From: Salinilacihabitans rarus
GTDB lineage: Archaea > Halobacteriota > Halobacteria > Halobacteriales > Natrialbaceae
Assembly: GCF_024296665.1 (NCBI RefSeq)
Contig: NZ_CP100762.1
Span: forward strand, 496,001-560,000
Direction: 5' to 3'
DNA: 64,000 nt
Below the pieces are notes generated by a model, which had not been told where the DNA came from, did not search any database, and was given only the letters and a program-made list of their open reading frames with translations. Made by a program: the position numbers and the translations under genes. Shown here one piece after another: positions 1 to 64,000 of the stretch; the first letter of the stretch is position 1; every line of letters starts with the position of its first letter.

Positions 1-640
1 CTCCTCGGGGGCGGCGACGAGCGCCGACGGCCTCGGCGACGTCGGCGTCCGGCAGTACGCCGGGCTCTTTCTCGACGTCCGGTTCTCGACGTTCGTCGCT
101 GTCACGGTGTTGTTCTCGTTTACCTACAACGGGCTGGTCGCGTTCGCGCCGCTGTACCTCACCGACGAGGCGGGGCTGGCGCCGGCGACGGCGAGCCTGC
201 TCTACAGCGCGCTGTTCGCGGTCAGCCTCGTTCAACTGGCGACGGGCGAGGTCAGCGACCGGGTCGGGACGCTCCCGGTCATCGTCTGCGCGCTCGGGGT
301 CGCCGCGGCCGCGATGGTGGCGCTGGTCGCGCTCACGGGCACCGGCTCCGCGGTCGTCCTCGGGGCCGCGCTCGTCGCCGTCGGCGTCGGCTCCCACGGC
401 TTCCGACCCGTCAGGGGCGCGTACCTGATGGCGGCCGTCCCCGACGACATCGCCGGCGGGAGCCTCGGCATCGTCCGGACGCTGCTGATGGGCGCGGGCG
501 CGGTCGCCCCGGCGGTCGTCGGCGCCCTCTCGGAGACCGTCGGCTTCCGGCCCGCGTTCTGGCTGCTCGCGGCGTCGGTCGCGGCCGCGACGGTCCTGAG
601 CGCGGCGCTGCTCGTCGTCGGCCCCGCGGAGTCGACCTGA
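1..640 (+). CDS. MFS transporter, C-terminal part (5' end outside window)
   Basis: The reading frame is open from position 2 to the TGA at 638-640, so this is the 3' part of a longer gene. The roughly 210 visible residues are mostly hydrophobic helices with a short basic loop after a GEVSDRVG stretch, the kind of cytoplasmic loop seen between helices in major facilitator superfamily carriers. By family knowledge it would be a secondary transporter in the cytoplasmic membrane. The substrate cannot be read from the sequence. It ends 83 bp before the next gene on the same strand, so the two could be co-transcribed. Confidence 0.8.
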   Translation, partial: SSGAATSADGLGDVGVRQYAGLFLDVRFSTFVAVTVLFSFTYNGLVAFAPLYLTDEAGLAPATASLLYSALFAVSLVQLATGEVSDRVGTLPVIVCALGVAAAAMVALVALTGTGSAVVLGAALVAVGVGSHGFRPVRGAYLMAAVPDDIAGGSLGIVRTLLMGAGAVAPAVVGALSETVGFRPAFWLLAASVAAATVLSAALLVVGPAEST

Positions 641-723
641 CCGCGAGGCGGTCGTTCACGGCCGCGTGACGGTCACCGCGAGGCGTGCAAGGAGGTTTGT
701 CGCCGTCCGTGGAACCGGCGACC

Positions 724-2073
724 ATGACGACGACGCGCGAACTCGCCGAGTTCGTTCAGGAGACGTCGTACGGCGACCTCTCTCCGGCGGTCCGCGACGC
801 GCTGAAGCGGCGCGTGCTCGACTCGGTCGGCATCGCGGTCGCCGCCGCGGAGGCGGAGTCGACCGGGGTCGTCGACCGGACGGTGGCCGATCTGGAGGAC
901 GGCGGCCCCTGTACCCTCTGGCGGCGCGACCGGGGCGCCTCGCCCGTTCAGGCGGCGATGCACAACACCGCGCTCACCAGGTACCTCGACTACATGGACT
1001 CGTTTCTCGCGCCGGGGGAGACGCCCCACCCGAGCGACAATCTCGGGGCCGTCGTCGCCGCGGGCGAGTACGCCGACCGCTCCGGCGAGGCGCTGCTCGC
1101 GGGGCTGGCGGTCGCCTACGAGATCCAGGGCGAACTGGCGTGGAACGCCCCCGTCCGCGAGAAGGGATTCGACCACGTCACCCACACCGTCGTCTCGGCG
1201 GCCGCGGGCGCCGCGAAGACGCTCGGCCTCGACGTCGAGGCGACCCGCGACGCCATCGCCATCGCCGGGACCGCCCACAACGCCCTCCGGGTGACCCGGA
1301 CGGGCGGGATCAACGAGTGGAAGGGGATCGCGTCGGCGAACGCGGCCCGGAACGCCGTCTACGCGGCGATGCTCGCGCGCAACGGGATGGAGGGGCCGCG
1401 GGACCTCTTCGAGGGCCAGAAGGGCTGGCAGCAGGTGATCTCCGGCCCGTTCGAGGTCGACCTCTCGCCCGGCGAGCGCGTCCACGACGTGATGACCAAA
1501 CGGTACGTCGCCGAGACGTACGCGCAGTCGGCCGTCGAGGGCGTGATCGAACTCGCCCGGAGCGAGGACATCGGTCCGGACGAGGTCGCGGCGATCAAAC
1601 TCGAAACCTTCGGCGGCGCGAAACTCATCATCGGCGGCGGCGAGGGCAACCGCTACGAGGTCGAGACGCGGGCGCAGGCGGACCACTCGCTGCCGTACAT
1701 GCTCGCGGCGGCGCTGATCGATCGCGACCTCTCGCTCGAACAGTACGAACCCGAGCGCATCCGCCGCGACGACGTCCAGCGGCTGTTGCGCCTCGTCGAC
1801 GTGACCGAGGATCCGGAACTCACCGAGCGCTTCGAGGCGGGGGAGATGCCCGCCGTGATCGACGTCACGACCGACGACGGCACCACCTACCGCGTCGAGA
1901 AAGACGCCTTCCGCGGCCACCCGCGGGACCCGATGGGGTGGGACGAACTCGAGGAGAAGTTCGACGCCGTCGCCGGCGAGCGCCTCGGCGACGACCGCCG
2001 CGACGACCTCGTCGGGACGATCCGTTCGCTCGACGAACGCGACGTGGCCGACCTGACGGCGTTGCTGGCGTAG
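724..2073 (+). CDS. MmgE/PrpD family protein
   Basis: This is a 449-residue protein of the MmgE/PrpD family, which includes 2-methylcitrate dehydratase and cis-aconitate decarboxylase. The N-terminal helical domain shows the family-typical YLDYMDSFL and PHPSDNL stretches near residues 85-105, followed by GFDHVTHT near residue 145 and GGINEWKG near residue 190. I chose the ATG at 724 (MTTTRELAEF) because the residues upstream do not look like family sequence. No prpB or prpC gene is adjacent, so a role in propionate degradation is not supported by context. The exact substrate remains unknown. Confidence 0.88.
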   Translation: MTTTRELAEFVQETSYGDLSPAVRDALKRRVLDSVGIAVAAAEAESTGVVDRTVADLEDGGPCTLWRRDRGASPVQAAMHNTALTRYLDYMDSFLAPGETPHPSDNLGAVVAAGEYADRSGEALLAGLAVAYEIQGELAWNAPVREKGFDHVTHTVVSAAAGAAKTLGLDVEATRDAIAIAGTAHNALRVTRTGGINEWKGIASANAARNAVYAAMLARNGMEGPRDLFEGQKGWQQVISGPFEVDLSPGERVHDVMTKRYVAETYAQSAVEGVIELARSEDIGPDEVAAIKLETFGGAKLIIGGGEGNRYEVETRAQADHSLPYMLAAALIDRDLSLEQYEPERIRRDDVQRLLRLVDVTEDPELTERFEAGEMPAVIDVTTDDGTTYRVEKDAFRGHPRDPMGWDELEEKFDAVAGERLGDDRRDDLVGTIRSLDERDVADLTALLA

Positions 2074-2136
2074 CGCGTCGCAGACCTGCGACGGGAGCGG
2101 AACGCTGATGCGTCGGGGGACGGGATACCACGAGCG

Positions 2137-3456
2137 ATGACGTACGACACCTCCCGCCGGCGGCTGCTGGCGACGCTCGGCGCCGCGACGGTCGGATCGG
2201 CGGGCTGTCTCGCTCCCGTCACGCGGACGGCCCTCGAAGGGGACCCGGCGCCGCTCGAAGGGTCGCGCGACGGAACCTCGCAGACGACTCCGGACGGCGT
2301 CGCGCAGTTTCGCGGCTCGCTCGAACGCTGGGGGTACTACCCCGACGAGACCGTCCCCGACGCGGTCGAGCGGGCGTGGCGGCTGCCCGAGGTCAACACG
2401 GGCGAGCACACCGCAGCGAAGGCGAGCGCCACCCCCCTCCCCGACGGCGGGGTCGTCCTCCCCGGCGACACGGGTACCGTCACCGCGCTCTCGCCCGACG
2501 GCGAGGTCCGCTGGGAGGCGTACACCGACACGTGGGGTCGCGGCGTCCACGGCACCCCCGCGGTCGCCGACGGCCGGGTCTACGTCGGCGCCTACGACGG
2601 CGCGCTCTACGCCTTCGACGCCGAGACCGGCGACCGGGTGTGGCGGCGGAAACTCGGCGGCTCGATCGGCGCGAGCCCGCTCTACTACGACGGCGTCGTC
2701 TTCATGGCCGTCGAGTACCCCGACCCGGACGGCAGCATGTTCGCCGTCGACGCCGAGACCGGCGCCGTCCTGTGGGAGGACGCCGAGAGCCTGCCGACCG
2801 ACCACCCCCACTCCACCCCGGCGCTCGACCTCGACGCGGAGCGTCTCGTCGTCGGCGCCAACGACGGGGTCCTCTACGGCTGGGACACCGAGACGCTCGA
2901 ACTGGCGTGGACGTTCGAGACCAGCCCCGAGAACGGGACGAACGGCCAGATAAAGGGGCCGATCGCCACCTACGACGGCGGCGCCTTCTTCGGTTCGTGG
3001 GACCGGCGCGTCTACCGCGTCGACCTCGAGGACGGCACCGAGGACTGGTCGTTCGAGACCGGCTGGCTGTCGATGACCGGCCCGGCGATCGATCCGACGA
3101 TCCCCGCGGTGTTCGCCGGCAGCCACGACGGCAACCTCTACGCGCTCGACCCCGGGACGGGCGAGGAACGCTGGCGGTTCGGCACGCGCGGGGCGCTCAC
3201 CGGCTGTCCGACCGTCTGCGCCGACCGCGTCGTCTTCGGCTCGAAGGACCGCACCCTCTACGCCGTAGAGAAGGAAAGCGGCGAGGAGGTCTGGCGCGTC
3301 GACCACGAGGGGGTCGTGACGAGCACGCCGCTGGTCCACGACGGCGCGATCTACTACGCCGAGCGCGCGCCCAACCCGCCGACCTCCGGGGAGGACCAGG
3401 ACGAGTCCGAGATCGACGTCGACGGCGGCGGCTACAAGCTGGTCGCGGCGGAGTGA
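2137..3456 (+). CDS. PQQ-like beta-propeller lipoprotein, Tat-exported
   Basis: The 439-residue protein begins with SRRRLLATLGAATVGSAGC, a twin-arginine signal followed by a lipobox cysteine, so it is probably exported folded and anchored by lipid outside the cell. The rest is a series of beta-propeller blades of the PQQ/quinoprotein type, marked by recurring units such as ALYAFDAETGDRVWR, MFAVDAETGAVLWE and LYALDPGTGEERWRF. In haloarchaea such proteins are common and mostly uncharacterised. There is no catalytic dehydrogenase domain, so a binding or scaffolding role is more likely than PQQ enzymology. Confidence 0.9.
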   Translation: MTYDTSRRRLLATLGAATVGSAGCLAPVTRTALEGDPAPLEGSRDGTSQTTPDGVAQFRGSLERWGYYPDETVPDAVERAWRLPEVNTGEHTAAKASATPLPDGGVVLPGDTGTVTALSPDGEVRWEAYTDTWGRGVHGTPAVADGRVYVGAYDGALYAFDAETGDRVWRRKLGGSIGASPLYYDGVVFMAVEYPDPDGSMFAVDAETGAVLWEDAESLPTDHPHSTPALDLDAERLVVGANDGVLYGWDTETLELAWTFETSPENGTNGQIKGPIATYDGGAFFGSWDRRVYRVDLEDGTEDWSFETGWLSMTGPAIDPTIPAVFAGSHDGNLYALDPGTGEERWRFGTRGALTGCPTVCADRVVFGSKDRTLYAVEKESGEEVWRVDHEGVVTSTPLVHDGAIYYAERAPNPPTSGEDQDESEIDVDGGGYKLVAAE

Positions 3457-3498
3457 GCCTGTCAGCTTCAAGTCCCTGCTCGTGGTCCGTGGCGTCGT

Positions 3499-4323
3499 AT
3501 GTCCGAGCGCGCGTTCGACTTCCTGCACGTCAACGACCGGGAGGGGAAACCGAGGGAGAAAGGGATCACCGAGATCCGCGGGCCCTACTACGACCCGATG
3601 GGGCCGCGGGAGTTGCGGGACATCCTGGAGACGATGGGCGAGTACGTCGACATCTACAAGTTCTCCGGCGGATCGTTCGCGCTGATGCCGGAGGCGGCCG
3701 TGACGGAGCTGATCGACGTCTGTCACGAACACGACGTCCAGGTCTCGACCGGCGGCTTCGTCGAGCACGTCCTGATCCGCGACCACGACCAGGTCGAGCG
3801 GTACGTCGAGGAGGCCGCCGAACTGGGGTTCGACATCGTCGAGGTATCTAGCGGCTTCCTCGCCATCGACGTCGACGACGCGGTCGCGCTGACCGAACTC
3901 GTCCAGGACCACGACCTGAAGGCGAAACCCGAGATCAACGTCCAGTTCGGCGCCGGCGGCGCCTCGAGCGTCGAGGAACTCGAGTCCGAGTCGTCGATCG
4001 ACCCGACGAGCGCCATCGAGGAGGGCCGGCGGCACCTCGACGCCGGGGCGTACAAGATCATGGTCGAGTCCGAGGGGATCACCGAGCGGGTCCGCGAGTG
4101 GCGCACCGACGTCGCCTTCGAGATCGCCACCGAACTCGGGATCGAGAACTGCGTCTTCGAGGCCGCCGACCCCGAGGTGTTCGAGTGGTACATCAAGCAG
4201 TTCGGCCCGAAGGTGAACCTCTTCGTCGACAACTCCCAGATCGTCGAACTCGAGTGCATGCGCTCGGGGCTGTGGGGCAAGAAGTCGACGTGGGGCCGGA
4301 TCGCGAGCTACGAGCGCGAGTGA
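3499..4323 (+). CDS. phosphosulfolactate synthase (ComA) family protein
   Basis: The 274-residue protein is a TIM-barrel of the ComA family, which in methanogens adds sulfite to phosphoenolpyruvate in coenzyme M synthesis. Visible family features are the KFSGGSFALM strand-loop near residue 55, STGGFVEHVLI near residue 80, EVSSGFLAID near residue 115, and FEAADPEVFEWYIKQFGPKVNLFVDNSQI near the C-terminus. Haloarchaea do not make coenzyme M for methanogenesis, so here the product may feed sulfolactate or another sulfonate. No other com genes are nearby, so the substrate is inferred from the family only. Confidence 0.85.
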   Translation: MSERAFDFLHVNDREGKPREKGITEIRGPYYDPMGPRELRDILETMGEYVDIYKFSGGSFALMPEAAVTELIDVCHEHDVQVSTGGFVEHVLIRDHDQVERYVEEAAELGFDIVEVSSGFLAIDVDDAVALTELVQDHDLKAKPEINVQFGAGGASSVEELESESSIDPTSAIEEGRRHLDAGAYKIMVESEGITERVREWRTDVAFEIATELGIENCVFEAADPEVFEWYIKQFGPKVNLFVDNSQIVELECMRSGLWGKKSTWGRIASYERE

Positions 4324-4396
4324 GTCGGCCGCGTCGCGACCCGACGGCGCCGGGCGCGCCTTTTTACCGGCGTCCGTGGAACCCCCGGCCGCGCCC

Positions 4397-4762
4397 ATGT
4401 ACTCGATGGTCACGCTCGAAAACGTCGAACCGCGCGAACTCGAAGGGCAGGTGCCCACGCTCCTGCCGGTGGGGTACGAACTCCGGCCCGAGGAGATGCG
4501 GCCCAACGTCTGGCAGTACGAGGCCGGCGAGGAGAACGCCTTCCACCGGCAGACCGAACAGGAGGAACTGTACGTCGTCCTCGACGGGGCGATCTCCATG
4601 ACCGTCGAGCGCGGGGACGACCGCGACGTGCTCGAACTCGAACCGCACGACGTCGTCGTCGTGCCGCCGCACTCGTGGCGCCAGTTGCGGGCCGTCGAGC
4701 CGAGCACCGTCCTCGTCGTCGGCGCGCCGAACGTCAAAGACGACGCCGTCGTCGAGGAGTGA
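4397..4762 (+). CDS. cupin domain protein
   Basis: This is a small single-domain cupin of 121 residues. The central beta-barrel shows a metal-site-like NAFHRQTEQEELYVVLDG stretch (residues about 44-61) and a second cupin motif around LEPHDVVVVPPHSWRQL. I chose the ATG at 4397 because upstream residues are not conserved in character and a start there gives a normal cupin length. It could be an isomerase, dioxygenase or sugar-binding protein. It follows the ComA-like gene by 73 bp on the same strand, but no functional link is evident. Confidence 0.8.
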   Translation: MYSMVTLENVEPRELEGQVPTLLPVGYELRPEEMRPNVWQYEAGEENAFHRQTEQEELYVVLDGAISMTVERGDDRDVLELEPHDVVVVPPHSWRQLRAVEPSTVLVVGAPNVKDDAVVEE

Positions 4763-4796
4763 GTATCGAGACGGGGAGGACTGCGACGCGACCTCG

Positions 4797-7700
4797 CTAC
4801 CGCCTCGCGACCGCGACCGAGAGCGCGAGCAACACCACGCCGAGCGCGAGGGCCGCGGGCCCCAGTCGGGCGTCGCCGGAGAGGGTCGTGACCGCGCCGG
4901 CGACGATGCCCGCGGCGCCCCCGCCGGCGAGCACCGGGGTCGCGACGGCCGCCTCGCCGCCGTCGCCGTCGGCTCCCGACTCTGCCGCTTCGAGGCGCTC
5001 CTCTATGGCCGTGACGCGCGCCGTAATCTCGTCCGCGTCGCGGGTCGCGCTCCCGTCGTCGGCCGGCGACTCGCGGTCTTCGAGGGCCGCGACCGCCCCC
5101 TCGAGGGCGTCGATGGCCGCCATCGCCTCGTCGAGGTCCGCCCGAACGGCGTCGAACTCCTCGGCCAGTCCGGCGTCGGGCACCTCCTCCTGCTCGATCA
5201 CCGCGTCGAACCGCTCCTCGAGGCGAGCGACGCTCCCTTCGAGCGCGGCGACGCGGTCGTCGGCGACGGCGTCGCACTCGAGGCCGTCGAGGCTCGCGTC
5301 CAGCGACTCGAGGCGGTCTTCGAGCGCCGACACGTCCGACTGGACGGTTTCGAGGGCGACCTCCTCGCCGGTCGCGCTCCCGTCGTCGGCCGGATCGAGC
5401 GCGTCGAGGTCGGCTTCGAGGGCCGCGACCGCCGCTTCGAGGTCGTCGACCGTCGCCGTCGCGGCCTCGAGGTCCGCCGTCCGCTCCTCGAGGGCCGCGA
5501 CGTTCGATTCGAGCGACGCGACGGCGTCGACGTCGCTCTCGACGGCGTCGATCCGGTCGAGGGCCGACTCGACGTCCGTCGCCAGCGCGTCGAGGCGGTC
5601 GGAGACGTCGCCGACGCGTTCGAGGAGCGGGCCGACTCGCTGCGGGCGGCCCTCGACGAACGCGTCGGCGCGGTCGGCGGCGGCACACTCGAGGCCGACG
5701 ACCCGGTCTTCGAGGGCGTCCGCGTCGTCGGTCAGCGCGTCGAGGTCCTCGTCGAGCGCCCCGACGCGCTCGCGGGTCGCCGCGAGCGTCTCGCGGACCT
5801 CGATCAGGTCCGCCTCGGCGGCCGCGTCGGCTTCGAGGTCGGCGACCGCCTCGTCGAGGTCGTCGAGGTTCGATTCGAGCGACGCGACGGCGTCGCGGGA
5901 GGCCGCCCGGCCGTCGAGCCCCTCGACGGTGGCGGAGACGGCGGCGACCGACTCTTCGAGGTCGGAGACGTCGTCGTCGAGCGCGTCGAGGTCCGCGTCG
6001 AGGTCGGCGACGTCCTCGCGGACGCCCTCGACGGCGGCCTCGCTCGCGGCCGCCCCTTCGAGGTCGGTCACGTCGGCCCGCAGGTCCGCGAGGTCGTCCG
6101 CGGTCGACTCGACCCCGTCCTCGAGGTCGGCCAGTCCGTCCTCGACGGTCGCTTCGAGGTCGTCGAACCGGGCGTCGGTGCGCTCCGACAGCTCTTCGAG
6201 CCGGCCGGAGAGTCCCCCGAGCCGCGTCGACTGCTCCTCGACCCGCCCGGAGACGTCCTCGACGCGGGTGCACGCCTCCTCGAACCGGTCGTCGAGCGAG
6301 TCGGCCCGTTCCTCGACGGTCGCGGTTCGCTCGTCGAGATCGCTGGTCCGCTCGTCGAGCGACGCCACGTCCGCGGTGACCGCCGAGAGCGCGTCGTCGG
6401 TCTCGTCGAGGCTCGCCTCGACGTCCGCGAGGTCCCCTTCGAGCGACTCCAGATCCCCCCGCAGTTCCGAGCGGTCGGACGCGGCTTCGTCCTCGAGGTC
6501 CGAAACCTCGTCGTCGAGCGCGTCGAGGGCGGCATCGAGGTCGTCGAGGGCCCCGGACAGGTCGTCGAGGTCGGCTTCGAGGGCCTCGACGTCGTCGGCC
6601 GGCGCGCGGTCGTCGACGTCGTCCGCGACGGTCGAGAGGTCCGCGGCGACCTCGTCGAGGCGCTCGTCGAGGGCCGCGACCTCGTCGACGGTGGCGCTTC
6701 GCTCCTCGACGTACTCGAGGTCCTCGCCGAGGGTTTCGACCTCCTCGGCGACGTTCTCGATCTCCTCGTCGCGGTTGGCGAGGCGGTCGAACAGCTGGTC
6801 GATCGCCTCGTCGGCGCGGCCGTCGACGTCGCCCGGTGCGTCGATCGTCTCGCCCTCGTCGAACGCGAGCGACGCGGCGGCCGCGTCGTCGTCCTCGGTC
6901 CCGTCGGCCGCACCCGCCGCCTCGGACCAGGTGACCGCCTCGTAGGCGTCGACGTCGTCGCGGGCGGCTTCGAGCGCGCCCCGGGCCGTGCTCTCCGCGG
7001 GGTCGTCGGCGAGTCTGACCCCGCGGACGGAGAAGGGGAGGTCGGCCGCGTCGAACCGGCCGCCGAGGAGGAACTCGACGCCCTCGACGGCGCGGTCGCC
7101 CGCGACGGCGACGGGGACGGCGATCCCCTGCTGGACGTCGCGCTCGGCGGCCTCGGCGGCGATGGCGTCGATCAACTCCGCGGCGAGGTCGTCGAGCGCC
7201 CGCGCCAGCGCGCTCTCGATATCGTCGGTCGCCGCGTTCGGGTCGAGCGCGAACTCCTCGAGGACGGACCTGACCTGTTCGCGGGCGTGGCCGGTCTCGG
7301 CGGCCGCCCGCTCGACGACCCACTCGCTGCCCTTCGCGAGCGCGAACGCCAGCGCCGGGACGCCGTAGTACGACAGCGCGACGCTCGTCGTCTCGTCCTC
7401 GATGCAGACGCCGAGGCCGGTGTAGTTGTCCGTCTCTAGCTGGTCGTAGACGACGGCGAACCCCTTCGTGATCGGCGTCGGGTCGAACTCGCGGTCGCCG
7501 AGGACCGACTCGACGGCCCTGCGGTGGGCGTCGGTCGCCTCCGCCTCGTCGACCAGCGGGCCGGGCGTCGTGTAACAGATGCGTTCGTCTCCGCCGTCGG
7601 GGAGGAGGTCGGCGACGAGCGCGTCGAACGCCGTCTCCGCGCCGTCGTCGACCGACAGGTAGCCGTGCGAGAGCAGCGACGTCGCCTCCGCGTCGAGGGC

Positions 7701-7910
7701 GTCGGCGGCCGCGAGCGCGTCGTCGCCGAGGACGTACGTCGTCCCCTCGCGCTCGACCGTCAGCAGGTCGGCCGGGTCGAGTCCCGCCGCGTCGAGGGCG
7801 TCCGCGTCGGCCGGGAGCGCGACCGGCGGCGCCGCGTCGACCGCGGGGCCGTCGGGGCCGTCCCGGACTGCACGGAGCGCCCCCGTTCCGATGTCGAGAC
7901 CGTGTACCAT
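4797..7910 (-). CDS. actin/Hsp70-like ATPase domain fused to long coiled coil and C-terminal membrane anchor
   Basis: The protein of 1037 residues has three parts. Residues 1-330 look like an actin/Hsp70-fold ATPase: phosphate-1 motif HGLDIGTGALRAV (3-15), a phosphate-2-like GLGVCIEDETTS (165-176), and an adenosine-type FLLGGRF near 280. An acidic linker follows. Residues about 366-985 are heptad-like repeats rich in LE, LD and VE with almost no proline, so a very long coiled coil of some 600 residues. The last 50 residues contain two hydrophobic segments, about 989-1010 and 1016-1035, that would anchor the protein. Haloarchaeal actin homologues with roles in cell shape and DNA segregation are known; whether this is one of them cannot be decided here. 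The ATG at 7910 gives an N-terminus right at the phosphate-1 strand. Confidence 0.75.
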   Translation of the reverse strand: MVHGLDIGTGALRAVRDGPDGPAVDAAPPVALPADADALDAAGLDPADLLTVEREGTTYVLGDDALAAADALDAEATSLLSHGYLSVDDGAETAFDALVADLLPDGGDERICYTTPGPLVDEAEATDAHRRAVESVLGDREFDPTPITKGFAVVYDQLETDNYTGLGVCIEDETTSVALSYYGVPALAFALAKGSEWVVERAAAETGHAREQVRSVLEEFALDPNAATDDIESALARALDDLAAELIDAIAAEAAERDVQQGIAVPVAVAGDRAVEGVEFLLGGRFDAADLPFSVRGVRLADDPAESTARGALEAARDDVDAYEAVTWSEAAGAADGTEDDDAAAASLAFDEGETIDAPGDVDGRADEAIDQLFDRLANRDEEIENVAEEVETLGEDLEYVEERSATVDEVAALDERLDEVAADLSTVADDVDDRAPADDVEALEADLDDLSGALDDLDAALDALDDEVSDLEDEAASDRSELRGDLESLEGDLADVEASLDETDDALSAVTADVASLDERTSDLDERTATVEERADSLDDRFEEACTRVEDVSGRVEEQSTRLGGLSGRLEELSERTDARFDDLEATVEDGLADLEDGVESTADDLADLRADVTDLEGAAASEAAVEGVREDVADLDADLDALDDDVSDLEESVAAVSATVEGLDGRAASRDAVASLESNLDDLDEAVADLEADAAAEADLIEVRETLAATRERVGALDEDLDALTDDADALEDRVVGLECAAADRADAFVEGRPQRVGPLLERVGDVSDRLDALATDVESALDRIDAVESDVDAVASLESNVAALEERTADLEAATATVDDLEAAVAALEADLDALDPADDGSATGEEVALETVQSDVSALEDRLESLDASLDGLECDAVADDRVAALEGSVARLEERFDAVIEQEEVPDAGLAEEFDAVRADLDEAMAAIDALEGAVAALEDRESPADDGSATRDADEITARVTAIEERLEAAESGADGDGGEAAVATPVLAGGGAAGIVAGAVTTLSGDARLGPAALALGVVLLALSVAVARR

Positions 7911-8065
7911 GACCTCCGGGAAACGGGCAGCCCTCTTGGAAGTTTGGCCCCCAGTACCAGAACTGAAAATCGGGGTTCGGCCGGTCGACGCACGGCAACT
8001 CGCGCGCCCGCGCGAGTCGACCGCGCGGGTTCGGACGTCGGCGTCGAACGCGGCCGTCCGCAGCC

Positions 8066-8332
8066 TCAGGACTCGATCTTCTCGACGATTTCCTTCGCCC
8101 GCGATTTCGCGTCGTCCTCGTCGACGTCGTTCGGAACGAGCACGCTCTCGACTTCCCAGTCGTCGCTCCCTTTTACCTTCCCCGTCCTGACCTCGGCGCC
8201 GTCGGAGACCGACTCCGCGGCGTTTCTCGCCCAGTCCGGCGTCCGGATGTCCGAGAATCGGTCCGGGTCGCGAAAGCGAACGTGGTGGTACTCGTCCTCG
8301 GTCTCGAACGTCTGGATGTCTGCCTCCGGCAT
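8066..8332 (-). CDS. small conserved-looking haloarchaeal protein, function unknown
   Basis: This 88-residue protein starts at MPEADIQTFE (8332) and ends EEIVEKIES-like with a charged helix. It contains alternating charged and aromatic residues (EYHHVRFRDPDRFSDIRTPDWARNA is a continuous segment, seen in part) and no membrane segment or metal motif. The start at 8332 is preferred over the upstream one because the extra 12 residues are basic and unlike the rest. It stands alone between two minus-strand genes with separate spacing. I do not recognise a named family. Confidence 0.7.
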   Translation of the reverse strand: MPEADIQTFETEDEYHHVRFRDPDRFSDIRTPDWARNAAESVSDGAEVRTGKVKGSDDWEVESVLVPNDVDEDDAKSRAKEIVEKIES

Positions 8333-8412
8333 ACTCGACGTCCGCCCGTGGCGCGCTAAAGCGTGCACCGCGCCGTCGCAAGGTCCCGGTTCGGGCGCGG
8401 ACGCCGGCCGAG

Positions 8413-9396
8413 TCAGAGCGGGTCGAGTCCTGCCTCCTCGCGCAGCACGTCGATATACTCCCGGAAGCCGTCATCGAGGCCGTACTCGGGTTCGTAGCCG
8501 AGGTCCTCCCGTGCCGCGGTCTGGTCCAGTTTCTGGGTCCACGGCAGTTCGCCCGCGTCGGAAACGTCGAGGTCGGCGTCGGGGACGATCCGTTCGACCG
8601 TCTCGGCCGCCTCGCGGATCGTCGCCACGGTGCCGCGAACGTTGTAGATCCGCCGGGAGAGGTCCGCTTCGGGGGCGAACGCCGCCTTGCGGAACGCCTG
8701 CGCGATGTCGCGGACGTACTGCCAGTCGATCACCTGATCGCCGTACTCCACCGAGAACGGTTCGCCGAGCGCGGGCTTCTCGATTATATTGGCGAGGAAC
8801 GCCGACCCGCCCGTCTCGCGGTAGGGGCCGTAGGCGACCGTCGGCCGCAGGCCGACGTGGGAGACGCCGTAATCCTCGCCGTAGACGCGGGCCTGGTGCT
8901 CGTTGTACTCCTTGGTCGCGCCGTAGAGAGTGTCGGGGTAGACGAGGTCCTCCTCGGTGACCCAGCCGTCGGCCTCGCCGTCGCCCGCGTAGTTGTGCGG
9001 GGGAGCGTAGACGGCCGCCGAGGAGGCCCACGCGACCCGCTCGACCTGTTCGTCGAGGGTTCGCGCGGCCTCGAACACGTTGTTCGTCCCCTCGACGTTC
9101 ACCCGCAGGGCGGCCCGCGGGTTCTCCCGCGCCGAGGTCGTCAGCAGCGCCGCGAGGTGGATCACGCGCGTCGCGCCCGTCTCCCGGACGGCCCGGAACA
9201 CGTCGGTCGCCTCCGAGACGTCGCCGCGGCGGACTTCGACGTCGTCGGCGACGCCGAGTTTCTCGAGGATCCGCGCGTCCGTCGAGAGGTCGAACGCGAC
9301 GACGTCGTGACCGGCCTCGAGCAGGTCCTCGACGACGTAGGAGCCGATGAAACCCGTACCGCCCGTGACGAGTACCGTCGAATCCGAGTTCGACAT
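8413..9396 (-). CDS. NAD-dependent epimerase/dehydratase (extended SDR)
   Basis: The 327-residue protein is an extended short-chain dehydrogenase. The Rossmann dinucleotide site TGGTGFIGSYV is at residues about 10-20, the catalytic YxxxK appears as YGATK near residue 160 with the preceding SSAAVY serine strand, and LRPTVAYGP follows as in sugar-nucleotide epimerases. It probably acts on a nucleotide sugar such as a UDP-hexose in glycan synthesis, but the substrate is not visible. The start at 9396 places the first strand directly at the N-terminus. It runs on the minus strand after the acetolactate-synthase-like gene, separated by about 137 bp that include short tandem repeats. Confidence 0.9.
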   Translation of the reverse strand: MSNSDSTVLVTGGTGFIGSYVVEDLLEAGHDVVAFDLSTDARILEKLGVADDVEVRRGDVSEATDVFRAVRETGATRVIHLAALLTTSARENPRAALRVNVEGTNNVFEAARTLDEQVERVAWASSAAVYAPPHNYAGDGEADGWVTEEDLVYPDTLYGATKEYNEHQARVYGEDYGVSHVGLRPTVAYGPYRETGGSAFLANIIEKPALGEPFSVEYGDQVIDWQYVRDIAQAFRKAAFAPEADLSRRIYNVRGTVATIREAAETVERIVPDADLDVSDAGELPWTQKLDQTAAREDLGYEPEYGLDDGFREYIDVLREEAGLDPL

Positions 9397-9447
9397 TGTC
9401 ACGAACGTCCCTGTAGAACGTGAAAAGCGTTCCCACGGATTCGGGAT

Positions 9448-9494
9448 GCGGGCGACGTCGGAACGCGGGCGACGTCGGAACGCGGGCGACGTCG
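9448..9494. repeat. 17-bp tandem repeat upstream of the epimerase gene
   Basis: The unit GCGGGCGACGTCGGAAC occurs twice in full (9448-9464, 9465-9481) and a third time in part (9482-9494). It lies 50-100 bp upstream of the epimerase start, in the promoter region. It may be a simple slippage repeat or a regulatory array. Confidence 0.7.
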
Positions 9495-9533
9495 TACCAC
9501 ACCCCGTGTCCGGGCCGCCCGGAATCCGGCCGC

Positions 9534-11285
9534 TCACTCGTGTAACCCGCCGACCTCCTCGTAGAACGACGACGAGAGGCGGTCGGCCATCGGCTCCTCG
9601 CGGTCGATGCGGACGTCGACGACCGTCGGGACGGCGGCCGCCTTCGCCTCGCGGATCGCGCCGTCGAGGTCGGCGGGGTCGTCCACGCGCACGCCGTCGC
9701 CGCCGAGGCCGCGGGCGACGGCGACGAAGTCGGTGTCGCGGAACTCGACGCCCGGCATCTCCGGGTCCATCTGGCGGACCATCCCGAGCGAGGCGTCGTT
9801 CATGACGACGAACGCGGGCGCGACGCCGTGGTCGACCGCCGTCTCGATGGCGGTCATCGTCATCGCGAAGCCGCCGTCGCCGGCGACGCAGATGGCGTCC
9901 CGGCCGAGGAGGGCCGCCGTGACGGCCGCGGGCGCCGCCCAGCCCATCGCGCCCACGCCGCCGCTGCCGACGTAGCTCGCGGCGTGGCGGGTCTGGAGGT
10001 AGTGCAGCAGCCAGAAGCGGTTGTTGCCCGAGTCGGCCGTGACGACCGTCCCCTCGTCGAGGACCGACTCGACGGCCTTCGCGACCCGCTGGGGCCTGAT
10101 CGGGACCGCGCCGGCGTCGCACTCGGGGGCGTGGAAGTCCTCGCGGGCCGCCGCGGCGCGATCGAGCGCCCAGTCGTTCTCGCCGCCGCCGCGCTCCGCG
10201 GCCGCCTCCCGGAGGGCGGCGAGCGTCTCGCGTGCGTCGCCGATCAGGCCGACGTCGGCGGGGTAGACCCAGCCGGCGTTGCGCGAGTCCACGTCGGCGT
10301 GGAGGATCGTCTGCTCGTCGGGACGGACGAACGACTCGGCCCCCCAGTTGGTGTCCATCGGGTTGAGCCGACAGCCGACGACGAGGAGGACGTCGGCCTC
10401 GCTGACGGCGCGGTTTGCCCCCTCGTGGCCGAACGAGCCGATCACGCCCGCCGCGCGCTCGTGGGTCTCTGGGATCGTCGACTTCCCGAGATAGGAGGTG
10501 ACGACGACGGCGTCGTAGGCCTCCGCGACCGCGAGGAGTTCGTCGTAGGCGGTGGTGGCGTCGGAGTCGGCGACCGAGCGCGCGCCGCCGGCGCTCGCGT
10601 GCACCCCGTTCCCGGCGACGATCACGGGCCGCTCGGCGCCCGCGAGCGCCTCGCGGGCCGTTTCGAGGTCGCCCTCGGTCGGGCGCGAGCGCCAGTTTCT
10701 GACCTGCCGCCGGTCCCCCCAGAGCCGCGGCGTCGGATCGGCGGGGACCTCGTCGGCCACGGCGTCCCCGTCGAGGACGACCGCGCAGGGGCCGTTCCGG
10801 CCGGCAGTGGCGTGTTTGAACGCTAGCTGGACGCTGCGGACGGTCTCGGCGGGCGTGCGGGGGAACCACCACTCCTTCGTGATCGCGTCGAGGATCTTCG
10901 GCAGCGAGAGGCCGCCGTAGTCGCCGCGGGACTGCTGGTAGGGCGCGAGCGTCGAGTACTCGCCGCGCTCGGAGGCCTCGGTCAGGACGACCATCGGCGT
11001 CGATCCCAGTCGAGCCTCCATCTGGCCGATCGCGCCGAGGCTGCCGATCCACGGCCCCTGTCCGGCGAGGACGGCCGGCGAGCCGGTCAGCCGGCCGTAC
11101 GCCTCGGCCATCACGCTCGCCTCGCGCTCGTCGCGCGGGCGGACGACCGTCGCGTCGGCGTCGGTCTCGCCGATCGCCTCGAACAGTTCGATCACCCGCC
11201 CGCCGGGGTAGCCGAAGACGTACTCGACGTCGAGGGCGTCGAGCGTCTCGACCAGCCGCTCCGCGGTCGTCGGCGAGGCGGTCAC
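9534..11285 (-). CDS. thiamine-pyrophosphate enzyme, acetolactate synthase large-subunit-like
   Basis: The protein of about 583 residues has the three-domain layout of TPP enzymes. The N-terminal pyrimidine domain shows EYVFGYPGGRVIELFEAI and the catalytic-glutamate region DEREASVMAEAYGR. The middle domain has PVIVAGNGVHAS. The C-terminal TPP domain carries AGDGGFAMTMTAIETAV with a downstream VVMNDASLGMV, matching the GDG-N metal/TPP motif. The family includes acetolactate synthase, oxalyl-CoA decarboxylase and sulfoacetaldehyde acetyltransferase. No ilvN regulatory subunit or ilvC is adjacent, so the branched-chain role is unproven. I prefer the GTG at 11285 because the 21 residues upstream look non-native; the longer start at 11348 is possible. 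Confidence 0.85.
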   Translation of the reverse strand: MTASPTTAERLVETLDALDVEYVFGYPGGRVIELFEAIGETDADATVVRPRDEREASVMAEAYGRLTGSPAVLAGQGPWIGSLGAIGQMEARLGSTPMVVLTEASERGEYSTLAPYQQSRGDYGGLSLPKILDAITKEWWFPRTPAETVRSVQLAFKHATAGRNGPCAVVLDGDAVADEVPADPTPRLWGDRRQVRNWRSRPTEGDLETAREALAGAERPVIVAGNGVHASAGGARSVADSDATTAYDELLAVAEAYDAVVVTSYLGKSTIPETHERAAGVIGSFGHEGANRAVSEADVLLVVGCRLNPMDTNWGAESFVRPDEQTILHADVDSRNAGWVYPADVGLIGDARETLAALREAAAERGGGENDWALDRAAAAREDFHAPECDAGAVPIRPQRVAKAVESVLDEGTVVTADSGNNRFWLLHYLQTRHAASYVGSGGVGAMGWAAPAAVTAALLGRDAICVAGDGGFAMTMTAIETAVDHGVAPAFVVMNDASLGMVRQMDPEMPGVEFRDTDFVAVARGLGGDGVRVDDPADLDGAIREAKAAAVPTVVDVRIDREEPMADRLSSSFYEEVGGLHE

Positions 11286-11453
11286 GGCGATCGACCCTCC
11301 GGCGCGTCGGGCGTGTCGGATGCGATCATGGCACACTCGACCGGTCACCGGAGCGATCCTTTGCTCTGTCGGTCCGACCGGATCGATCGTGAGGGAGGCA
11401 GACGTTGCCGGACACGACCAGCGTTATGTGCGTGGGGTTCTCACACTCGGGTA

Positions 11454-11639
11454 ATGAGCGCGCAGCTTCGAAAGCCGACCGAACGCGTCTGTGAATGCTG
11501 TAACCGAACCGAGCGATGGGACGAGGGCCTCGACGCCTGGCAGATCGCCCGCGAGAACGGCGAACGCCTCGCCGGCGATCCCCACTGCATCCACGAGTGG
11601 GACATCAACGGCGCGTTCAACCCGTTCGATCTCGACTGA
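11454..11639 (+). CDS. small HEWD-motif protein with cysteine cluster
   Basis: A 61-residue protein that ends in HEWDINGAFNPFDLD and carries ERVCECCNRTERW near residue 12 and DPHCIHEWD near the end. The cysteines and histidines (CECC plus CIH) could form one small zinc site. Its size, acidity and terminal HEWD signature fit a family of small haloarchaeal proteins of unknown function. The ATG at 11454 is chosen because upstream sequence in frame is not protein-like. It stands just left of the repeat-rich region around the orc1/cdc6 gene. Confidence 0.75.
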   Translation: MSAQLRKPTERVCECCNRTERWDEGLDAWQIARENGERLAGDPHCIHEWDINGAFNPFDLD

Positions 11640-11676
11640 GTCCGACGATCCGGAGCGATCGTCTCGCCCTCTGTCC

Positions 11677-11724
11677 CCGTTCTCCGCTCCACTCCCGGGT
11701 CCGTTCTCCGCTCCACTCCCGAGT
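11677..11724. repeat. 24-bp tandem duplication
   Basis: The 24-bp unit beginning CCGTTCTCCGCTCCACTCCC occurs at 11677-11700 and again at 11701-11724 with one base difference. It lies in the roughly 350 bp without a gene between the HEWD gene and the DUF2332 gene, just left of the first origin-box-like repeat. Confidence 0.75.
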
Positions 11725-11774
11725 CCGTTCCGCGCCGGCCCCGGCGCCCGCCGTACCCCCACATCCCGCGCCCT

Positions 11775-11948
11775 CACCCCACCGCGTCGAGTGTTCCGCG
11801 GCGAGCGGGCGTCGGGCGTCTCGGTCGCGACCCACCCACCCCACCGCGTCGAGTGTTTCGTCGAGGGCGGGTCGACCCCCCGTCTCCGACGCCGAATCGC
11901 AGGACGGAGCCGCCGGGACTCCCTCACCCCACCGCGTCGAGTGCTTCG
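11775..11948 (-). repeat. three origin-recognition-box-like repeats, minus orientation
   Basis: Three near-identical copies occur at 11775-11798, 11837-11860 and 11925-11948. Read on the minus strand each is CGAAACACTCGACGCGGTGG followed by GGTG (the first copy begins CGGAAC, the third CGAAGC). The G-string end and palindrome-like AACACTCGAC core resemble haloarchaeal origin recognition boxes bound by Orc1/Cdc6. They point in the opposite direction to the copies near the orc1/cdc6 gene. They fill most of the otherwise gene-free stretch 11640-11995. Confidence 0.8.
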
Positions 11949-11995
11949 GCGGGCGCGGGCCCGTGGCCGCCTGCTCCCTTCAGTGCCTGATCCCA

Positions 11996-13126
11996 TCACC
12001 GCCCGATCCACCGGAGCCACTCCCCGTAGGACTCGAACCGCGCGAGGTGGGACTCCTCGGCGGCGCCGTCGACGAACCGGACGTGACGGTAGACGGGTTT
12101 CCCGAGGTCCTCGTCGGGGTCGATCGAGAGCCAGTGGACCGGCCGCTCGAAACCGTGCTCGCGCAGGGTCGCCCGCAGGTCGGCCACCGTCTCGTCGTCT
12201 AGCTGGTAGAGGACGTGCGTGCTGAAGACGACGAGCGCGGCGTCGTCCGGGGCCTCCGCGAGCAGCCGCGGGAGCGTTTCGACGGCGTCCCCCTCGACGA
12301 GGTCGGGCCGGGCAGTCCTCGCCGCGTCGATCGCGGCGTCGAGCCGTTCGCGCCGGTCGGGCTGATCGGGGTGGACGAGCGCGCGGAGCCAGCGAGCGTC
12401 CGCGGGATCGGTCGGATCGAGCGGGTTCAGGTCGACGCCGGTCCTGTGGACGACCCGCGGGAACCGCCGCGGAATCGGCGGCCGTCGATCGCCCCGGACG
12501 GCGGCCCCGACCTCGACGGGCGAGTCCGGGTCGCCTGCGGTCCGAACCGCCGAGTCCGTGCGGTCGAGACGGTCGGACGGCCCCGCGTCGTCGGTTTCGC
12601 CCGACCGGTACCGATACCGGTACCGGTCCCAGTTGAGATTTAGCCCCGCGCTCGTCCCGATCTCGATCTGTGCGAGGGTCCGCGTCTCGGCCGTTCGGGC
12701 CACGCGCTCGAACGCGGGCAGGAGCACCGCGGTCCTCCCGACGTCGTTCGTCTGGACGCGGCGCGTCGCGAGCAGGTCCCGCAAGCGCTCCTCGTTCGCC
12801 AGACAGAACTCCCGAAAACGAGCGACGACGCCCCCGTCGTCCCCTTCGTTCGCTCCCGTTCGTCGGTCGGTCGTCTCGCCCCCACACGACGGGTAGTAAT
12901 CGGCGAGCGGGTGGTCGACGCCGTCCAGGAGCAGCGAGTGAACCGCGGCGAGGAGCAACTGCGGCGCTGGCTGGCCGGGACGGGCGTCCGCGGCGATCCC
13001 CAGGAGCCGTTCGTCCTCGGCCGCGGCCGCCGCCAGCGTCCCGTACAGGGGCGTCACGTCGGCGGCCCAGCCGGCGTACCGTTCGAACTCCGCCGCGAGG
13101 TCGCCCCGCGTCGTGCGGTCGTCCAT
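11996..13126 (-). CDS. DUF2332 family protein
   Basis: The 376-residue protein matches the layout of the DUF2332 family: an N-terminal region ending in [13 protein letters not shown] (about residue 70), the [16 protein letters not shown] segment (about 120), the diagnostic [18 protein letters not shown] near residue 150, then [18 protein letters not shown] and a C-terminal [21 protein letters not shown] resembles a SAM-binding loop, so a methyltransferase-like fold has been suspected for such proteins, but no reaction is known to me. The ATG at 13126 (MDDRTTRG) is preferred over the upstream one at 13177. The gene lies inside the array of origin-box-like repeats. Confidence 0.85.
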
Positions 13127-13275
13127 GTGACGTCCGCGGACCCCAACGTGAAAAGTGTCGGGAACGGGGACGGTCACCCGATCCAGACCGAAAGGTCATT
13201 GTCGGTCCGGCGGCGACGGACGAGTCACGCGCTCGGCCCGGCGTCGGCGAAGCGTCGACGAACCAGTTACCGAGC

Positions 13276-13346
13276 CGAAACACTCGACGTAGTGGGGTGG
13301 CGATCCACCGGCATATCGGGAACACTCGACGCACTCGACACGGTGG
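13276..13346 (+). repeat. two origin-recognition-box-like repeats just upstream of orc1/cdc6
   Basis: One copy at 13276-13300 reads CGAAACACTCGACGTAGTGG then GGTGG. A second at 13321-13346 is rearranged: AACACTCGAC is followed after one base by a second CACTCGACACGGTGG that lacks the long G-string. The second copy touches the TATA region of orc1/cdc6, so binding of the initiator there could repress its own gene. Confidence 0.8.
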
Positions 13347-13355
13347 TTTTATGTG
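13345..13355 (+). promoter_or_regulatory. TATA box of orc1/cdc6, overlapping an origin-box-like repeat
   Basis: GGTTTTATGTG at 13345-13355 lies about 28 bp upstream of the ATG at 13379, the usual distance for a leaderless haloarchaeal transcript. It abuts the degenerate repeat at 13321-13346. Confidence 0.5.
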
Positions 13356-13378
13356 TTTGCCGTCCCCCGGATCGAACG

Positions 13379-14605
13379 ATGCCGCTGTTCGACCGGGACA
13401 CGTCGATCTTCTCGGACGAGGACGTGCTACGCGAGGACTACCAGCCGGAGTCGATCCAGGAGCGCGACGAGGAGATCGACGCCTACATGGCCGCCCTCCA
13501 GCCCGTGATCAACGGCGCCCAGCCGCGGAACCTCTTCCTCTACGGGAAAGCCGGCGTGGGGAAGACGGCCGTCACCCGCTATCTCCTCTCGCATCTCGAA
13601 CGCGACGTCGAGGCCTACGACGACGTCACGCTGACGGTCGTCTGGCTCAACTGCAACAACCTCTCGTCGTCCTATCAGGTCGCGGCGAACCTCGTCAACG
13701 AACTCCGGCCCCCGTCCCGACAGATCAGCACGACGGGCTACCCCCGCCAGACGATCTTCGACATGCTCTACGACGAACTCGAGTCGGTCGGCGGCACGGT
13801 CCTGATCGTCCTCGACGAGATCGACCACATCGGCGACGACGACGGCATCCTCTACGAACTCCCGCGGGCGCGGGCCAACGGCTACCTCTCGGCGGTCAAA
13901 CCCGGCATCATCGGGATCAGCAACGACCTCAGCTTCCACGACAGCCTCTCGCCGAAGGTCAAGGACACCCTCTGTGAGGAGGAGGTCCACTTCCCGCCGT
14001 ACACGGCCGACGAACTCCGGGCGATCCTCGAACAGCGCGCCGAAAACGCCCTCTACGACGGCGCCTACGGCTCGAACGTGCTCTCGCTGTGTGCGGCGCT
14101 GGCCGCCCAGGACACCGGCAGCGCCCGGCAGGCGCTCGACCTCCTCTACAAGGCCGGCGACATCACCCGGTCGAACGACGAGACGACGATCACCGAACCC
14201 CACGTCAGGGAGGCCCAGCGCGCCCTCGAACGCGGTCAGATCCGACAGGGAATGATGGAACTGACCCGCCACGGCCACCTCTCGCTGGCGGCGGTCCTCT
14301 CGATCGCCATCGAGGACGACACGCCGGCCCGGGTCCGCGAGATCTACCCGAAGTACGCCGAGATCGCCGAACGCTTCGGCACCAAGCCGCTCGTGCGCCG
14401 GCGGATGCACGACCACCTCTCGGATCTGGCGATGCAGGGGATCCTCAAGCGGTACACCCGCAACCACGGCCGCTCGGGCGGCCAGTACTACGAGTACGAC
14501 CTCGACGTCACCCTCGAACTGGCGATCGACGTCGTCGAGGAACTGGACGACGTCGACCTCTCGCCGCACGCCTCGCGGACGGCCGCCAGACTGGGCCTGC
14601 GGTAA
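13379..14605 (+). CDS. Orc1/Cdc6 family replication initiator
   Basis: The 408-residue AAA+ protein has Walker A GKAGVGKT at residues 56-63, Walker [10 protein letters not shown] at about 141-149, and a C-terminal winged-helix domain (about 300-400) of the kind that binds origin boxes. By family knowledge it recognises the origin and loads the MCM helicase. The start at 13379 ([11 protein letters not shown]) fits the TATA spacing and the conserved N-terminus. Haloarchaeal genomes encode many paralogues, each usually reading its own box variant, and the repeats on both sides of this gene share one distinct core. This points to an origin dedicated to this initiator. Confidence 0.93.
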
Positions 14606-14682
14606 CCCCGCTTCCGTCCGCTCTCGTTTCCGACTCGCGCCCCGCTTCGTCGCCTTCTCGCCCACCCCCACCCGCTTCCCCC

Positions 14683-14797
14683 CGAAACACTCGACGCGGT
14701 GGGGTGGGGGTGTGTCCGGTCGCCCGGACCGTCGGTCCGTCCCGTCGCCCCCGCGAACCGGCCCCCGCCACGGGAACACTCGACACGGTGGGGTGGG
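14683..14797 (+). repeat. two origin-recognition-box-like repeats downstream of orc1/cdc6
   Basis: Copies at 14683-14706 (CGAAACACTCGACGCGGTGG then GGTG) and 14771-14797 (GGGAACACTCGACACGGTGG then GGTGGG) lie between orc1/cdc6 and the CutA gene. Both have the same orientation as the upstream pair. The rest of this 263-bp gap is GC-rich and shows no gene. Confidence 0.8.
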
Positions 14798-14868
14798 TGA
14801 GTCGAAATAACTCCACCGCAGGCCCCCAGTTCAGCACGCTTTTGTCGAAACCGCACGTAGCCGAGCGC

Positions 14869-15171
14869 GTGCCAACGGTCTACGTCACGGCCCCGCCCGA
14901 GGCCGCACCCGAAATCGCCGAGACGCTCGTCGAGGAACGCCTCGCCGCCTGCGTCAACCGCGTCCCCTGCGAGTCGACCTACCGCTGGGAGGGGGAGATC
15001 CACCGCGACGAGGAGGAGATCCTGCTCGCGAAGACGACCGACGACGCCTTCGACGCCCTCGTCGAGCGCGTCGAGGCCATCCACCCCTACGACGTCCCCT
15101 GCGTCGAGCGCTTCGACGAGGGGGGCGTGCTCGCGGCGTTCGCCGACTGGCGCGACGGTAGCGTCGACTGA
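14869..15171 (+). CDS. cutA: divalent-cation tolerance protein CutA
   Basis: The 100-residue protein matches CutA1 throughout: VYVTAPPEAAPEIAETLVEERLAACVN at the start, the STYRWEGEI strand, EEILLAKT, and the C-terminal HPYDVPCV. CutA forms stable trimers and is linked to copper tolerance in bacteria, though its true role is unclear. I chose the GTG at 14869 because it starts the first beta strand directly, as in homologues. A TTTTGTCG element about 30 bp upstream could be its TATA box. Confidence 0.9.
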   Translation: MPTVYVTAPPEAAPEIAETLVEERLAACVNRVPCESTYRWEGEIHRDEEEILLAKTTDDAFDALVERVEAIHPYDVPCVERFDEGGVLAAFADWRDGSVD

Positions 15172-15234
15172 TCGCGGCGCTCGCCGGCGTCGCGGCCCCA
15201 CGCCCTCGCGGGCGGCGATTGCCCGAAAAAGCAA

Positions 15235-15244
15235 CCCTTAAAAC
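15235..15244 (+). promoter_or_regulatory. TATA box of the L11 gene
   Basis: CCCTTAAAAC at 15235-15244 lies 23 bp before the ATG at 15267, which would give a leaderless or nearly leaderless transcript. Confidence 0.6.
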
Positions 15245-15266
15245 TCGCGCGCGGGTTCTGTCGGGT

Positions 15267-15755
15267 ATGGCTGGAACCATCGAAGTGCTCGTTCCGGGTG
15301 GCCAGGCCAACCCCGGCCCGCCGCTCGGTCCCGAGCTCGGACCGACGCCCGTCGACGTACAGGCGGTCGTCCAGGAGATCAACGACCAGACCGCCGCGTT
15401 CGACGGCACCGAAGTCCCCGTCACCGTCGACTACGAGGACGACGGCTCCTTCGAGATCGAGGTCGGCGTCCCGCCGACGGCGGCGCTGATCAAGGACGAG
15501 GCCGGCTTCGAGACCGGCAGCGGCGAGCCCCAGACGGACTTCGTCGCCGACCTCTCGATCGATCAGGTCAAGAAGATCGCCGAGCAGAAACACCCCGACC
15601 TGCTCGCCTACGACACGAAAAACGCCGCGAAGGAAGTCGTCGGCACCTGCGCCTCGATGGGCGTCACCATCGAGGGCGAGGACGCCCGCGAGTTCAAGGA
15701 GAAGGTCGACGCGGGCGAGTACGACGACGTGTTGGCCGGCGAAGCCAAAGCCTAG
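15267..15755 (+). CDS. rpl11: 50S ribosomal protein L11
   Basis: The 162-residue protein is archaeal L11. The N-terminal domain has GGQANPGPPLGPELGPTPV at about residues 10-28, the proline-rich loop that contacts the GTPase-associated centre. The C-terminal rRNA-binding domain ends with GTCASMGVTIEGEDAREF. In haloarchaea L11 is commonly transcribed apart from the L1-L10-L12 operon, and here that operon lies about 6 kb downstream. The ATG at 15267 sits at the expected distance from a TATA box. Confidence 0.97.
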   Translation: MAGTIEVLVPGGQANPGPPLGPELGPTPVDVQAVVQEINDQTAAFDGTEVPVTVDYEDDGSFEIEVGVPPTAALIKDEAGFETGSGEPQTDFVADLSIDQVKKIAEQKHPDLLAYDTKNAAKEVVGTCASMGVTIEGEDAREFKEKVDAGEYDDVLAGEAKA

Positions 15756-15856
15756 TCCCTCTCGATCTCCGCGACTGACGGTTTTCGAGCGATCGTCGAC
15801 GAGCGACGCGTCCGGACCCGGCCGATGCCGGTTCCGGCGACGCTCTGGCTCTCGGC

Positions 15857-16795
15857 TCACGTCCGCCGTCCGAGCACGTCGAGGTTGTGGACCACAGCGA
15901 CGAGGTCGCCGCGTTCGAGCGCCGCCAGCCGCCGCTCGACCCACGCCTCCCGGACCGCCGGGTCGAGTACCGCGGGCGGATAGTCCGCGAGCGCGCCGTC
16001 GATCGTTTCGAGCAGGTGCCCGAGGAAGGCCGCCTCGTCGGCGGGGTAGGCTCCATCGACCGGGCGGACGACCCAGTCGGAGCCGCCCGCGGCGAGGACC
16101 TCGAATTCGGACCCGGAGGCGGCCCCGGACCCGGGGAGCGCCGCGAGCAGTTCGCGACCCGCGCGGCTGCTCCCCGGCGCGTCCCGCACCTCGTCCATGT
16201 GCCGGTGGTAGAGACGCTCGATCCGGTCGTCCGCCGGCTCGGACGGGGCGAACGCCGTCCCGCCGTCGAACGTGATCGGCGCGTACAGCAGGCCGCCCGG
16301 TCGCAGCAGGTCGGCGACGGCCGGCAGCGCCCGGTCGAGGTCGACGAGGTCGAGAAACGCCGCCGCGATCACCGCGTCGGCTTCGTCGTCGATCGTGAAC
16401 GCGTCCGCGACCGCCAGCGTCGCGTCGAGGCGTCGCTCGCCCGACGTCGCGACGATCCGCTCGTCGTCGGCCTCGACGTCGTAGCCGGCTTCGTCCAGCC
16501 ACGCGGGGACGCGCTCCCGGGCGCGGCGGACGCGGCCCCGGTCGCGGTCGACCGCGCGGTAGGTGACCCGGTCGGGGAGCAGCCCCCACGACGCCAGCCG
16601 GGCGATCATCGTCCCGACGCCGGCGCCGAGTTCGACGATCCGCACCTCCTCTCCCGTCGGTCCGTCGCTCGCCTCGCCGTCGGCCCCGGCCAGCCGCCCG
16701 AGTTCGGCCGCGAACCGGTCGAGGACGCGACGGTTCAGCGCGCGGTCGTCGACCGTCCGCTTGGCTTCCAGATAGCCGCGCGTCGATCCCGTCAC
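15857..16795 (-). CDS. class I SAM-dependent methyltransferase
   Basis: This is a 312-residue Rossmann-type methyltransferase. The SAM-binding glycine loop is VELGAGVGTMIARL near residue 55, an acidic residue for the ribose follows in YRAVDRDRGRV, and the later LVDLDRALPAVADLLRPGGLLYAPITF matches motifs IV and VI. The GTG start at 16795 overlaps the TGA of the glycosyltransferase gene (GTGA), so the two are translationally coupled. It is the last gene of the dehydrogenase-PTPS-glycosyltransferase-methyltransferase operon and probably modifies the same small molecule or glycan. The acceptor is unknown. Confidence 0.8.
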   Translation of the reverse strand: MTGSTRGYLEAKRTVDDRALNRRVLDRFAAELGRLAGADGEASDGPTGEEVRIVELGAGVGTMIARLASWGLLPDRVTYRAVDRDRGRVRRARERVPAWLDEAGYDVEADDERIVATSGERRLDATLAVADAFTIDDEADAVIAAAFLDLVDLDRALPAVADLLRPGGLLYAPITFDGGTAFAPSEPADDRIERLYHRHMDEVRDAPGSSRAGRELLAALPGSGAASGSEFEVLAAGGSDWVVRPVDGAYPADEAAFLGHLLETIDGALADYPPAVLDPAVREAWVERRLAALERGDLVAVVHNLDVLGRRT

Positions 16796-17973
16796 GCGTG
16801 ATCGCCCCCGTCTCGGCCGTCCGTCCCCGGCTCCCTCCCCCCGGCTATGTCGACGAGGAACGACCGCGCGCGCTCCATCGTCTCCGCCCAGCCGGGGTGT
16901 TCGCTCGCGGTCTCCAGCGCCGCCCGGCTCAGGCGGGCGAGTTCGGTCCGGTCGGCGGCCAGCCGGTCGACGACCGCGGCGATCCGATCCGGGTCGTCGG
17001 GCTCGACGAGGAAGCCGTTCTCCCCGTCCGCGACGAGTTCGCTCGCCCCGCCGGCCGCGCTCGCGACCGGGACGGCGCCGTACTCCATCGCTTCGAGGTA
17101 GACCGCGCCGAACCCCTCGTGGCGCGACGGCACGGCGAGGACGTGTAGCCGCCGGAGGAGAGACGCCAGTTCCGCGTCGTCGACCTCCCCGGCGAACGTC
17201 ACGCGCTCGCCGATCCCGCGCTCGGCGGCCGCCTCGCGGACCTCGCGGGCGTACCCGGGGTCGGCCTCGTGGCTCCCGACGACGGTCAGTTCCCACGGGC
17301 GGTCGACGCGTGCGAGCCCCGCGAGGAGCGTCGTCGCGCCCTTCCGGGGCACGAGATTGCCGACGAACCCGATCCGGAGCGGCCCCTCCCGGGCGCGTCC
17401 GGCGGCCGCCTCGGGCGAGACCGCCGCGCCCTCGACCCGGCCGCCGGGACGGGCGACGAGCGTCGGCAGCGGCGCGAGCGCGACCGTCCGGTCGCGGGTG
17501 TCCGCGCTCGCACAGATCGCGGCGTCGACCGTCCGGAGGTACCGCCGCTCGATCGCGCGGGTGGCGGGCCGGAGCGTCGGTCCGACCTCGTCGGTCCGCA
17601 GGTGGTGGACGATCGAGACCACGGCGCCCGGCCGGTCGAGGTGCGGATTGTGACGCCACAGCGACGGGTGACAGAGTTCGTCCTGCACCAGGACGTCGAC
17701 CGGCCGGTTGAGCTTCGCCCGGAGCGCCTCCGAGCGGGCGTCGGCGAGGTGCTCGGGGTAGGTCCGCCACGGCAGCGCGATCACCTCGACGCGGTCGCCC
17801 CGGCCTTCGAGGTGCGAGACGAGTTTCCGGTCGTACCGGAACCCGCCCGACGTCCGGTCCAGCCCGCCGTACACCACGAGGCCGACGTCGAGCGCGTCGC
17901 CTCTCGACCCGCTCCCGTCACCGCTGGCGTCGGCGCGTCGGTCGTCGGTCTCCCGGTCGCTCGCCCTCGTCAT
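16792..17973 (-). CDS. GT4-type glycosyltransferase
   Basis: The 393-residue protein has the two-Rossmann GT-B fold of family 4. The N-terminal acceptor domain includes GGLDRTSGGFRYDRKLV near residue 37. The C-terminal donor domain shows RIGFVGNLVPRKGATTLL (about 200), the VPSRHEGFGAVYLEAMEYG motif (about 285) with the EX7E glutamates, and GENGFLVEPDDP. It transfers a sugar from a nucleotide donor. It overlaps the PTPS-like gene by ATGA and the methyltransferase by GTGA. In this setting it may glycosylate a pterin or a lipid-linked acceptor; neither is proven. Confidence 0.88.
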   Translation of the reverse strand: MTRASDRETDDRRADASGDGSGSRGDALDVGLVVYGGLDRTSGGFRYDRKLVSHLEGRGDRVEVIALPWRTYPEHLADARSEALRAKLNRPVDVLVQDELCHPSLWRHNPHLDRPGAVVSIVHHLRTDEVGPTLRPATRAIERRYLRTVDAAICASADTRDRTVALAPLPTLVARPGGRVEGAAVSPEAAAGRAREGPLRIGFVGNLVPRKGATTLLAGLARVDRPWELTVVGSHEADPGYAREVREAAAERGIGERVTFAGEVDDAELASLLRRLHVLAVPSRHEGFGAVYLEAMEYGAVPVASAAGGASELVADGENGFLVEPDDPDRIAAVVDRLAADRTELARLSRAALETASEHPGWAETMERARSFLVDIAGGREPGTDGRDGGDHA

Positions 17974-18350
17974 TCGATCGAGCGCACGTGTGCGACGCGC
18001 GCGATATCGTCCTCGGCCACGTCGACGTGGAGTTCGGTCGCCGCGGGCGGGTCGAGCCGTTCGAGCAGTCGGTCGCCGAAGATCCGCGCGAAGCGCTCGG
18101 CGCTCGGGTTCGCCCCCTCGAACGCGGGGAGGTCGTTGAGCGTCCGGTCGCGGTAGCGCTCCGCGAGGGCGTCCATCGCCTCCGAGACGTCGTCGATGTC
18201 GACGAGGTAACCGTGCTCGCCGAGGTCCGGCCCGCGGAACGTCGCCTCGACGGCGTAGCGGTGGGAGTGGAGGGTCCCCTCGGGTCCGGGATCGGGCACG
18301 GTGAGGTAGTGCTGGGCGACGAACGAGCGCGAGACGGACACGGCGTACAT
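17970..18350 (-). CDS. 6-pyruvoyl-tetrahydropterin synthase-like (QueD/PTPS family) protein
   Basis: The 126-residue protein matches the PTPS/QueD fold: an N-terminal SRSFVAQHYL with the first zinc histidine, LHSHRYAVEATF with the HxH pair near residue 28, and a middle YLVDIDDVSEAM segment. The family's catalytic cysteine, normally four residues before HxH, is replaced by glutamate (EGTLHSH), which recalls the folate-type PTPS-III variants. Canonical queuosine/archaeosine chemistry is therefore doubtful. It sits between a dehydrogenase and a glycosyltransferase in one operon, which suggests a specialised pterin-related pathway. Confidence 0.8.
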   Translation of the reverse strand: MYAVSVSRSFVAQHYLTVPDPGPEGTLHSHRYAVEATFRGPDLGEHGYLVDIDDVSEAMDALAERYRDRTLNDLPAFEGANPSAERFARIFGDRLLERLDPPAATELHVDVAEDDIARVAHVRSIE

Positions 18351-18477
18351 ACCCCGGGCTACGGCGAGCGCCGGCGTAAAGCAGGGCGTCGATCGACAGT
18401 CCGTGAGACTGTCGTCGACGGGCGACCGTCGCGGCCGGCGATCGGTCGTCGACCGTCGCTTCGCCGGCGACCGCCGG

Positions 18478-19491
18478 TCAGTCGTAGGTGAAAAGCACCT
18501 GCAGGGCGTCCTCGCCGCCCGCCGCCAGCAGTCGGTAGGCGTCGGCGGCCTCCTCCAGCGGGAACTCGTGGGTGAGGAGCCGATCCGCGTCGAGCCGTTC
18601 CAGCCGGTCCCAGGCGACCTCGTGGCGGCGTCTGCGCGACCAGCGGCCGCCGTGACGGGGCGGGATCGTGCTCACCTGGCTGCTCCGCAGGTCGATCCGC
18701 GAGCGGTGGAAGCGCCCGCCGAGGTCGACCGTCGCGGGTTTCGTCCCGTACCACGAGCCGATCACGACCCGGCCGTCGAACTCCGTGGCCGCGATCGCGT
18801 CGTCCAGCGCGTCCGGGTTCCCGGAGAGCTCGTAGGCCAGATCGACCCGGCCGCCGGCGGCGGCTTCCACGGCGTCGGCCACCTCGCAGTCGGCCGGATC
18901 GAGCGTCCGGTCGGCGCCGAACTTCTCGGAGACGGCCCGCCGCCGCGCCCACGGTTCGACGGTCACGAGGGCGTCGAGGGGCATCTCGGCGAGCAGCGCG
19001 CTCGTCAGCAGGCCGACGATACCCTGACCGAAGACGACGGCCCGCTCGCCGAGCAGGGGTTCGCCGTCGAGCAGGAACGTCACCGCGGTCTCGACGCTCG
19101 CGAGCAGGGTCGCCTCGCGCGTCGGGACGCCGTCGGGAATCGCGAGGAGGTCCTCCGGCCGCGCGAGGAAGCGGCTCTCGTGGGGGTTGTACGCGAACAC
19201 CCGCCGGCCGAGCCACGCCTCGGGAACGCACTCGCCGACGGCGTCGACCTCGCCGGCGGCGGCGTAGCCGTAGGTGAGCGGGTACGAGAGGTCCCCGTCG
19301 AGCGCGTCGAGGGTCTCGTCGGCCGCGAGGCCGGCGGGGGCCTCCCCGCGGTAGAGTAGCCCCTCGGTGCCGGCGCTGATCGCCGAGGCGACCGTCCGGA
19401 CGCGGACCTCCTCCGGCCCCGGGTCGGGAACCTCGCGGTCGCGCACCTCGACGGAGCGGGGGCCGGTGAAGCAGAGCCGTCGGGCGGTCAT
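18478..19491 (-). CDS. zinc-type (medium-chain) alcohol dehydrogenase-like protein
   Basis: The 337-residue protein belongs to the medium-chain dehydrogenase superfamily. The N-terminal GroES-like domain contains VRTVASAISAGTEGLLYRGE and YPLTYGYAAAGEVDAVGE. The NAD(P)-binding domain has AVVFGQGIVGLLTSALL near residue 170. The classical catalytic zinc residue (CxxD at the start of the family motif) is replaced by SAGTEG, so a zinc-independent reductase reaction is likely. I chose the ATG at 19491 because the upstream extension is proline/arginine-rich and not family-like. It is the first gene of the four-gene operon ending with the methyltransferase. Confidence 0.85.
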   Translation of the reverse strand: MTARRLCFTGPRSVEVRDREVPDPGPEEVRVRTVASAISAGTEGLLYRGEAPAGLAADETLDALDGDLSYPLTYGYAAAGEVDAVGECVPEAWLGRRVFAYNPHESRFLARPEDLLAIPDGVPTREATLLASVETAVTFLLDGEPLLGERAVVFGQGIVGLLTSALLAEMPLDALVTVEPWARRRAVSEKFGADRTLDPADCEVADAVEAAAGGRVDLAYELSGNPDALDDAIAATEFDGRVVIGSWYGTKPATVDLGGRFHRSRIDLRSSQVSTIPPRHGGRWSRRRRHEVAWDRLERLDADRLLTHEFPLEEAADAYRLLAAGGEDALQVLFTYD

Positions 19492-19620
19492 CGTTCGTCG
19501 TCTCCTCGGCGGCGGGCGAGCGCACCGCGGGGACGGCGCCCCCGTCCCGGCCGGTCGTGTCTCCGATCGATCACGTCTGACCGACTTCACCGGGCGGCTA
19601 CTTGATCGTTGCCCGCGCTC

Positions 19621-20007
19621 TCACTGCGATCCGCGACGCCCGCTGACGGCCGGCCAGTCCCACCAGAACCCGAGGAGGACGGGGACGGCCGCGGCCGTCG
19701 CCAGCGTGCGCGTGTCGACCCCGACGTCCGCGGGTAGCAAGGCGAGCCAGACGGCACCCATCGCGAGCGCGCCGAGGGGGCGCCGGACGCGACTCGGGGG
19801 GATGGTCTCGATCACGCGCCAGAAGACGGCCGACTCGACCGCCACCGCGGCGGCGACGCCGAGGACGAACCTCCCCCTCGGCCCCGCCGCCCACAGCCAC
19901 TCGAGCGACGCCAGCGCCAGCGCGACGCCCGCGCAGGTGCCCGCCGTCGCCTGCGACCACGACCGCCACGCCGCGTGCCGACTCGCGCCGACCGGCCCGT
20001 CGCTCAT
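19621..20007 (-). CDS. small multi-pass membrane protein, function unknown
   Basis: The 128-residue protein has about four hydrophobic helices, at residues roughly 22-40, 47-66, 80-98 and 103-120, and a short basic C-terminus. I recognise no family. It lies 130 bp upstream of the dehydrogenase operon on the same strand and 39 bp downstream of another small membrane-protein gene, so the two membrane proteins may form one transcription unit. Confidence 0.65.
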   Translation of the reverse strand: MSDGPVGASRHAAWRSWSQATAGTCAGVALALASLEWLWAAGPRGRFVLGVAAAVAVESAVFWRVIETIPPSRVRRPLGALAMGAVWLALLPADVGVDTRTLATAAAVPVLLGFWWDWPAVSGRRGSQ

Positions 20008-20046
20008 CGGGGCTCACCACGGCGCCGGCGGCCGTCGCGGTCGGGG

Positions 20047-20418
20047 TCAGCGATCACGGGCGTACAGGACGGTCAGTGCGGCGATCAACAGCAACTGTGC
20101 GACCTTGTCGACGGCCTCGGCCCCCGAGAGGTCGGCGACCCCGGCCGGTCGGTTGAGCAGATACCAGAGGACGACCTGCCCGGCCGTAAACGGGACCCCG
20201 AGCAGGTACAGGAGGCGACGGCGGTAGCCGACCAGCACGAGCGCGACGCCGCCGAAGAAGCCGACCGCGGCGATCAGAAAGGCGGCCCCCATCGGGTGAG
20301 GGAGGAAGTCGACGCCGAGGACGAGGTGAACGACGCCGGTGACGACCGCCAGCGCGATCGCGAGCCAGTGAAGCGGGCCGAGCGAGCCGAGGGCGAGTCG
20401 GCCGGCTGACGTGTCCAT
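20047..20418 (-). CDS. small four-helix membrane protein
   Basis: The 123-residue protein has hydrophobic segments at about residues 15-35, 42-62, 68-88 and 102-120. The stretch GVVHLVLGVDFLPHPMGAAF places a histidine and aspartate at the edge of the first two helices. I recognise the look of a haloarchaeal uncharacterised membrane family but cannot name a function. It is followed by another small membrane gene with 39 bp between them. Confidence 0.7.
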   Translation of the reverse strand: MDTSAGRLALGSLGPLHWLAIALAVVTGVVHLVLGVDFLPHPMGAAFLIAAVGFFGGVALVLVGYRRRLLYLLGVPFTAGQVVLWYLLNRPAGVADLSGAEAVDKVAQLLLIAALTVLYARDR

Positions 20419-20494
20419 CGGCCGATAGCTCCACAGGGGCGGTAAAACGTCTTTCGGGCGTCCGCGGCGACGGACGCCGTCGGACCACGGAACG

Positions 20495-21088
20495 TCAGAT
20501 CTTGTTCGCGGGCGGGACGACGCGCTCGCGCTCCCTGCTCAACCCGTCGCGGGCGAACAGGACGCGGGCGCCGGCACCGACGCCGAGCACGGAGGCGAGG
20601 CCGCCGACCGCGGTTCCGGCCGGCCCGACGACGACGAACGCGCTCAGGAGGCCGCCGACGAGCACCCAGACCGGGAGGCGATCCGTACCGAGTTTGGACG
20701 CGACGACGCCGCCCAGCGAGACGAAGCCGAGGGCGGTCCACGCGGGCAGCAGCGTCGCGCCGACGGCGACGAGCGGGATCGCGAAGACGACGCCGACGTT
20801 CGTCTCGCCGAGGATGGCCCCCGTGTAGAGCAACGTCCCCAGCGCGAGGACGCCCGGAATCCCGACGCACGTCGAGATGATCGGGCTACGGTGCGAGCGG
20901 CGGACTGTCTCCGTCCCGTATCTCGGGAGCATCCCGAGGGCGAGCGTGCCGAGTACCACCGTGACCCCGAAGTGGACGGCCGCGCGCTCGGCGAGGTCGA
21001 GCCCCAGATAGCTGCCGACCAGCGACTCGTACGTGACCAGTGGCCCGAGCACTGGATCTATCATCCCATATAACTCTACTGGCCCCAT
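20495..21088 (-). CDS. membrane protein, function unknown
   Basis: The 197-residue protein has about five hydrophobic segments from residue 38 onward and a polar C-terminal tail ending VVPPANKI. It begins MGPVELYGMIDPVLGPLVTY, a possible amphipathic entry segment. I chose the start at 21088 rather than 21109 because a TATA-like TTTACTTTAG on the minus strand at 21109-21118 would place transcription initiation close to 21088. The family is not recognised. Confidence 0.7.
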   Translation of the reverse strand: MGPVELYGMIDPVLGPLVTYESLVGSYLGLDLAERAAVHFGVTVVLGTLALGMLPRYGTETVRRSHRSPIISTCVGIPGVLALGTLLYTGAILGETNVGVVFAIPLVAVGATLLPAWTALGFVSLGGVVASKLGTDRLPVWVLVGGLLSAFVVVGPAGTAVGGLASVLGVGAGARVLFARDGLSRERERVVPPANKI

Positions 21089-21108
21089 GGATGTACGGTG
21101 GAACTTCA

Positions 21109-21118
21109 CCCTAAAGTA
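21109..21118 (-). promoter_or_regulatory. TATA-like element of the membrane-protein gene
   Basis: Read on the minus strand the element is TTTACTTTAG. It lies about 25 bp upstream of the preferred start codon at 21088 and argues for that start over the ATG at 21109, which it would overlap. Confidence 0.45.
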
Positions 21119-21295
21119 AATTTCGGTACAAATGACCCATTACGGTTACTGCCCCGGATACGCTCATTCAACCCCGATCTGTCGGTGGATAGTTCTTCCC
21201 GCGGGCGCGAGACGGCCCGCGGAACCGGGGGGTGTGGTCGACCTGTCGCTCACAAGGGACGCACTTAGGGTGTCCTCTCCCGTACGCCCGAGCGT

Positions 21296-21631
21296 ATGTC
21301 GACCGACGACACGGACACCGACGACACGGACACCGACGACACGGAACTCGAGTTCGAGCGGGACCTCTCGCGCGAGGAGATCGCCGACCGCCTCGAGACG
21401 TTCGCGACCAACCTCCGGGGGAGCGACCCGCTGGAGTTCGAACTCGGCGACGAGACGGCGACGATCGACCCGCCCGAGACGGTCGGGTTCGAACTCGAAC
21501 TCGAGGACGAACCCGGCGACGAGGGCGTCGAGCGGAGCCTCGAAATCGAACTGGAGTGGCTCCGGGGCGACGACGAGGAGCCGCTGCCCGAACCCGAGGA
21601 CGTCGAGGGGACCGACGCGATCGAGGAGTAG
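21296..21631 (+). CDS. amphi-Trp domain protein
   Basis: This is a 111-residue, extremely acidic protein. A short Asp/Thr repeat (DTDDTDTDDTE) at the N-terminus is followed by the amphi-Trp domain, with LSREEIADRLETFATNLR, a central EFELGDETATIDPPETVGFEL and a terminal LEIELEWLRGD carrying the tryptophan. The domain is common as a stand-alone protein in haloarchaea, function unknown. It lies between the divergent membrane gene and the L1 operon promoter. Confidence 0.85.
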   Translation: MSTDDTDTDDTDTDDTELEFERDLSREEIADRLETFATNLRGSDPLEFELGDETATIDPPETVGFELELEDEPGDEGVERSLEIELEWLRGDDEEPLPEPEDVEGTDAIEE

Positions 21632-21678
21632 CGCGGCGACCGGCCCGATCGGGCGTACGGAAGCGCATAGTTCGACGG

Positions 21679-21685
21679 GTTTAAG
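21679..21685 (+). promoter_or_regulatory. TATA box of the L1-P0-P1 ribosomal operon
   Basis: GTTTAAG at 21679-21685 lies about 90 bp upstream of the L1 start codon, so the transcript begins near 21705 with a leader of about 70 nt, unlike most genes here. Confidence 0.55.
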
Positions 21686-21705
21686 TCACCGATGGCTCTT
21701 GTTCC

Positions 21706-21738
21706 GGGTGAGACAGGCAACGCCTGTTTCACTGACCC
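21706..21738 (+). promoter_or_regulatory. leader hairpin resembling an L1 autoregulatory binding site
   Basis: The RNA can fold as two stacked stems: ACAGGC (21713-21718) with GCCTGT (21722-21727) around an AAC loop, then GTGA/TCAC and GGGT (21706-21709)/ACCC (21735-21738) outside with an unpaired G and T between. Archaeal L1 proteins are known to repress their own operon by binding an mRNA mimic of the 23S site, and a leader site has been proposed for halophiles. Confidence 0.7.
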
Positions 21739-21773
21739 GTAGGAGCAGTCCCTGCGTACTACGGAGGTGAACG

Positions 21774-22406
21774 ATGGCAGATTCGGATATCGAAGCAGCA
21801 GTGACTCGCGCACTCGAGGAGTCGCCGGATCGGAACTTTACCGAGACGGTGGACCTCGCGATCAACTTGCGCGATCTAGACCTCAACGAACCGTCGAATC
21901 GTGTCGACGAGTCCATCGTCCTGCCGTCCGGAACCGGCCAAGAGACTCAGATCGTCGTCATCGCCGAAGGCGAGACCGCGGTCCGCGCCGAGGAGGTCGC
22001 GGACCAGGTGCTTTCGGGTGACGACGTGGCCGATCTGGACGACGACGAGGCCAAGGACCTCGCGGACGCCACGGACTTCTTCATCGCCGAGGAGGCGATG
22101 ATGCAGGACATCGCCCGCCACCTGGGTACCATCCTGGGTCCGCGCGGGAAGATGCCCGACCCGCTCTCGCCCGACGACGACGTCGTCGAGACGGTCAATC
22201 GACTCAAGAACACCGTGCAGCTTCGTTCCCGGGACCGACGCACGTTCCACACGCGCGTCGGCGCCGAGGACATGGGCGCGGAGGATATCGCCGACAACAT
22301 CGACGTCATCCTGCGCCGGCTGCACGCCGACCTCGAGAAGGGGCCACAGAACATCGACTCCGTCTACGTGAAGACGACGATGGGCCCGTCCGTGGAGGTG
22401 GCCTGA
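21774..22406 (+). CDS. rpl1: 50S ribosomal protein L1
   Basis: The 210-residue protein is archaeal L1. It begins with the acidic-hydrophobic [25 protein letters not shown] and contains [15 protein letters not shown] near residue 118 and the conserved C-terminal [15 protein letters not shown]. It binds 23S rRNA in the L1 stalk and is the likely repressor of its own operon. A clear Shine-Dalgarno GGAGGTGA at 21763-21770 precedes the ATG, as expected for a gene with a real leader. It is followed one base later by the L10/P0 start. Confidence 0.97.
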
Positions 22407-22407
22407 G

Positions 22408-23463
22408 ATGAGCGCCGAAGCCGAACGCAAGACCGAGAACCTCCCGCAGTGGAAGCGCGAGGAGGTCGAGGCGCTCTCCGAACTCATCGAGAGCTACGAG
22501 AGCGTCGGCGTCGTCGGCATCGCCGGCATCCCCTCGAAGCAGCTCCAGGACATGCGCCGCGGGCTGCACGGCACCGCCGTGCTCCGCGTCAGCCGCAACA
22601 CCTTACAGGAGCGCGCGCTCGAGGCCGCCGCCGACGGCGTCGAGGAGCTCGTCGAGCACGTCGACGGGCAGGTCGGTCTGATCGCGACGAACGACAACCC
22701 GTTCGCGCTCTACAAGGAGCTCGAGGCGTCGAAGACGCCCGCGCCGATCAACGAGGGCGAGGTCGCCCCGAACGACATCGTCATCCCCGAGGGTGACACC
22801 GGGGTCGACCCCGGCCCGTTCGTCGGCGACCTCCAGCAGGTCGGAGCGAACGCCCGCATCGAGGACGGCTCGATCAAGGTCGTCGAGGACTCACAGGTGC
22901 TCGACGCCGGCGAGGAGGTCTCCGCGGACCTCGCGAACGTCCTCAACGAACTCGGCATCGAGCCCAAGGAGGTCGGCCTCGACCTCCGTGCCGTCTACTC
23001 CGACGGCGTCATCTTCGACCCCGAGGACCTCGACATCGACGTCGAGGCCTACGAGAGCGACGTCGGGACGGCCGCCGCGCGCGCCCGCAACCTCGCGGTC
23101 AACGCGAGCTACCCGGCCGCCGGCGTGATGCCGACGCTCGTCGCGAAGGCGACGGGCGAGGCCAAGAGTCTCGGCCTGCAGGCCGCCATCGAGGACGAAG
23201 ACCTCATGCCCGACCTCGTCCGCAAGGCCGACGCGCAGCTTCGCGCGCTCGCGGCCAACGTCGAGGACGAGGAGGCCCTGCCCGAGGAGCTCCAGGACGT
23301 CGAGGCGCCGGCCGCCGCAACCGCGGCCGCGCCCGACGAGGACGAATCGGCCGACGACCAGGACGACGACACCGACGCCGACGCCGACGCCGACGCCGAC
23401 GACGAAGACGAGGACGACGAGGACGACGACGGCGCGGAAGGCCTCGGCGCGATGTTCGGATAA
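22408..23463 (+). CDS. rplP0: 50S ribosomal protein L10 (acidic stalk protein P0)
   Basis: The 351-residue protein has the P0 layout: an N-terminal rRNA-binding domain with [23 protein letters not shown] and [18 protein letters not shown], a middle domain, and a long C-terminal part with an Ala-rich hinge, then a run of Asp and Glu ending EGLGAMFG. The C-terminus matches the shared P-protein tail that binds elongation factors. It starts one base after the L1 stop. The acidic linker contains a short [10 protein letters not shown] repeat. Confidence 0.97.
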
Positions 23464-23484
23464 TCACCAACGGAGGACACAACC

Positions 23485-23823
23485 ATGGAATACGTTTACG
23501 CAGCACTCATCCTGAACGAGACGGACGAAGAGATCAACGAAGAGAACCTGACCGGCGTGCTCGAAGCCGCCGGCGCCGACGTCGTGGAATCGCGCGTCAA
23601 GGCGCTCGTCGCCGCGCTCGAGGACGTCGACATCGACGACGCCGTCGCCCAGGCGGCCGCCGTCCCCGCCACGGGGGGTGCCGCGGCCGGCGGCGCCGCG
23701 CCCGAGGCGGCCGAGGAAGAGGAAGCCGAGGAGACCAGCGACGTCCCGGACACGACGGACGACGACGAGGACGACGAGGAAGAGGAGGCCAGCGGCGAGG
23801 GCCTCGGCGAACTCTTCGGCTGA
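23485..23823 (+). CDS. rpl12: 50S ribosomal protein P1 (L12 stalk)
   Basis: The 112-residue protein has the N-terminal dimerisation helices [19 protein letters not shown] and [12 protein letters not shown], an Ala/Gly hinge, an acidic run and the terminal GEGLGELFG that matches P0. It forms the flexible stalk that recruits translation factors. It lies 21 bp after P0 with GGAGGA just before the ATG, completing the L1-P0-P1 operon. A T-rich CTTTCTTT at about 23851-23858 could end the transcript. Confidence 0.97.
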
Positions 23824-23850
23824 GCCGTCCACGCGACGACTCGGACACCA

Positions 23851-23858
23851 CGCTTTCT
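23851..23858 (+). terminator. possible oligo-T terminator of the L1-P0-P1 operon
   Basis: CTTTCTTT is the only T-rich run between the P1 stop and the next gene. Archaeal RNA polymerase stops at such runs without a hairpin. It is short, so this call is tentative. Confidence 0.3.
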
Positions 23859-23908
23859 TTCGACGCCGCTCCGGTAGTTACTTCTCCCGCGGCCGGCACG
23901 ACCCGGAC

Positions 23909-24610
23909 GTGACGACCGCCGTCTCCTTCGACCTCGACGGGACGCTCCTGCGCTACGACGTCCCCTTCGACGAGCAGTTCGCGACGACCGTCTCCCCGTA
24001 CGGCGAGCCGACGGACGACGCCTACGAGGCCTACGAGAGCCGGCTGTTCGCCGCGCTCGAACGGTGCGAACCGGCGCCCTATCGGCGCGCGTTCGAGGCC
24101 GTCGTGGAGACGGTCGACCTCGACGCCCCGCCGGCGACGCTCGCCCGCGAGCACTGCGAGACCGAACTCGCGGCGACGACGGTCCCCGACGGGGCCAGAC
24201 GGGTCGTCGAACGCGTCGCGGCCGAGTACCCGACCGCCGTGCTGACGAACGGCGACGAGCGCCAGCAGCGGGCGAAACTCGAACGCCACGGCCTCGCCGA
24301 CGTCGTCGACGCGGTGATCGTCTCCGGCGCCGTGGGCGTTCGCAAGCCCGAACCCCGGATTTTCGAAATCGCGAGCGAGCGACTGCCCGCCGACGAACAC
24401 GTCCACGTCGGCGACAGCTACGAGGAGGACGTCTGCGGCGCCCGCGCGGCCGGCTTTCGGGCGATCCACGTCGCGGGCGAGTCCGCCGACGCGGACGGGG
24501 ACGCGGCCGACGCCGTCGTCCCCCGCGTCGCCGCGTTGGCCGACCCCGACTCGCTCTCGCTCTCGCTCCCGGACCCGGTCGCCGCGCCGTTCCAGCCGTC
24601 CGAAGGGTGA
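23909..24610 (+). CDS. HAD superfamily hydrolase
   Basis: The 233-residue protein has the haloacid-dehalogenase motifs in order: motif I SFDLDGTLL near residue 6, motif II AVLTNGDERQ near residue 110, and motif III/IV RKPEPRIFEIA with HVHVGDSYEEDVCGA near residue 170. The helical cap lies between I and II. It is probably a small-molecule phosphatase of the phosphoglycolate-phosphatase type, substrate unknown. I chose the GTG at 23909 because motif I should lie close to the N-terminus. Confidence 0.88.
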   Translation: MTTAVSFDLDGTLLRYDVPFDEQFATTVSPYGEPTDDAYEAYESRLFAALERCEPAPYRRAFEAVVETVDLDAPPATLAREHCETELAATTVPDGARRVVERVAAEYPTAVLTNGDERQQRAKLERHGLADVVDAVIVSGAVGVRKPEPRIFEIASERLPADEHVHVGDSYEEDVCGARAAGFRAIHVAGESADADGDAADAVVPRVAALADPDSLSLSLPDPVAAPFQPSEG

Positions 24611-24662
24611 CCCGCCGTCCCCGTCCGCGACTTTATATCCGAAGGGGCGGCCAGACCGACCG

Positions 24663-25550
24663 ATGGCCGCGAGCGTCGAGTTCGTCGTCGATCCGCCGCT
24701 GACCGTCCGCGTCGTCGGCTGGGTGCTCGGCGGCGCCGCCCTCGGGACCGTCAGCGGGCTGGTGCCGGGGCTGCACGCGAACAACTTCGCGTTGCTGCTC
24801 GCGGGGGTCGCCCCCTCGGTCCCCGGCCCCCCGCTGCTGGTCGGCTGTGCGATGCTCGCCGCGGGCGTCGTCCACACCTTTCTCAACGCCGTGCCGGCGA
24901 TGGCGCTGGGGGTGCCGGACGCCGAGATGGCCGCCGCGGCGCTGCCCGGCCACCGGCTGCTCCTCGACGGGCGCGGGCACGAGGCGATCCGGCTGTCCGC
25001 GCTCGGCAGCCTGCTCGCGGTGCTCGCGGCGGCGCCGCTCGCGATCCCGATCACGCGGGCCGTGACCGCCGCCTACCCGACGGTACGCTCGCACCTCCCG
25101 CTCCTGCTGGCGCTCGTCGCGCTCGGACTCGTGGCCTCGGAGCGAAGCCGCCCGGCCCGGATCGGCGGCGCCCTCTCGTTCGCGCTCGCGGCGGCCCTCG
25201 GCGCGGCGACGCTCGACCTCTCCCCCGAGGCGCCACTCGACGCGGGCGGGATGCTCGCACCGCTGTTCGCCGGACTGTTCGGTGCGCCGGTGCTGATCGA
25301 CGCGATCCGCGGCGGCGGGATCCCCCCGCAGGACGGCGGCGAGATCCGAACGTCGCGTGCGTTCGTCGGGGTCTCGGCGCTCGCCGGAGCCCTCGCGGGG
25401 GCCGTCGTCGGCTACGTCCCCGGCATCTCGGCGGCGATCGCCGCGGTCGCGGTGCTGGCGCTCTTCCCCGGCGGCCCCACCGACCGGGGGTACGTCGTCG
25501 CGACCAGCGGCGTCGATACGGCGAACGCGGTGTTCGTCGTCGCATGGTAA
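24663..25550 (+). pseudogene. TctA-family permease, truncated at its 3' end
   Basis: The 295 visible residues match the TctA/DUF112 permease family: GTVSGLVPGLHANNFALLL with the glycine-rich repeat near residue 30, ALPGHRLLLDGRGHEAI, and the second inverted repeat AGAVVGYVPGISAAIAAVAVLALFPGGPTDRGYVVATSGVDTANAVF. Haloarchaeal members are about 400 residues, and the family sequence continues after DTANAVF. Here it runs into VVAW and a stop, and what follows is a different, mobile-element-like gene set. I infer that integration of the neighbouring element cut the gene at about 25535. The missing 3' part is not found elsewhere in the window. Confidence 0.75.
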
Positions 25551-25649
25551 CGGCGAAGAGAGCGTCCAGAACTGCCGAAAACGCGATATTTCTGTCTCGG
25601 GTGGAGGGATAGCGTATACTGCTACATCAAACTCAGGGGGTGTTCCGGC

Positions 25650-28199
25650 GTGACGGTGCCGGGGCTCACCCCGACCCAGCAGGTCCCGGCGTCTGCCGCG
25701 GCCGCGATCGATCTCGACACCCAGCCGGTGACCGCCCTCTGGGAGGAAGTCATCTCCTACGACGATGTTGCCGACACGTTCGTCCGCGCGCTGCGCGCGT
25801 TCGCCGCCGGCAAGACCGTCCCCGAACTCTACGCCGCGCTTGACGAGCGGGACGTCCCGCGACGGCTGTGGTCGTGGATCCGCGACGTCGGCCTCGGGAA
25901 TCGTCGGTCGGCACTGTGGCTCACAGCGAAGCTCCTCCCGAACCTCGGTCAGGTCCACTCCTCGACGGCCGATCTCTTCGCAACGGCGCGGCTGTTCGAG
26001 TGCGTTAGCGAAACCGGAACCCCCACTCGGACGCTCGCGTTCATCGTCGACCGCGCGTTCGAGGACGCCGACCGGCGCAAGCGCGTCGACGTCTGCCGGC
26101 TCCTCTCGATCCTCGCGCGCGCGTTCGACGTCCGCCTCGTCGCGAGCGGCGTCACCGAGGCGTTCCTGCGAACTCAGCATCGCGAGGACCTCCCCGGCGT
26201 TAGCGAGTGGCGGGATGCACACCGTGACGTGGGGCCGCTGGCCGAGGTCGTCGACGCGGCGACGGCCCGCCTCGATCCCGACGGGCGCGACGTCCAGGTC
26301 CTCCGGGCGCTCGCCGACGAACCCAGCGAGACACTGGCCTACGGCCAACTCTATGGCCTGTTCCCGGCGATCGACGACTCGCGCGTCCGCCAGTGTGTCG
26401 GCCGGCTCGCCGACCTCGAACTCGTCGCGACGTTCGGACCTCGACAGGATCGGAAGGTCGAGCTCCTTGAGGCCGGCCGGCGCGTTCTCGAGACGTTCGA
26501 CGCCAAAATCGGCCGACAGCGACGCCTCGATGAGAGCGTTAGCGAGACCGGAAAGTCCTCTCCCCAGTGCCGTGTAACCCCGCGCACGGGAGGGGAGGGA
26601 GAGGATGGCCCCCAACCGTACGAGGTCGGGTGGATGGGCCGGCCTGGCCACGCCGCGGCGGCAGCCTGCGGCCGCCCCGGCGGCGTGACGCTTGTACGCG
26701 GCCGCCTGCCAGACGGTGACGGCCGAACCCACGAGGTGAGCTATGACGCCGACCGCGACGAGGCCGTAGTGGCCGTGCGGGCCGCCGAGCCCCTGCCCTA
26801 CGTGGTGAGCGTTGCAGTGGCGTTAGCGACGCCGTGGTTCCTCGACGCGGTTCTCCCGTCGCGGCGGCTCGAACAGGTTGTCGATCGGGAACCGCCGGCG
26901 ATTCTTCGCGACGCTCGCTGTATCGGCGCGCTCTCGGACGAGGCCCTCGCCGATCCGACCGTCCTTCGCGACGAGCTCGTCGCGTGGGGCCAGCGCCTCC
27001 AGGACCTCACAGTCGACCTCCGAAACGGCGAGTACGACGACCGCGACGCCTTCCGGGCGGCAATCATGCGCTCGGCACACGGTCTGGCGGGGTCGATCGT
27101 TCACCTCCTGGACGTCGCTGGTGTCGACCTCGTCCGGGAGGTGCGCGTCCCGGCCGGCGTCGATCGCGACGACCTCGACGCCCTCGCAAAATCGATGGCG
27201 ATTTCGGCGGCGATCCAGTCGCGGTACGCCGGCGTCCACAACGCCTACCGCCACCTGTTCGAGTCTCGTCCCGAGAAGCGGGCAGCGGCGTTCACGCCGG
27301 AGGTCGACGCCGCCGATCCCGTCGGCCGGCTCATCGGATCGTTCGTCGTCCGCGGCGAGGACGTCCACCGGCTTCGGCCGGCCCTCGAGGAGTGTCTGGC
27401 CAGGCCGCAGGAACTTCACGAGGACGCTCCGGAGTTCGTCGTCTCGGTCCCGATCACCGAGGTCGGCCGGGCGGCCCACGTGGCGGTCGCGAACCGCCTC
27501 CTCCTGCCGAAGCGGATCCGCCCGACCGACGCCAGCGTAACCCTCGTCCACGCACTCGTTCCGGATCCGTACGCCGCGGCGAGGGCGCTGCACCAACTCG
27601 GCGCCGAGGATCAGCCTCGCGACCTCCGGCTCGGCGAACTTCGCTACGCCCTCGGGACGCTCGACGCCGCCGACCTCCTGCCGGACCTCCCACCGACGGT
27701 CGGGAAAGTGGTGTCGGCCCTCCTCGTGGCCGAGGCGCCGCTCACTCAGCGCGCCCTCGCCGACGCCGCCGGCGTCTCGACGCGGTCGGTCCGCACCCAC
27801 CGTCACCGTCTCACGTCGCTGGGACTCGTCGAGGCGACCGGCGCCGGCCTTCGCCTTGCCCTGCCGTTCGCCGACGAGCGCGGCGACGACGTCCGCCCGG
27901 CGCTCCTCAAGGGCGCCCTGCTCGTCGACGCCGTCGATGCGCTGCTCGTCGCTACCCTCTCACCAGAACGGTATGCCGATCCCGACGACCCGCTCGGTGG
28001 GGTACTGTTCGACCTTCCCGGCGATCCGGCGGACCCATGGCGACTCGTCGACGACGCCGATCTCGGCTCGTGGGTCGCCCTCGCAGGTCGGCTCACCGCG
28101 ATGGATCGCCCCGACGCCGAGACGGCCATCGCGATGGGCCCGGCGATCGAGCAGGCGCCGCTGCCTACCGTCGGCGACGAGGAGGTGATCTCGGCGTGA
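25650..28199 (+). CDS. large mobile-element protein with C-terminal winged helix, function unknown
   Basis: The 849-residue protein has a helical, Arg/Asp-rich N-terminal half and a clear helix-turn-helix at about residues 700-735 (APLTQRALADAAGVSTRSVRTHRHRL). A second wHTH-like part, ALADEPSETLAYGQLYGLFP to LELVATFG, is near residue 215-260. Two DNA-binding domains in one large protein would suit a replication initiator or a master regulator of the element. A TATA-like GCGTATACTG at 25613-25622 precedes the GTG start. The last bases overlap the next gene by GTGA. The coding sequence contains four copies of GCGTTAGCGA, described separately. Confidence 0.75.
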   Translation: MTVPGLTPTQQVPASAAAAIDLDTQPVTALWEEVISYDDVADTFVRALRAFAAGKTVPELYAALDERDVPRRLWSWIRDVGLGNRRSALWLTAKLLPNLGQVHSSTADLFATARLFECVSETGTPTRTLAFIVDRAFEDADRRKRVDVCRLLSILARAFDVRLVASGVTEAFLRTQHREDLPGVSEWRDAHRDVGPLAEVVDAATARLDPDGRDVQVLRALADEPSETLAYGQLYGLFPAIDDSRVRQCVGRLADLELVATFGPRQDRKVELLEAGRRVLETFDAKIGRQRRLDESVSETGKSSPQCRVTPRTGGEGEDGPQPYEVGWMGRPGHAAAAACGRPGGVTLVRGRLPDGDGRTHEVSYDADRDEAVVAVRAAEPLPYVVSVAVALATPWFLDAVLPSRRLEQVVDREPPAILRDARCIGALSDEALADPTVLRDELVAWGQRLQDLTVDLRNGEYDDRDAFRAAIMRSAHGLAGSIVHLLDVAGVDLVREVRVPAGVDRDDLDALAKSMAISAAIQSRYAGVHNAYRHLFESRPEKRAAAFTPEVDAADPVGRLIGSFVVRGEDVHRLRPALEECLARPQELHEDAPEFVVSVPITEVGRAAHVAVANRLLLPKRIRPTDASVTLVHALVPDPYAAARALHQLGAEDQPRDLRLGELRYALGTLDAADLLPDLPPTVGKVVSALLVAEAPLTQRALADAAGVSTRSVRTHRHRLTSLGLVEATGAGLRLALPFADERGDDVRPALLKGALLVDAVDALLVATLSPERYADPDDPLGGVLFDLPGDPADPWRLVDDADLGSWVALAGRLTAMDRPDAETAIAMGPAIEQAPLPTVGDEEVISA
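26002..26830 (+). repeat. four dispersed copies of GCGTTAGCGA inside the 849-residue gene
   Basis: Copies start at 26002, 26198, 26536 and 26818. The first and third extend to GCGTTAGCGARACCGGAA. Three are read in one frame (Val-Ser-Glu) and the fourth in another, so protein sequence alone does not explain them. I found no other copy in the window by eye. Confidence 0.6.
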
Positions 28200-28453
28200 G
28201 CGCCACCCGCCGCGCTCAGCAGTCGGACCGCCCACGCTACCCCGACGTCGAGGCGGCGGTCGGCGAGGACCCGGCACGGTTTCTCGCCTGTTCCGAACAC
28301 TACCTCCCGCTGGCACGCATCCGGGGGATCCAGGACAAGGGCCTGCTCTCGGCGTACCGGGCGGTCGAGATCCGCGAGTTCGGCGGCCGGGAGATCGTTC
28401 TCGAGGCGATCGAGGAACGCGAGCGCGAACTCGACGCGGAGGGGTCGCGATGA
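28196..28453 (+). CDS. small charged mobile-element protein
   Basis: The 85-residue protein contains FLACSEHYLPLARIRGIQDKGLLSAYRAVEIREFG, a helical segment of a type I associate with haloarchaeal plasmids and proviruses, and ends in an EAIEERERELDAEGSR helix. No enzymatic motif is seen. It overlaps the preceding gene by GTGA and the following gene by ATGA, so the three are translationally coupled and probably act together. Confidence 0.7.
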   Translation: MSATRRAQQSDRPRYPDVEAAVGEDPARFLACSEHYLPLARIRGIQDKGLLSAYRAVEIREFGGREIVLEAIEERERELDAEGSR

Positions 28454-28713
28454 CGTACGACTACTCGCGGCTGGTCAGCGACGAGGAGTTCGTCGACACG
28501 GTCGCCGACCTCTACGCCGCGGGCGAGCGCCTGCCGGGTGACGGCGGCGTCCCGATCGACGCCGTCGCGGACACTCTCGGCGTCTCGAAGGACACGGCCT
28601 CACGACACCTCAAGCGCCTCGCCGACGCCGGCGAGGTCGACCGAGTGCTGGGCCTCGGCCCGAAGGGCCCGCAACCGAGTTACGCCCCCGTGGAGGTGGA
28701 CGATGCAGGGTGA
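28450..28713 (+). CDS. winged helix-turn-helix protein
   Basis: The 87-residue protein has a predicted HTH at about residues 35-62, IDAVADTLGVSKDTASRHLKRLADAGEVDRV, with the typical Ser-Lys-Asp-Thr recognition-helix start and a glycine-proline wing after it (LGLGPKGPQPSY). It is likely a DNA-binding regulator of the element. It overlaps its upstream neighbour by ATGA and its downstream neighbour by about 11 bp. Confidence 0.75.
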   Translation: MTYDYSRLVSDEEFVDTVADLYAAGERLPGDGGVPIDAVADTLGVSKDTASRHLKRLADAGEVDRVLGLGPKGPQPSYAPVEVDDAG

Positions 28714-29092
28714 GACGATCGGGGAGACGGACGCAGAGCGACGCAAACGCTCGAAGGAAGTCTACGAGGCCGTTATTCGCGCAGTCGACTTCAACTCCGG
28801 GCGGATGCAACCACCGCTCGCTTCGCAGCCGTCGGTGATCGGAACCCTCTATCGCGGGCGCTACGGACTCGATGAGGTCCATCGAGCGATCACCGCCGCT
28901 CGTGCGAACGGCGACCTCGTCCGGGTCCGCGACGCCGAAGGGCGGGTCCGCCTCGGGATCGACGACCGGTGGAGACTGCGCGAGAAGATCGATAGCTATC
29001 GCAGAACCGTCGACGGCCCGCGGCGGGACCTGATCGGGCTGGCGAACCGGCGCGTCCAGCAGCTCCGCGAGCGAGGTGAGGATGATGCGTAG
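28703..29092 (+). CDS. small helical mobile-element protein
   Basis: The 129-residue protein is rich in Arg and Glu. The middle part, SVIGTLYRGRYGLDEVHRAITAARANGDLVRVRDAEGRVRLGI, has the helix-turn-strand pattern of a small winged helix. The gene starts inside the preceding one and closes a coupled four-gene module (25650-29092). I cannot assign a function beyond probable nucleic-acid binding. Confidence 0.65.
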   Translation: MQGETIGETDAERRKRSKEVYEAVIRAVDFNSGRMQPPLASQPSVIGTLYRGRYGLDEVHRAITAARANGDLVRVRDAEGRVRLGIDDRWRLREKIDSYRRTVDGPRRDLIGLANRRVQQLRERGEDDA

Positions 29093-29334
29093 GGGGAGGC
29101 TGACTGGAAGGGGAATAGGTGGTGATGTGATGATGGTGTTCGTGACGGCGTCAGGCTCTCCCCCCACGATGGCCCCGAATGGGGCCAACTTAGCGTGGGA
29201 AACCTACCTCTGTGGTGCCCCCGGCGACACTTGCAAGCAGTTAAACACAGAGCGGGATTCGGCCCGGTCGCTACCACTCACGCAGGAGATTACATTATGT
29301 ACAATCTCCACCCGAAACGAAGGGGGTGGGGTCG
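29093..29334. other. intergenic stretch in the provirus, no convincing gene
   Basis: The 242 bp contain a palindrome-like GGCCCCGAATGGGGCC at 29171-29186 and a TATA-like GATTACATTATG at about 29288-29299. A short open frame (about 29169-29342) reads MAPNGANLAWETYLCGAPGD and could be a small cysteine-bearing protein, but its end overlaps the next gene and there is no clear ribosome-binding site, so I do not call it. Confidence 0.4.
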
Positions 29335-29688
29335 GTGGCTAAGTACTCGATCCCGGACGGCCACTGGGACGACGACGACGAAGACGACGCCGCGGCCGTC
29401 GAGCCGCCGGTCCGGCTGTACTCGCACGTCGTCTGGATCGACGACGACCGCGACGCCCACGGCTACGAGTACGGCCTCGAGTGGGCGTTCGCGATCGAGG
29501 ACGGCACTGTCACTGGCGTCTCCTGCGGGCACTACCTTGAGGGCCGGACGCAGGCCGACCTGATGGCCGTCACGTGGGCCGACGTCCCCGAGTACGTCAA
29601 ACTGGTCCTCGAGCGCGAGCTCAACGTCGACGATGTCGATGACCACCTGGATCTCCCGGCGTTCCGGCGGGGTGATCGCGATGCCTGA
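29335..29688 (+). CDS. small acidic provirus protein, function unknown
   Basis: The 117-residue protein contains an Asp run (DDDDEDD), then VRLYSHVVWIDDDRDAHGYEYGLEWAF and a C-terminal helix VPEYVKLVLERELNVDD. No family is recognised. I chose the GTG at 29335 because a G-rich AGGGGGTGG lies 8 bp upstream; a GTG at 29326 is the alternative. It overlaps the next gene by 8 bp. Confidence 0.6.
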   Translation: MAKYSIPDGHWDDDDEDDAAAVEPPVRLYSHVVWIDDDRDAHGYEYGLEWAFAIEDGTVTGVSCGHYLEGRTQADLMAVTWADVPEYVKLVLERELNVDDVDDHLDLPAFRRGDRDA

Positions 29689-29956
29689 GCAACTTCCACC
29701 AGAGATTGTCGACGACACGCCGGCGACGCGGCTCGTCTATCTCGTCCTCGAGGACACAGTTCTGAACCAGACGATGCTTGCCGAACGAACTGGGCTCTCG
29801 ACACGCCGTGCTCGGGAGGCAGCGAACAATCTCGTCGACCGCGAGCTGCTGATTTCCTACCGAGATCCGACGGACCAGCGCCGCCGCGTCTACTATCGAC
29901 CGGACTGTTTCGCCAGCGTCGTAGCCGCACACCGATCGTATACGAAGCTTCGGTAG
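29681..29956 (+). CDS. MarR-like winged-helix regulator
   Basis: The 91-residue protein has an HTH at about residues 28-58, LNQTMLAERTGLSTRRAREAANNLVDRELL, followed by a two-strand wing ISYRDPTDQRRRVYYRP with the Asp-Gln-Arg-Arg turn typical of MarR/PadR-type regulators. It probably regulates provirus genes. It overlaps its upstream neighbour (ATGCCTGA) and faces a convergent gene. Confidence 0.75.
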   Translation: MPEQLPPEIVDDTPATRLVYLVLEDTVLNQTMLAERTGLSTRRAREAANNLVDRELLISYRDPTDQRRRVYYRPDCFASVVAAHRSYTKLR

Positions 29957-29959
29957 CGT

Positions 29960-30265
29960 TCAGAATACCGTCGAGAGGCTCTCGAAGAATCCGAGGGTGA
30001 CGAGAAGCCGGCCGAGGCTTCCGAGAAACGTCGCGATCGCGAATCTCGCGTAATTCCGTTCGAGAACGGCAAACGCGTAGATCGAGACCGTATCGGGGAA
30101 AAACGGAACGGAGAGGGCCAGTGCGAGTCCGCCGTATCCGTACCGCTGTGCGAGTTGAACGGATCGTTTTTCGGACCACTCCATGATGCCCCATCTCGAC
30201 TCTCGTAACCAGCGCGTGATTGGTCCAGACCGTTTGACCTCCTGACCGATGTGGAACGCGAACAT
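29960..30265 (-). CDS. small VTT/DedA-like membrane protein
   Basis: The 101-residue protein has a polar N-terminus and then RYGYGGLALALSVPFFPDTVSIYAFAVLERNYARFAIATFLGSLGRLLVTLGFF, which resembles the conserved core of VTT/DedA (SNARE-associated Golgi) proteins: aromatic-glycine, Pro-Phe-Phe-Pro-Asp, and Gly-x-x-x-Arg. Full members are about twice as long, so this may be a compact variant or a remnant. It is the only forward-facing membrane gene on the minus strand in the provirus and may be a lysogenic conversion gene. Confidence 0.55.
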   Translation of the reverse strand: MFAFHIGQEVKRSGPITRWLRESRWGIMEWSEKRSVQLAQRYGYGGLALALSVPFFPDTVSIYAFAVLERNYARFAIATFLGSLGRLLVTLGFFESLSTVF

Positions 30266-30549
30266 GCTTCCGGCCGCCTTTCCGGTCGCACACCCAGCTC
30301 ATTCTTCACGAGCTCGGTGAGTACCTCGGGTACTCGCCACCGCTGCTGTTGAAGCGGCTAATCGAAGACGCACAGAAGATCCACCAGCAGCGACCGATAC
30401 TGTAAGCGACACTCGCTACCGCTACGCAACCGGGTGTGAGTCTTAGCTAAAGACGGATGTCAATCCGCCCATATGGATTGATATATTATTTAGAAGTGTT
30501 AGCATCAATCACCCATACTTTTATGCTGATGGAAATAGCCTTTGGTTAT
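30266..30549. other. intergenic stretch with a gene fragment and an AT-rich promoter region
   Basis: An open fragment at 30292-30405 encodes TQLILHELGEYLGYSPPLLL plus about 18 residues and a stop, without a start codon; it looks like the tail of a lost gene. Beyond it, ATATATTATTTA (30481-30492) and ACTTTTATGC (30518-30527) are TATA-like. The second is well placed for a leaderless transcript starting at the GTG at 30550. Confidence 0.4.
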
Positions 30550-31083
30550 GTGGTCGACGAAAGCAACTCCAACCTGAACCGACGGACCATACTTCAATTA
30601 AGCGGCGCCGGCCTCACCACCTTCGCAGGCCTCTCCGCCGTCGACACTACCGCAGCAACCGGCTTCGAAAACCGAGCCGGATCATACAGAGTCGACGAAC
30701 AACAACAAAACATTCCAAACGTCGTCCCCGACTCCAAAGTCGGATTCGCAAAAGGCGGCCTGAACAAACCAGTCACACAAAACACCATCGACGCCCTCTA
30801 CACCAAGATCATCGCGACCAATACCGACACGAATAATCTCGCCCTCCCCCGCCCAGCAACCTACGAAGGCGGGCCCCAAGAGCAAGAGAACAAGGTCCTC
30901 GGCGTGGTTGTCTCGATGGAACAAGGCGAACCCTACATTTCGGCTGAGAAGATCCCCGGCGATCTCACGCCTGCCAACGACCAAATAAAGAAAGGAATCG
31001 AAGCAGACATTCACAAAATCGTCGACAAGAAAGCAGCTGCAGCCGCACAAAACGACACCGACAGCGGCAACGGAGGTGACTAA
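30550..31083 (+). CDS. Tat-signal secreted protein, function unknown
   Basis: The protein begins VDESNSNLNRRTILQLSGAG, with a twin-arginine-type motif and a short hydrophobic segment, so it is probably exported through Tat. The mature part is Asn/Thr/Lys-rich and has no recognised domain. Codon use is clearly less GC-rich than in neighbours (AAA, ACA, CAA codons are frequent), a sign of recent acquisition. I prefer the GTG at 30550, about 28 bp after a TATA-like element; ATGs at 30523 and 30529 are alternatives. The next gene follows after 2 bp. Confidence 0.6.
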   Translation: MVDESNSNLNRRTILQLSGAGLTTFAGLSAVDTTAATGFENRAGSYRVDEQQQNIPNVVPDSKVGFAKGGLNKPVTQNTIDALYTKIIATNTDTNNLALPRPATYEGGPQEQENKVLGVVVSMEQGEPYISAEKIPGDLTPANDQIKKGIEADIHKIVDKKAAAAAQNDTDSGNGGD

Positions 31084-31085
31084 CC

Positions 31086-31805
31086 ATGGGTGACGTCGTT
31101 CGCTACGACGACAACGTCCACGTCTATCAGAACAACTCCGACTGTGGCTCGAAAGTCGGCGAATTCCGGCTAGCCAGCCGCTTGGAACGATACGACTACA
31201 TTGACGAATACAGTGGCGCCCAACGGTCAGAGTGGGCCATGTCACAGAAGGGCTTTATCTGGCCGCTCGCCGCAAATCCAGACGAATTCAACTACTGTTA
31301 TGACTGCTTCGGCGACCAGTACCAGTGCTGGAAGACCGACGAGGCAGAACTGACTCAGAACTGGAACCGCAGCGAGCTGGACGACCTCGGCATCTACGAA
31401 TACGCCCCCTCGTACCAAGACGAACAGGAAACCTCGATCAATACGTCGATCTCCGCTTCGGCGCCGAAATCTGTCGGCGTGTCCGTCTCGATTGATACGC
31501 CAAAGCTCAGAATTCAATCGGAGTTGATCGACAAGAAGCTCAAAAGCACCTACGGCTTCTGGAACATCTGGGGCGAGCTCGATGCCGCCGATGAAGACGT
31601 CCAGCTCGGAACCGTGATGGCCTGGGACTCGAAGGCGCCGGATAGCGGGGACAAGGTCGCGCCGACCTACATGTATACCCAGTTCATCGGTCCGGACTTC
31701 TACTGTCACGAACTCAACGGGTGTGCCACCGACTTCCGAGAGGAAGTCTACCCGAGTTCATCGACCTTCAACTTCTTCTACGAGTACAACATCGACGACC
31801 TCTGA
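31086..31805 (+). CDS. unknown protein paired with the Tat-exported protein
   Basis: The 239-residue protein is rich in Tyr, Trp and Asp and has six or more cysteines, among them NYCYDCFGDQYQCW near residue 70 and FYCHELNGCATDF near residue 205. The pattern could support metal binding or disulfides. The middle part (ISASAPKSVGVSVSIDTPKLRI) looks like beta structure. It is coupled to the Tat protein gene (GGAGGTGACTAACC precedes the ATG) and shares its lower GC content. No signal peptide is seen. The pair may be a cargo (moron) of the element. Confidence 0.6.
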   Translation: MGDVVRYDDNVHVYQNNSDCGSKVGEFRLASRLERYDYIDEYSGAQRSEWAMSQKGFIWPLAANPDEFNYCYDCFGDQYQCWKTDEAELTQNWNRSELDDLGIYEYAPSYQDEQETSINTSISASAPKSVGVSVSIDTPKLRIQSELIDKKLKSTYGFWNIWGELDAADEDVQLGTVMAWDSKAPDSGDKVAPTYMYTQFIGPDFYCHELNGCATDFREEVYPSSSTFNFFYEYNIDDL

Positions 31806-31954
31806 GTCACTGCAGACCAGCATCTCACACTCCATAACTACCAACGACTGCCAAATTTTTTTGATCGGCTGACGACGGTGTATTTAATAACCATAAACAA
31901 TTGACACCATATATCTCTTGTGTCTGGCTTACGTCTATTCCCTCTATTGAACGT
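31806..31954. other. AT-rich intergenic stretch, no gene seen
   Basis: The 149 bp are unusually AT-rich for this window, with TTTTTTTGATC at about 31857 and ATTTAATAACCATAAACAAT near 31882. I see no open frame. It forms the left edge of the decayed transposase. Confidence 0.5.
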
Positions 31955-32693
31955 TCAGAGTATCCTGTCGAGGTGGTGAGTGAGACAACCGATAACGAGT
32001 TCACGGAACTGCTTCGACCAGTGTCGTGAGCGGATGAACACTATCTTCACGGCTAACGCGCGAATCTCCTGGTCGTCGTATCCTTTGTTGCCGAGGAGAA
32101 TCGCTACTTCACTGGTATTTCGCTTGATGAGCGACGGCGCGATCTTCGAGTCGTGTTTTCTAATCGTCGTCACGTGAAGATCGAGGACGGCATTCGCTCT
32201 CGTATCCACGAAAAGTGTGACGTTCAACTGCTGAAGCGTCAACTTCGTTCGCTTTGTGTAGTGGTTCGAGGCGTGACTACGGTTAAAGCCGGAGGCATCG
32301 ATACCGACGACACCGTTAGTCGAGAGGAGTGTGACCGAGAGGTTGAGCAGGACGCGCCAAACAGCCATGTCAAGGCGGTTGAACGCCTTACACAACGTCG
32401 AAGGGGACGGGAGTTCCTCAAGATCGAGGGCACTCCGAATCGGGGGCATCTCGATAAGTTTGTTAAGAAGTGTCCGATACGTCGTGTTCTTCCGAACTTT
32501 GAGGCAGAGCAAGACGATGTGCTGGTGGAGCATGTAGCGCCGTTTCGAGAACGTCGAGGAATACCGTGCAACAGCTCGGCGAGCCAAGTGAAATGCCCGC
32601 TCAACGACCCGTAGTAGTTGCGACTTTGGAAGGGCTTACATCCAGCCACACTACTGGTTGAACCTGTAACTCTCCGAGGATTTCAACAGAGCC
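31930..32693 (-). mobile_element. IS5-type insertion sequence remnant
   Basis: The transposase remnant is followed on its upstream side by TCTCCGAGGATTTCAACAGA then GCC (32671-32693), which looks like the outer end of such an element. No matching inverted copy is visible at the left, so that end is approximate and probably eroded. The remnant lies between the Tat-protein pair and the virus structural region. Confidence 0.55.
31955..32587 (-). pseudogene. decayed IS5-type transposase
   Basis: The 210-residue frame matches haloarchaeal IS5-type transposases: RKNTTYRTLLNKLIEMPPI, LCKAFNRLDMAVWRVLLNLS, NGVVGIDASGFNRSH (first catalytic Asp) and the C-terminal SRHWSKQFRELVIGCLTHHLD. The second catalytic region reads LLGNKGYDD where family members I know have LLGDKGYDD. 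Between RALA and FIRSRHW roughly 50 family residues, including the third catalytic Glu, are missing. Upstream in the same frame ALPKSQLLR follows a stop codon with no ATG. The enzyme is therefore dead. Confidence 0.8.
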
Positions 32694-32773
32694 AAATGAG
32701 TGTGTTATCGCCATCCCGTATGATTATAACCGCCAGAAGGGCATCAAACAACCGGACGTCTGTTACTGATTGT

Positions 32774-32784
32774 TGGCTTTTTAA
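32774..32784 (+). promoter_or_regulatory. TATA-like element before the late provirus genes
   Basis: CTTTTTAAGCC lies within a small inverted repeat GGCTT-TT-TAAGCC, about 115 bp upstream of the gene at 32896. It could drive the first structural-side genes. The remaining gene-free DNA between 32694 and 32895 shows nothing else I can name. Confidence 0.35.
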
Positions 32785-32895
32785 GCCGACATCTCGCCTT
32801 ACGTGAGTGTAGCGACAGTGTCGAGACGGTCCCGGATCGAGGCCGCGATGACGTCCGGGCCCGGCCGACAGCCGAGAGTTTCTCCCCACTGCATC

Positions 32896-33408
32896 ATGTC
32901 GACGACAGCACACACCATCGACGAGGTTCAGGCCCGCGACGAGCCGGCGAACGTCTTCGAGCGGTACGTCTTCGAGGATCCATCCTGCTGTAGCAGTTGC
33001 TTCCGACGGATCAAGAGCGACCACCGCCGCATCGCGTGGGGGACGGCGGGGCAGGACAAGGAGGACCACGACCCGATCCCGGGGTACCTCCGCGACGAGG
33101 ACGACGACCGCGAGGCCTATGGTGCGATCGCCTCCTATCCGACGCGGACCGTGTGCGATGCCTGCGGGTCGATCGCCGGCCAGGCGCCGGACGAGACGCT
33201 CTCGCGACGCGAGGCGATCCAGCGGACCGACGCCCTCGCGGATCGTCTCCTCGAGCTGGGTGAGCCGATCGGCGAGACCGAGCGCGACGAGCTCAAGCGC
33301 TCGGTCGGCATCCTCAAATCGAAACCGGAGATCCGCGGGTACGACCGCGAGATCTTCTCGCGGGCGACGAAGGTGATCGTCCGCCGGGCTCGCACCCGTC
33401 ACTGGTGA
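32896..33408 (+). CDS. small zinc-finger-like provirus protein
   Basis: The 170-residue protein has DPSCCSSCFRRI near residue 30 and TVCDACGSIAG near residue 86, two Cys-x2-Cys pairs that can make one zinc site. The C-terminal half is helical and charged. Similar small zinc proteins precede packaging genes in haloarchaeal tailed viruses, by my recollection of those genomes. The ATG at 32896 is preferred because the preceding residues in frame look random. Confidence 0.65.
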   Translation: MSTTAHTIDEVQARDEPANVFERYVFEDPSCCSSCFRRIKSDHRRIAWGTAGQDKEDHDPIPGYLRDEDDDREAYGAIASYPTRTVCDACGSIAGQAPDETLSRREAIQRTDALADRLLELGEPIGETERDELKRSVGILKSKPEIRGYDREIFSRATKVIVRRARTRHW

Positions 33409-33415
33409 GCCGACC

Positions 33416-33598
33416 ATGTCGACCCAGCTACCCCCGCCGGGCCAGCGGGTCACCGTCGAGTTCGGGCCTCGGACGGTCGAGGGCGTCGTCGACGACGTCC
33501 GCTGGCGGCCGTCGTTCAACGCCTCCGATGAGCAGATCGTCGTCGACGCCGGCGCCGCGACGATCACCGCCGACCCCGGAGACGTCCGCCCCCGATGA
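33416..33598 (+). CDS. small provirus protein of unknown function
   Basis: This 60-residue protein begins MSTQLPPPGQRVTVEFGPRT and looks like a short beta-barrel (alternating Val/Thr strands, a tryptophan and a DAGAATITADPGDV hairpin). It follows the zinc-finger gene by 7 bp and is probably co-transcribed with it. No family is recognised. Confidence 0.55.
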   Translation: MSTQLPPPGQRVTVEFGPRTVEGVVDDVRWRPSFNASDEQIVVDAGAATITADPGDVRPR

Positions 33599-33816
33599 CG
33601 CCCGACGTCGTCCCTGTTCACGTCGGGCCGAGGGCATCTGCATCGCTTCGGGACGGATTCCACGGCCGACTGCACATAGGTGGCGTTCTCCGATCGAGAC
33701 CGAGACCGAGTCAGCATCCCGTTGACACACGGCCCCGTCCCGACCGCGCCGGAGTCTGGCCGGAAAGGCCTCCCGCACGGGACCCGGCGCACCCACACCG
33801 CTCTCTGTTTCCATAC

Positions 33817-34164
33817 ATGACCGACGATTCAGACCCGCCGACCATCCTCTCGAGACTCGTCCGCTTCGTCCGTGAGGCCGGCGCGCCGAGCGAGGACGAC
33901 ACCGACCGCGACGGCTTCCTGAGCTACCACGCCGAGAGCCACGCCGCCGGTGTCGGCCTCGGCGTCGGAATCGCCGCGTCGGCCACCGGCGACCTACAGT
34001 ACGCCGGGGCTATCCTCGCGATGGCCTTCGGGCTCAACCGTGGGCCGACACTCTCGAACGCGAAGATCACCGAGGACGTCCGCCAGGAGCCCCACTACGC
34101 GCTCGGCGGCCTCGGTCTCGGGCTCCTCCTCGGTTCGGTCCTCGGTTCTACCGTCTCACTGTGA
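33817..34164 (+). CDS. small membrane protein of the provirus
   Basis: The 115-residue protein has a polar N-terminal region and two glycine-rich hydrophobic segments, AAGVGLGVGIAASATGDLQY (about 48-67) and LGGLGLGLLLGSVLGSTVSL at the very end. It could be a membrane-active protein such as a holin, though no family is recognised. The ATG at 33817 is chosen because the in-frame extension upstream is proline/arginine-rich. The 218 bp before it (33599-33816) show no clear gene. Confidence 0.6.
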   Translation: MTDDSDPPTILSRLVRFVREAGAPSEDDTDRDGFLSYHAESHAAGVGLGVGIAASATGDLQYAGAILAMAFGLNRGPTLSNAKITEDVRQEPHYALGGLGLGLLLGSVLGSTVSL

Positions 34165-34179
34165 ACGTTGACCGATGCC

Positions 34180-34491
34180 ATGTCTGTTCCACCCAACACA
34201 CGCACGCCGCTGGACCGCGCGAAGATCGAACTCGTCTGTTTGGGGAGAGCACTGATGCCCGACGACGACTCACTCGACCGAACCCTCGCGACGCTCACGC
34301 TGTTCGCGGTCTGGGCCGGGATCGTCCTCGGGCCGATGTTCACTCATGCCGACCCTCCGCCGTACGAGATCGTCGTCGGCGTCACCTCGATCGTCTTCCT
34401 CATCCTCGGGCGGATGTGGGGCCTCGAGGTCGAGCGCATCCTCGACGGCATCACGATCTCCGCCGGCAACCGCTCGGAGGACGACGACTGA
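34180..34491 (+). CDS. two-helix membrane protein, holin-like
   Basis: The 103-residue protein has two hydrophobic helices, about residues 41-58 (LATLTLFAVWAGIVLGPMF) and 67-85 (EIVVGVTSIVFLILGRMWG), separated by a short loop and followed by a charged tail. That size and topology suit a holin, but other small virus membrane proteins look the same. It lies just before the packaging genes and overlaps the next small gene by one base. A later ATG at 34255 is a possible alternative start. Confidence 0.6.
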   Translation: MSVPPNTRTPLDRAKIELVCLGRALMPDDDSLDRTLATLTLFAVWAGIVLGPMFTHADPPPYEIVVGVTSIVFLILGRMWGLEVERILDGITISAGNRSEDDD

Positions 34492-34700
34492 TGTGGGCCT
34501 GCTCGTCCGGCGCCGCGCCCGACTGCGTCGGGTCGGACCTCTACGACCCGCCAGCCAGAACTCTCCAGGGGGAGCCGCTCTGTCTCGCCTGCGCCCGCGC
34601 CCTCGGATGCATCAGCCCACACGATTCGGAACGAGAAGACGAGAGTGACCGAGACGACTTCTCGGCGCGCGACGACGCGCCGTACGGTCTCACCGACTGA
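34491..34700 (+). CDS. small cysteine-rich provirus protein
   Basis: The 69-residue protein has MWACSSGAAPDCVGSDLY at the start and EPLCLACARALGC in the middle, giving two Cys pairs that could bind zinc, then an acidic tail. The ATG overlaps the preceding stop codon (TGATG), so translation is coupled. No function can be assigned. Confidence 0.6.
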   Translation: MWACSSGAAPDCVGSDLYDPPARTLQGEPLCLACARALGCISPHDSEREDESDRDDFSARDDAPYGLTD

Positions 34701-34712
34701 CCGTGCGCCCCA

Positions 34713-34725
34713 CTTAAAGTATATA
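34713..34725 (+). promoter_or_regulatory. strong TATA box before the terminase genes
   Basis: CTTAAAGTATATA at 34713-34725 is the best TATA match in the provirus and lies 37 bp upstream of the ATG at 34762. It is a good candidate for the late structural promoter. Confidence 0.6.
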
Positions 34726-34761
34726 CCACCCGTCGACGCTGCAGAACGGATTAGACGTCCT

Positions 34762-35493
34762 ATGAGCACGAAACAACGCCGCGTCACTCTCGCCCTCAAG
34801 TGGCACTATCTGGATAACCTCTCGGTCGAGGAGATCCAGCAGCGCTTCGAGGACGAGGGAATCGGCTCTTACGCGCGGTCGACCATCCGCGGCTACCTCA
34901 ACGAGGACCCAGCTGACGAGGTCCTCGAGATGATCGAGGAGGAACACGCAAACACGCGCCTCCAGATTGCCGAACGTGAAGAGCGGCTGTACCAGCGCGC
35001 TCGAGAGGCCGAATCGAGGGCGCTGACGGACGAGCCGATCCAGCGGGTCGTCCCACAGACGGACCGTGTCCCGGCCGATCGTGAATCGCCGATGACGTGG
35101 CAGGACTGGGAGTACGTCGACCCCGATGACGAGGACTGGCCGGAGTGGGCCGAGGAGCGCGACATCATCATCCGGTTCACAGACCAGAAGCGCCAGTTGA
35201 TGCCCGGCGAGGAGTATCCGCTCCGCGCCGTCGACGGCTCGCCGAAGTACACGACTGAGTTCGTCGGCCTCGAGCGCGACGTCGACGACCTCAAGGGACA
35301 GTCGATGGCCCGTCGGGAACAGTCCCAGCACCTCCAGGCGAAGGGCGACGTCCTCGGTGTCTACAAGGACCGCGTCGAGATCGACGGCGCGATCGAGACA
35401 GAGTCGACCGTCGGCCTCGACGAGGAGACGAAGGAGATCGCGCGAGAGGTACTCCGGGAGCGCTACACGGAGGGTGACGATGGCGACGAGTGA
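34762..35493 (+). CDS. terminase small subunit-like protein
   Basis: The 243-residue protein starts with a helix-turn-helix, TLALKWHYLDNLSVEEIQQRFEDEGIGSYARSTIRGYL (about residues 9-46), a layout typical of small terminase DNA-recognition domains. A coiled, charged middle and an acidic C-terminus follow. Its position directly before the large subunit, overlapping it by 14 bp, supports the call. It would bind the packaging site on virus DNA. Confidence 0.8.
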   Translation: MSTKQRRVTLALKWHYLDNLSVEEIQQRFEDEGIGSYARSTIRGYLNEDPADEVLEMIEEEHANTRLQIAEREERLYQRAREAESRALTDEPIQRVVPQTDRVPADRESPMTWQDWEYVDPDDEDWPEWAEERDIIIRFTDQKRQLMPGEEYPLRAVDGSPKYTTEFVGLERDVDDLKGQSMARREQSQHLQAKGDVLGVYKDRVEIDGAIETESTVGLDEETKEIAREVLRERYTEGDDGDE

Positions 35494-37072
35494 GTCCGTC
35501 GACCCCGACGTCGTCCTCGGGACGTTCGAGGACCCGCATGCACTACGCGAGGTCCTCAACCCGTTCGACGGCTGCCCGTGGGACGTCTACTACAACCGCC
35601 TCACTGAGGGGTACATGGCGGCCGAGCGGGATCCACACGTCCCGATCGGCGACGTCCACACGCACTGGGCCAAGACGTTCGAGTCCGACCAGAACATCGG
35701 CATCCTCGCCCACCGTGACGCGCTGAAGACGACGTTCACGCTGGGCTATCTGATTGCCTGCCTCGAGTACATCGACGGCTTCCGCGCCCACTGGATCACG
35801 AACACCCAGGGGCAGGCCCACAAGAAGGCCGACACCGAGTTCTGGAAGATGGTCGAACGCAACCCGTGGCTCACCACTCTCAACAGCGACCCCGTCCAGG
35901 ACACGAAGGAAGCCAAGGAGTTTCAGAACGGGGCGATGCTGTACGCCGGCTGGCTCTTCGGCGCGATCGAGGGCGACCGCTCGCACTTGCTCGTCCTCGA
36001 CGACGTCATCAAGGAGCACGGCGACGGCGAGACGCAGAACATCCTCCAGTGGATCGAGGGCGTCACCGTCCCGATGGTCAAAGACTCAGGGAAGACGGCC
36101 GTCGTCGGCACTCGAAAGCGCCCGGACGACATCTACTCGCACCTGATCGATCGCGACGCCTACGACTTCACGGAGTACCCGGCGATCCTCGAGGTCTGGG
36201 ACCAGGAGTTCCGTGAGGACGACACCTGGCGCGAGCGCCGGCCACCGGAAGCTCTCTACACCGAGGTCGAGGATCCGTGGCACGAGGGCGAGACGATCCA
36301 CGTCCTCTGGCCGGAGGCACGGGGCCCGCAGTACCTCGCGGAGAAACACGAGCAGATGAGCTCGCACCTGTTCTACCGCGAGTTCTGCATGGTCATCCGG
36401 GGGGCATCGGGTAACCTCGTCGACGAGGCGGACGTCAACCGACTCGCCGAGGACGGCGGCTGTTCGATCCGCGGACAGACGCCCCCGCGGCAGCTGACGC
36501 CCGGTGCTGGCGAGGCGACGATCGTCTCGCTCGATCCAGCGCAGAGCCCCACTGGCGATAACATCGCGTTCGAGGCGTGGCACGTCGGTCGCGACGGCCG
36601 GCGGACGCTCCTTGATGCGATCGCCGAGAAGGGGATGCCGCCGTCGCAGGTCAAGGCGACGCTGACCGACTTGGATGAGCGCTACGACCCGGCAGTGATC
36701 GTGATCGAGTCGAACGGTATCCAGCAGTACATCGCGAACGACGCGATCGAGTTCTCGCCGTCGCTGATGGCGAAGGTTACCGGCATCCCGACGACGGGGA
36801 AGAAGCACTCGTGGGAGAACGGCATCCCGCGGCTACGGACGCTCGTCGAGAACGGCGGCCTGCAGCTCTACCGCGGCCACCCGGGGACCGAGGACTTCAT
36901 CACGGCGATGCTCTCGCTCGAACTTACCGACGGGAAGCTCAAGGGCCATACACCGGACCTGATCGCGGCGTGGTACATGGCCGAACAGGGGCTCCGGCGG
37001 CTCGAAAACATCGTCGGCGACGACGCTGGCGACGAAGCTGACGAGCCCGACACGGGCGTCTCTGGCATCTAA
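35480..37072 (+). CDS. terminase large subunit
   Basis: The 530-residue protein carries an ATPase domain and a nuclease domain. The Walker-A-like loop is AHRDALKTTF at about residues 76-85, and Walker B is LLVLDDVIKE at about 169-178. The RNase-H-type nuclease shows SLDPAQSPTGDN at about 350 (first acidic), VIVIESNGIQQ at about 412 and HTPDLIAAWYMAE near 493. It cuts concatemeric DNA and pumps it into proheads. The Walker A is atypical (no GxGKT), as in many virus terminases that use a deviant loop. Confidence 0.92.
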   Translation: MATSESVDPDVVLGTFEDPHALREVLNPFDGCPWDVYYNRLTEGYMAAERDPHVPIGDVHTHWAKTFESDQNIGILAHRDALKTTFTLGYLIACLEYIDGFRAHWITNTQGQAHKKADTEFWKMVERNPWLTTLNSDPVQDTKEAKEFQNGAMLYAGWLFGAIEGDRSHLLVLDDVIKEHGDGETQNILQWIEGVTVPMVKDSGKTAVVGTRKRPDDIYSHLIDRDAYDFTEYPAILEVWDQEFREDDTWRERRPPEALYTEVEDPWHEGETIHVLWPEARGPQYLAEKHEQMSSHLFYREFCMVIRGASGNLVDEADVNRLAEDGGCSIRGQTPPRQLTPGAGEATIVSLDPAQSPTGDNIAFEAWHVGRDGRRTLLDAIAEKGMPPSQVKATLTDLDERYDPAVIVIESNGIQQYIANDAIEFSPSLMAKVTGIPTTGKKHSWENGIPRLRTLVENGGLQLYRGHPGTEDFITAMLSLELTDGKLKGHTPDLIAAWYMAEQGLRRLENIVGDDAGDEADEPDTGVSGI

Positions 37073-37091
37073 CGCAGACCTGATCTGATCC

Positions 37092-39017
37092 ATGAGCACA
37101 GACGACGACACGCCTACGACCACGACCACAACGGACGACGGCCCGGCCGGCCACGTCGGCAAGGGAGCCTACTCGGAGATCACGCGGTCGATCACCGAGA
37201 AGGCCGAAGAAACACAGCAACTCGAAGAGCGTGCCAAGGGCAAGATCCGCGGTGGGGCGGTCCTGCCGCCGTTCGACCCGGCGAAGCTGGCGAAGCTCCT
37301 CGAGGTGAACACCACCCACGCGAAGTGTGTCTACTCGAAGGCGCGCAACGTCGCCGGCTACGGCCTCGAGATCGTTCCGCACCCGGACATCGAAGACCCG
37401 GACGAGACGCAGCGCGAGGTAGCGGAAAACTTCTGGTTCGGCGCGGACTCGACGTGGCAGGTCGGCCCGGTCTCTTCGGAGCGATCGACGCCGGCAGACG
37501 TCCTCGAGATGGGCTGGATCGACTACGAGGGCATCGGCTGGCTCTCGCTCGAAGTGCTGACGACGATGGACGGTACGCCGATCGGGCTGGCGTACGTCCC
37601 GGCGATGACGGTCCGCCGGCGCAAGGACGAACCCGGCTACGCCCAGCTTCGCGAGGGGCGGATTACCTACTACGGCGCGTTCGGCGATCGGTATCGCGGG
37701 CTCGAACCGACGATCGCCGACGGGGCCGGTGACGAACCGCCGACGGTCACCTACGAGACCGACGGGGATGCCGACGAGGCGCCGCAGTTCGTCGACGCCG
37801 AAAGCGGTGACTCAGGGCCCGACATCAACTCACAGAACCAAGCGAATGAACTGATCTTCAAGCGCAATCACTCGCCGCTGTACACCTACTATGGCGCGCC
37901 AGACATCATTCCGGGCCTTCCGACGATCGAGGCCGACGACGCCGCGCGCGACTTCAACATCGACTTCTTCGAGAACAACGCCGTTCCGCGGCTGGCGATC
38001 ATCGTCGAGGGCGGCGAACTCACGCAGGGCGCCCGGCAGGACATCCACGACCTCCTACACGGGATGAAAGACCAGGACCACCGGACGGTGATCCTTGAGG
38101 TCGAGAAGCTGCTCGAGACGACCGACGGGATCACGATGGACGACGACGCGGACGACCTCGCGATCCGCGTCGAGCCACTGACCGTTGGCATCAACGAGGA
38201 CGCCAGCTTTCAGGATTTCCGCGATCGCAACGAGCATGAGATCCTCAAGACACACGAGGTTCCGCCGATCGAGGCGGGCCAGATCAAAAGCGGGGCGTTC
38301 TCGACGGATGCGCAGGCCCAGCGGAAGGGCTACATCGAGACGGTCATCCGACCCAAGCAGGAGGCGTACGCCCAGCTACTCTACGAGACGGTCCACGCGG
38401 CGCTGGGCGTCACCGACTACACGATCCGGTTCAAGACGCGCGGCGTCGACACACGGCTGATCGACGCCGACTACGCCTCGAAGCTGATCCAGTCGTCGCA
38501 GGGTGCGATCACAGTCAACGAGGCCCGCGAGGTCATCGCGAACATCACCGGCGAGGACCTCGGCCAACTCGAAGACGACCGCGGCAACCAGTTGCTCGCG
38601 GCTCTTGACAGGCGCGGCGGCAACGGCGACGGTGGCGGCGCCGAGGAGGCCGAGCGACCGGACGCGGCGCCGCCGCCGCGGATGAAGATCGGCGAGAACC
38701 CGGCGATCGACGTCTCGAAGGACATCGACATGGTGCAGTTCGACTCGTCGAACCTGCGGGCCGGGCTGTACGACTACGACACCCGCGACCTGTACATCCG
38801 GTTCATCGGCGACCCGCAGGACCGCATCTACGTCTATCGGTTCGTCGAGCCGGAGACGTGGGAGGCGCTCAAAAACGCTTCGAGCCACGGTAGCTACCAC
38901 TATCACAATATCCGGATGGCCTACCCGTACGAGGAGCTGACGGCGTCGGATTGGCCCCAGCAGGGCCGGGCGGCACCCGATCGGAATGACGCCGTCCGAG
39001 CCTTCCTGGAGGCGTAA
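37092..39017 (+). CDS. portal protein with C-terminal KTSC domain
   Basis: The 641-residue protein is a phage-type portal, the ring at the capsid vertex through which DNA passes. The portal part shows YSKARNVAGYGLEIVPHP near residue 80, IPGLPTIEADDAARDFNIDFFENNAVPRLAIIV near 275-308 and PPIEAGQIKSGAFSTDAQAQRKGYIETV near 395. Residues about 547-632 form a separate KTSC-type domain: FDSSNLRAGLYDYDTRDLYI, VYRFVEPETWEALKNASSHG and YHYHNIRMAYPYEEL. The KTSC fusion to a portal is unusual. It is followed by tiny zinc-ribbon and charged genes before the protease. Confidence 0.9.
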   Translation: MSTDDDTPTTTTTTDDGPAGHVGKGAYSEITRSITEKAEETQQLEERAKGKIRGGAVLPPFDPAKLAKLLEVNTTHAKCVYSKARNVAGYGLEIVPHPDIEDPDETQREVAENFWFGADSTWQVGPVSSERSTPADVLEMGWIDYEGIGWLSLEVLTTMDGTPIGLAYVPAMTVRRRKDEPGYAQLREGRITYYGAFGDRYRGLEPTIADGAGDEPPTVTYETDGDADEAPQFVDAESGDSGPDINSQNQANELIFKRNHSPLYTYYGAPDIIPGLPTIEADDAARDFNIDFFENNAVPRLAIIVEGGELTQGARQDIHDLLHGMKDQDHRTVILEVEKLLETTDGITMDDDADDLAIRVEPLTVGINEDASFQDFRDRNEHEILKTHEVPPIEAGQIKSGAFSTDAQAQRKGYIETVIRPKQEAYAQLLYETVHAALGVTDYTIRFKTRGVDTRLIDADYASKLIQSSQGAITVNEAREVIANITGEDLGQLEDDRGNQLLAALDRRGGNGDGGGAEEAERPDAAPPPRMKIGENPAIDVSKDIDMVQFDSSNLRAGLYDYDTRDLYIRFIGDPQDRIYVYRFVEPETWEALKNASSHGSYHYHNIRMAYPYEELTASDWPQQGRAAPDRNDAVRAFLEA

Positions 39018-39021
39018 TCTG

Positions 39022-39135
39022 ATGCCCCACACCGACCCCGTGTTCTGCGGCCGCTGTAAGTCACAGCTCGACCTCGATCGCGAGAACTGCCCCAACTGCG
39101 GGGCGTGGGTCGAGGCGGTGACCGACGCGGTCTGA
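39022..39135 (+). CDS. 37-residue zinc ribbon protein
   Basis: The frame MPHTDPVFCGRCKSQLDLD continues with RENCPNCGAW, giving a perfect Cys-x2-Cys ... Cys-x2-Cys zinc ribbon in 37 residues. It starts 2 bp after the portal stop codon, so co-translation is likely. It may be a virion or assembly factor; no function is known to me. Confidence 0.7.
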   Translation: MPHTDPVFCGRCKSQLDLDRENCPNCGAWVEAVTDAV

Positions 39136-39243
39136 TCGTCGCCGATCACCAATCGCCGACCGACCGCAGCAGGGCGATACCGATGACCGCCGGGACGCAC
39201 CCGACCCGGTGCGAGGGCCCGATCGGGACTGGAGTTCTCAGAC

Positions 39244-39354
39244 ATGAAAAACAGCGACAAAGAGCGCGGCGCCAAGCGCGGTCTTCTCGGGACCGATCGA
39301 GCCCAGAAGCTCGAGAAGACCGCCGACGCCGCCACCGACGACGAGGAGGAGTAG
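39244..39354 (+). CDS. 36-residue charged provirus peptide
   Basis: The frame begins MKNSDKERGAKRGLLGTDRA and ends in an acidic DDEEE tail, so it is basic at one end and acidic at the other, like a small assembly or scaffold peptide. It lies 4 bp before the protease gene. The support is its tight spacing and plausible codon use; no family is recognised. Confidence 0.5.
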   Translation: MKNSDKERGAKRGLLGTDRAQKLEKTADAATDDEEE

Positions 39355-39358
39355 CACC

Positions 39359-40930
39359 ATGCCGGTACAGAAGGGCGAAACGTTCGAGAAACGCGTCGAG
39401 TTCAAGGCCACCGACGACGAGCGGCGCGTCGCGACCGGCGGCGTCCTCGTGCCGTCGAAGGTCGACCTCCAGGGTGACTGGCTGACGTCGGAGCAGATCC
39501 GCGAGCTGGCGGACGACTTCATGGCCCGCCTCCAGGCGGCCGACGACGACGACGTCGATTCGGTCCCAGGCGTGATGCACGCGGTCTTTCCGCCCGAGCA
39601 CGTCACGCTCGTCGAGAACCGCGTCCTTGAGGAAGCCGAGACGATCGGCGGCAAGGAGTTCCCCGCCGGCTCGTGGATCCAGTCGTGGCGCTTCGACGAC
39701 GACGAACTCTGGAGTCTCGTCGCCGACGGCATCCTCTCGGGGTACTCGATCGGCGCGATCGACGTCAAGTGGGAAGGCCCATACGACCAGTCCGAACTGC
39801 CCGAGGGCATCACTGTCGCCGACGGCTACCCGGACGACGAGCCGGCGTGGCAGATCGTCGCGGCGACGATCGCCGAAGTGTCGAGTGTCGACATCCCGGC
39901 GGTCCCCGACGCCGTCATGGCCTCGGTGAAAGCCGCCGGCGTCCAGACCTACAGCCGCGAGAAGAACGTCCTCGACCGCGTCGGCGGGAAAGACGAGTTC
40001 CTCGAGGTGATGGCCGACCGCGGCCACGACGAGGAGGCGGCCACGCGGATGTGGAGCTACCTCCAGCGAGCCGCCGAGGAAGGCGCCGATCAGCACCCAG
40101 CTGACAAAGCGTCCGATGGCGTCCTCCGTCGGATGGGCCGGGCGGCGCTCAACGCCTTTTCTTCCGGCGGGCCCGACGCCGAGTCGGCCCCGCAGGCCGC
40201 TGCGAAGTCGACCGATGACGGCGCTCCCTCGCCAGAGGCGACCGCAGCGAAAGAGGGACGGACGCTCTCGCGGGCGAACCGCAACGCGCTGTTCGCGACG
40301 ATCGACGCCTCGCTGGACGTCCTCCAGGACGCCGGCGTCGATCACGGCATGACGCGGTTCACCGATCGCGAGGAGATCGACTGGACGCTCGACGACCACA
40401 CCGCCCGCGAGTGGGCGACACCCGACGACGACGAGGACGCGGACGGCGAGGACGACGAGGAGACGGCGCCAGTCGACCCGAGTTTCGAATCCGCTACCGG
40501 CGGCGAGACGCCGGACGACACGACCATGAGCGCAGACGACACCGACACCGACACCCCCGACGACACGTTCGCCGACGCCCCGGAGTGGGCGAAGGCGATC
40601 CACGACCAGACCCAGGAGAACAGCAAGCGAATCGAGGAACTCGTCGACGACGGCGACGAGCCCGAGAAGGACGCCGACGAGCCCGACGACCCGGAGAAGA
40701 GCACCGACGCCAACGAGGACGTCGACGAGGGGCCCCCGGAGTGGGCGAAGGCGATCCAGGAACAGACCGAGAAGAACGCCGATCGGATCGAGAGTCTGGC
40801 GAAGGCCTCGGGCCAGAGCCAGCAGCTCGACGAGCCGGCGCAGACCACGGAATCGACCGACACCAACCGCAAGTTCTCGTCCGCGTGGGACCAGACGTTC
40901 GGCATCGGCGCGGCCGAGGGAGGTGACTGA
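39359..40930 (+). CDS. prohead protease (XkdF-like) fused to scaffold-like region
   Basis: The 523-residue protein begins with an XkdF/S78-type protease domain: KATDDERRVATGGVLVPSKVDLQGDW (about 16-41), GVMHAVFPPEHVTLVENRVL (His near 75) and LSGYSIGAIDVKW (Ser near 133). From about 220 the chain is acidic and disordered, and it holds two copies of a segment PEWAKAIxxQTxxNxxRIExL (about 407 and 461), which look like short coiled-coil scaffold units. By family knowledge the protease matures the prohead and the scaffold is cleaved away. The position before the capsid gene is canonical. Confidence 0.85.
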   Translation: MPVQKGETFEKRVEFKATDDERRVATGGVLVPSKVDLQGDWLTSEQIRELADDFMARLQAADDDDVDSVPGVMHAVFPPEHVTLVENRVLEEAETIGGKEFPAGSWIQSWRFDDDELWSLVADGILSGYSIGAIDVKWEGPYDQSELPEGITVADGYPDDEPAWQIVAATIAEVSSVDIPAVPDAVMASVKAAGVQTYSREKNVLDRVGGKDEFLEVMADRGHDEEAATRMWSYLQRAAEEGADQHPADKASDGVLRRMGRAALNAFSSGGPDAESAPQAAAKSTDDGAPSPEATAAKEGRTLSRANRNALFATIDASLDVLQDAGVDHGMTRFTDREEIDWTLDDHTAREWATPDDDEDADGEDDEETAPVDPSFESATGGETPDDTTMSADDTDTDTPDDTFADAPEWAKAIHDQTQENSKRIEELVDDGDEPEKDADEPDDPEKSTDANEDVDEGPPEWAKAIQEQTEKNADRIESLAKASGQSQQLDEPAQTTESTDTNRKFSSAWDQTFGIGAAEGGD

Positions 40931-40932
40931 TC

Positions 40933-41871
40933 ATGACGCAGGCACAGCGATCGCTCGACAAGGTAACGACTGGTGACTTCAGCGCGGGCGGCCTCCTCAA
41001 CCGCCAGCAGTTCGAAGAGTTCTTCCGCGAGGTGCAGGCGCAGGCGCAGATCCTCGGGCAGGTCCGGTTCGAGCCGGTCGACGCCCCGAAGGGCCAGATC
41101 GACAAGATCGGCGTCGGCCAGCGCCTCCTGCGCTCGGCGACCGAGGCCACCGAGGGCAGCCTGAACACGCCAAACACGGGCAAGGTCGACTACGACACCG
41201 AGAAGGTCGAACTCCCGTGGGAAGTCTCGATGGAGACCGTCGAAGACACCATCGAGGGTGAAGGTACTGCTGACACGCTGGTCGAGCTCTTTGCGAACCA
41301 GATGTCGGCCGATCTCGAGGACCTCGGCGGAAACGGTGACACGAGCGCCAGCGGCGTCACCGACGAGAACTTCATCACCATCGTCGACGGGTGGCTCACC
41401 TACGCCGAGACCGACACCGACACGAACACCTACGACCACCAGAGCGCTGCGATCGACAAGAGCCTCTTCAAGGAACTGAAGATGTCGCTCGACCCGCGCT
41501 ACCGGCGGGATGCGAGCAACCTCCGCTGGCTCATGTCCGAGGACCAGAAGGAGGAGTTCAAGGATTACCTCACCGACCGCTCGACGTCGGCTGGTGACGC
41601 GATGCTGATGACCGGCCAGGAGCCGACGCCGCTGGGCATCCCGATCGAGACGCCAGTCAACTGGCCCGACGACACGATCATGCTGACGCCGCTGGAGAAC
41701 CTCGTCTGGATCGTCCAGCGGGACGTCAACATGCGCTTCACCGACGAGGGCGAGGCGGTCGTCCGCCGCGACCTGTACGGCATCTACAACCTGCTCGCGC
41801 GGATCGACTACGTCATCGAGGATACCAAGGGCGTCGGCCTCGCACAGAACGTCGCGTCGCCGACCGCGTAG
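40933..41871 (+). CDS. HK97-fold major capsid protein
   Basis: The 312-residue protein follows the protease/scaffold gene by 2 bp, the standard place for the major capsid protein. The N-terminal arm (SLDKVTTGDFSAGGLLNRQQ), the VELPWEVSMETVEDTIEGEGT spine region near residue 95 and the MTGQEPTPLGIPIETPVNWPDD segment near 228 fit HK97-fold capsids of haloarchaeal tailed viruses. It would form the icosahedral shell. No C-terminal or N-terminal targeting cleavage site can be proven. Confidence 0.85.
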   Translation: MTQAQRSLDKVTTGDFSAGGLLNRQQFEEFFREVQAQAQILGQVRFEPVDAPKGQIDKIGVGQRLLRSATEATEGSLNTPNTGKVDYDTEKVELPWEVSMETVEDTIEGEGTADTLVELFANQMSADLEDLGGNGDTSASGVTDENFITIVDGWLTYAETDTDTNTYDHQSAAIDKSLFKELKMSLDPRYRRDASNLRWLMSEDQKEEFKDYLTDRSTSAGDAMLMTGQEPTPLGIPIETPVNWPDDTIMLTPLENLVWIVQRDVNMRFTDEGEAVVRRDLYGIYNLLARIDYVIEDTKGVGLAQNVASPTA

Positions 41872-41883
41872 AGGTGATCTGAC

Positions 41884-42204
41884 ATGGGGATCACCTACAC
41901 CGAAACCGACCACCGCTGGACCGGCGGCATCCAGCGCGAGAAAACCGTCGAGGCGGCGTTCGACTCCTCGTACACCGCCGGCGGCGAGCCGCTCACGCCC
42001 ACCGACGTCGGCCTCGGTTCGATCGAGAACGTGACGATCGAGTCGGGCACCACCGACTCGGGGTACGTCGTCCAGTGGGACGACGCCACCGAGGCGCTCG
42101 TCGTTCGCGAAGAGTCCGACGCCGGCGGCGGCCTCACCGAGGTTGCTGATGCGACCGACCTGTCGGGCGAGAGCGTCCGCCTCGCCGTTCGGGGGCGATC
42201 CTGA
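41884..42204 (+). CDS. small virion protein, head decoration or fibre-like
   Basis: The 106-residue protein is mostly beta-strand-like: TPTDVGLGSIENVTIESGT and SGYVVQWDDATEALVVREES resemble phage short head- or tail-fibre repeats that end in xDATxAL. It lies directly after the capsid gene and overlaps the next start by one base. It could decorate the capsid. Family not certain. Confidence 0.6.
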   Translation: MGITYTETDHRWTGGIQREKTVEAAFDSSYTAGGEPLTPTDVGLGSIENVTIESGTTDSGYVVQWDDATEALVVREESDAGGGLTEVADATDLSGESVRLAVRGRS

Positions 42205-42608
42205 TGGTCCGCGTTCGCCTTCTCGACGACGGGCCGGCACAGTACCGTAACCGCTCGGGCGTCTCCGCCGACGAGGACGATCCCGTCGTCGACGTCGACG
42301 ACGAGCAGGCGGCGTACCTCGTCGACGAGACGGGCTACTTCGAGTTCGTCGACCCCGATCCGCGCCTCGAGGCGGCCGCCGATGCCGACGCCAGTGATGA
42401 CGCCGCCGGCGACGACGGAGGTGACGACCCGCCCGACGAGGGGAAACCCGCGGGTCTCGACCCGAGCGGGTACACCCTCGAGGAACTCGAGGTCGAACTC
42501 GCAACGGGCGACTACGACGATCGCCTCGACGCGATCGAGGCGGCCGAGCGGGCCGAGAAGGATCGCGACGGCGCGTACGCCCTCATCGACGCACGCCGGG
42601 AGGAGTAA
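42204..42608 (+). CDS. small acidic head-associated protein
   Basis: The 134-residue protein has an N-terminal beta-rich part (VRVRLLDDGPAQYRNRSGV ... YLVDETGYFEFVD) typical of small head proteins that follow the capsid gene, an acidic low-complexity linker, and a helical C-terminal part (YTLEELEVELATGDYDDRL) that looks like a Rho-N-type helical hairpin. The function is inferred from position only. Confidence 0.55.
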   Translation: MVRVRLLDDGPAQYRNRSGVSADEDDPVVDVDDEQAAYLVDETGYFEFVDPDPRLEAAADADASDDAAGDDGGDDPPDEGKPAGLDPSGYTLEELEVELATGDYDDRLDAIEAAERAEKDRDGAYALIDARREE

Positions 42609-42611
42609 GCC

Positions 42612-43340
42612 ATGGCCGACGTCGGCTACTGCACCGTCGAGGACCTCCGGCGAGCGCTGCGCGCGGCCGACCTTCCAGGCGACGCCGCGCAGGACCGCGA
42701 GATCGCGATCGACGCGATCACCGCCCAGACCGAGTGGCTTCAGGAGGAGACGAACCGCCACTGGTACGAGCCGACCGGCCTCGACGAGGACACCGACGGC
42801 TTGATCCCGACGGCGCCGCTGGTCCACGAATCCGACGAGCAGGATATCTCGACGGGGACGATCATGTTCGCCGACGAGGAGATCACGCCCTCGACGCGGA
42901 TCGGCTCCTACACGCCGGTCTCGCTCTTCCGGCGAGACGTCACCCAGCTGACCGAGTTGCTGGTGCTGAACAACGCGGGCGGCTTCGACGACTGGGTTGC
43001 CTCAAGCGATCACACGGAGGGCCGCGGCGAGGACTACTTCCTCCAGGTCGACGACGCCGACGGCTGGACAACGCTCTACCTCGACACGGAGTCGCTCGAC
43101 GATGAAGACGTCACGGACTACCGCAACGCGGTGGTTGCGACTTACGAATACGGCATCGAGGGGACCACGAAGACGGTCCGGCGCGCCGTCGCGATGAAGG
43201 CAGCCGCGCAGCTGCTCACCGACGACGAGACCGCCCTCGGCATCCCGGACAACGGCAACCTCGTGCCAGCGGAGTCGAAACTTAAGGCACTCGAACGACA
43301 GGCCGAAGAACTCCTCGGCATCCACGAGGACAGCCGATGA
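42612..43340 (+). CDS. head-tail connector protein
   Basis: The 242-residue protein begins GYCTVEDLRRALRAADLP with helices typical of head-tail adaptor proteins (gp6/gp15-like), followed by a beta-rich insert (SLFRRDVTQLTELLVLNNAGG). The C-terminal helix runs AVAMKAAAQLLTDDETALG to LKALERQAEELLGIHE. It sits between head and neck genes, as a connector ring protein should. It overlaps the next gene by ATGA. Confidence 0.7.
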   Translation: MADVGYCTVEDLRRALRAADLPGDAAQDREIAIDAITAQTEWLQEETNRHWYEPTGLDEDTDGLIPTAPLVHESDEQDISTGTIMFADEEITPSTRIGSYTPVSLFRRDVTQLTELLVLNNAGGFDDWVASSDHTEGRGEDYFLQVDDADGWTTLYLDTESLDDEDVTDYRNAVVATYEYGIEGTTKTVRRAVAMKAAAQLLTDDETALGIPDNGNLVPAESKLKALERQAEELLGIHEDSR

Positions 43341-43795
43341 GCCTCGACCTCGAACGCGGCTTCGAGGCGAAGCTCCGCGAGGCCGTCCTCGACGACATCG
43401 AGCAGCGCCTCCGCGAGGACCTCGGGCCGGCACTCGAGGAGACCGCCCGCGAGAACTGGGAGGCCTACGCCTCTCGGAACGGCTACGACATCGAGCACGT
43501 CTGGGAGGAGGCCGAGGGCCCGTTCGTCGGGCGCGACGGCGACGGCGTCACGCTCCGGATCGAGTGGCCGGGGCTGTCAGCGCTATTTGAGTTCGGAGTG
43601 GAGCCGCATACGATCGAAGGATCGCCCCTGCTCGCGTTCATCTGGGAAGACGCCCCGGCGGACGTCGTCGAGCAGCACGGCGAAGACCCGCTGATGGTCA
43701 GGCAAAAGGTCAACTGGGGGAGCGAGACGGGCGGCATCCCCGAGTCGCAGGCGATCCGTGACGCGCTCGAACAGTTCCGCCAGGAGGTGAGCTGA
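43337..43795 (+). CDS. HK97 gp10-like neck/tail-completion protein
   Basis: The 152-residue protein has a charged N-terminal helix and then a beta-rich part with TLRIEWPGLSALFEFGVEPHTIEG, a Phe-Glu-x-Gly-x-x-Pro-His motif common in gp10-like neck proteins, and a C-terminal IRDALEQFRQEVS helix. It starts within the preceding stop (ATGA) and ends 1 bp before the next gene. It probably joins the tail to the head. Confidence 0.7.
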   Translation: MSLDLERGFEAKLREAVLDDIEQRLREDLGPALEETARENWEAYASRNGYDIEHVWEEAEGPFVGRDGDGVTLRIEWPGLSALFEFGVEPHTIEGSPLLAFIWEDAPADVVEQHGEDPLMVRQKVNWGSETGGIPESQAIRDALEQFRQEVS

Positions 43796-43796
43796 C

Positions 43797-44318
43797 GTGC
43801 AGGATGAAGTCACCTGGGTCCTCGACACCATCAAGACCGGATGGCCGGGCAGCTGGCCAGCAGACGATGACGGCGACCCGCTGCTCTACCGCATCAACCG
43901 CGACGAGCCGGAGATCCTCGAGACCGGCGAGCGGACACGATCGCTCGACCTCTCGAAGGCTTCGGCGATCGGCGCCGCACTGGGCTCGCGCTCGCCAACG
44001 CCAACCGGGACCGAGTACCGCAACCGCGTCGAGACCGTCGTCAGTGTTCGCTTCGAGGGCCTGACGTCCCGGGGTGGCGAGTGGGGTCATGTCGACTCGG
44101 CCGCGGACGTCGAGCAGTTGGTCCGCTACGCCCAGCACGCTCTCTTAGCGCAGCGTTCGTATCCGACGATCAACGACGTCGACCAGGACGCGATCGGTTC
44201 CGTCGCCTATCACTCGCTGTTCGTCGAGAACGAGACCGACCAGAGTCACGACCATCGCGACTACTTCCGACGGGACTGGGACGTCCGCTTCGTCGGCTAC
44301 AGCAATCCAGACTCATGA
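43797..44318 (+). CDS. tail terminator-like protein
   Basis: The 173-residue protein starts at a GTG directly after its upstream neighbour. It has alternating strands and helices with VETVVSVRFEGLTSRGGEWGHV in the centre and YFRRDWDVRFVGYS at the end, consistent with a tail terminator that caps the tube. The order connector, gp10-like, terminator, tube protein is the usual siphovirus one. The call rests mainly on gene order. Confidence 0.6.
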   Translation: MQDEVTWVLDTIKTGWPGSWPADDDGDPLLYRINRDEPEILETGERTRSLDLSKASAIGAALGSRSPTPTGTEYRNRVETVVSVRFEGLTSRGGEWGHVDSAADVEQLVRYAQHALLAQRSYPTINDVDQDAIGSVAYHSLFVENETDQSHDHRDYFRRDWDVRFVGYSNPDS

Positions 44319-44349
44319 TTCGATACACTACCACTGACGGAGGTACAGT

Positions 44350-45258
44350 ATGACCGGCGCGGGTTCTGCGACCGTGGCGTACGCGCTCGAACAGACCTAC
44401 GGCGGGTCGCTCGTCGACGAAGACAGCGACGGCACGCCGGAGTGGTACCAGCCGGGCGTCGACGTCACCGTCGGCGACCTCTCGGTCGAGAACGCCCTCG
44501 AACGGATCCGCCAGCCGGACGATCCGACGCCGGCTGGCTCTCGCGAGGGCAATTTCGAGGGCGCCGCCTCGGTGTCGTTCACCCTCACGGACGACAACTT
44601 CCACGACCTCGTCTTCGCCGACGGCGGCACCGCACTCCCGTCGAGTCCGATGGCGGCGCCCTCGTCGACGTGGTACTTCGGCGTCGATCACGTCGACGGC
44701 AACGAGGCGCGAACCCCCACTGGGGCGATCGTCGTCGACGCCACGATCAACTACCAGCAGGGCGCCGACGTCACCGTCGAGCTGACGATGCTCTACGGCG
44801 ACGAACCGGACGACGTCACCGCGCCGTCGTCGATCACGCAGCCCTCGGACGCCGACGTCTTCACGTGGCACGGCGCCGACCTCACCGTCGACGCCGTCGA
44901 CCAGACGCTCATGCAGACGGCGTCGCTGTCGCTGTCCGGGCTGGCACGCTTCCGTCGGGGACAGTCCCGGCATCCGTTCGACGCGGTCGTCGGGGCGATC
45001 GAGCCGTCGCTCTCGACCGATGCGACGTTCACGGAGAACGCCCAGCTGCAGGCCGCCTACGGTGGCGCGACGACCCCGCAGGACACCATCGGCAAGGTCT
45101 CCGGCAGCCTCTCGTTCCAGAACGGCCAGGGCACGACGATCAGCTACGATCTGACGGGCCTGCAGCCGACGTCCTACGGCTGGAACGATCTCGTCAACCC
45201 CGACGAGGACCTGTCCGAGGCCGTCGAGTACCACGTCGCCGACGTCGCGGTGGTCTAA
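44350..45258 (+). CDS. major tail tube protein
   Basis: The 302-residue protein is beta-rich with MTGAGSATVAYALEQTYGG at the start, the ENALERIRQPDDPTPAGSREGNFEGAASVSF block near residue 55 and TIGKVSGSLSFQNGQGTTISY near the end. This pattern and the position between terminator and chaperone match phage tail tube proteins. It polymerises into the tail around the tape measure. The gene ends one codon before the next start. Confidence 0.8.
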   Translation: MTGAGSATVAYALEQTYGGSLVDEDSDGTPEWYQPGVDVTVGDLSVENALERIRQPDDPTPAGSREGNFEGAASVSFTLTDDNFHDLVFADGGTALPSSPMAAPSSTWYFGVDHVDGNEARTPTGAIVVDATINYQQGADVTVELTMLYGDEPDDVTAPSSITQPSDADVFTWHGADLTVDAVDQTLMQTASLSLSGLARFRRGQSRHPFDAVVGAIEPSLSTDATFTENAQLQAAYGGATTPQDTIGKVSGSLSFQNGQGTTISYDLTGLQPTSYGWNDLVNPDEDLSEAVEYHVADVAVV

Positions 45259-45789
45259 ATGGCCGAACCCGAGACACGCGAAGTCGTCCTCGAGGAGGAG
45301 GCCGACCGCCTCGTCGAGGCGTGCGAGGAGATCGCCGACCGGATGGTCGATCTCGATCCGTCGACGGACCTCTACCAGACACTGCGGGCGCGAGGCAACC
45401 GCCTCGACACCCACCGCCGCGGCATCGGGTGGGCGCTCGAGGCGTGGGACGTCGAGACGCTCACGTTCAAGGCGCTCACGTTGGGCGACGAGGCCCGCAT
45501 CGCCGACGAGTTCGACGGTCGCGGCTCGAAGCCCGGCGCCGAGCGCATCTGGCAGATTGCCCTCGGGACGTACGACGCGCCCTACCTCGAACACGACCCG
45601 GAGAACCCGACCGACGCGGCGCTCCAGGAGACGGTCGCGAACGTCGCGACCATCGACGCCCTCGCGTTCGGTCGCTGGGCTGAAAGCCAGATCGACGAGT
45701 TGAGTGCGGTGGGAAACTGGAACGACGAGCGGAGTTTCGCGCGCTTCTTAACGGAGAAACAGGCGGAACAGAGCCAGACCGAGGAGTGA
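45259..45789 (+). CDS. tail assembly chaperone, first frame (G-like)
   Basis: The 176-residue protein is acidic and helical, with EWVETLTFKALTLGDEARI-like content (seen as DVETLTFKALTLGDEARIAD) and a C-terminal ERSFARFLTEKQAEQSQTEE. Its position between the tail tube and tape-measure genes is that of the lambda G-type chaperone. The stop codon overlaps the ATG of the 41-residue second gene (TGATG), which resembles the G/GT arrangement. Confidence 0.65.
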   Translation: MAEPETREVVLEEEADRLVEACEEIADRMVDLDPSTDLYQTLRARGNRLDTHRRGIGWALEAWDVETLTFKALTLGDEARIADEFDGRGSKPGAERIWQIALGTYDAPYLEHDPENPTDAALQETVANVATIDALAFGRWAESQIDELSAVGNWNDERSFARFLTEKQAEQSQTEE

Positions 45790-45914
45790 TGACGGACTAC
45801 CTGCTCGCGGTCGCGATGCGCAACGGGCACGACCCGCGCGAGGCCCGCGAGTACCCCGTCCGTGACCTCCGCCTGCTCGCGATGCTCGACGCCGCCCGAG
45901 GTGGCCTTCGATGA
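45789..45914 (+). CDS. 41-residue tail assembly chaperone second frame (T-like)
   Basis: The frame begins MTDYLLAVAMRNGHDPREAR and ends in RLLAMLDAARGGLR, a helical peptide. It is wedged between the chaperone and tape-measure genes, with TGATG and ATGA overlaps on both sides. In many tailed viruses such a second frame is reached by ribosomal slippage or reinitiation and binds the tape measure. It is too small to be recognised alone. Confidence 0.6.
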   Translation: MTDYLLAVAMRNGHDPREAREYPVRDLRLLAMLDAARGGLR

Positions 45915-47041
45915 GCGAGTTCGAAACCGAGGCGACCGTCGGCCTGGTCGTTCGCGAACGCGACCTCCGGCGGGTCCGCGAGCAGATCGAGGAGGCCGTC
46001 GGCGACGCCGCGGTTCAGCCCGGTGCGGGTGCCGGCGGGCGGCCGCCGGAGATGGCGACCGACGGCGGGGCCAGCGGCCGCCAGCGCCGGCGTGCGCGTC
46101 GCTCGTACCGGATGGAGATCCAGCGGACCGACGACCTCGAGGAACTGCTCGAGGTCGCCTACGCGATCGAGGACAAGGTCGGCGGCGATGGCGGGATGCT
46201 GTCGGAACTGTTCGGCGGTGGCATCCTCGGTGGGTTGCTCGGTGGCGCCGGCGGCGCTGCCGGCGGTATCGGTGGCGGCCTCGCGACTGGCATCGGCGCC
46301 GCCGTGGGGTCGGCCGTCGGGGACGCCGTCGGCGAGGCGCTCTCGGAGGACTTCGCGATCGAGGAACCCGACTGGGTGCCGATCGCCGTCGAGGAGCCGG
46401 GCGCGCTCCCGGTCGAGGACCCCGGTCCGTTCGCGGTCGAGCATCCCGATTCGATTCCGCTCGACCATCCGGACGACGTCCCGCTCGATCACCCGGAGGA
46501 CATCCCGCTGGACGCACCGGAGGCGATCCCGGTCGAAGACGTCGACCCGCTCCCGGTCGAAGAGATCGATCCGATCTCGGTCGACGCTCCTGAGTCGATT
46601 CCGGTCGACATGTCGGTCCGCACAGCGACCAACGGCCAACCTGCCGCTGGCGACTCAGCGTCACCTTCAGCGTGGCAGCGCTTTCGAGATGAGAAACTGC
46701 GACGCGTTCCCGGTGTCGGTATCCTCGGCGACATCGATGCCGAGACAGAAGACTGGTTCGAGCCGTTCGGGGACATCCCGGGCATCGGGATGGGGTCGCC
46801 CGGCTCTGGCGGTGGTTCGCTAGGTGGGCAGCCAAGCGGCCAAGGCAGGGCGGCAGTGCCGACCATCAACGTCACGCAGACGTTCAACACGGAGCTGATC
46901 GTCGACGAACTCCGCGGGGTCGCCGACGCGATCTCTCAGCTTGAACGCGAACTGGACTCGGCGTACGACGAACTCGAAAGCGAGATCGACGCTGTCCAGT
47001 CGGACGTGGACGATCTCGAACGGCAACTTACGCGGCGGTGA
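45911..47041 (+). CDS. tape-measure-like protein with octapeptide repeats
   Basis: The 376-residue protein has a basic N-terminal part, a glycine-rich hydrophobic stretch (FGGGILGGLLGGAGGAAGG, about 97-115), then nine or ten octapeptide units of the type [ILVF]-P-[VL]-[DE]-x-P-[DE]-x (about 152-235), for example IPLDHPDDVPLDHPED. A coiled-coil C-terminus follows (LERELDSAYDELESEIDAVQ). Position after the chaperone pair makes it the tape measure. It is short for that role, so the tail should be short if length follows the usual ruler rule. Confidence 0.65.
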   Translation: MSEFETEATVGLVVRERDLRRVREQIEEAVGDAAVQPGAGAGGRPPEMATDGGASGRQRRRARRSYRMEIQRTDDLEELLEVAYAIEDKVGGDGGMLSELFGGGILGGLLGGAGGAAGGIGGGLATGIGAAVGSAVGDAVGEALSEDFAIEEPDWVPIAVEEPGALPVEDPGPFAVEHPDSIPLDHPDDVPLDHPEDIPLDAPEAIPVEDVDPLPVEEIDPISVDAPESIPVDMSVRTATNGQPAAGDSASPSAWQRFRDEKLRRVPGVGILGDIDAETEDWFEPFGDIPGIGMGSPGSGGGSLGGQPSGQGRAAVPTINVTQTFNTELIVDELRGVADAISQLERELDSAYDELESEIDAVQSDVDDLERQLTRR

Positions 47042-47074
47042 TATTTATGAGCGCAGGCAAACAAGGCGCCAGTT

Positions 47075-47275
47075 ATGAACGTCAGCGTGACCACACTCGT
47101 TTGGGTTCGCCGCCTGTTACTCGCCGCACTCGCGGTCGTCTTTTTCGGCATCGTGACAGCGTATATCGGCGGCGGTGTCGTTGCCTTCGTGGTGGTCGCA
47201 GCGGTCTCGGTCGGGATGTATCTCTTGCTTACCTGGCGGCCGACAGAAGACCCTGCGCCCGATACGCCAGAGTAG
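47075..47275 (+). CDS. small two-helix membrane protein
   Basis: The 66-residue protein has two hydrophobic helices, LLLAALAVVFFGIVTAYIGG and GVVAFVVVAAVSVGMYLLL, and an acidic tail. It lies between tape-measure and distal-tail genes. It may act in DNA entry or lysis; nothing in the sequence decides this. Confidence 0.6.
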   Translation: MNVSVTTLVWVRRLLLAALAVVFFGIVTAYIGGGVVAFVVVAAVSVGMYLLLTWRPTEDPAPDTPE

Positions 47276-47332
47276 CCTCCCGATCCCCGTCGCCGCGCGG
47301 TCACTGCGGCCCCGTTTTCCATACCGAGACTC

Positions 47333-47992
47333 ATGCCCGGACTTAGAGACACGGCTGTCCTCGAGATCGACCTCGACGATAGCACGACCGGCGTCTTCGA
47401 ACTCCAGGAGGACCTCACCGATACGGGGACGGTCCAAAAGCAGTACCTCCTAAGCAACCGCGGGCAGTACCTCCGCGAGGCGTACGACATCGGCGTCGAC
47501 CTCCTCCCGGACGAGGTCGAGGAGGCCGACCTCGAGGATCGCAAGGGCTACCACGTCGACGGCGGCGCCGGCGGCTACCAGGAACAGTTGAGCTTCAAAG
47601 CCGGCGCCGAGGGCGCCCAGTGGGGTGACGGCTCGACCGATCCCACCAACCCCGACGACATCGCGAAGACCGACGCGACGGGCGCCGACCCGGTGGCGAT
47701 GAAGCAGGTCTTCGAGTGGTACGTCACGCAGAGCCGCAGCGATAGCCGCGGCGGCTGTCGACTCCACATCGGCGAGTGGACCGACGGTTCACACTCGACG
47801 GAGGCCGGCGTTTTCGGGCAGCCGCTGCCGGTCGCGATCACCGAGGCGACGGTCACCTACGACCCGGACGACCCGGGCGCGATCGAGGTGACACTCGAAC
47901 TCGAATGGACGGCCGTCTTCCCGGACGTCGACCTCCAGGGTGCGATCAACGACGGCCTCGACGACCTCGCCGAACTGATCCCGGACTTCTGA
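47333..47992 (+). CDS. tail protein (distal tail region), function by position
   Basis: The 219-residue protein is beta-rich, with AVLEIDLDDSTTGVFELQED at the start, a GGAGGYQEQLSFKAGAEGAQWG loop near residue 75 and a C-terminal ATVTYDPDDPGAIEVTLELEWTAVF, resembling tube-domain folds found in distal tail proteins. It follows the tape measure and precedes two larger tail genes 11 bp downstream. No family is recognised with certainty. Confidence 0.6.
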   Translation: MPGLRDTAVLEIDLDDSTTGVFELQEDLTDTGTVQKQYLLSNRGQYLREAYDIGVDLLPDEVEEADLEDRKGYHVDGGAGGYQEQLSFKAGAEGAQWGDGSTDPTNPDDIAKTDATGADPVAMKQVFEWYVTQSRSDSRGGCRLHIGEWTDGSHSTEAGVFGQPLPVAITEATVTYDPDDPGAIEVTLELEWTAVFPDVDLQGAINDGLDDLAELIPDF

Positions 47993-48003
47993 CCCACTGA
48001 CCC

Positions 48004-49164
48004 ATGAAGTACCTGTACAACAGCCCGCTCCCCGAGTCGGCAGCAACGGACGAACGCGACCGCCTCGGCCAGCAACTCGCCGAGGCGGGTCTGCTCGACG
48101 AGGACAGCGCGATGGTCGAGTCGATCGCCTCGCAGGCAGCCGACCTCACGCTCGAAGGCCAGTACCGCTGGGGCGAGGACGTTTCGACGATGCTCGCGAC
48201 CGAACTCGACGAACTGTCGGGTGCCTCGACTGGAGCGCTCCCGCTGTACCGCCGCAGCGGCGGCTACCCGAACGCGGGCTACTACGAGATCGCCAGCGCC
48301 GACGTCGCGCCGCTGCACGCGAACGACCGAAGCGTCTGGCGATACACCCTCTCGCTGACTCACGCCGGCGCACGTGGCCGGCACTTCCGGGCGATCGAGC
48401 CGACCCAGCGCCAACTCGATCACGAGTTCGGGACCGATACGCAGGCGCTCGTCGCCGTGCCCACCACGGCGAGCAAGGTCCGCTGGTTCGATCCGGAGTC
48501 AAAGGCCATCGCGCAGGCGACCACCCTCGAGACGCGGGCGGCCGAGCCGCTTGACGTCGACGTCTACGACCTAGCCGACGGTGAGGCCGCGGTCGGCGTC
48601 AGCGACCCGTGGCTCATCTACGACGTCAGCTACGCCGACGACGTCCGCACCGGCGTGCGCGCCTACGACACGCGCGGGAACGCGGAGAAGTTCATGACGA
48701 CGGGCGACGGCAGTCAGGGCCCGCGCCAGTGGCAGACGATCCACTCCACCGGCCACGACATCACCAACGAGATCGTCCTCGATAACGGCCTGCTGCGGCT
48801 ACGTCCGGACGAGACCGCGGGGACGATGAGCGCCGAGATGTGGGACGATACGAACGGCGTCTGGTCGGACACGGGCCTCGCGGGCACCCAGCCGGCGACG
48901 GTCACGCTGCTCGATGTCGACCTGACGGCGGTCTCGATGGTGCGCGACGTCGTCCAGTTGCTGTTCGACGTCGACGGCTCGCTGTTCGCGTTGAACGCGA
49001 TCGTCGCGAAGGGCTACGACGAGGTGCTGTTCTCGATCCCGGAGAACGAGACGGGGCCGATCCCGACCGATCTGGAGACGTGGCTGTCGTCGATCGCCAG
49101 TTCGTCGATTACGGATCCGAACGCGGCGAAGACGCTCGTCCCCCGCTCGGAGGTGCGGCGGTAG
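48004..49164 (+). CDS. tail protein (baseplate/distal tail), function by position
   Basis: The 386-residue protein starts MKYLYNSPLPESAATDERDR and has a long beta-rich centre (TLSLTHAGARGRHFRAIEPTQ, TVTLLDVDLTAVSMVRDVVQ). It ends just before the large tail-tip gene, whose ATG follows the stop directly. Siphovirus distal-tail and baseplate hub genes occupy this place. The specific role is not visible. Confidence 0.6.
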   Translation: MKYLYNSPLPESAATDERDRLGQQLAEAGLLDEDSAMVESIASQAADLTLEGQYRWGEDVSTMLATELDELSGASTGALPLYRRSGGYPNAGYYEIASADVAPLHANDRSVWRYTLSLTHAGARGRHFRAIEPTQRQLDHEFGTDTQALVAVPTTASKVRWFDPESKAIAQATTLETRAAEPLDVDVYDLADGEAAVGVSDPWLIYDVSYADDVRTGVRAYDTRGNAEKFMTTGDGSQGPRQWQTIHSTGHDITNEIVLDNGLLRLRPDETAGTMSAEMWDDTNGVWSDTGLAGTQPATVTLLDVDLTAVSMVRDVVQLLFDVDGSLFALNAIVAKGYDEVLFSIPENETGPIPTDLETWLSSIASSSITDPNAAKTLVPRSEVRR

Positions 49165-52100
49165 ATGGCGGAGTTCTCCAAAACGTACGATACGTCAGGC
49201 GAGTACACGCTCGATCTCCACCCGAACGCGACGAACATCTGGGTTCAACTCAACGGCGCGGGCGGTGGTGGTGGCGGCCATGATAGCGGTGGTGACGGTG
49301 GGTACGCCGAAGGATACCTCCCCGACAGCCTCGCCGCCGGTCAAACTCTCACGATCCGAGTCGGCGAGGGGGGTAAAGCGGAATCAAAGAGCAGTACGTT
49401 CAACGGTGGCGCTGGCGCTGGCTCTGCGGATGGACAGTCGGCCAGACGAAGTGCTTCAGGCGGCGGGGCGAGTGACATCCGCATCGGCGGAACGACGCTC
49501 GACGATCGTGTCGCGGTCGCGGGTGGCGGCGGCGGTGCCGGTAATGCGGCGGAGTCTGCTGATACAGGGGGTGGCGGTGACGGCGGCGGACTTGAGGGCA
49601 ATGCCGGCGGCGACCATTTCGGCTCCACTGGCGGTGGTCAGGGTGGTACCCAGACTTCGGGCGGCGCTGGAGAGCCCGGCGCGGACGACGGGGTGTTCGG
49701 AGCGGGTGGTGCTGGCGAGGACGTGGTGTATCCGGATTACAGCGGCGCTGGCGGTGGCGGCGGCTGGTACGGCGGCGGCGGGGGTCACGGAGCTACGACG
49801 ACCGGCGGCGGCGGTGGCGGGTCGGCGTACATCGACGACCTCACCAGCGCGACGACGACGACCGGCGCTGGGTCGGCGGGCGGATCGGTGGACGCGGACG
49901 GCACGGACGGGAGTATCACGATCGAGTGGGACATCGAGGTCACGGCACCGAGCGACCTCTCCGTCGACGCGACACGCGACACCGAGGTCGACCTCTCGTG
50001 GACCGAGCCCGACCCCGACGTCGACGGCCACGAGATCTACCGCTCGATGTCGTCACCCGTCGATCCCGCGACCGATACGCTCGTCGCCGACCTCCCGCAG
50101 GGGACCGTCTCCTACACCGACACGGGGATCAACAACGGGACGACGTACCACTATCTCATCGTCTCGTACGTCGAGATCGACGGCAGTCGCTCGACCGACC
50201 AGTCAAACGAAGCCAGCGGGACGACGACCCTCCCGGACGTCGACGGCTTCGTCCTCGATGGGAGCGTCCAGGGCGAACTCCTCGCCGAAGAGTTCGACGC
50301 CGGGCTCAACACCGGCCAGTACCGCATCCGGTGGAAGCGGTCGGTCAACAGCACGTACGACGCGGCGAACGAGGCGACGGTCCCGTTCGACGCCGATCCA
50401 CTCGAGTACGTCATCACCAACGTTCTCGACGGGGAGAAGTACGACGTCGGCATCCGCTCGGAGACTGCCGACGTCACCGGCGCATGGCACACGGCCGCCG
50501 AGATCACAGCACTCATCCCCGCCTCGGGCCTCCAGGGGACGTCAATCGGGCAGCATTCGGTGACGCTCGGCTGGACGGTCGAATCCAATTTCGACGGCAG
50601 CCAACAGATCTGGCGGCGGCGCGAAGACGGCAAGCGCGACCGCGTCTACGACGACCCCGAGGACGGCGAGTTGATCGCGACGCTCGATACGGTGACCGAG
50701 AGCTATACCGACGACTCCGACGGGCTCTACCCGGACCGCGAGTTCACCTACACGGTCCGCGCGGTCACCCAGTACGTCTACGCCGATACGAGTCTCACGC
50801 TCACCACCGCGTCGGCGGGCCTCGCGCAGTCGGCGGCGCCACCGCGGGGCTGGCACGTCGAACTCGACCATCCCTCGGGCCAGACGCTCACCCCCCGCAT
50901 CCTCGACGGCGCCCGGCTTGAACCGCGGGTGAACGACCTCCCGCGAGCCCGCATCCCGATCCCGCGCGACGACGCCTACGCGCTCCAGTCGTACGAGGGC
51001 GCGCCGATGCGGGTCTACCGGGATGGGGAGCGCCAGCCGATCGACGAACTCCGCGACGTCGTCATCGAGCCCGGGCGGGCCGAACTCGTCGGCGTCGGCG
51101 GGACGCAACTCGAACGCCGGATCCAGCGCGACGTCGACCAGGAGGCCGCCCACACGCTCGCCGACGACCTTATCACGACCGAGACGTCATACGCGGCGGT
51201 CGTCGACGCCCCCGCCGTCGACGAGGTGGTCGACGAACCGCTCCAGAGTGCCTCGACAGGGACGGAGTTCGCAGAGGTCTTCTCGCCCAAGGCGACGACG
51301 CCGGTCGTCTTCCGCGACGGCGGCTTCGAGAACGCGCAGACCAGTTTCCTCCGCGACACCCAGTTCTATCTGTCCGGGAACGCGGGGTACATCTCGGATC
51401 CGATCTACTCGATGGGCGAGACGTACACCTTCAGTGCCAGCGGCGACGGGCTCGAATCGACCTCGTTCTCCGTCGAGTACACGATCCCGGCGAGCGAGGT
51501 CGGGATCGCGGCGCGCGTCAGCGCCGACGGCTCAAGCCCGGCGTATTTTCGCGTCCACGTCGTCGACGACTCTGACGGTACATCGTTGGGCAAGGCCACG
51601 TTCGAAGACATCGGCTACGGCAGCAGCCCCGGCTGGTTCGGTGATTCGACGCAGTTCGACGACGTCGACTACACTGGGTGGGACGGCGGCGACATCCCAC
51701 CGGGCGAGTACCGACTCGAAGTCGAGTGTTACTGGGATGGCGATCTGATCTACTTCGACGCCGCCTCGCTCCACGATATGCGATACTACGACAGCACTGA
51801 CTTCGACGAGAACGGGGAACTGACCGACGGCAAGGCACTCGACAAGCCGGTAGACTACAAGCCGGTGACGGTCGAGTCGGACGATGCCCAGACGGTCTAC
51901 TCGGTCACGACGGGGTATCTCGACACCACGTGGACCGATACGTCGGGCGCGCAGGCGATCGCGCTCTCGAACGACAACGGCCGGTCGTGGACCGAGGTGA
52001 CGAACGCGACGTCCGTCTCGACGGACTTCGACGCCCTCGGCGCCAGTCTCCGGGCGCGCGTGACGTTCGACGGCTACGAACCGGACGGCGTCCGGAGTCA

Positions 52101-52971
52101 GTCACCCCGGTATGGCTATGCGCCCCAGCGCGTCGAGAGCTACGAGTTGTCGTTCGACGGCGACGACACGCCGCTGGTCGTCAACGCGAGCTGGGATACC
52201 GACCTGCTGGACGTCCTGGTCGAGATCGCCGAGCAGTCCGACTCGCTGTTCGAAGTGCGGTATAGCGACGCCAACGGCACCGAGATCCACTGGGCGCAGG
52301 CCGGCCAGCGCTCGAGCACCGAGGCACCCTCGCTCGCAAACTACTCGGTGACGAAACGGGGCGATCGCACCTTACGGGCGACCGTTCTCGGTGGGGGCCG
52401 CTCGGAGACCGAGACGATCACCGCCGACCTGGGGACGTCGATCGAACTCGAGCACACGAACCTCATCTCGGGGACTGAGACCGTCCGAGATGCCGACAGC
52501 GGCGAGAGGTTCGAATACCTTCAAGACTACACGATCCAGAACACGACCGGGACGATCACGTTCCTCGCCGACGGGAGCATCACCGACGGGCAGGAGATCG
52601 AGATTTCGTACAACTACAAGGTCTCCGGCACCTACGAGGCCGACGCCTACGACGGCGACCCGCGCTACGATCGGACGGCCACGATCTCCGGGATCACGAC
52701 CGAACGCGGCTGCGAACTTGCGGCGAAACTAATCGTCGACACAGCGGCCGACCCCCGCTGGGAGGCAGACGTCGAGATTCCGGCGAGCGCGGCCCTCGAC
52801 GGCCTCCTGGAGGCGCTCGATCTCGAGGGGGTCCCGGGCGAGGCGATGAGCGTCTACGACCTGACGGTCTCACCGGAACGCCTCTCGCTGCGGCTGGGCT
52901 CGCGGGAGCGCGTCCGGGAGACGATCGAGCAGATCCGCTCGACGGTCGAGACGGCGAGCGAGCGGGTCTGA
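49165..52971 (+). CDS. large tail-tip/receptor-binding protein with glycine-rich ALK-like domain and FN3-like domains
   Basis: The 1268-residue protein begins with a domain of about 255 residues of glycine clusters (LNGAGGGGGGHDSGGDGGYA, GGGASDIRIGGTTLDDRVAV, GAGGGGGWYGGGGGHG, GGGGGSAYID). This matches the glycine-rich domain known from ALK/LTK receptors and also found in phage adhesins. FN3-like domains follow at about 260-355 (APSDLSVDATRDTEVDLSW), 356-450 and 450-555. The C-terminal half has a hub-type region (LTPRILDGARLEPRVNDLPR) and ends in a long charged helix. It probably binds the host surface. It is the last virus gene before the CRISPR array. Confidence 0.82.
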   Translation: MAEFSKTYDTSGEYTLDLHPNATNIWVQLNGAGGGGGGHDSGGDGGYAEGYLPDSLAAGQTLTIRVGEGGKAESKSSTFNGGAGAGSADGQSARRSASGGGASDIRIGGTTLDDRVAVAGGGGGAGNAAESADTGGGGDGGGLEGNAGGDHFGSTGGGQGGTQTSGGAGEPGADDGVFGAGGAGEDVVYPDYSGAGGGGGWYGGGGGHGATTTGGGGGGSAYIDDLTSATTTTGAGSAGGSVDADGTDGSITIEWDIEVTAPSDLSVDATRDTEVDLSWTEPDPDVDGHEIYRSMSSPVDPATDTLVADLPQGTVSYTDTGINNGTTYHYLIVSYVEIDGSRSTDQSNEASGTTTLPDVDGFVLDGSVQGELLAEEFDAGLNTGQYRIRWKRSVNSTYDAANEATVPFDADPLEYVITNVLDGEKYDVGIRSETADVTGAWHTAAEITALIPASGLQGTSIGQHSVTLGWTVESNFDGSQQIWRRREDGKRDRVYDDPEDGELIATLDTVTESYTDDSDGLYPDREFTYTVRAVTQYVYADTSLTLTTASAGLAQSAAPPRGWHVELDHPSGQTLTPRILDGARLEPRVNDLPRARIPIPRDDAYALQSYEGAPMRVYRDGERQPIDELRDVVIEPGRAELVGVGGTQLERRIQRDVDQEAAHTLADDLITTETSYAAVVDAPAVDEVVDEPLQSASTGTEFAEVFSPKATTPVVFRDGGFENAQTSFLRDTQFYLSGNAGYISDPIYSMGETYTFSASGDGLESTSFSVEYTIPASEVGIAARVSADGSSPAYFRVHVVDDSDGTSLGKATFEDIGYGSSPGWFGDSTQFDDVDYTGWDGGDIPPGEYRLEVECYWDGDLIYFDAASLHDMRYYDSTDFDENGELTDGKALDKPVDYKPVTVESDDAQTVYSVTTGYLDTTWTDTSGAQAIALSNDNGRSWTEVTNATSVSTDFDALGASLRARVTFDGYEPDGVRSQSPRYGYAPQRVESYELSFDGDDTPLVVNASWDTDLLDVLVEIAEQSDSLFEVRYSDANGTEIHWAQAGQRSSTEAPSLANYSVTKRGDRTLRATVLGGGRSETETITADLGTSIELEHTNLISGTETVRDADSGERFEYLQDYTIQNTTGTITFLADGSITDGQEIEISYNYKVSGTYEADAYDGDPRYDRTATISGITTERGCELAAKLIVDTAADPRWEADVEIPASAALDGLLEALDLEGVPGEAMSVYDLTVSPERLSLRLGSRERVRETIEQIRSTVETASERV

Positions 52972-53101
52972 TCAATCGTAACAAAGCGCTACAATTGCGA
53001 ACAGTACGGCGATAGGCGAATTGGTCTACTGATTCAACCTACCAAGGCTTTCTGCTTAGTGAGACGGGCGGTCGCCTAAACCGCCTTCTGGACATTGACG
53101 G
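52972..53101. other. gap between the last virus gene and the CRISPR array
   Basis: The 130 bp are less GC-rich than the virus genes and contain an inverted repeat GGCGGTCGCCTAAACCGCC near 53067-53085. No gene, terminal repeat or attachment-site copy was seen, so this does not settle where the integrated element ends. It is the trailer side of the array. Confidence 0.5.
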
Positions 53102-54539
53102 GTTCCAATTCCGTTCTGGGTTTCTCCCTGCTGCGACCTACCGACGCGGCCGGTAGATACACCGCCAATCGCCCGTTTCAATCCCGTTCTGGGTTTTCTG
53201 ACTCCTGCGACACAGCCACAGTCACGGCGGCATCAGCTACGATTAGTTTCAATCCCGTGCTGGGTTTTCTGACTCCTGCGACTCCGCGATAAGTTCGTTG
53301 TCGGGGCCGGGAACAGCTAGTTTCAATCCCGTGCTGGGTTTTCTGACTCCTGCGACAGCCGGTCGACGAGCGGACGAACGCCTATCGACCGACCGACGCC
53401 GGCCGGTTTCAATCCCGTGCTGGGTTTTCTGACTCCTGCGACATGGACTCGCTGACCCGTTCGCGAGCACTGGAGGCTGTTTCAATCCCGTGCTGGGTTT
53501 TCTGACTCCTGCGACGGTCACCTCCGAACGGCAGGTCGAACCCCCAGATGAGTTTCAATCCCGTGCTGGGTTTTCTGACTCCTGCGACCGCCTCGGCGTC
53601 GCTCTCGTCTTTCACGAGGCCGGCGTTTCAATCCCGTGCTGGGTTTTCTGACTCCTGCGACATCGTCGGGACGTCGTTGGTGGCGACGGTCTGGCGTTTC
53701 AATCCCGTGCTGGGTTTTCTGACTCCTGCGACAATCAGTGACCACGATCGTCTCGGTCAACTCCGACAGGTTTCAATCCCGTGCTGGGTTTTCTGACTCC
53801 TGCGACCTCGCGGATGACTTCCGCGAGCATCCCGACAAGATCGTTTCAATCCCGTGCTGGGTTTTCTGACTCCTGCGACTTCGGCGGACGTGGGCGACCG
53901 ACTGTTACTATAGTCTGTTTCAATCCCGTGCTGGGTTTTCTGACTCCTGCGACGGACTCACACGGGCGCTCCTCGCCGTTTTGGTGTGGGTTTCAATCCC
54001 GTGCTGGGTTTTCTGACTCCTGCGACGAGTGGGGCCACGACGAGACCGAGTTACTCGACCGGTTTCAATCCCGTGCTGGGTTTTCTGACTCCTGCGACAC
54101 GAGGATGTTAACCGAGTCGCATTCGACCTCGAACTGTTTCAATCCCGTGCTGGGTTTTCTGACTCCTGCGACTTCGACACTGAGCAGCGCGACGATGACG
54201 GCAACTTCGTTTCAATCCCGTGCTGGGTTTTCTGACTCCTGCGACCGCGATTGTCGTCGCCGCTCTGATTATAGGAGAGTTGTTTCAATCCCGTGCTGGG
54301 TTTTCTGACTCCTGCGACACACGCGGCTCCCGGCGGTCGACGAGCCGGACGAGCTGTTTCAATCCCGTGCTGGGTTTTCTGACTCCTGCGACTACATCGG
54401 TTGCATTGATCCCGGTGAATCTTAATGGTGTTTCAATCCCGTGCTGGGTTTTCTGACTCCTGCGACAATCGTGCCGGACAGTGACGAACCGTTTGTTGAC
54501 GAGTTTCAATCCCGTGCTGGGTTTTCTGACTCCTGCGAC
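53102..54539 (-). CRISPR. CRISPR array, 20 repeats and 19 spacers, transcribed leftward
   Basis: The 37-bp repeat begins GTTTCAATCCCGTGCTGGG and ends GACTCCTGCGAC on the plus strand; read on the minus strand it ends in ATTGAAAC, the usual crRNA 5' handle. Eighteen repeats are identical. The two leftmost (53102-53137 and 53175-53211) are degenerate, the first strongly, so the trailer is on the left and the leader on the right, at 54540. Spacers are 34-37 nt except one of 49 nt at 53357-53405. I found no spacer that matches the provirus by eye. The repeat type and cas genes indicate type I-D. Confidence 0.97.
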
Positions 54540-54650
54540 TGGGGGTCGAAATACGTCTATGCAAACTATAAACGTCTATCATCACATCATTTTCGGCTAG
54601 CAGTTCGTGGACCGGGGCTGTACACAGGGTTCAAAAAGGTTGACGAAGAG
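54540..54650 (-). promoter_or_regulatory. CRISPR leader with promoter
   Basis: The leader is at most 111 bp, from the first repeat to the csa3 stop. It is AT-richer than its surroundings. Read on the minus strand, CGTTTATAGTTTGC (54561-54574) holds a TATA box centred about 27 bp before the first repeat, so the precursor RNA would start almost at the repeat. No long conserved leader is possible, because csa3 begins immediately beyond. Confidence 0.65.
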
Positions 54651-55301
54651 TTATTCTCGAGTAACCTCCGAGAGCAACCACCCCGTCGGTGTTACCTCGA
54701 CGTACTTTGCTCGCCCACTGTTTTGAGTCGTGACCAGACCGTCGTCCTCGAGGACGGCGACGTGCCGGGCAATCGTACTCGAGTCGTGATCAGTTTTACT
54801 GGTGAGTTCAGAGATCGATAGCTGTTGATCAGCCATCGCGAGCGCCCGTAACGTCGGACGTGCATGCTCAGGAATTGTTGCGGTAAGGTGGGGAAGCTCA
54901 ATCTCCGCCACCTGTTGGTCGATATCGGTGTACTGGAACGCCTGTTCGATACGGTGAGCATACATCGTGGCAGCCATCGAGAGCGGAAGGAACACCTCGC
55001 GTGCTCCACCGCCGAAATTGACGATCACCGAACCGTCGGCGTCGTCAATGATCGCACCACACTGTTGCACCGCGTCGGGAACGTCGCTCGTATCGATGCG
55101 CTCAACTGCAACCTTCACGCCCGGCGTGATCTTCTGGAGCGTCTCTCGCACATGATCGACCGCAGCCATTGCACGATCGTCTTCACGCTCCGTTTCGGGC
55201 CGCAACAGTCGAACGACGTCGCCGTCCTCAAGTCCGTTACGCAACACTGGTCGCGTAACCCGCGTCTCGTCAAACCCCAGCGTCGACACGTACGTCCGCA
55301 T
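54651..55301 (-). CDS. csa3: Csa3-type CARF/winged-helix regulator
   Basis: The 216-residue protein has an N-terminal CARF-type Rossmann domain with VIVNFGGGAREVFLPLSMAATMYAH at about 90-115, the loop that binds cyclic oligonucleotides in Csa3 proteins. The C-terminal winged helix runs RPTLRALAMADQQLSISELTSK to DSSTIARHVAVLEDDGLVTT. Csa3 proteins control adaptation and array expression in archaeal type I systems. It is transcribed towards the leader, so readthrough could enter the array. A TATA box (CGACTAAAGGT read on plus, 55323-55333) lies about 27 bp upstream of its ATG. Confidence 0.85.
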   Translation of the reverse strand: MRTYVSTLGFDETRVTRPVLRNGLEDGDVVRLLRPETEREDDRAMAAVDHVRETLQKITPGVKVAVERIDTSDVPDAVQQCGAIIDDADGSVIVNFGGGAREVFLPLSMAATMYAHRIEQAFQYTDIDQQVAEIELPHLTATIPEHARPTLRALAMADQQLSISELTSKTDHDSSTIARHVAVLEDDGLVTTQNSGRAKYVEVTPTGWLLSEVTRE

Positions 55302-55478
55302 TGCTGAATTCGTCGTGGAGAGCGACTAAAGGTGTACCGACAGGTCGACGGTCAGCGACTCGGTCCGTCGGTGTCCCTCACTTCGTCGCGGTGCAACTGA
55401 CCGGTACTAGTCTCATCGCTGTACAAGAAATATCTAATCTCCGATATCTTTATCACCTCCCGGTCGGTAGAGAGTGCC
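55302..55478. promoter_or_regulatory. divergent promoter region of csa3 and cas6
   Basis: The 177-bp region holds two TATA boxes: the csa3 one at 55323-55333 (minus) and ATATCTTTATC at 55444-55454 (plus), about 30 bp before the GTG of cas6. Both suggest leaderless transcripts. A loose inverted repeat ACCGAC ... GTCGGT spans 55337-55373 and is a candidate binding site for the regulator. No gene lies here. Confidence 0.55.
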
Positions 55479-56348
55479 GTGTCATCGCAGCACGCCCGAC
55501 CGCAAACAGCACTCCGGCGCGTCGACTTGACGCTTCGAGCCGAGTCGACGTTTCCAGTGCCATACTCCGACGGCTACTCGGTGTATGGTGCCTTGCTCGA
55601 TGCCCTCGATTCGGTTGACGCCGACGTGAGCCAGCGCGTCCACGACGCGCCTCTGGGGAGTGTCCACAGCAGTGGGCTACTCGGTCCATTCGGGAACAGC
55701 AACCGTCCCTATCACAAGTCTGTCCGGAACGGTGAGCAATACCGGCTCTCGCTCGGCATCGTCGACCCGTCGGATGTCGAAATCTTCCAGGCGCTTGTCA
55801 ACGCCGTCGTCCTCGAGGGTAACTCGCTCGAACTTTCCCACGGGTTGCTCCACGTCGAGACCTTCGAAAGCGAGAACGAGACCCACGAGGAGATCCTTGG
55901 ACGTGCATCACGCGTGGACGATCCGACGCTCGAAATGCGGTTCCAGACGCCGACCTGCATCGAGGAAGCCGGCGACGTGACGACGATGTTCCCGCATCGG
56001 ATTCCAGTGTTTACCTCGCTACTCGGAAAGTGGAACCGGACCGCACCCGAGGAACTCGAGTTGGATCTCTCACAGGAGGAGATTGCCGGAAACGTGCTTG
56101 AGAAACCCGATCCTGATCGCTACGACACCCACTCGGTACTGGTGAGTCGCGGTGAAACCGACGATAGGGAGACCCGAAGCATCATGAAGCAAGGGTTCAC
56201 CGGCCTGTGTGAGTACGAGTTCAAGGACGCGAGTGAGGCGGTAGAGAACGCCGTAACGACGCTTGCGCTGTTCGGGAAGTACTCAGGTGTTGGAAGTGCC
56301 GTCGCGCGAGGGTGTGGAGACGTGGAGGTGACTATCTCCGATGACTGA
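55479..56348 (+). CDS. cas6: Cas6 crRNA-processing endoribonuclease
   Basis: The 289-residue protein has the tandem RAMP-type layout of Cas6. The N-terminal half starts LRRVDLTLRAESTFPVPYSD. The C-terminal glycine-rich loop FGKYSGVGSAVARGCGDVEV (about 265-284) is the family signature. Cas6 cuts the repeat RNA to leave the 8-nt AUUGAAAC handle, which fits the repeat end seen here. The gene starts the cas operon from a leaderless GTG and overlaps cas10d by 8 bp. A histidine for catalysis may be in PYHKSVRNG or elsewhere; I cannot fix it. Confidence 0.88.
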   Translation: MSSQHARPQTALRRVDLTLRAESTFPVPYSDGYSVYGALLDALDSVDADVSQRVHDAPLGSVHSSGLLGPFGNSNRPYHKSVRNGEQYRLSLGIVDPSDVEIFQALVNAVVLEGNSLELSHGLLHVETFESENETHEEILGRASRVDDPTLEMRFQTPTCIEEAGDVTTMFPHRIPVFTSLLGKWNRTAPEELELDLSQEEIAGNVLEKPDPDRYDTHSVLVSRGETDDRETRSIMKQGFTGLCEYEFKDASEAVENAVTTLALFGKYSGVGSAVARGCGDVEVTISDD

Positions 56349-58869
56349 CGACCGCTCGGACGAGGACGTCCTCGATTCAATCCTCGGAAATCTCCGTCCA
56401 CAGTCGGGCGGCGGGACCGAAGTCGAGCGATCGGTGGAGGAGACGGTGCTGGAAGACTTCCGGACATCCGTCGATCCTAGAATCGTCGACACTGGGTGGG
56501 GATTCGAGGCTGCGAAGAGTGTTGAGTTGGGGAAAACGGACCAGTCATTACTCAACCATGTCAGGAACGGTGTATTCGTACTCGCACAGTTGAATGAGGC
56601 CGCCCGATCGCTCGGCGGATACACACTTGACGAAGCAGATCTGCGAGCTACGATCGCATTGTTCACGATCCACGATATCCACAAGCTCAATTCCGAGCGT
56701 GACGTGGACCCCGAATCCCGGTTCGACATTTCGGCTAAGGAAGTGCAACAGTACGTCGAAGCGTTTGGACTCGACGACTTTGCGCCGGAATTGACTACCA
56801 AGGATTTCCGATCATGTGCGATCGACCACCATGACGACTGGACGGCCAACTACGACCAGACGACGCGCCGGTTCGACGATCTGCGTCCGTTCGTACGAGT
56901 TGCGGACGCATTTGCATCGTGTGACACACCCGAAGCAGCAACGACTAAATCTGTCCAGACAGCGATCAACCGCGCCTATCTCAAATCGGAATTTGAACTC
57001 CGCTGCCACGTCATCGATGACGTGAAAGGGGTCTTGACGAATCTCCTGAACGCGGCGGTCTCCGAACGCTTGGGCGCGTTCGACTATCAGCCGGTGGCGA
57101 TCTATCAGGACGGATGCGTCTACCTCGCGCCAGAAGATGTGAATCGGCCAGAGGTAGATCAAACACTGGTCGATGAAATTTTAGAGCAACTTCAAGAAAA
57201 TACACAGAAATCACATTCCGCATTCGCGTCTGCAAGCGAACTTAGGTCGAATCTGTCTACCCGATATGCGAAGGATTTCTACGGGATCAATGATCAAGAT
57301 TTCTTCTACGCTGGTGCAGAAACCGTGCTTGCTGCGGTAGCTCAAAAATCTGTTTCGGACGCAAATCCAGATGAAGAGCCCACCGAAAACATGGTAGAGA
57401 CGATGGAGAGTCTTGAGGAATATATCCCACTAAATATTGAACGCACGCGTAGGCCAGTCGGAATAGCAAGATTCGTATATACCGTACGGCGTGCGTTCGT
57501 CGATCCACTGATTGAAGATAATGCAGATTCTCAACTGAAAGAAACATGTAAGATATTATCCATCTCTGATGAAGTTCTTGAGGGGTTGCTGAAAGCATCT
57601 GAAGAGGATGATAATGATAAGTCAGACTTCTCTTTGACTGCCGGAGGAAGATGGGACTATGCTTACGGAATTGGACAAGCTCTGCTCAACGAAGATTTGA
57701 CCGATCCAGTTAAATTGAAAGAACGAGCCAATTCAGGTCTCAGTCGGCGTGCTGAAAATTGGGCCGAGATCGTCGAAGACTTCCATGCCGGAAATCTACG
57801 CGAAGAACTCGCAGCGTACCTATCTGACGTGGTATCTATCGATGGATGTCCAATCGCTGTAGGCAGCGAGACCCTCAGTGACCCATTCGAGGAATATCAT
57901 AATACCCGGCGGGGGAAAACGTGTGTGCTTTGCAACCGTGGTACAACGAGTACGCGAAAGGCCGATATCGAGACCCCTAAGTCACTAACAACACTCAAAG
58001 CGGGGTATTCCAATCATGTGCCAGTGGATGCCGGCAAACCCGACAATCTGCTCACTTGTATTCCATGTCAGATAGAACTCTCGTTACGGGAAACCGGTGC
58101 ATCTCAAAGAGAAGAGGGTCGACTCTTTGTTCACCTGATCCCTGATTACTTCTACACACCGCTATCGTGGCGTAGCTACAGCGACGTCATGAGCGAATTT
58201 ACTGGGGAGAGCCAAATCGAACTCGGACGGCTGGCGGAAGCAATACTGTGGCTGACGGACGACCCTGAGGCGGCGAACGTTGAGGGATTCGAGAACGCGC
58301 TCTTCGATGAGGAAAGCGGTCGTCCGATGGTTGAAACGCTCGATCAGGGATTTAATCCGGGAACGCAGTACGGTGCTCGCACTCTCGGGTACTACAAACC
58401 GCAAGACAACGAGGCGGAATTCCAGTTCTTCGGTGTGTATGTTGCCCTTGCTGTCGCAGCATACGCCGGTCTTCGAGTATATGTCTCGGAGTCTCCGATC
58501 CCCGACATCAGGGGTCGAGACTTCCAGACGTACGCTCGCGTTGGGGCCGGGTTTACACAGGTCCATGATTTCTACAGCACAGAAATACCACTGTCGCGAG
58601 TTGAATCCCGATTGCGAGCTGCGTCAGCACTTGTCAAATTAGGGTATGGAGCGATGGATAGTAACAATAAAAAGCGAAACGACGCGCTGTTCGCGAAGTT
58701 CCTCCGGGTAACGCGGAATCAGCTGCTCCCCGGATCACACCTGCTCAAGCGCATCGCGCAGGCCGATGATGGCAGTGACGCTCGCTATCTGCTGGAGGAA
58801 GCACGGGTGCTCGATCAGGAAACTGGTATAGATTCGACAACTAACACCACCAAAATACACGACAAATGA
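56341..58869 (+). CDS. cas10d: Cas10d (Csc3), type I-D large subunit with HD domain
   Basis: The 842-residue protein carries an HD-nuclease-type N-terminal domain with FTIHDIHKLN (about 108-117) and AIDHHDDW near 160. A zinc finger of two Cys pairs follows at about 529 (CVLCN) and 573 (CIPC). The C-terminal part is Cas10-like but lacks a GGDD polymerase signature. In type I-D the HD domain sits on Cas10d instead of Cas3. The last bases overlap the next small gene by ATGA. GC content falls in the middle (57.1-58.2 kb), as in other parts of this locus. Confidence 0.88.
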   Translation: MTDDRSDEDVLDSILGNLRPQSGGGTEVERSVEETVLEDFRTSVDPRIVDTGWGFEAAKSVELGKTDQSLLNHVRNGVFVLAQLNEAARSLGGYTLDEADLRATIALFTIHDIHKLNSERDVDPESRFDISAKEVQQYVEAFGLDDFAPELTTKDFRSCAIDHHDDWTANYDQTTRRFDDLRPFVRVADAFASCDTPEAATTKSVQTAINRAYLKSEFELRCHVIDDVKGVLTNLLNAAVSERLGAFDYQPVAIYQDGCVYLAPEDVNRPEVDQTLVDEILEQLQENTQKSHSAFASASELRSNLSTRYAKDFYGINDQDFFYAGAETVLAAVAQKSVSDANPDEEPTENMVETMESLEEYIPLNIERTRRPVGIARFVYTVRRAFVDPLIEDNADSQLKETCKILSISDEVLEGLLKASEEDDNDKSDFSLTAGGRWDYAYGIGQALLNEDLTDPVKLKERANSGLSRRAENWAEIVEDFHAGNLREELAAYLSDVVSIDGCPIAVGSETLSDPFEEYHNTRRGKTCVLCNRGTTSTRKADIETPKSLTTLKAGYSNHVPVDAGKPDNLLTCIPCQIELSLRETGASQREEGRLFVHLIPDYFYTPLSWRSYSDVMSEFTGESQIELGRLAEAILWLTDDPEAANVEGFENALFDEESGRPMVETLDQGFNPGTQYGARTLGYYKPQDNEAEFQFFGVYVALAVAAYAGLRVYVSESPIPDIRGRDFQTYARVGAGFTQVHDFYSTEIPLSRVESRLRAASALVKLGYGAMDSNNKKRNDALFAKFLRVTRNQLLPGSHLLKRIAQADDGSDARYLLEEARVLDQETGIDSTTNTTKIHDK

Positions 58870-59306
58870 AAGAGACAAGCGATACAATTGCAGAACTCGC
58901 AGCGCGTTCGTTCGACGTGATACGGCCCGCGCCGGGAAACGACAAACCGTACGCGATCGAACGTGTATTCCGCGAGAGCGTCAAGGCAGTCAAAGAGTTC
59001 GGACCGCTTGAAATTTCCCGACAGGACGCGATCGATGCAGTTGCCGGTCGAGTCGGGAAAGTTCCCGAACGAAGTGAACAGGTCTATCGCGTCCCATACG
59101 AAGACAGTGATGTCGGTGGCGCTTACAATGAGCGCGTCGAACGATATGCCGAATTCTTCGTCGATGAGGTCCTAATCGGGATGTTCGACGGCAAGCCGTC
59201 GCGGTTGAAGCGCCGGGCGAACAATCTCGCAGACGGGTTCTACGCGGCGACGCTCCGGCTGCAGCGCGAACAGTTCGAAAACGACTCCGCAAATACCGAC
59301 AACTAA
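58866..59306 (+). CDS. small subunit, Cas11d-like, encoded as a separate gene
   Basis: The 146-residue, helical protein (IAELAARSFDVIRPAPGNDK at the start; RLKRRANNLADGFYAATLRL near 120) sits between cas10d and csc2 and overlaps both by ATGA or TAATG. Its helical size matches the small (Cas11) subunit or the C-terminal helical domain of longer Cas10d proteins. In characterised I-D systems this subunit arises from an internal start inside cas10d. Here the reading frame is independent. The assignment is by position, size and helix content. Confidence 0.65.
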   Translation: MKETSDTIAELAARSFDVIRPAPGNDKPYAIERVFRESVKAVKEFGPLEISRQDAIDAVAGRVGKVPERSEQVYRVPYEDSDVGGAYNERVERYAEFFVDEVLIGMFDGKPSRLKRRANNLADGFYAATLRLQREQFENDSANTDN

Positions 59307-60301
59307 TGATCGACCAAGACACCTATCCCGAACTTGAACCTGGTACTGTTCCCGCAGACGAGATGACGCTCCGTCCTCGGAGCAATTTCGTTAATCTACT
59401 CGTCCTTCGTGAACTCGAGAGTCATGCAGTTTTCACGACCAATGGAGAGGACGCTGACATCGCAACTGTTCCCCTCGGTACCACTAATGGACCTCAGGAC
59501 TACGCTCCCGGTCTCATGTTCATGCGAAAACAGACCGGGAGCGACCGACGCTTCGGGAAAGCCCTACAGCGCGACCTCGACCTCTTCGATGATGACGAAG
59601 ACGAGTGTACGATGCAAGTTAACGAGATGTGTCAAGACTGCATTGAGTGCATCCTCTATGGAAGCGCCGCGAGTAACAATGAAGGGAACGACATTTCGAT
59701 CACTTCGCGGGTCATGTACGACACGGCCTACTCATTACGCGACGCGAGCGTCGTAATTGACGAGAAGTTCCAGAATGCGCCCGGTGACGATTTCGCCAAA
59801 TCCGCGGAGGCAACGATCCGGGAACCCGACTTCTTCGAGCCCGGAACGATGTTTCCCAGCGTCGTGACGCTTCGAGACGCGACTCCAGCAGAGGTCGCGT
59901 TCGTACTCGGAATTACTGCCAAGAACAAACGCTATGGAGCGACAACGTCCCGACTCGGACGAGTCAATAACCGAATTCTCGGCATGTATGTTGGGAGCGA
60001 AGAAGGGCCAGCGAACCTAGAGTTGACGCGAGAAGCGATCTCGCGGTTGCGAGACGATGAACGGACCGATTACGATTCGGTTACTGACGTGGTGATGGCC
60101 GAAACACTCGATCCGTCACGCACCGCAGATCACGTTCAGGCCGCGTTTGAGGGCGCTATCGACGCCGATGGCTTAGACCTAGAACGAGTGTCCGATGGAA
60201 CGGTCGCCGAGATTCTCGATAAGGCGACGAGCGAGGAGCTCGGCGACTTGCTGGCAGAGCAGCGAGAACACTCGAGGACATTCCTCGATCAGGCGGAGTA
60301 A
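59306..60301 (+). CDS. csc2: Csc2 (Cas7d), type I-D backbone subunit
   Basis: The 331-residue protein matches Csc2 with RPRSNFVNLLVLRELESHAV near the start, an insert containing MCQDCIECILYGSAAS (about 106-121) with Cys pairs, and EVAFVLGITAKNKRYGATTSRLGRVNNRI near 195. Csc2 subunits form the filament along the crRNA. The ATG overlaps the preceding TAA. A C-terminal extension of acidic helices (about 240-331) follows the RAMP core. Confidence 0.88.
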   Translation: MIDQDTYPELEPGTVPADEMTLRPRSNFVNLLVLRELESHAVFTTNGEDADIATVPLGTTNGPQDYAPGLMFMRKQTGSDRRFGKALQRDLDLFDDDEDECTMQVNEMCQDCIECILYGSAASNNEGNDISITSRVMYDTAYSLRDASVVIDEKFQNAPGDDFAKSAEATIREPDFFEPGTMFPSVVTLRDATPAEVAFVLGITAKNKRYGATTSRLGRVNNRILGMYVGSEEGPANLELTREAISRLRDDERTDYDSVTDVVMAETLDPSRTADHVQAAFEGAIDADGLDLERVSDGTVAEILDKATSEELGDLLAEQREHSRTFLDQAE

Positions 60302-60305
60302 AGGC

Positions 60306-61013
60306 ATGAAGGTTCTCGAAGCGATTCTTCGGACGCGCGGGGAAGTCACGTTCACCTCGCGAGAGGTCGGACGACTGGCCGATACGGAGCCGTACATCCT
60401 CAACACGGCTCTCTACTACGCGCTGGGTCTCGCGAGTGGTCGCTACGTGGATACCTCATACGAACCGACTTATATCGAGGACACTGCGGATATCACCGAC
60501 ATCTACGTCTCGCCTGCTGCGCCAACCGACGAAGCCGCACCGAACTACGTGACGACCACCTACAATGCGACGCGCGACGAATACGCGGAGGTGAACTACT
60601 CGGCTCAAGATGACCCGAACGCCAAACAGAACCTGCCTTCATATGGGCGACGACGGTCACTCGCTCACGGGACGCCGCTCCGGTTTTTCATCATCCCGCG
60701 CGGACGATCGGTAGCCGACCTCGAACGACGGTTGCCGAGCTACGTCAGGCTGGGCAAAAAACGAGGGAAAGCCAGACTCGATGTCAAACGACGCCCTTCA
60801 ACCCGACAAACCGGAAAGTTTAGACTGAATCATCCGATCGGCGCGTACGATCATCCCGATCCTCCAGAGGGTAATGTCATTACGAAGGCGATGAAGCCCA
60901 CGCCACTCGTGATGCAGGGCGATTACACCGGCGAGTACATCAGCATCGACCGGGGCGAGAACGACCCTATTCACTTTCCTGCCGGACTCATCTTCCTCGC
61001 GACCAAACGATGA
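60306..61013 (+). CDS. csc1: Csc1 (Cas5d), type I-D foot subunit
   Basis: The 235-residue protein fits Csc1/Cas5: it begins VLEAILRTRGEVTFTSREVG with TEPYILNTALYYALGLASGRYV (about 24-45), and the central GRRRSLAHGTPLRFFIIPRG and glycine-rich C-terminus fit a RAMP that caps the crRNA 5' handle. It starts 4 bp after csc2 and its stop overlaps the cas3' start. The ATG at 60306 is preferred because the in-frame upstream region lies inside csc2. Confidence 0.85.
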   Translation: MKVLEAILRTRGEVTFTSREVGRLADTEPYILNTALYYALGLASGRYVDTSYEPTYIEDTADITDIYVSPAAPTDEAAPNYVTTTYNATRDEYAEVNYSAQDDPNAKQNLPSYGRRRSLAHGTPLRFFIIPRGRSVADLERRLPSYVRLGKKRGKARLDVKRRPSTRQTGKFRLNHPIGAYDHPDPPEGNVITKAMKPTPLVMQGDYTGEYISIDRGENDPIHFPAGLIFLATKR

Positions 61014-63109
61014 CAACGCTCAATCTCGCCGGCGTTGCACTCCGAACGTACGATCATCCCTATCCGTTCGACGTCGCTCCCTTCGCCCACCAGCGGGAAA
61101 TGTTGTGGTTATTTCAAGAACGCGATCGATTTGTCGCGGTAAACGATAGTCCAACTGGTGGTGGAAAAACATCGTCGTGGCTGGCCCCAGTCCTCGACGA
61201 ACAACTCGACACAATCGCGATCTACCCCACCAACGCGCTCATTGCAGATCAGCAAGATGCCATCCAACGTGCAGTCGACGATGCAGTAAATCACGACGTT
61301 GCCGTGTTGAGAGTGACCGCGGACAGGCTAGCTGAAAGGAGTGACCAGTTCGCTCCTAATTCGCATGGAGGAGTCCTTGACGACTGGCTTCAACAGGAGG
61401 GACGCTACAACGATCAGCGTATCCTGTTGACGAACCCAGACCTTCTCGTGATGATGCGTCGCAACCTCTATCGAAGAGGATCACGTGAATACAAGGACTT
61501 CGAAGCCGCGATCGTCGATGAATTTCATCGAGCCGGTCGCAAGGAGCAGAACACTCTTCGCTTTCTGCTTGACGAGATGCAAGCGGAAGACGAGGAGATC
61601 GTCGCGCTCCGGAAGGTGGCGTTTCTTAGTGCGACACCTGACGAACGCCAAGAACGACTTTTCGAACACGCGATGGAGGCACCGTACGTGCGGATCACCA
61701 AAGAAAATTGTTGTGAACTGGCATCGTTCACCGATCCACCCGGCGACGATTGGTACGGAGTAATGCCACCTATCGAACTCAATGTCCGAACGGCGCCAAC
61801 CTTCGGCACGGGTGAGACACTCAAAAGCGATGAGGAGGAGACGCTGTCGTTCTGTCGCAGGGGCAGAACGGTCATCATGCTCGACGGTATTCACGAGGTC
61901 GAAGCCGTCCACAGGTGGCTCCAGAACACGCTTGACGGCCGCGTTGAACGGATTGACGGCTTCGACAGGGGCGACAAGCGCGAAAAACTCAATCAGTTCG
62001 ACGTTTTGGTCAGCAATTCGGCCGTTGAGGTCGGTATTGACTTCGATGTTGACCGAATTCTCTTCGCCGGTCATGACAAGGATAGCTTTCTCCAGCGACT
62101 CGGACGGTTGCGCTCGGAGACCTGTTTACGGAAAGCCCGGTGTTACGTGCCAGCAGGGATTGCCGATATGTTGTCGAACCACGACAGCGAGACACTTACC
62201 CGACAGGAACTTGATGAGTTGCTGGACGACGCATACCCCGAACCACGTCGTCCCGAGACATTCGACGCACGATACTCAGCGGCAGAGGCGTTCGAACACC
62301 TCAATGATCGGCTACGAAACGCTCCGCCAGACGAAGTGCAAGAGATCAAGCGATCGACACTTGACCGTATCAAACGGCACTTTGGCATCGGATCGGAAAC
62401 GGAGTTTTCGCTCCGAGATATGGAGGCGTTCACCGGTGCCCTCAACTGGCGAGTACTGACGAAACTACAGTGGTACCGAGGAGATAGCATTCAGTCACTC
62501 GTCTACGACCGGACGAGAGAGTACGTCACCGTCTACGACCTGTTTTACCTCCTTAGGTACGGCAACGTAGAATTCGTCGACCGCGGAACGTTCGAGCGGA
62601 TCATTCCAGATAGACACAGAGACAGTATCGACCGTAGCCATCGATATGTCGACGGGTTCTGTATCTACGACGGGACGATCCAGACCAACGACGAAGGTTA
62701 CGGTCGCAACGTGTATTTTACGGGTGGCACGCTGAACGCGTGGCTGGACCAGACCTCGAATACAGGACGGAAACCACAGACAAAATCTGGGTTGCGAATC
62801 GACGTCGATCCGAATGGGACTGGATCGCGCGTTCCTTCAATCACGAAGGTCAACGAACGACTTCGCAAACGAGGTGAGCGAGTTGACGACGAAGAAGAAG
62901 GATTACTGTGTTATGCTGTTAGTGGCTCTCCTAGTCGCGTGAAACGACAGTACGGCCTCGACGACTTTTTCTTCCTTTATCCGATTCAGGTACAGAACAA
63001 AGCTGTGCATAGTCTCGCTATCGGAACTGATGCTCTCTACCTTCATTGTCACGTTCTCGAACAAAAGAACCGGCTGACGGATGATACCGGATCTATTAAC
63101 TCCATATGA
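61010..63109 (+). CDS. cas3': Cas3' helicase (type I-D)
   Basis: The 699-residue superfamily-2 helicase has Walker A DSPTGGGKTSSWLAP near residue 45, a DEFH box (IVDEFHRAGR) near 169, motif III FLSATPDERQ near 206, and motif VI-like LQRLGRLRSETCL near 364. No HD domain is present, which is normal in type I-D where the HD is on Cas10d. It unwinds target DNA for degradation. It overlaps csc1 by ATGA and cas4 by ATGA. Confidence 0.9.
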   Translation: MTTLNLAGVALRTYDHPYPFDVAPFAHQREMLWLFQERDRFVAVNDSPTGGGKTSSWLAPVLDEQLDTIAIYPTNALIADQQDAIQRAVDDAVNHDVAVLRVTADRLAERSDQFAPNSHGGVLDDWLQQEGRYNDQRILLTNPDLLVMMRRNLYRRGSREYKDFEAAIVDEFHRAGRKEQNTLRFLLDEMQAEDEEIVALRKVAFLSATPDERQERLFEHAMEAPYVRITKENCCELASFTDPPGDDWYGVMPPIELNVRTAPTFGTGETLKSDEEETLSFCRRGRTVIMLDGIHEVEAVHRWLQNTLDGRVERIDGFDRGDKREKLNQFDVLVSNSAVEVGIDFDVDRILFAGHDKDSFLQRLGRLRSETCLRKARCYVPAGIADMLSNHDSETLTRQELDELLDDAYPEPRRPETFDARYSAAEAFEHLNDRLRNAPPDEVQEIKRSTLDRIKRHFGIGSETEFSLRDMEAFTGALNWRVLTKLQWYRGDSIQSLVYDRTREYVTVYDLFYLLRYGNVEFVDRGTFERIIPDRHRDSIDRSHRYVDGFCIYDGTIQTNDEGYGRNVYFTGGTLNAWLDQTSNTGRKPQTKSGLRIDVDPNGTGSRVPSITKVNERLRKRGERVDDEEEGLLCYAVSGSPSRVKRQYGLDDFFFLYPIQVQNKAVHSLAIGTDALYLHCHVLEQKNRLTDDTGSINSI

Positions 63110-63714
63110 TAGGATCGGGATTCAGGGATGAACTCGTGCACGTTAGTGCGTTACAGGAGTTCGTTTATTGTTCACGACGATATTACTATCATCGATATCA
63201 CGATCAGATCGGTTCGCCGTTTGAGCTCGTTGACGGGCGATCGAAACACGCTACCCAGTCACGCCGTGGCGGTTGGACCACGGAACGGTACTTCCGATCG
63301 GAAGAGCTCGGATTGCATGGAAAGATTGACCTCGTCGAGAGTGATCATGGTTCGCTTACCCCTGTCGAGCGGAAACGGGCCGAGAGTGGGGATTACTATC
63401 TGAGTGATGAGGTTCAGTTGGCTGGATACTGTATGTTGCTTGAGTCTGCGATCGATGAGCAAGTCAATGTCGGATATATTTATCTCTACTCGACAGACGA
63501 ACGACACGCGATCCGAATTTCGGACAACCATCGACAAACCGTGGAAGAAACCGTCTCCCGCATCAACTCGATGACTGTCAGTTCGATCCCACCATTCACG
63601 GATAATCCGAGTAAATGCGACGGCTGTTCTGCACGCGAATACTGCCTACCGGCTGAAACCGCCCGAATGGAACATGATAAAGTCCGTGGCACAGGCTGGG
63701 AGGACCAGCAATGA
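63106..63714 (+). CDS. cas4: Cas4 nuclease
   Basis: The 202-residue protein has the Cas4 pattern: QEFVYCSRRYYYHRYHDQIG with the first Cys near residue 22, a PD-(D/E)XK core GLHGKIDLVESDHGSL then PVERKR, and the C-terminal SKCDGCSAREYC cluster that completes an iron-sulfur site. Cas4 trims protospacers with the correct PAM for adaptation. It overlaps cas3' and cas1 by ATGA, so all cas genes are coupled. Confidence 0.92.
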   Translation: MIGSGFRDELVHVSALQEFVYCSRRYYYHRYHDQIGSPFELVDGRSKHATQSRRGGWTTERYFRSEELGLHGKIDLVESDHGSLTPVERKRAESGDYYLSDEVQLAGYCMLLESAIDEQVNVGYIYLYSTDERHAIRISDNHRQTVEETVSRINSMTVSSIPPFTDNPSKCDGCSAREYCLPAETARMEHDKVRGTGWEDQQ

Positions 63715-64000
63715 AAGAATCAGAAGCGATCTTCGAGGATTCGGTCATCTTCGTGACCAAACAAGGTACCCAAGTCCGGATCGACGGGGGGCAGGTCGTG
63801 ATCTGGAACGTCGACGCCGAGGAAGATGAAGACCGAAAATTAGCTGGATATCCGATCGAGCAGCTAGATACAATCAACGTCTTCGGCGGGGTCAACTTCT
63901 CGACGCCGTTCGTCGCGAAGGCAAACGAACACGGGATCGTCCTCAACTACTTCACCGAGAACGGGAAGTACCGAGGAAGCTTTGTTCCTGAGAAGAACAC
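63711..64000 (+). CDS. cas1: Cas1 integrase, N-terminal part (runs off window)
   Basis: The visible 96 residues start MKESEAIFEDSVIFVTKQGT and contain DTINVFGGVNFSTPFVAKAN, the typical Cas1 N-terminal beta-sandwich with a Leu/Ile-Phe-Gly-Gly-Val strand. The catalytic Glu and His residues lie beyond the window. The ATG overlaps the cas4 stop. It inserts new spacers with Cas2, whose gene should follow. Confidence 0.88.
   Translation, partial: MKESEAIFEDSVIFVTKQGTQVRIDGGQVVIWNVDAEEDEDRKLAGYPIEQLDTINVFGGVNFSTPFVAKANEHGIVLNYFTENGKYRGSFVPEKN

Follow-up and report, generated by a model that had tools for sequence, protein, structure and literature searches.

What role could be served by a haloarchaeal gene that joins an actin-like head to a very long coiled coil and a membrane anchor? 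The gene in question lies on the minus strand of the window (the whole 64,000-nucleotide stretch of Salinilacihabitans rarus that was analyzed, positions 496,001 to 560,000 of contig NZ_CP100762.1), with its start codon at 7910, its stop at 4797 and a length of 1037 codons; the coordinates given by an initial annotation were right. Its parts are:

4797..7910, minus strand: CDS of 1037 aa, consisting of a volactin-family actin domain, linker, coiled coil and C-terminal membrane hairpin
6939..7910, minus strand: predicted actin-fold domain, residues 1-324 (PF25216 Volactin, residues 1-316), from Pfam, AlphaFold2 and the MamK Z score
7881..7901, minus strand: phosphate-1 loop GLDIGTG, residues 4-10, whose Asp6 is retained by 68 of the 73 fused homologues examined
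7458..7478, minus strand: connect-1 TPITKGF, residues 145-151, with Lys149 at the position of the invariant Glu152 of volactin
7383..7409, minus strand: phosphate-2 loop VCIEDETTS, residues 168-176, which is ISFGAGMTN in volactin (Gly-Ala-Gly replaced by Glu-Asp-Glu)
7080..7115, minus strand: adenosine-motif region PVAVAGDRAVEG, residues 266-277, which is PVVVTGGTSSPSG in volactin (shorter by one residue, with Ala for the first Gly)
4971..6878, minus strand: coiled coil, residues ~345-980 (~635 residues), from heptad periodicity and coiled-coil family matches
4803..4952, minus strand: C-terminal Gly-rich, two-segment membrane hairpin, residues ~987-1036, consensus AGGGGAGxVAGG...G...LG...LL..A...R

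The frame appears to be coding over its whole length because GC3 was 0.94-0.98 in all three parts of the gene and GC2 was the lowest of the codon positions, and the start codon is judged correct because the Volactin model was matched from end to end. The layout described in the initial annotation held up in each of its parts. The phosphate-1 motif is present near the N terminus as G4-L-D-I-G-T-G10. Hydrophobic residues of the rod recur with a period of ~3.5 residues (signal 3.09; none of 500 shuffles exceeded 2.02), and the coiled-coil span opens with an acidic/Ala linker of ~20 residues. Two hydrophobic peaks follow at residues 989-1007 (KD 1.66, Gly-rich and the weaker of the two) and 1016-1034 (KD 2.39), and this hairpin is conserved in the family. 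AlphaFold2 modeling of the C-terminal 130 residues gave two long helices, then a short helix at ~999-1011 and a long one at 1014-1036 in the hairpin, with low confidence in the first half of the hairpin. The heptad signal exceeded that of the shuffles in all 75 complete fused proteins (median coil 633 residues), and every fused gene that could be read to its end encodes the actin domain, coiled coil and C-terminal hydrophobic hairpin. Total length among the Natrialbaceae fused genes ranged from 575 to 1313 residues (median ~1044; 70 measurable). A profile of the hairpin found mostly one site per Natrialbaceae genome, the fused gene itself, with a few weak second matches; the hairpin is therefore not a widespread module.

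The head was assigned to a family by Pfam and to a fold by modeling. Residues 1-316 matched PF25216 (Volactin) at 394 bits (E value 8e-118, cut-off 35) over positions 1-321 of the 321 in the model, and salactin (PF25229) was absent from the 25 best Pfam matches listed for the fused protein. The AlphaFold2 model of residues 1-324, built from an alignment of 28 fused heads, had a mean pLDDT of 90.2 and a pTM of 0.89, and its Foldseek matches were MreB, MamK, actin and FtsA. Structural comparison by VIA-align gave Z 27.2 with the MamK filament (rmsd 2.9 over 288 residues), followed by BeeR (25.2), MreB (24.7) and crenactin (23.8). As modeled, the head thus has the two-domain actin/RNase-H-like fold of the actin superfamily, closest to MamK and MreB, and the actin/Hsp70-like fold proposed earlier for residues 1-330 is what the prediction returned, not some other fold. 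A search of PDB sequences with a profile of the fused heads yielded chance-level matches only; with a profile of stand-alone volactins, MamK was found at an E value of 6e-4.

The 3.62-Mb S. rarus genome also carries a separate, stand-alone volactin gene (C1:302588-303571), which is ~35% identical to the fused head and sits apart from the fused gene. The comparison with known haloarchaeal actins suggested in the initial annotation therefore placed the head in the volactin family but did not leave it as the lone haloarchaeal actin of this genome. Nor does the fused protein have the features of a stand-alone volactin (~340 aa with invariant INEGMxV, SFGAGMTN and VTGGT motifs), since its motifs are altered and a rod and hairpin are added. 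An MreB_Mbl (PF06723) match elsewhere in the S. rarus genome was rejected as an artifact; the matched sequence is scored as NAD-GH and probably belongs to the dnaK region.

The head differs from its parent family in the active site. Among 46 stand-alone volactin sequences, taken from Natrialbaceae and other families, the connect-1 (EPINEGMAV), phosphate-2 (SFGAGMTN) and adenosine (VVVTGGT) motifs were invariant or nearly so. In an alignment of the stand-alone profile, Glu152 fell on the connect-1 Glu of MamK (VVSEPFMV) and of Caulobacter crescentus MreB (LIDEPMAA), which is the catalytic Glu. This residue was present in all 46 stand-alone volactins and in none of 78 fused copies (73 from Natrialbaceae and five from two other families). 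The 73 Natrialbaceae copies have Lys (26), Arg (19), Thr (19), Ser (4), Gln (4) or Ala (1) in its place, and the five others have Pro or Arg. Most Natrialbaceae copies have also lost the GAG of phosphate-2, the last Gly of which survives in 4 of 73, and in all 73 the adenosine motif is one residue short. The protein in the window has all three changes: Lys149 in connect-1, E171-D172-E173 in phosphate-2 and PVAVAG-DRA in the adenosine motif. The copies outside Natrialbaceae differ in the motifs they have lost: the phosphate-2 loop is still canonical in L232 (GAGTTD) but gone from L230 and L231, and only the catalytic Glu is missing from all.

Judged by its sequence, the fused protein thus appears to lack the catalytic Glu/Gln, the Gly-rich phosphate-2 loop and the GG adenosine motif of an actin-type ATPase. 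Because the Glu, phosphate-2 and adenosine motif are altered in the fused copies, loss of ATP hydrolysis is likely, and the term ATPase in the initial annotation is not supported, given a Lys at the Glu position. Nucleotide binding may survive, since 68 of 73 copies retain Asp6 of phosphate-1. Positions common to the fused heads and volactin include GLDxG, TGxG, YYxVP and G.W, the last three of which lie after phosphate-2. Heads of the Natrialbaceae fused clade also have a new conserved motif of their own, E-x-L-x-G-G-R-F-D, which is missing from stand-alone volactin.

These changes are not those of a decaying gene. Over 10 close pairs, dN/dS was 0.14-0.50 for the fused head and 0.26-0.53 for the coil, compared with 0-0.03 for stand-alone volactin. 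The fused head is under purifying selection, but its evolution is about tenfold looser than that of the stand-alone protein.

One might suppose from the full actin fold, with filament-forming MamK, BeeR and MreB as nearest structures, that the fused protein is a membrane-bound polymer in its own right, its head forming filaments or a lattice as MreB does, its coils bundling, and volactin not being needed. Self-assembly is common among coiled coils, and the retained phosphate-1 Asp would suit such a polymer. However, volactin, a dynamic polymer, is almost invariant at just those positions where the fused copies have lost the catalytic Glu without exception and have a mostly degenerate phosphate-2 loop; the tenfold looser evolution of the head is unlike that of a head constrained by filament contacts, and a rod of ~600 residues would be unusual in a polymer that hugs the membrane. 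We consider an independent polymer unlikely.

Of 125 genomes in the GTDB family of S. rarus, 124 have volactin; the exception, a near-complete Natrialbaceae genome (G120), had no volactin match at all. In a further Natrialbaceae genome (G092) the sole volactin frame is split into residues 1-102 and 96-321 (C54:57721-58026 and 66867-67544), ~8.8 kb apart; this looks like the insertion of an element, and the Haloferax volactin has been described as a probably essential gene. Fused genes were recovered from 73 of the 125 genomes, and the hairpin profile matched 86 of the 125, by which measure ~30% of Natrialbaceae genomes are without the fused form. Named relatives in the family include Natribaculum, Halovivax, Natronorubrum, Natrinema, Natrialba, Haloterrigena and Halobiforma, among others. 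Salactin (PF25229) was found in one of the 125 genomes and not in that of S. rarus, and this near-absence leaves volactin as the only partner from the same superfamily found in Natrialbaceae.

A restriction of the fused form to Natrialbaceae was considered and dropped when five more fused genes (L230, L231, L232, L233 and L234), with the same head, linker, coil and hairpin layout, were found in two other families. In a tree of 72 fused and 46 stand-alone sequences, the Natrialbaceae fused copies all fell on one side of a single branch with support of 100, and hence form one clade. When the five outside copies were included they lay nearer to stand-alone volactin than to the Natrialbaceae fused clade (support 99), in a tree with long branches and no outgroup; both trees came from quick tree searches. 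These sequences are compatible with a single ancient fusion as well as with several independent ones. A search of plasmids gave, on Haloarcula and Natrinema replicons, only copies that are ~35% identical and annotated as 'hypothetical protein'.

An intact stand-alone volactin accompanies the fused gene in all 78 genomes from which the latter was retrieved (73 and 5), whereas many genomes have volactin without the fused form. Such a distribution is consistent with a dependence on volactin, although the co-occurrence is weaker than the raw counts suggest because it is phylogenetically clustered. In one further genome (G073) the fused gene and the stand-alone volactin are both broken, possibly through assembly errors.

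Taken together with the volactin ancestry of the head, this leads us to propose that the fused protein is a docking partner of stand-alone volactin that links its filaments to the membrane, a reading that we regard as evenly poised. A competing explanation would make the head a non-cytoskeletal module for binding proteins or peptides, similar to PilM or FtsA, and the whole protein a membrane scaffold or receptor for division, the archaellum or secretion. Actin-fold proteins of the PilM/FtsA type do serve as adaptors, and the E-x-L-x-G-G-R-F-D motif, private to the Natrialbaceae fused clade, also speaks for this explanation. Such a machine is, however, suggested by none of the conserved neighbors, the residues shared with volactin cluster after phosphate-2 (TGxG...YYxVP...G.W), and strict co-occurrence with volactin would have to be a coincidence. 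This explanation therefore seems improbable to us.

Housekeeping genes recur beside the fused gene (pckA, ribosomal L11/L1 and an MFS transporter, all named from sequence), and no conserved operon partner was seen among its neighbors across genomes. In the window itself, an orc1/cdc6 gene (~13265-14602, plus strand; TIGR02928, 430 bits) lies within a region, 11777-14793, in which it is flanked by inverted copies of CACTCGACGCGGTGGGG. This repeat had 13 matches in the window with up to 3 mismatches, where 1.0 was expected, the best of them clustered at 11777-14793, which we regard as an origin-like region with ORB-like repeats ~4 kb from the fused volactin gene. A tether between chromosome and membrane, with an SMC/MukB-like rod and an actin-like head, could draw on that proximity, on superficial SMC matches of the long coiled coil and on the influence of salactin, a related haloarchaeal actin, on DNA partitioning (PMC10746226), but is very improbable, since the best SMC model scored 103 bits against a family cut-off of 567 and matched the coiled coil only, no DNA-binding domain is present, and elsewhere the gene adjoins pckA or ribosomal genes, with orc1/cdc6 not among its recurrent neighbors. 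For the same reasons, a match in the coiled coil only and far under the cut-off, and a head with an actin fold, an SMC/MukB-like rod ATPase, a class defined by P-loop ABC head domains, was rejected. The earlier suggestion of a tether for a filament or a chromosome, acting perhaps in segregation, thus survives in its first half, filament to membrane being the best reading; a role in chromosome segregation is not supported, as the gene has no conserved DNA-binding or Par-like neighbor.

How might a linker between volactin filaments and the membrane work? The C-terminal hairpin would sit in the membrane with both of its ends in the cytoplasm, and the coiled coil would reach into the cytoplasm, possibly as a parallel dimer, for up to ~90 nm at full extension; membrane insertion, this topology and dimerization of the rod are what we infer from the layout. 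The actin-fold head would bind stand-alone volactin, probably at the filament end or as a cap or nucleation seed, its affinity for volactin and preference for the end being likewise presumed. Predicted to be without normal ATP hydrolysis, it would hold or seed filaments outside their ATP-driven turnover. A volactin-derived head on a long, membrane-rooted rod, without normal ATP turnover, resembles an end anchor, a cap or a seed. More tentatively, then, the fused protein may be devoted to anchoring filaments of its parent volactin end-on or to seeding their nucleation, without hydrolysis, and the same joint reading, held no more firmly in this part, has the pseudo-actin arising from volactin in haloarchaea one or more times.

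In Haloferax volcanii, the tips of volactin-GFP filaments touch the membrane and the filaments are never aligned along it, and binding factors whose identity is unknown have been proposed for these tips (PMC10869688). Volactin is described in a 2025 paper as the only identified actin homologue of that species (PMC7617734), though its genome, included as a control, gave a Salactin Pfam match above the cut-off. Since the tips in Haloferax are apparently anchored without a fused protein, the latter cannot be a general anchor. For the attachment of haloarchaeal actin filaments to the membrane, the fused gene provides a concrete candidate factor in Natrialbaceae.

The volactin domain family is already known. 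The open-access papers searched (main text, for the volactin and salactin papers) yielded no account of a volactin that is fused or membrane-anchored, and as far as we found the fused, catalytically altered paralogue is undescribed. With volactin itself (VolA, HVO_2015; PF25216) it shares the full length of the family domain and GLDxG, TGxG, YYxVP and G.W; it differs in its ~35% identity, in the altered Glu position, phosphate-2 and adenosine motifs and in the added coil of ~635 residues and hairpin. Salactin of Halobacterium salinarum is likewise a haloarchaeal member of the actin superfamily, but belongs to a separate Pfam family (PF25229) and has no coiled coil or anchor. MamK and MreB have the fold predicted for the fused head, but are only 16-19% identical to it, keep the catalytic Glu, polymerize with ATP and have no rod or hairpin of this kind; the membrane contact of MreB is made by a short amphipathic helix or a hydrophobic loop.

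In the proposed model the nearest functional parallel would be FtsA, although an FtsA model was absent among the best NCBIfam matches listed for the whole fused protein. In both, an actin fold would couple a cytoskeletal polymer to the membrane through the C terminus. The client of FtsA is a tubulin homologue, held by way of a short amphipathic helix, whereas that proposed for the fused protein is its own actin paralogue, held by way of a ~600-residue coiled coil and a membrane hairpin. If this is true, the fused copies, which occur in three families and lack the catalytic Glu throughout, may have been invented independently or may be one ancient paralogue. They would then give a clear example, in prokaryotes, of an actin paralogue exchanging ATP turnover for anchoring, comparable to the Arp-type or FtsA-type specialization seen elsewhere.
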